Part shown: piece after piece, positions 1-5,289 of the stretch
How positions within the stretch are numbered: the first letter of the stretch is position 1
Layout: each line of letters starts with the position of its first letter
DNA from: Armatimonadota bacterium
GTDB lineage: Bacteria; Armatimonadota; JAAZEB01
DNA: 5,289 nt
Assembly: GCA_012841485.1 (NCBI GenBank)
Contig: DUUU01000206.1
Coordinates: 1 to 5,289 of the forward strand
Reading direction: 5' to 3'
Position numbers and translations under genes: made by a program
The notes under the pieces: model-generated
Database searches by the model: none
What the model was told of the DNA's origin: nothing
The model's input: only the letters and a program-made list of their open reading frames with translations

Positions 1-96
1 CGCTACATCGAGACCTGGTATAACCGGAAGCGGTTGCACTCAGCCCTCGGCTACATGGCGCCGGACGAGTACGAGAGCCTGGTCGGTGCCGTGTAG
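1..96 (+). CDS. IS3-family transposase, C-terminal end (partial)
   Basis: Only the last 31 codons are present; the gene enters from the left edge. The reading frame from base 1 gives RYIETWYNRKRLHSALGYMA followed by PDEYESLVGAV and a TAG stop. The pattern of an aromatic residue, then YN-x-x-R-x-HSALGY and P-x-x-(Y/F)E is the hallmark end of the integrase-type DDE domain of IS3-family OrfB proteins, just after the catalytic glutamate, which would lie upstream. OrfB is normally made as an OrfAB fusion by frameshifting and cuts and joins the element's ends. An inverted-repeat-like end follows the stop by a few bases, so this end of the gene looks intact. Whether the element is complete or active cannot be seen here. 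Confidence 0.9.
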   Translation, partial: RYIETWYNRKRLHSALGYMAPDEYESLVGAV

Positions 97-100
97 CAAA

Positions 101-126
101 CTGTCCACGAAATCGGGGCAGGATCA
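101..126 (+). repeat. Probable right terminal inverted repeat of the IS3-family element
   Basis: It begins CTGTCCACGAAATC and ends GGGGCAGGATCA. It sits 4 bases after the transposase stop. The reverse complement would begin TGATCCTGCCCC, consistent with the 5'-TG...CA-3' ends of IS3-family elements and close to the TGATC start of IS3 itself. The partner repeat is not in the window, so the inner boundary is approximate. Confidence 0.7.
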
Positions 127-207
127 CATCACTATTGCGCCGTTCTGCCGGCAGTTGGGTGCCCAGGAACCCGCACCATTCCTAGCTTTAGGGGGCCGGG
201 CGGGGTT

Positions 208-257
208 CGTCCTTGCCAAGGAGAAGGTCGCGAGTTCGAGTCTCGTCTCCCGCTCCA
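208..257 (+). pseudogene. tRNA-Gly(GCC) 3' half; likely integration scar (att)
   Basis: Canonical tRNA numbering fits from position 27 to 76. The anticodon loop TTGCCAA is at 213-219, with anticodon GCC at 215-217. The variable loop AGGTC is at 225-229. The T-arm is a GCGAG stem (230-234), TTCGAGT loop (235-241) and CTCGT stem (242-246). The 3' acceptor strand CTCCCGC is at 247-253, the discriminator T at 254 and an encoded CCA at 255-257. The 5' half is missing: nothing upstream pairs with the acceptor strand (it would need GCGGGAG), and no D-arm is present. The anticodon stem pairs only at its three loop-proximal positions (210-212 with 220-222); the outer two pairs, G209-G223 and C208-A224, fail. 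Identity to a real tRNA-Gly therefore starts at about 210, inside the anticodon arm, a common crossover site for tyrosine integrases. The gene cannot make a working tRNA. Confidence 0.85.
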
Positions 258-292
258 AGAGGGCAGGTTCAATGAACCTGCCCTTTCCTCTT
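258..292 (+). terminator. Rho-independent terminator behind the tRNA-Gly remnant
   Basis: A perfect 10-bp stem, GGGCAGGTTC (261-270) with GAACCTGCCC (274-283), closes a 3-base AAT loop and is followed by TTTCCTCTT. It begins four bases after the CCA of the tRNA remnant, the normal place for a tRNA gene's terminator. The flanks AAGA and TCTT can add weak pairing. In the other direction the stem is followed by TCTT, so it may also stop transcription of the sigma-factor gene converging from the right, whose stop codon is 42 bases from the stem. Confidence 0.85.
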
Positions 293-324
293 GGTTGGTG
301 CTCCGCCGCGCCGGATCGGGGGGC

Positions 325-903
325 CTACTCGACGGTCAGGTAGGGGCGCAGCTGCTGCTTCAGGCGTGCTCGCGCGCGGTGGAGACGTGCCTTGACGGCC
401 GCCTCGCTGATCCCCAACGCCTCGCTCACCTCCGCGGTGGAGAGATCCTCCACATCGCGCAGGATGAACACCTTCTTCCAGGAATCCGGGAGGTTGGCAA
501 CCTCGCGATCCATCGCCTCCCGCAGCTCGCGGCTGAGGAGGGTCTGCTCGGGGCTCTCGCCGGGGTCCGGCACCTCGCGAGGCGCAGAAACGCCCCCAGA
601 CTCCGTCATTTCATCGAGAGAGAGCGCGGCAGTGCGCCGGGCTTGCTGCCGCTTGCGCAGGCAGATATTATGCGCGATGCGATAGAGCCACGTGGAAAAC
701 GCGGAGAGACCCTTGAACTGGCCGAGCGCCCGATAGGCCTGCACAAACGTCTCCTGAACCGTGTCCTCGATCTGCTCCGTATCCATGCACCGGCTGTAGA
801 GCTGGCGATGCATGTGATCGCGGTGACGCTTGACGAGCTCATCGAACGCCGCTGTGTCTCCCGCCAAGGCTTTCTGGATCAAGAGCGTATCGGGTGCGTC
901 CAT
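325..903 (-). CDS. ECF (sigma-24/RpoE-type) RNA polymerase sigma factor
   Basis: It encodes 192 residues, the normal size for an ECF sigma factor, which directs core RNA polymerase to a stress- or signal-specific set of promoters. Region 2 spans about residues 12-90 and contains ALAGDTAAFDELV, DTVQETFVQAYRAL (47-60) and FSTWLYRIAHNICL (69-82). A variable acidic/proline-rich linker follows (about 91-125). Region 4 spans about 126-182, with LPDSWKKVFILRDVEDLST and the helix-turn-helix AEVSEALGISEAAVKARLHR, which reads the -35 box. The ATG at 903 is preferred because it sits right before region 2 with AGGAGG 3 bases upstream, a rather tight spacing; the ATG at 933 is the alternative. Longer versions, up to 1137, are ruled out if the TATAAT promoter at 1034-1062 is used. 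No anti-sigma gene is adjacent: the tRNA remnant lies downstream and the divergent gene upstream. Its target promoters are not evident here. Confidence 0.93.
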   Translation of the reverse strand: MDAPDTLLIQKALAGDTAAFDELVKRHRDHMHRQLYSRCMDTEQIEDTVQETFVQAYRALGQFKGLSAFSTWLYRIAHNICLRKRQQARRTAALSLDEMTESGGVSAPREVPDPGESPEQTLLSRELREAMDREVANLPDSWKKVFILRDVEDLSTAEVSEALGISEAAVKARLHRARARLKQQLRPYLTVE

Positions 904-1033
904 CCTCCTCCTCACCACTACACCTGTTTCCATCGCTGCTGGCTCGCCACGGAGCGATTCGGGATCCGCTGCGGATGAGCTGCCGTCGCGAACGGCGCGC
1001 AATCGCGCATTCCTCTGATCGTGGCGATAGCTC

Positions 1034-1062
1034 ATTATAGCCGGGCGGCGCCACGCGGTCAA
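1034..1062 (-). promoter_or_regulatory. Housekeeping-type promoter of the ECF sigma-factor gene
   Basis: On the minus strand, TTGACC (1062-1057) is separated by exactly 17 bp (1056-1040) from a perfect TATAAT (1039-1034). This is one mismatch from the full sigma-70 consensus at optimal spacing, in an otherwise very GC-rich stretch. Transcription would start near the A at 1028, leaving about 120 nt of leader before the ATG at 903. The ECF gene is thus probably transcribed by the main sigma factor at baseline. An ECF-type autoregulatory promoter was not recognised. Confidence 0.85.
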
Positions 1063-1066
1063 CCTC

Positions 1067-1094
1067 CCACTCGGGAGGGCGAGATTCCGAGTGG
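1067..1094. repeat. Palindrome abutting the sigma promoter (candidate operator)
   Basis: The arms CCACTCGG (1067-1074) and CCGAGTGG (1087-1094) are perfect 8-bp inverted repeats with a 12-bp spacer. The site ends 4 bp upstream of the -35 box of the leftward promoter, where an activator or repressor could contact polymerase. A second, overlapping hairpin is possible: CCTCCC (1063-1068) with GGGAGG (1073-1078), 4-nt loop. No regulator family is recognised from the arms. Confidence 0.45.
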
Positions 1095-1097
1095 CGG

Positions 1098-1171
1098 CAT
1101 TCATGGCGTCGCTCTCCACCGACCGCCCGAGAGCCACAGCGGGCGGAGCGCTACGGCCCCGGCCATGAATG
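1098..1171. repeat. 74-nt nested inverted repeat with two copies of a near-palindromic site
   Basis: The outer arms CATTCATGGC (1098-1107) and GCCATGAATG (1162-1171) are a perfect 10-bp inverted repeat. Inside them, CGCTC (1110-1114) can pair with GAGCG (1146-1150), and CCGCCCG (1123-1129) with CGGGCGG (1140-1146). The right arm lies in a near-perfect palindrome of its own, GGCCAT-GA-ATGGCC (1161-1174), and the left arm is a close copy in opposite orientation, GGC-ATTCATGGC (1096-1107). It could be a paired operator, a structured leader RNA of the rightward operon, or the remnant of a small palindromic repeat. Confidence 0.5.
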
Positions 1172-1235
1172 GCCTCACTACGAGCCCCGAGGCGCCGTTC
1201 GTTGCGCCGCTTTCTACTGCCTCAAGCACCCCTGC

Positions 1236-1264
1236 CGGCCGCCGCGGGGGCAGACCGGCGGCCG
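1236..1264 (+). repeat. 9-bp GC hairpin upstream of the glucuronokinase gene
   Basis: CGGCCGCCG (1236-1244) pairs perfectly with CGGCGGCCG (1256-1264) around an 11-nt loop. No T-run follows, so it is not a standard terminator. It lies 134 bases before the chosen start of the glucuronokinase and could shape the mRNA leader. In such GC-rich DNA a stem of this kind could also be chance. Confidence 0.35.
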
Positions 1265-1398
1265 ATGAAGGAGTTCGCCGGTGTCAGACAGAACGCAGGC
1301 AAGGAAGCGCGCCCGTACCCCCGGGCCCGACGTAGAGGTCCAAGGCATGATTGAGACGCCTCGCGTACGTGGCGCCGCCCCTGGAGATCGGTCTATCG

Positions 1399-2526
1399 AT
1401 GATTATCCACACACTCGCAAACGCTCGGGTAGGATTGATCGGCAACCCATCGGATGGCTACTTCGGCAAGACGATCTCACTGACTATCAAGAACTTCTGG
1501 GCTCAGGTGACCTTGTGGGAGAGCCCAACGGTGCAGATCCTGCCGCACCCAGTGTACGATCCGCTGGAGTTCGACTCCCTGGAGTCGCTGGAGTCGGTCG
1601 CCGTCCGCGACGGCTACTACGGCGGCCAGCGTCTTCTCTTCGCCACATGCAAGCGGTTCGCGGAGTACTGCCGAACGCACGGGATTACCCTCGACCGACG
1701 GGGGTTCACCATCTCGTATGATACGAACATCCCTCGCCAGGTGGGCCTGGCCGGCTCGAGCGCTATCGTCACGGCCGCGGTGAAGGCCCTGATGCGCTTC
1801 TACGACATCGGGGAGAGAGAGATTCCCAAGGCCGTCCTACCCAACCTCATCCTCAGCGTTGAATCGGAGGAGCTGGGCATCGCCGCCGGTCTCCAAGACC
1901 GCGTGATCCAGGTGTATGGCGGCATGGTATACATGGACTTCGCGCGCGATCTGATGGAGGGCCGTGGCTACGGGGAATACGTTCCCCTGGACCCGGAGCT
2001 GTTGCCGGGACGGCTCTTCCTTGCCTATACGGAGAAGCCCAGCGACTCCGGCGTGATCCACAGCGACGTGCGCTTTCGCTTCCGCCAGGGTGATCCCGAG
2101 GTTGTCAGCGCGATGCGGGAGTTCGCACGCCTTGCCGACGAGGCACGCGAGGCCCTCGAGATGCGCGATGCGCGGCGGCTGGGCGAATTGATGAACGCCA
2201 ATTTCGACCTGCGCCGACAAACCTTCGGCGACGCGGCACTCGGCGCCCAGAACCTTGAAATGATCGGCATCGCGCGCGCCCTGGGGGTGCCCAGCAAATT
2301 CCCAGGGTCGGGGGGTGCTGTCATCGGATTGTTTAGCACGGACGAGGAGGGGCGCGCCCTGCACCAGGCCTACACAGAAAGAGGCTATCGTTTTGTGGAG
2401 GCCAAGCCGGCTCCGGCAGATGAGGATTCGCGCTGCCAGCCGGATCCAGAGGAGCGGAGCATGCCCGCCAGAGCGCTTCCCGCGGGCCACCGCGGTCGGA
2501 GCCAGAGACCCCGAGAGGAGAGATAG
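1399..2526 (+). CDS. Glucuronokinase (GHMP kinase superfamily)
   Basis: The predicted cytoplasmic enzyme phosphorylates D-glucuronate at C1 with ATP to give glucuronate-1-phosphate. The protein of 375 residues has the three GHMP motifs: ARVGLIGNPSDGYFGKTIS at 9-27, the ATP-phosphate loop VGLAGSSAIV at 115-124, and the C-terminal glycine motif KFPGSGGAVIG at 300-310. AGLQDRVIQVYGG (163-175) carries the probable catalytic Asp167. NPSD-x-YFG-(K/R)-TIS, YDTNIPRQ, GLQDR-x-x-QVYGG and MN-x-NFDLRR are, from memory, the signature blocks of plant glucuronokinase, and the match is nearly collinear. The ATG at 1399 is chosen because it begins just before the first motif and has GGAG upstream, though 12 bases away. 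A TTG at 1351 in the same frame would add 16 unconserved residues. The last ~38 residues are an Arg/Pro-rich tail beyond the family's usual end. The stop is 6 bases from the next start, which implies an operon. Confidence 0.88.
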   Translation: MIIHTLANARVGLIGNPSDGYFGKTISLTIKNFWAQVTLWESPTVQILPHPVYDPLEFDSLESLESVAVRDGYYGGQRLLFATCKRFAEYCRTHGITLDRRGFTISYDTNIPRQVGLAGSSAIVTAAVKALMRFYDIGEREIPKAVLPNLILSVESEELGIAAGLQDRVIQVYGGMVYMDFARDLMEGRGYGEYVPLDPELLPGRLFLAYTEKPSDSGVIHSDVRFRFRQGDPEVVSAMREFARLADEAREALEMRDARRLGELMNANFDLRRQTFGDAALGAQNLEMIGIARALGVPSKFPGSGGAVIGLFSTDEEGRALHQAYTERGYRFVEAKPAPADEDSRCQPDPEERSMPARALPAGHRGRSQRPREER

Positions 2527-2532
2527 CCGTCC

Positions 2533-3438
2533 ATGTCTGCCAGTCTGCCACGTGTGCGAAAGGTCGTTATCCCGGCGGCGGGTCGTGGAACCCGCTTGCT
2601 TCCGGCCACTAAGTCGCAGCCCAAGGAGATGCTCCCGGTAGCGCGCAAGCCCGTTATCCAGTATGTAGTGGAGGAGATGGTGGATGCCGGTCTCGGTCAG
2701 ATCATGATCGTCTCCGGGCGGACCAAACGCGCGATTGACGACCACTTCGACCCCGATCCCGTGCTGCAGGCGGAGCTCTCGCGCAGGAATGACCGAGAGC
2801 TGATGGCGCAGTTTGCCTTCGAGCACCTCGACGCGCACTACTTCTACGTGCGCCAGAGCGAGCCGCGCGGCCTGGGGCATGCGGTGCTTCTGGCCGAGGA
2901 GTTCGTCGCCGGCGAGCCTTTCGCCGTGGCCCTTGGCGATTCAATCGTATGGAATGGCGGCGGCAAGAGCCTGATGCGCCAGCTCGTGCAGACCCACGTG
3001 GAGACCGGCGCGGCAGCAACGATTGCCGTCGAAGAGGTCACCGCTCAGGACGTGGTCAACTACGGCATCGTCAAGCCGGTGGACGGCGTGGGCCATGCCT
3101 TCCGGATCTCGGACCTGGTCGAGAAGCCCTCGGTCGAGGATGCGCCGAGTCGTCTAGCCATCGCCGGCCGCTACGTCTTCGGCCCGCAGGTCTTCAGCGC
3201 GCTGCGCGACACGGCGCCCGGCCACAGCGGCGAGATCCAGCTTACCGATGCCGTCCGCATCCTGCTCTCGGCCGGCTGTCCCGTCTGGTGCGTGAGGCTG
3301 GAGGGCGGGTGCCGGCGCTATGACATCGGCAACTTCGACAGCTACTTCAAGGCATTCGTGGAGATCAGCCTGCAAGACCCGGAGCTCGGCGAGGGCTTGC
3401 GCGCTCACCTCGCGTCTCTCCTGAAGGAGGAGGCTTAG
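2533..3438 (+). CDS. galU: UTP--sugar-1-phosphate uridylyltransferase, GalU family
   Basis: It joins UTP and a sugar-1-phosphate into a UDP-sugar plus pyrophosphate; the family's standard substrate is glucose-1-phosphate. The 301-residue length is typical of bacterial GalU. The nucleotide-binding start VVIPAAGRGTRLLPATKSQP (11-30) is followed by KEMLPVARKPVIQYVVEEM. Other family landmarks are RGLGHAV (112-118), LGDSI with metal-binding Asp136 (134-138), NYGIVKP (176-182), LVEKPS (195-200), AGRYVF (211-216), GEIQLTDA (233-240) and RYDIGNFDSYFKAFVE (262-277). The ATG at 2533 follows the glucuronokinase stop by 6 bases. A GAGAGGAG purine run lies 12 bases upstream of this ATG, inside the end of the preceding gene, so translational coupling is likely. 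Next to a glucuronokinase, the natural partner substrate is glucuronate-1-phosphate, giving UDP-glucuronate; that specificity is inferred. The gene symbol marks the family and is not a claim that this is the cell's only GalU. Confidence 0.92.
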   Translation: MSASLPRVRKVVIPAAGRGTRLLPATKSQPKEMLPVARKPVIQYVVEEMVDAGLGQIMIVSGRTKRAIDDHFDPDPVLQAELSRRNDRELMAQFAFEHLDAHYFYVRQSEPRGLGHAVLLAEEFVAGEPFAVALGDSIVWNGGGKSLMRQLVQTHVETGAAATIAVEEVTAQDVVNYGIVKPVDGVGHAFRISDLVEKPSVEDAPSRLAIAGRYVFGPQVFSALRDTAPGHSGEIQLTDAVRILLSAGCPVWCVRLEGGCRRYDIGNFDSYFKAFVEISLQDPELGEGLRAHLASLLKEEA

Positions 3439-3690
3439 GGCCCGTTCGCGAATAAGTGCCCAATCCGTCCCAGGGTCCGCCCCGCGCAAGCGCACCGGGA
3501 TCCGGAGCTCTGAACCGCCACGTCCCATCCAGCTGTTCCCGGAGCGCGAAGGCCGATACCTGGACGGCCGGGAGCCCTCATGGCAGCCCGTCCATCCCTG
3601 CCCGGCGCCGCGGCGTGTGCCAGCGTGCGCCAGGGGACGGGCGCTCTCCGGGCCGAACGTAGGCATGGGAAGGTCTGACAGGTGATACAC
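3439..3690 (+). other. 252-bp intergenic gap, no gene seen
   Basis: The gap separates the galU-family gene from the beta-helix gene. I found no convincing coding sequence, no terminator with a T-run after galU, and no clear -35/-10 promoter. Several 6-7-nt complementary blocks occur (CCGTCCC at 3465, GGACGG at 3562, CCGTCC at 3588, GGACGGG at 3635) and could form alternative stems, but such matches are expected by chance in DNA this GC-rich. Whether the beta-helix gene shares the upstream transcript is open. Confidence 0.5.
3680..3686 (+). promoter_or_regulatory. Strong ribosome binding site that decides the beta-helix start
   Basis: AGGTGAT complements the extended 3' end of 16S rRNA (anti-Shine-Dalgarno ATCACCT) and ends 4 bases before the ATG at 3691. 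A possible GTG start at 3682 lies inside this site, so the ATG at 3691 is the better start. Confidence 0.75.
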
Positions 3691-5283
3691 ATGAAGAGGC
3701 ATCGACGTGTTCGAGTCCGTCAGGCGAGCCTGGGAGCGCTGCTTCTCATCCTGGGATGGGCAGGATGGAAGACCGGCCCGGTCCCGGCGGCGGAAGGAGC
3801 GGCACCGGTGGCGGCACCAACGGAAGGCCCGGTCAGTTACGAGGCGTTCGGCGCGGTGGGTGACGGCGTGGCCGATGATCTCCCCGCCATCTGCAAGGCG
3901 CACGAATATGCCAATGCGCACAACCTGCCCGTCCAATCCAAGCCCAACGCGACCTATCACCTCGGCCGCCAGGCGCTCACGGCGGTCATTGCCACCGATA
4001 CGGATTGGAGCACCTCGCGTTTCATCATCGATGACACCGACGTGGAGAACCACCGCAAGGCGCTCTTCGAGGTGCGCTCGCTGCTGGAGCCCGTGGAGTT
4101 GAAGATTGAGCGGCTGCGACGCGACCAGGCGCAGGTGGATCTCCGTCCGGAAACCGATTGCTGGGTGCGGGTGGAGAGCGACGCGAAGAGGGTTTACATC
4201 CGGCGCGGCCTCAACCGCAACAACGGCACGGCGATGCGCGACTGCTTCATCGTGCGCCGGGATGGCACGGTGGAAGGCGCCATCGACTGGGATTACGACA
4301 CGATCACCCGCATCGAGGCCCGCCCGATCGACGAGAAACCGCTCTTGATCAAAGGCGGGGTTTTCACTACCTTCGCCAACCGGATGAAGCAGGAGAAGGG
4401 CTACAACTACTGGTCCCGGAATATCGTCATCACCCGTTCGAACACGGAGGTGGACGGCCTCACCCATTATGTCGTGGGAGAGACGGCCGTGGGGCACCCC
4501 TACTCCGGCTTCCTCAGCATCAGCCGCTGCGCCAACATCACCCTGCGCAACTGCTTCGTCAGCGGGCACAAAACCTACTCCACCATCGGCGCGGCGGGGA
4601 AGCCGGTCAGCATGGGCTCCTATGATCTGTCGGCCAACCAGGTAATCAACCTCCGCCTGATTGGTGTCCGGATGGATCACATCCTCGACACCACTCGCTG
4701 GGGCGTGATCGGCACGAACTACTGCAAGAACATCCTTCTGGAGGATTGCGTGCTCTCGCGGATGGACGCGCACCAGGGGGTCTCCGGCACCTACACGATC
4801 CGACGCTGCGAGCTGGGCTATGCGGGGCTCAACGCCATCGGCCGCGGCACCCTGCTGGTCGAGGACTCCACCCTGTACGGCGGGGCGTTCATCAGCCTCC
4901 GCAGCGATTACGGCAGCACCTGGGAGGGCGACGTGGTCATCCGCAACTGCCGTTGGGTGCCATCCGGCGGGCGAACGTGCTGGCCGCACCTCATCCGCGC
5001 GTCCAACGACGGCACGCACGACTTCGGCTATCCCTGCTTCATGCCCCGGGAGATCCGGATTGACGGGCTGTTCGTGGATGACAGCAACCATCCTGAGGAG
5101 TATGAGGGGATGTACCTCTTCTCCGATCCCGACGGAGCGGCGAAGAGCGACCAGGCGCGCCCCTTCCCCTATAGGCTGACCGAGAAAGTGATCATCCGGG
5201 GGCTCAAGACGGCCAGCGGAAAGAAGCCCCTCCTCTCGCCGGATCCCGAGATGGCGAAGAGCACGACCGTGATCGAGCAGTGA
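3691..5283 (+). CDS. Secreted right-handed parallel beta-helix protein (pectate lyase-like fold)
   Basis: The 530-residue protein begins with a Sec-type signal peptide: a basic stretch KRHRRVRVR (2-10), a hydrophobic core ASLGALLLILGWAGW (12-26) and a cleavage region near PVPAAEGA (30-37). The mature start has EAFGAVGDGVADDLPAICKA (51-70), the FGA-x-GDG-x-x-DD block that opens pectate-lyase-3/GH28-like beta-helices and phage tailspikes. Rung-like repeats follow: ANITLRNCFV (281-290), KNILLEDCVL (346-355), TYTIRRCEL (367-375), TLLVEDSTL (387-395), DVVIRNCRW (414-422), EIRIDGLFV (454-462) and KVIIRGLKT (499-507). Between about 135 and 275 lies a less repetitive part that may be a loop domain or catalytic insertion. 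It would act in the periplasm or outside the cell. Its fold suits a polysaccharide lyase, glycosidase or C5-epimerase, or a non-catalytic carbohydrate-binding protein; I recognise no catalytic set, so no enzyme name is given. It stands 252 bp after the galU-family gene on the same strand. The stop is inside the window. Confidence 0.8.
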   Translation: MKRHRRVRVRQASLGALLLILGWAGWKTGPVPAAEGAAPVAAPTEGPVSYEAFGAVGDGVADDLPAICKAHEYANAHNLPVQSKPNATYHLGRQALTAVIATDTDWSTSRFIIDDTDVENHRKALFEVRSLLEPVELKIERLRRDQAQVDLRPETDCWVRVESDAKRVYIRRGLNRNNGTAMRDCFIVRRDGTVEGAIDWDYDTITRIEARPIDEKPLLIKGGVFTTFANRMKQEKGYNYWSRNIVITRSNTEVDGLTHYVVGETAVGHPYSGFLSISRCANITLRNCFVSGHKTYSTIGAAGKPVSMGSYDLSANQVINLRLIGVRMDHILDTTRWGVIGTNYCKNILLEDCVLSRMDAHQGVSGTYTIRRCELGYAGLNAIGRGTLLVEDSTLYGGAFISLRSDYGSTWEGDVVIRNCRWVPSGGRTCWPHLIRASNDGTHDFGYPCFMPREIRIDGLFVDDSNHPEEYEGMYLFSDPDGAAKSDQARPFPYRLTEKVIIRGLKTASGKKPLLSPDPEMAKSTTVIEQ

Positions 5284-5289
5284 CGGCCC

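Follow-up and report, generated by a model that had tools for sequence, protein, structure and literature searches.

A predicted glucuronokinase gene paired with a GalU-family uridylyltransferase gene in Armatimonadota and other bacteria: a probable unit for glucuronate salvage

Many capsules, slimes and glycosaminoglycans are built from UDP-glucuronate, whose source in bacteria is generally taken to be UDP-glucose, via Ugd. A route that starts from free glucuronate has so far been described in plants and in some animals. In plants the kinase works with UDP-sugar pyrophosphorylase, and inositol oxygenase (MIOX) supplies the glucuronate (PMC3938481, in the parts covered here). The zebrafish kinase, DrGK, uses glucuronate as substrate with a Km of 31 uM and displays no detectable activity on eight other sugars, galacturonate among them; the galacturonate kinase of Arabidopsis is reported to differ greatly from glucuronokinase in its sequence (PMC3938481, same parts). 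The partner domain of the animal protein is almost inactive in vitro, the bacterial and archaeal members of its family consist of the pyrophosphorylase only, and the parts of the paper covered report no bacterial kinase (PMC3938481).

A search of open-licence PMC articles yielded no paper on a bacterial glucuronokinase or on a kinase-GalU gene pair among the titles and abstract openings of the matches listed. Term matches are found in two papers on bacterial communities, glucuronokinase in PMC8571626 and K16190, the orthology number of glucuronokinase, in PMC10687571.

For the GalU family, residues Asp134, Val204, Gly172 and Glu191 of YngB from B. subtilis are proposed to contact glucose, and Glu191-Lys192 to contact glucose and diphosphate (PMC7961091, in the parts covered). 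These residues are used below for comparison.

The DNA analysed here is a stretch of 5289 bases (the window), with the two genes of the pair on the + strand. The first is an open reading frame at positions 1399–2526 that encodes 375 aa and ends with a TAG stop codon at positions 2524–2526. The second begins with an ATG at position 2533 and ends at position 3438 (301 aa). A 6-bp spacer, CCGTCC, lies between the stop codon and the start codon (positions 2527–2532, + strand). A purine-rich sequence, GAGAGGAGAG, at positions 2513–2522 of the + strand falls within the 3′ end of the first gene and may be the ribosome-binding site of the second. The sequence-only reading placed a glucuronokinase gene 6 bp before a GalU-family gene, and the open reading frames, the spacer and the Pfam matches described below confirm a GHMP kinase gene and a GalU-family gene at this distance. 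The upstream neighbour is an ECF sigma factor gene on the opposite strand (positions 325–903); the downstream neighbour (positions 3691–5283) encodes a 530-residue protein with no Pfam match above cut-off.

An Armatimonadetes MAG carries the same two genes on a contig of 61,650 bases (L001), with protein identities of 96.8% and 97.0%, and thus the pair is present in two assemblies. The window and this contig display 96.0% DNA identity across 5094 aligned bases. The genome that contains the contig (termed G001) is of the same species as the window and was used for genome-level searches.

From sequence comparisons, the two genes most likely represent a glucuronate salvage unit. The kinase would phosphorylate free D-glucuronate at C1 with ATP, and the GalU-family enzyme would convert glucuronate-1-phosphate and UTP to UDP-glucuronate and pyrophosphate; the enzyme would thus prefer, or at least accept, glucuronate-1-phosphate. 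The UDP-glucuronate would enter surface or exopolysaccharide synthesis, alongside the ugd route.

The first gene encodes a predicted glucuronokinase of the GHMP family (glucuronate + ATP to glucuronate-1-phosphate), as judged by Pfam, sequence identity, tree, model and fold matches. The aa sequence matches GHMP_kinases_N (PF00288, 46.1 bits) and GHMP_kinases_C (PF08544, 28.6 bits), both above the curated cut-offs. Its best named relatives are glucuronokinases, i.e. those of the barnacle Pollicipes (kinase part, 59–60% identity), Nematostella (56%), Xenopus (55%), zebrafish (54%) and Arabidopsis (51% across 334 residues), with 331–336 residues aligned across the plant and animal comparisons. 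GNPSD and QDR, together with most of the GHMP motif, are invariant across ten aligned sequences from bacteria, archaea, plants and animals. The segment PRQVGLAGSSA (residues 112–122, positions 1732–1764, + strand), which we take to be the GHMP phosphate-binding motif, has invariant residues at P112, G116, G119, S120 and S121. Q166, D167 and R168 of the QDR motif are also invariant, and Asp167 (positions 1897–1899, + strand) is presumably the catalytic base, a role taken from the GHMP family. The AlphaFold model of the protein has a mean pLDDT of 86.1; residues 344–375 are below 50, the last ~32 residues being disordered in the model.

In a 76-row IQ-TREE of kinases (midpoint root, for drawing only), four plant and six animal sequences form one clade (support 100/96). 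This clade is nested in a 25-row set (96/84) that includes the window kinase and 14 further rows from bacteria. Salvage kinases of plants and animals here stand beside bacterial ones, and the location of the eukaryotic kinases within an otherwise bacterial set argues against the earlier description of the locus as a plant-type route in a bacterium.

A different substrate for the kinase, e.g. galacturonate, a heptose or mevalonate, and hence a different product, should be considered. Some relatives are named mevalonate kinase in NCBI sources. A PDB sequence search shows no close relative of the window kinase, the best matches being heptose kinases with weak scores; the best fold matches of the model are GHMP kinases, a heptokinase and galactokinases being the nearest, with 14–20% identity among the best 50 listed. 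Against this, the window kinase is 51–60% identical to the plant and animal glucuronokinases and falls in one set with them; for the remaining GHMP families the comparison is limited to profile and PDB matches, which score weakly. The zebrafish enzyme is inactive on galacturonate and seven other sugars, the Arabidopsis galacturonate kinase is very diverse from glucuronokinase (PMC3938481, in the parts covered), and a ugd-type gene is found near the kinase gene in 9 loci. A different substrate thus appears improbable. There is strong support, by sequence, for the window kinase as a glucuronokinase with that predicted activity, in accordance with the sequence-only reading. The name is not new, as JGI sources already use glucuronokinase for such proteins.

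The product of the second gene (positions 2533–3438, + strand) is a GalU-family uridylyltransferase, proposed to act on glucuronate-1-phosphate and possibly also on glucose-1-phosphate. It matches the Pfam family NTP_transferase (PF00483) with 113 bits and TIGR01099 (GalU) with 292.7 bits. The latter is below the 326.8 cut-off, and the protein is therefore assigned to the GalU family and not to the GalU equivalog; some of the Verrucomicrobiota GalUs linked to a kinase gene are above this cut-off. The best PDB sequence match is YngB. In a tree of GalU sequences, the window protein is in a clade of 28 rows (100/99) that is apart from six canonical rows (99/96).

Of the eleven YngB residues that PMC7961091 names (in the parts covered), six were compared with the window GalU, along with positions 134 and 204. 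Equivalents of YngB Gln105, Gly110, Asp133, Gly172, Glu191 and Lys192 are conserved in the window GalU, and thus among the residues compared the Mg, diphosphate and uridine contacts are retained. Glu197-Lys198 of the window protein (positions 3121–3126, + strand) correspond to YngB Glu191-Lys192. Asp136, the Mg ligand by homology, is followed by Ser137, which replaces YngB Asp134 (positions 2938–2943, + strand).

At the position that follows the Mg Asp, YngB, 5vct, 5j49 and H. pylori GalU have a second Asp; E. coli GalU, 4d48, 6mnu and 6ikx have Val. "Asp or Val" is a description of the solved GalUs that were read and is not an official criterion of the GalU family. The window GalU, with Ser137, has neither. 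GalUs linked to kinase genes and with at least 35% identity to the window GalU number 116 (three RmlA-like upstream neighbours with Asn were excluded), and these have Thr (83), Ser (20), Ala (10), Cys (2) or Asn (1) at this position, while Asp, Glu or Val is found in 0 of the 116. Our guess, from work on RmlA, is that the equivalent of YngB Asp134 touches O6 of glucose and that the signature residue faces C6 of the sugar. The lack of a negative charge beside the sugar would fit glucuronate as substrate, and to this extent the sequences go along with the previous suggestion that the partner is adapted to an acidic sugar phosphate. It should be noted that E. coli GalU and a further three solved GalUs have Val here, so that a non-acidic residue alone is no proof of glucuronate use. 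The GalU tree is compatible with Ser/Thr as either the derived or the ancestral state.

Whether this GalU is a housekeeping UDP-glucose pyrophosphorylase, adjacent to the kinase gene by way of a shared role in polysaccharide synthesis while another enzyme uses glucuronate-1-phosphate, bears directly on the proposed function. G001 has a single full-length GalU, as do most of the linked genomes in a first set of 24 kinase-bearing genomes, and the Gly, Glu and Lys of the glucose site are conserved. In addition, six recombinant UGPases are reported to be specific for Glc1P, and for MeUGP and StUGP the activity with other sugar phosphates, GlcA1P among them, is below 10% (PMC12203929, in the parts covered). 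The signature residue in all 116 linked GalUs speaks against a housekeeping role, as do four kinase-bearing genomes (G003, G014, G018 and G019) in which a canonical GalU with Asp coexists with a window-clade GalU with Ser.

Further evidence comes from 80 Verrucomicrobiota genomes that form one contiguous block (G820–G899); 31 of them have the kinase and 49 lack it. Among the 31 kinase genomes, 24 have a GalU (TIGR01099, E < 1e-80), as against none of the 49 kinase-less genomes (Fisher 1.6e-14, a value that is uncorrected for kinship and overstates independence because of shared ancestry and incomplete genomes). The GalU gene adjoins the kinase gene in 18 of the 24, and in the other six the two co-occur without adjacency; these six GalUs all have Thr at the signature position. 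At E ≤ 1e-40 the numbers are 26/31 and 3/49, and the three matches in kinase-less genomes (L332–L334) are from a divergent family whose signature residue is His. Seven of the 31 kinase genomes have no GalU at E < 1e-80. Among these, a weaker GalU-like gene adjoins the kinase gene in G882 and G897, and a nucleotidyltransferase of the animal type does so in G878.

A nucleotide-sugar dehydrogenase is found in 25 of the 31 kinase genomes of the block and in 47 of the 49 others. Thus GalU tracks the kinase rather than the dehydrogenase in this sample. The presence of the dehydrogenase in 47 of 49 genomes that all lack GalU suggests that there is another source of UDP-glucose there. Outside the block, 0 of 30 further kinase-less genomes (20 Verrucomicrobiota and 10 Planctomycetota) have a GalU at E ≤ 1e-40. 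Kinase-less Armatimonadota have a match in 12 of 20 genomes, and the 14 matches (140–181 bits) are all of the divergent family. In the first set, 20 of 24 kinase genomes have a GalU at E < 1e-60. With this distribution a purely housekeeping GalU seems unlikely, and the genome evidence supports the partner as a glucuronate-1-phosphate uridylyltransferase.

A GalU that makes both UDP-glucose and UDP-glucuronate, and so serves the ugd route as well as salvage, would be a form of the salvage unit and does not exclude it. With a single full-length GalU in G001, the enzyme may need to supply UDP-glucose too; this genome also has a ugd-type nucleotide-sugar dehydrogenase, and the GalU active site is conserved. 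The block data, where GalU follows the kinase and not the dehydrogenase, point the other way, and dual use is considered possible but rather doubtful.

The presence of the ugd-type gene in G001 indicates that salvage would run beside UDP-glucose oxidation and not instead of it. The idea that salvage replaces Ugd was rejected. Six of the 31 kinase genomes of the block have no ugd-type gene, compared with 2 of the 49 others (p = 0.05), and 8 of the 24 first-set genomes are without a match above cut-off, figures that are suggestive at most as genome completeness is uncertain.

The 24 kinase genomes include two with a MIOX gene (PF05153), and none is found in G001, which may be incomplete. MIOX was dropped as the general source of glucuronate, and the glucuronate is probably derived from uronic-acid glycans that are taken up or recycled, rather than from inositol, MIOX being the source that the search covered. 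Of the two genes that had been suggested as a check on this genome, the ugd-type gene is present and MIOX was not found. The infrequency of MIOX, together with an adjacent partner of the GalU family where plants have UDP-sugar pyrophosphorylase, is a second respect in which "plant type" is not supported for the locus.

Searches for the kinase gave matches (E ≤ 1e-40) in 51 of the 291 genomes that represent the window's phylum, in 35 of 392 Planctomycetota, in 126 of 387 Verrucomicrobiota and, at E ≤ 1e-30, in 2 of the 279 from the phylum to which a woesearchaeote belongs; the groups are named after the MAG titles of their centre genomes. A total of 229 loci was compiled: all 55 from Armatimonadota, 30 of the 35 Planctomycetota matches (the five weakest, which lacked a locus, were excluded), all 128 from Verrucomicrobiota, three archaeal and 13 others. 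One unlinked locus was counted twice (L011 and L162), so that 228 are distinct, and one (L024) covers only the last 92 kinase residues. A locus was considered linked when a GalU-like tblastn match (E < 1e-15) shares the strand of the kinase gene and is no more than 700 bp away from it.

By this definition a GalU-like gene adjoins the kinase gene in 117 of the 229 loci: 12/55 in Armatimonadota, 15/30 in Planctomycetota, 83/128 in Verrucomicrobiota, 1/3 in archaea and 6/13 in the others. The remaining 112 show no adjacent GalU; as 204 of the 229 have more than 900 bp on both sides, some links may have been missed. Both gene orders are found among linked loci, and the linked state has changed at least eight times on the 76-row kinase tree. 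The pairing is thus kept in other genomes, and the proposed coupling of the two genes is upheld by adjacency as well as by co-occurrence in the block. A fusion of the kinase with GalU in bacteria was suspected from long open frames and rejected, as none of 228 kinase frames carries both (the GalU looked for being of the window type); in the window the two are separate open reading frames.

Chance adjacency, or an accident of lineage with the two genes functionally unlinked, draws on the kinases most closely related to that of the window, which are not GalU-linked. In a 60-leaf kinase clade (FastTree) that contains the window, plant and animal sequences and 37 loci, linkage is found in the window species only. 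Three Armatimonadota relatives (L078, L082 and L088) have a window-clade GalU 5–6 kb downstream on the same strand, and G002, G004 and G005 have a window-clade GalU at another site in the genome. As an explanation of the pair in general, chance is contradicted by the linked loci in both gene orders and several phyla, by the repeated changes of state and by the six block genomes with co-occurrence but no adjacency, and it is very improbable; for the window species taken alone it could still hold.

Other neighbours of the kinase gene fit UDP-glucuronate as the product. In the 9 loci mentioned above, a ugd-type gene on the strand of the kinase gene lies no more than 2.5 kb from it, and in seven (L137, L139–L143 and L258) the kinase gene is immediately followed by one for a nucleotidyltransferase that resembles the animal fusion domain; none of these loci has an adjacent GalU. 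A NAD-dependent epimerase gene follows the kinase gene in L206, L219 and L221 and is upstream of it in L218. In 96 of the 229 loci neither GalU, a ugd-type gene nor the second type of nucleotidyltransferase is within reach of the probe. Many of the Armatimonadota relatives are in polysaccharide clusters, with a bacterial sugar transferase (14 loci), a GT4 glycosyltransferase (7) or LptF/G (4) within 2.5 kb, and representatives have an exosortase and a DUF3485 protein.

A broader proposal, which we hold with slightly less than even confidence, is that kinase-associated GalUs are dedicated glucuronate-1-phosphate uridylyltransferases, that "GalU" in Verrucomicrobiota is mostly this enzyme, that the residue following the Mg Asp forms part of a specificity switch, and that the plant and animal kinases are offshoots of the bacterial ones. 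In the literature covered, seen in part, a dedicated activity of this kind has not been assigned to the GalU family. If the conserved pair acts as a salvage unit, bacteria of several phyla would have a direct route from recycled glucuronate, and GalU and mevalonate-kinase annotations would be corrected. There would also be a candidate partner for the step that is almost inactive in the zebrafish enzyme (PMC3938481, in the parts covered), and a two-enzyme route to UDP-glucuronate in vitro.

In comparison with known systems, the bacterial gene pair, which recurs in several groups, shares the kinase family and the proposed two-step chemistry with Arabidopsis glucuronokinase and UDP-sugar pyrophosphorylase. 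The plant pathway, however, has a broad UDP-sugar pyrophosphorylase and MIOX, whereas the adjacent partner in the window is of the GalU family (PF00483) and no MIOX is found in G001. Zebrafish DrGKUP, a glucuronokinase fused to a putative uridyl pyrophosphorylase, likewise couples a kinase with a nucleotidyltransferase, but in one protein, in contrast to the separate open reading frames of the window. A relationship of the window GalU to the N-terminal pyrophosphorylase domain of the animal protein was considered and rejected, there being no clear match (best E 0.006, with the barnacle homologue); it is other bacterial nucleotidyltransferases, at the seven loci described above, that are relatives of this domain. 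Canonical GalUs (YngB and the E. coli enzyme) are of the same family and have the Mg Asp, the Glu-Lys pair and two uridine contacts in common with the window GalU. They differ in having Asp or Val after the Mg Asp, where the window protein has Ser, falls in a separate clade and scores below the TIGR01099 cut-off. The Ugd route leads to the same end product by oxidation of UDP-glucose, whereas here free glucuronate would be activated directly.

The kinase-GalU pair in the window is flanked on its 5' side by an ECF sigma factor gene (positions 325-903, minus strand; PF04542 and PF08281), which is divergent from the pair. An open reading frame encoding a 530 amino acid protein (positions 3691-5283) lies within the stretch conserved in L001, a contig from an Armatimonadetes genome that carries the same pair. 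This protein displays only a sub-threshold match to pectate lyase-like sequences. By eye, its start resembles a signal peptide.

Window base 210 is the first that aligns with L001. L001 has an intact tRNA-Gly(gcc) at positions 8780-8854, and the 3' part of this tRNA corresponds to window positions 210-257; ARAGORN detected no tRNA in the whole window. The partial tRNA-Gly(gcc) in the window may represent either an assembly join or an insertion into the tRNA. Window positions 1-96 resemble the terminal part of a transposase, as judged by eye.

The kinase is absent from 49 genomes in a contiguous block of 80 Verrucomicrobiota genomes (G820-G899). A nucleotide-sugar dehydrogenase is present in 47 of these 49, and GalU at E < 1e-80 was found in none of them. 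Separately, 29 Verrucomicrobiota loci (e.g. L238) have a DEAD-box RNA helicase (RhlB-like) close to kinase-GalU and on the same strand.

At the kinase loci L206, L218, L219, L221 and L229, a gene of the UDP-glucose dehydrogenase type is immediately 5' of the kinase, and in L206, L219 and L221 an epimerase is also found 3' of it. Thus salvage and oxidation genes adjoin at these loci.

Other nucleotidyltransferases also accompany the kinase. L103, L105 and L110 display a three-gene cluster in the order RmlA-like nucleotidyltransferase, kinase, GalU. In L137, L139, L140, L141, L142, L143 and L258, the kinase is followed immediately by a nucleotidyltransferase whose relatives include the animal fusion enzyme's N-terminal domain, and this is possibly a relative of the animal fusion partner.
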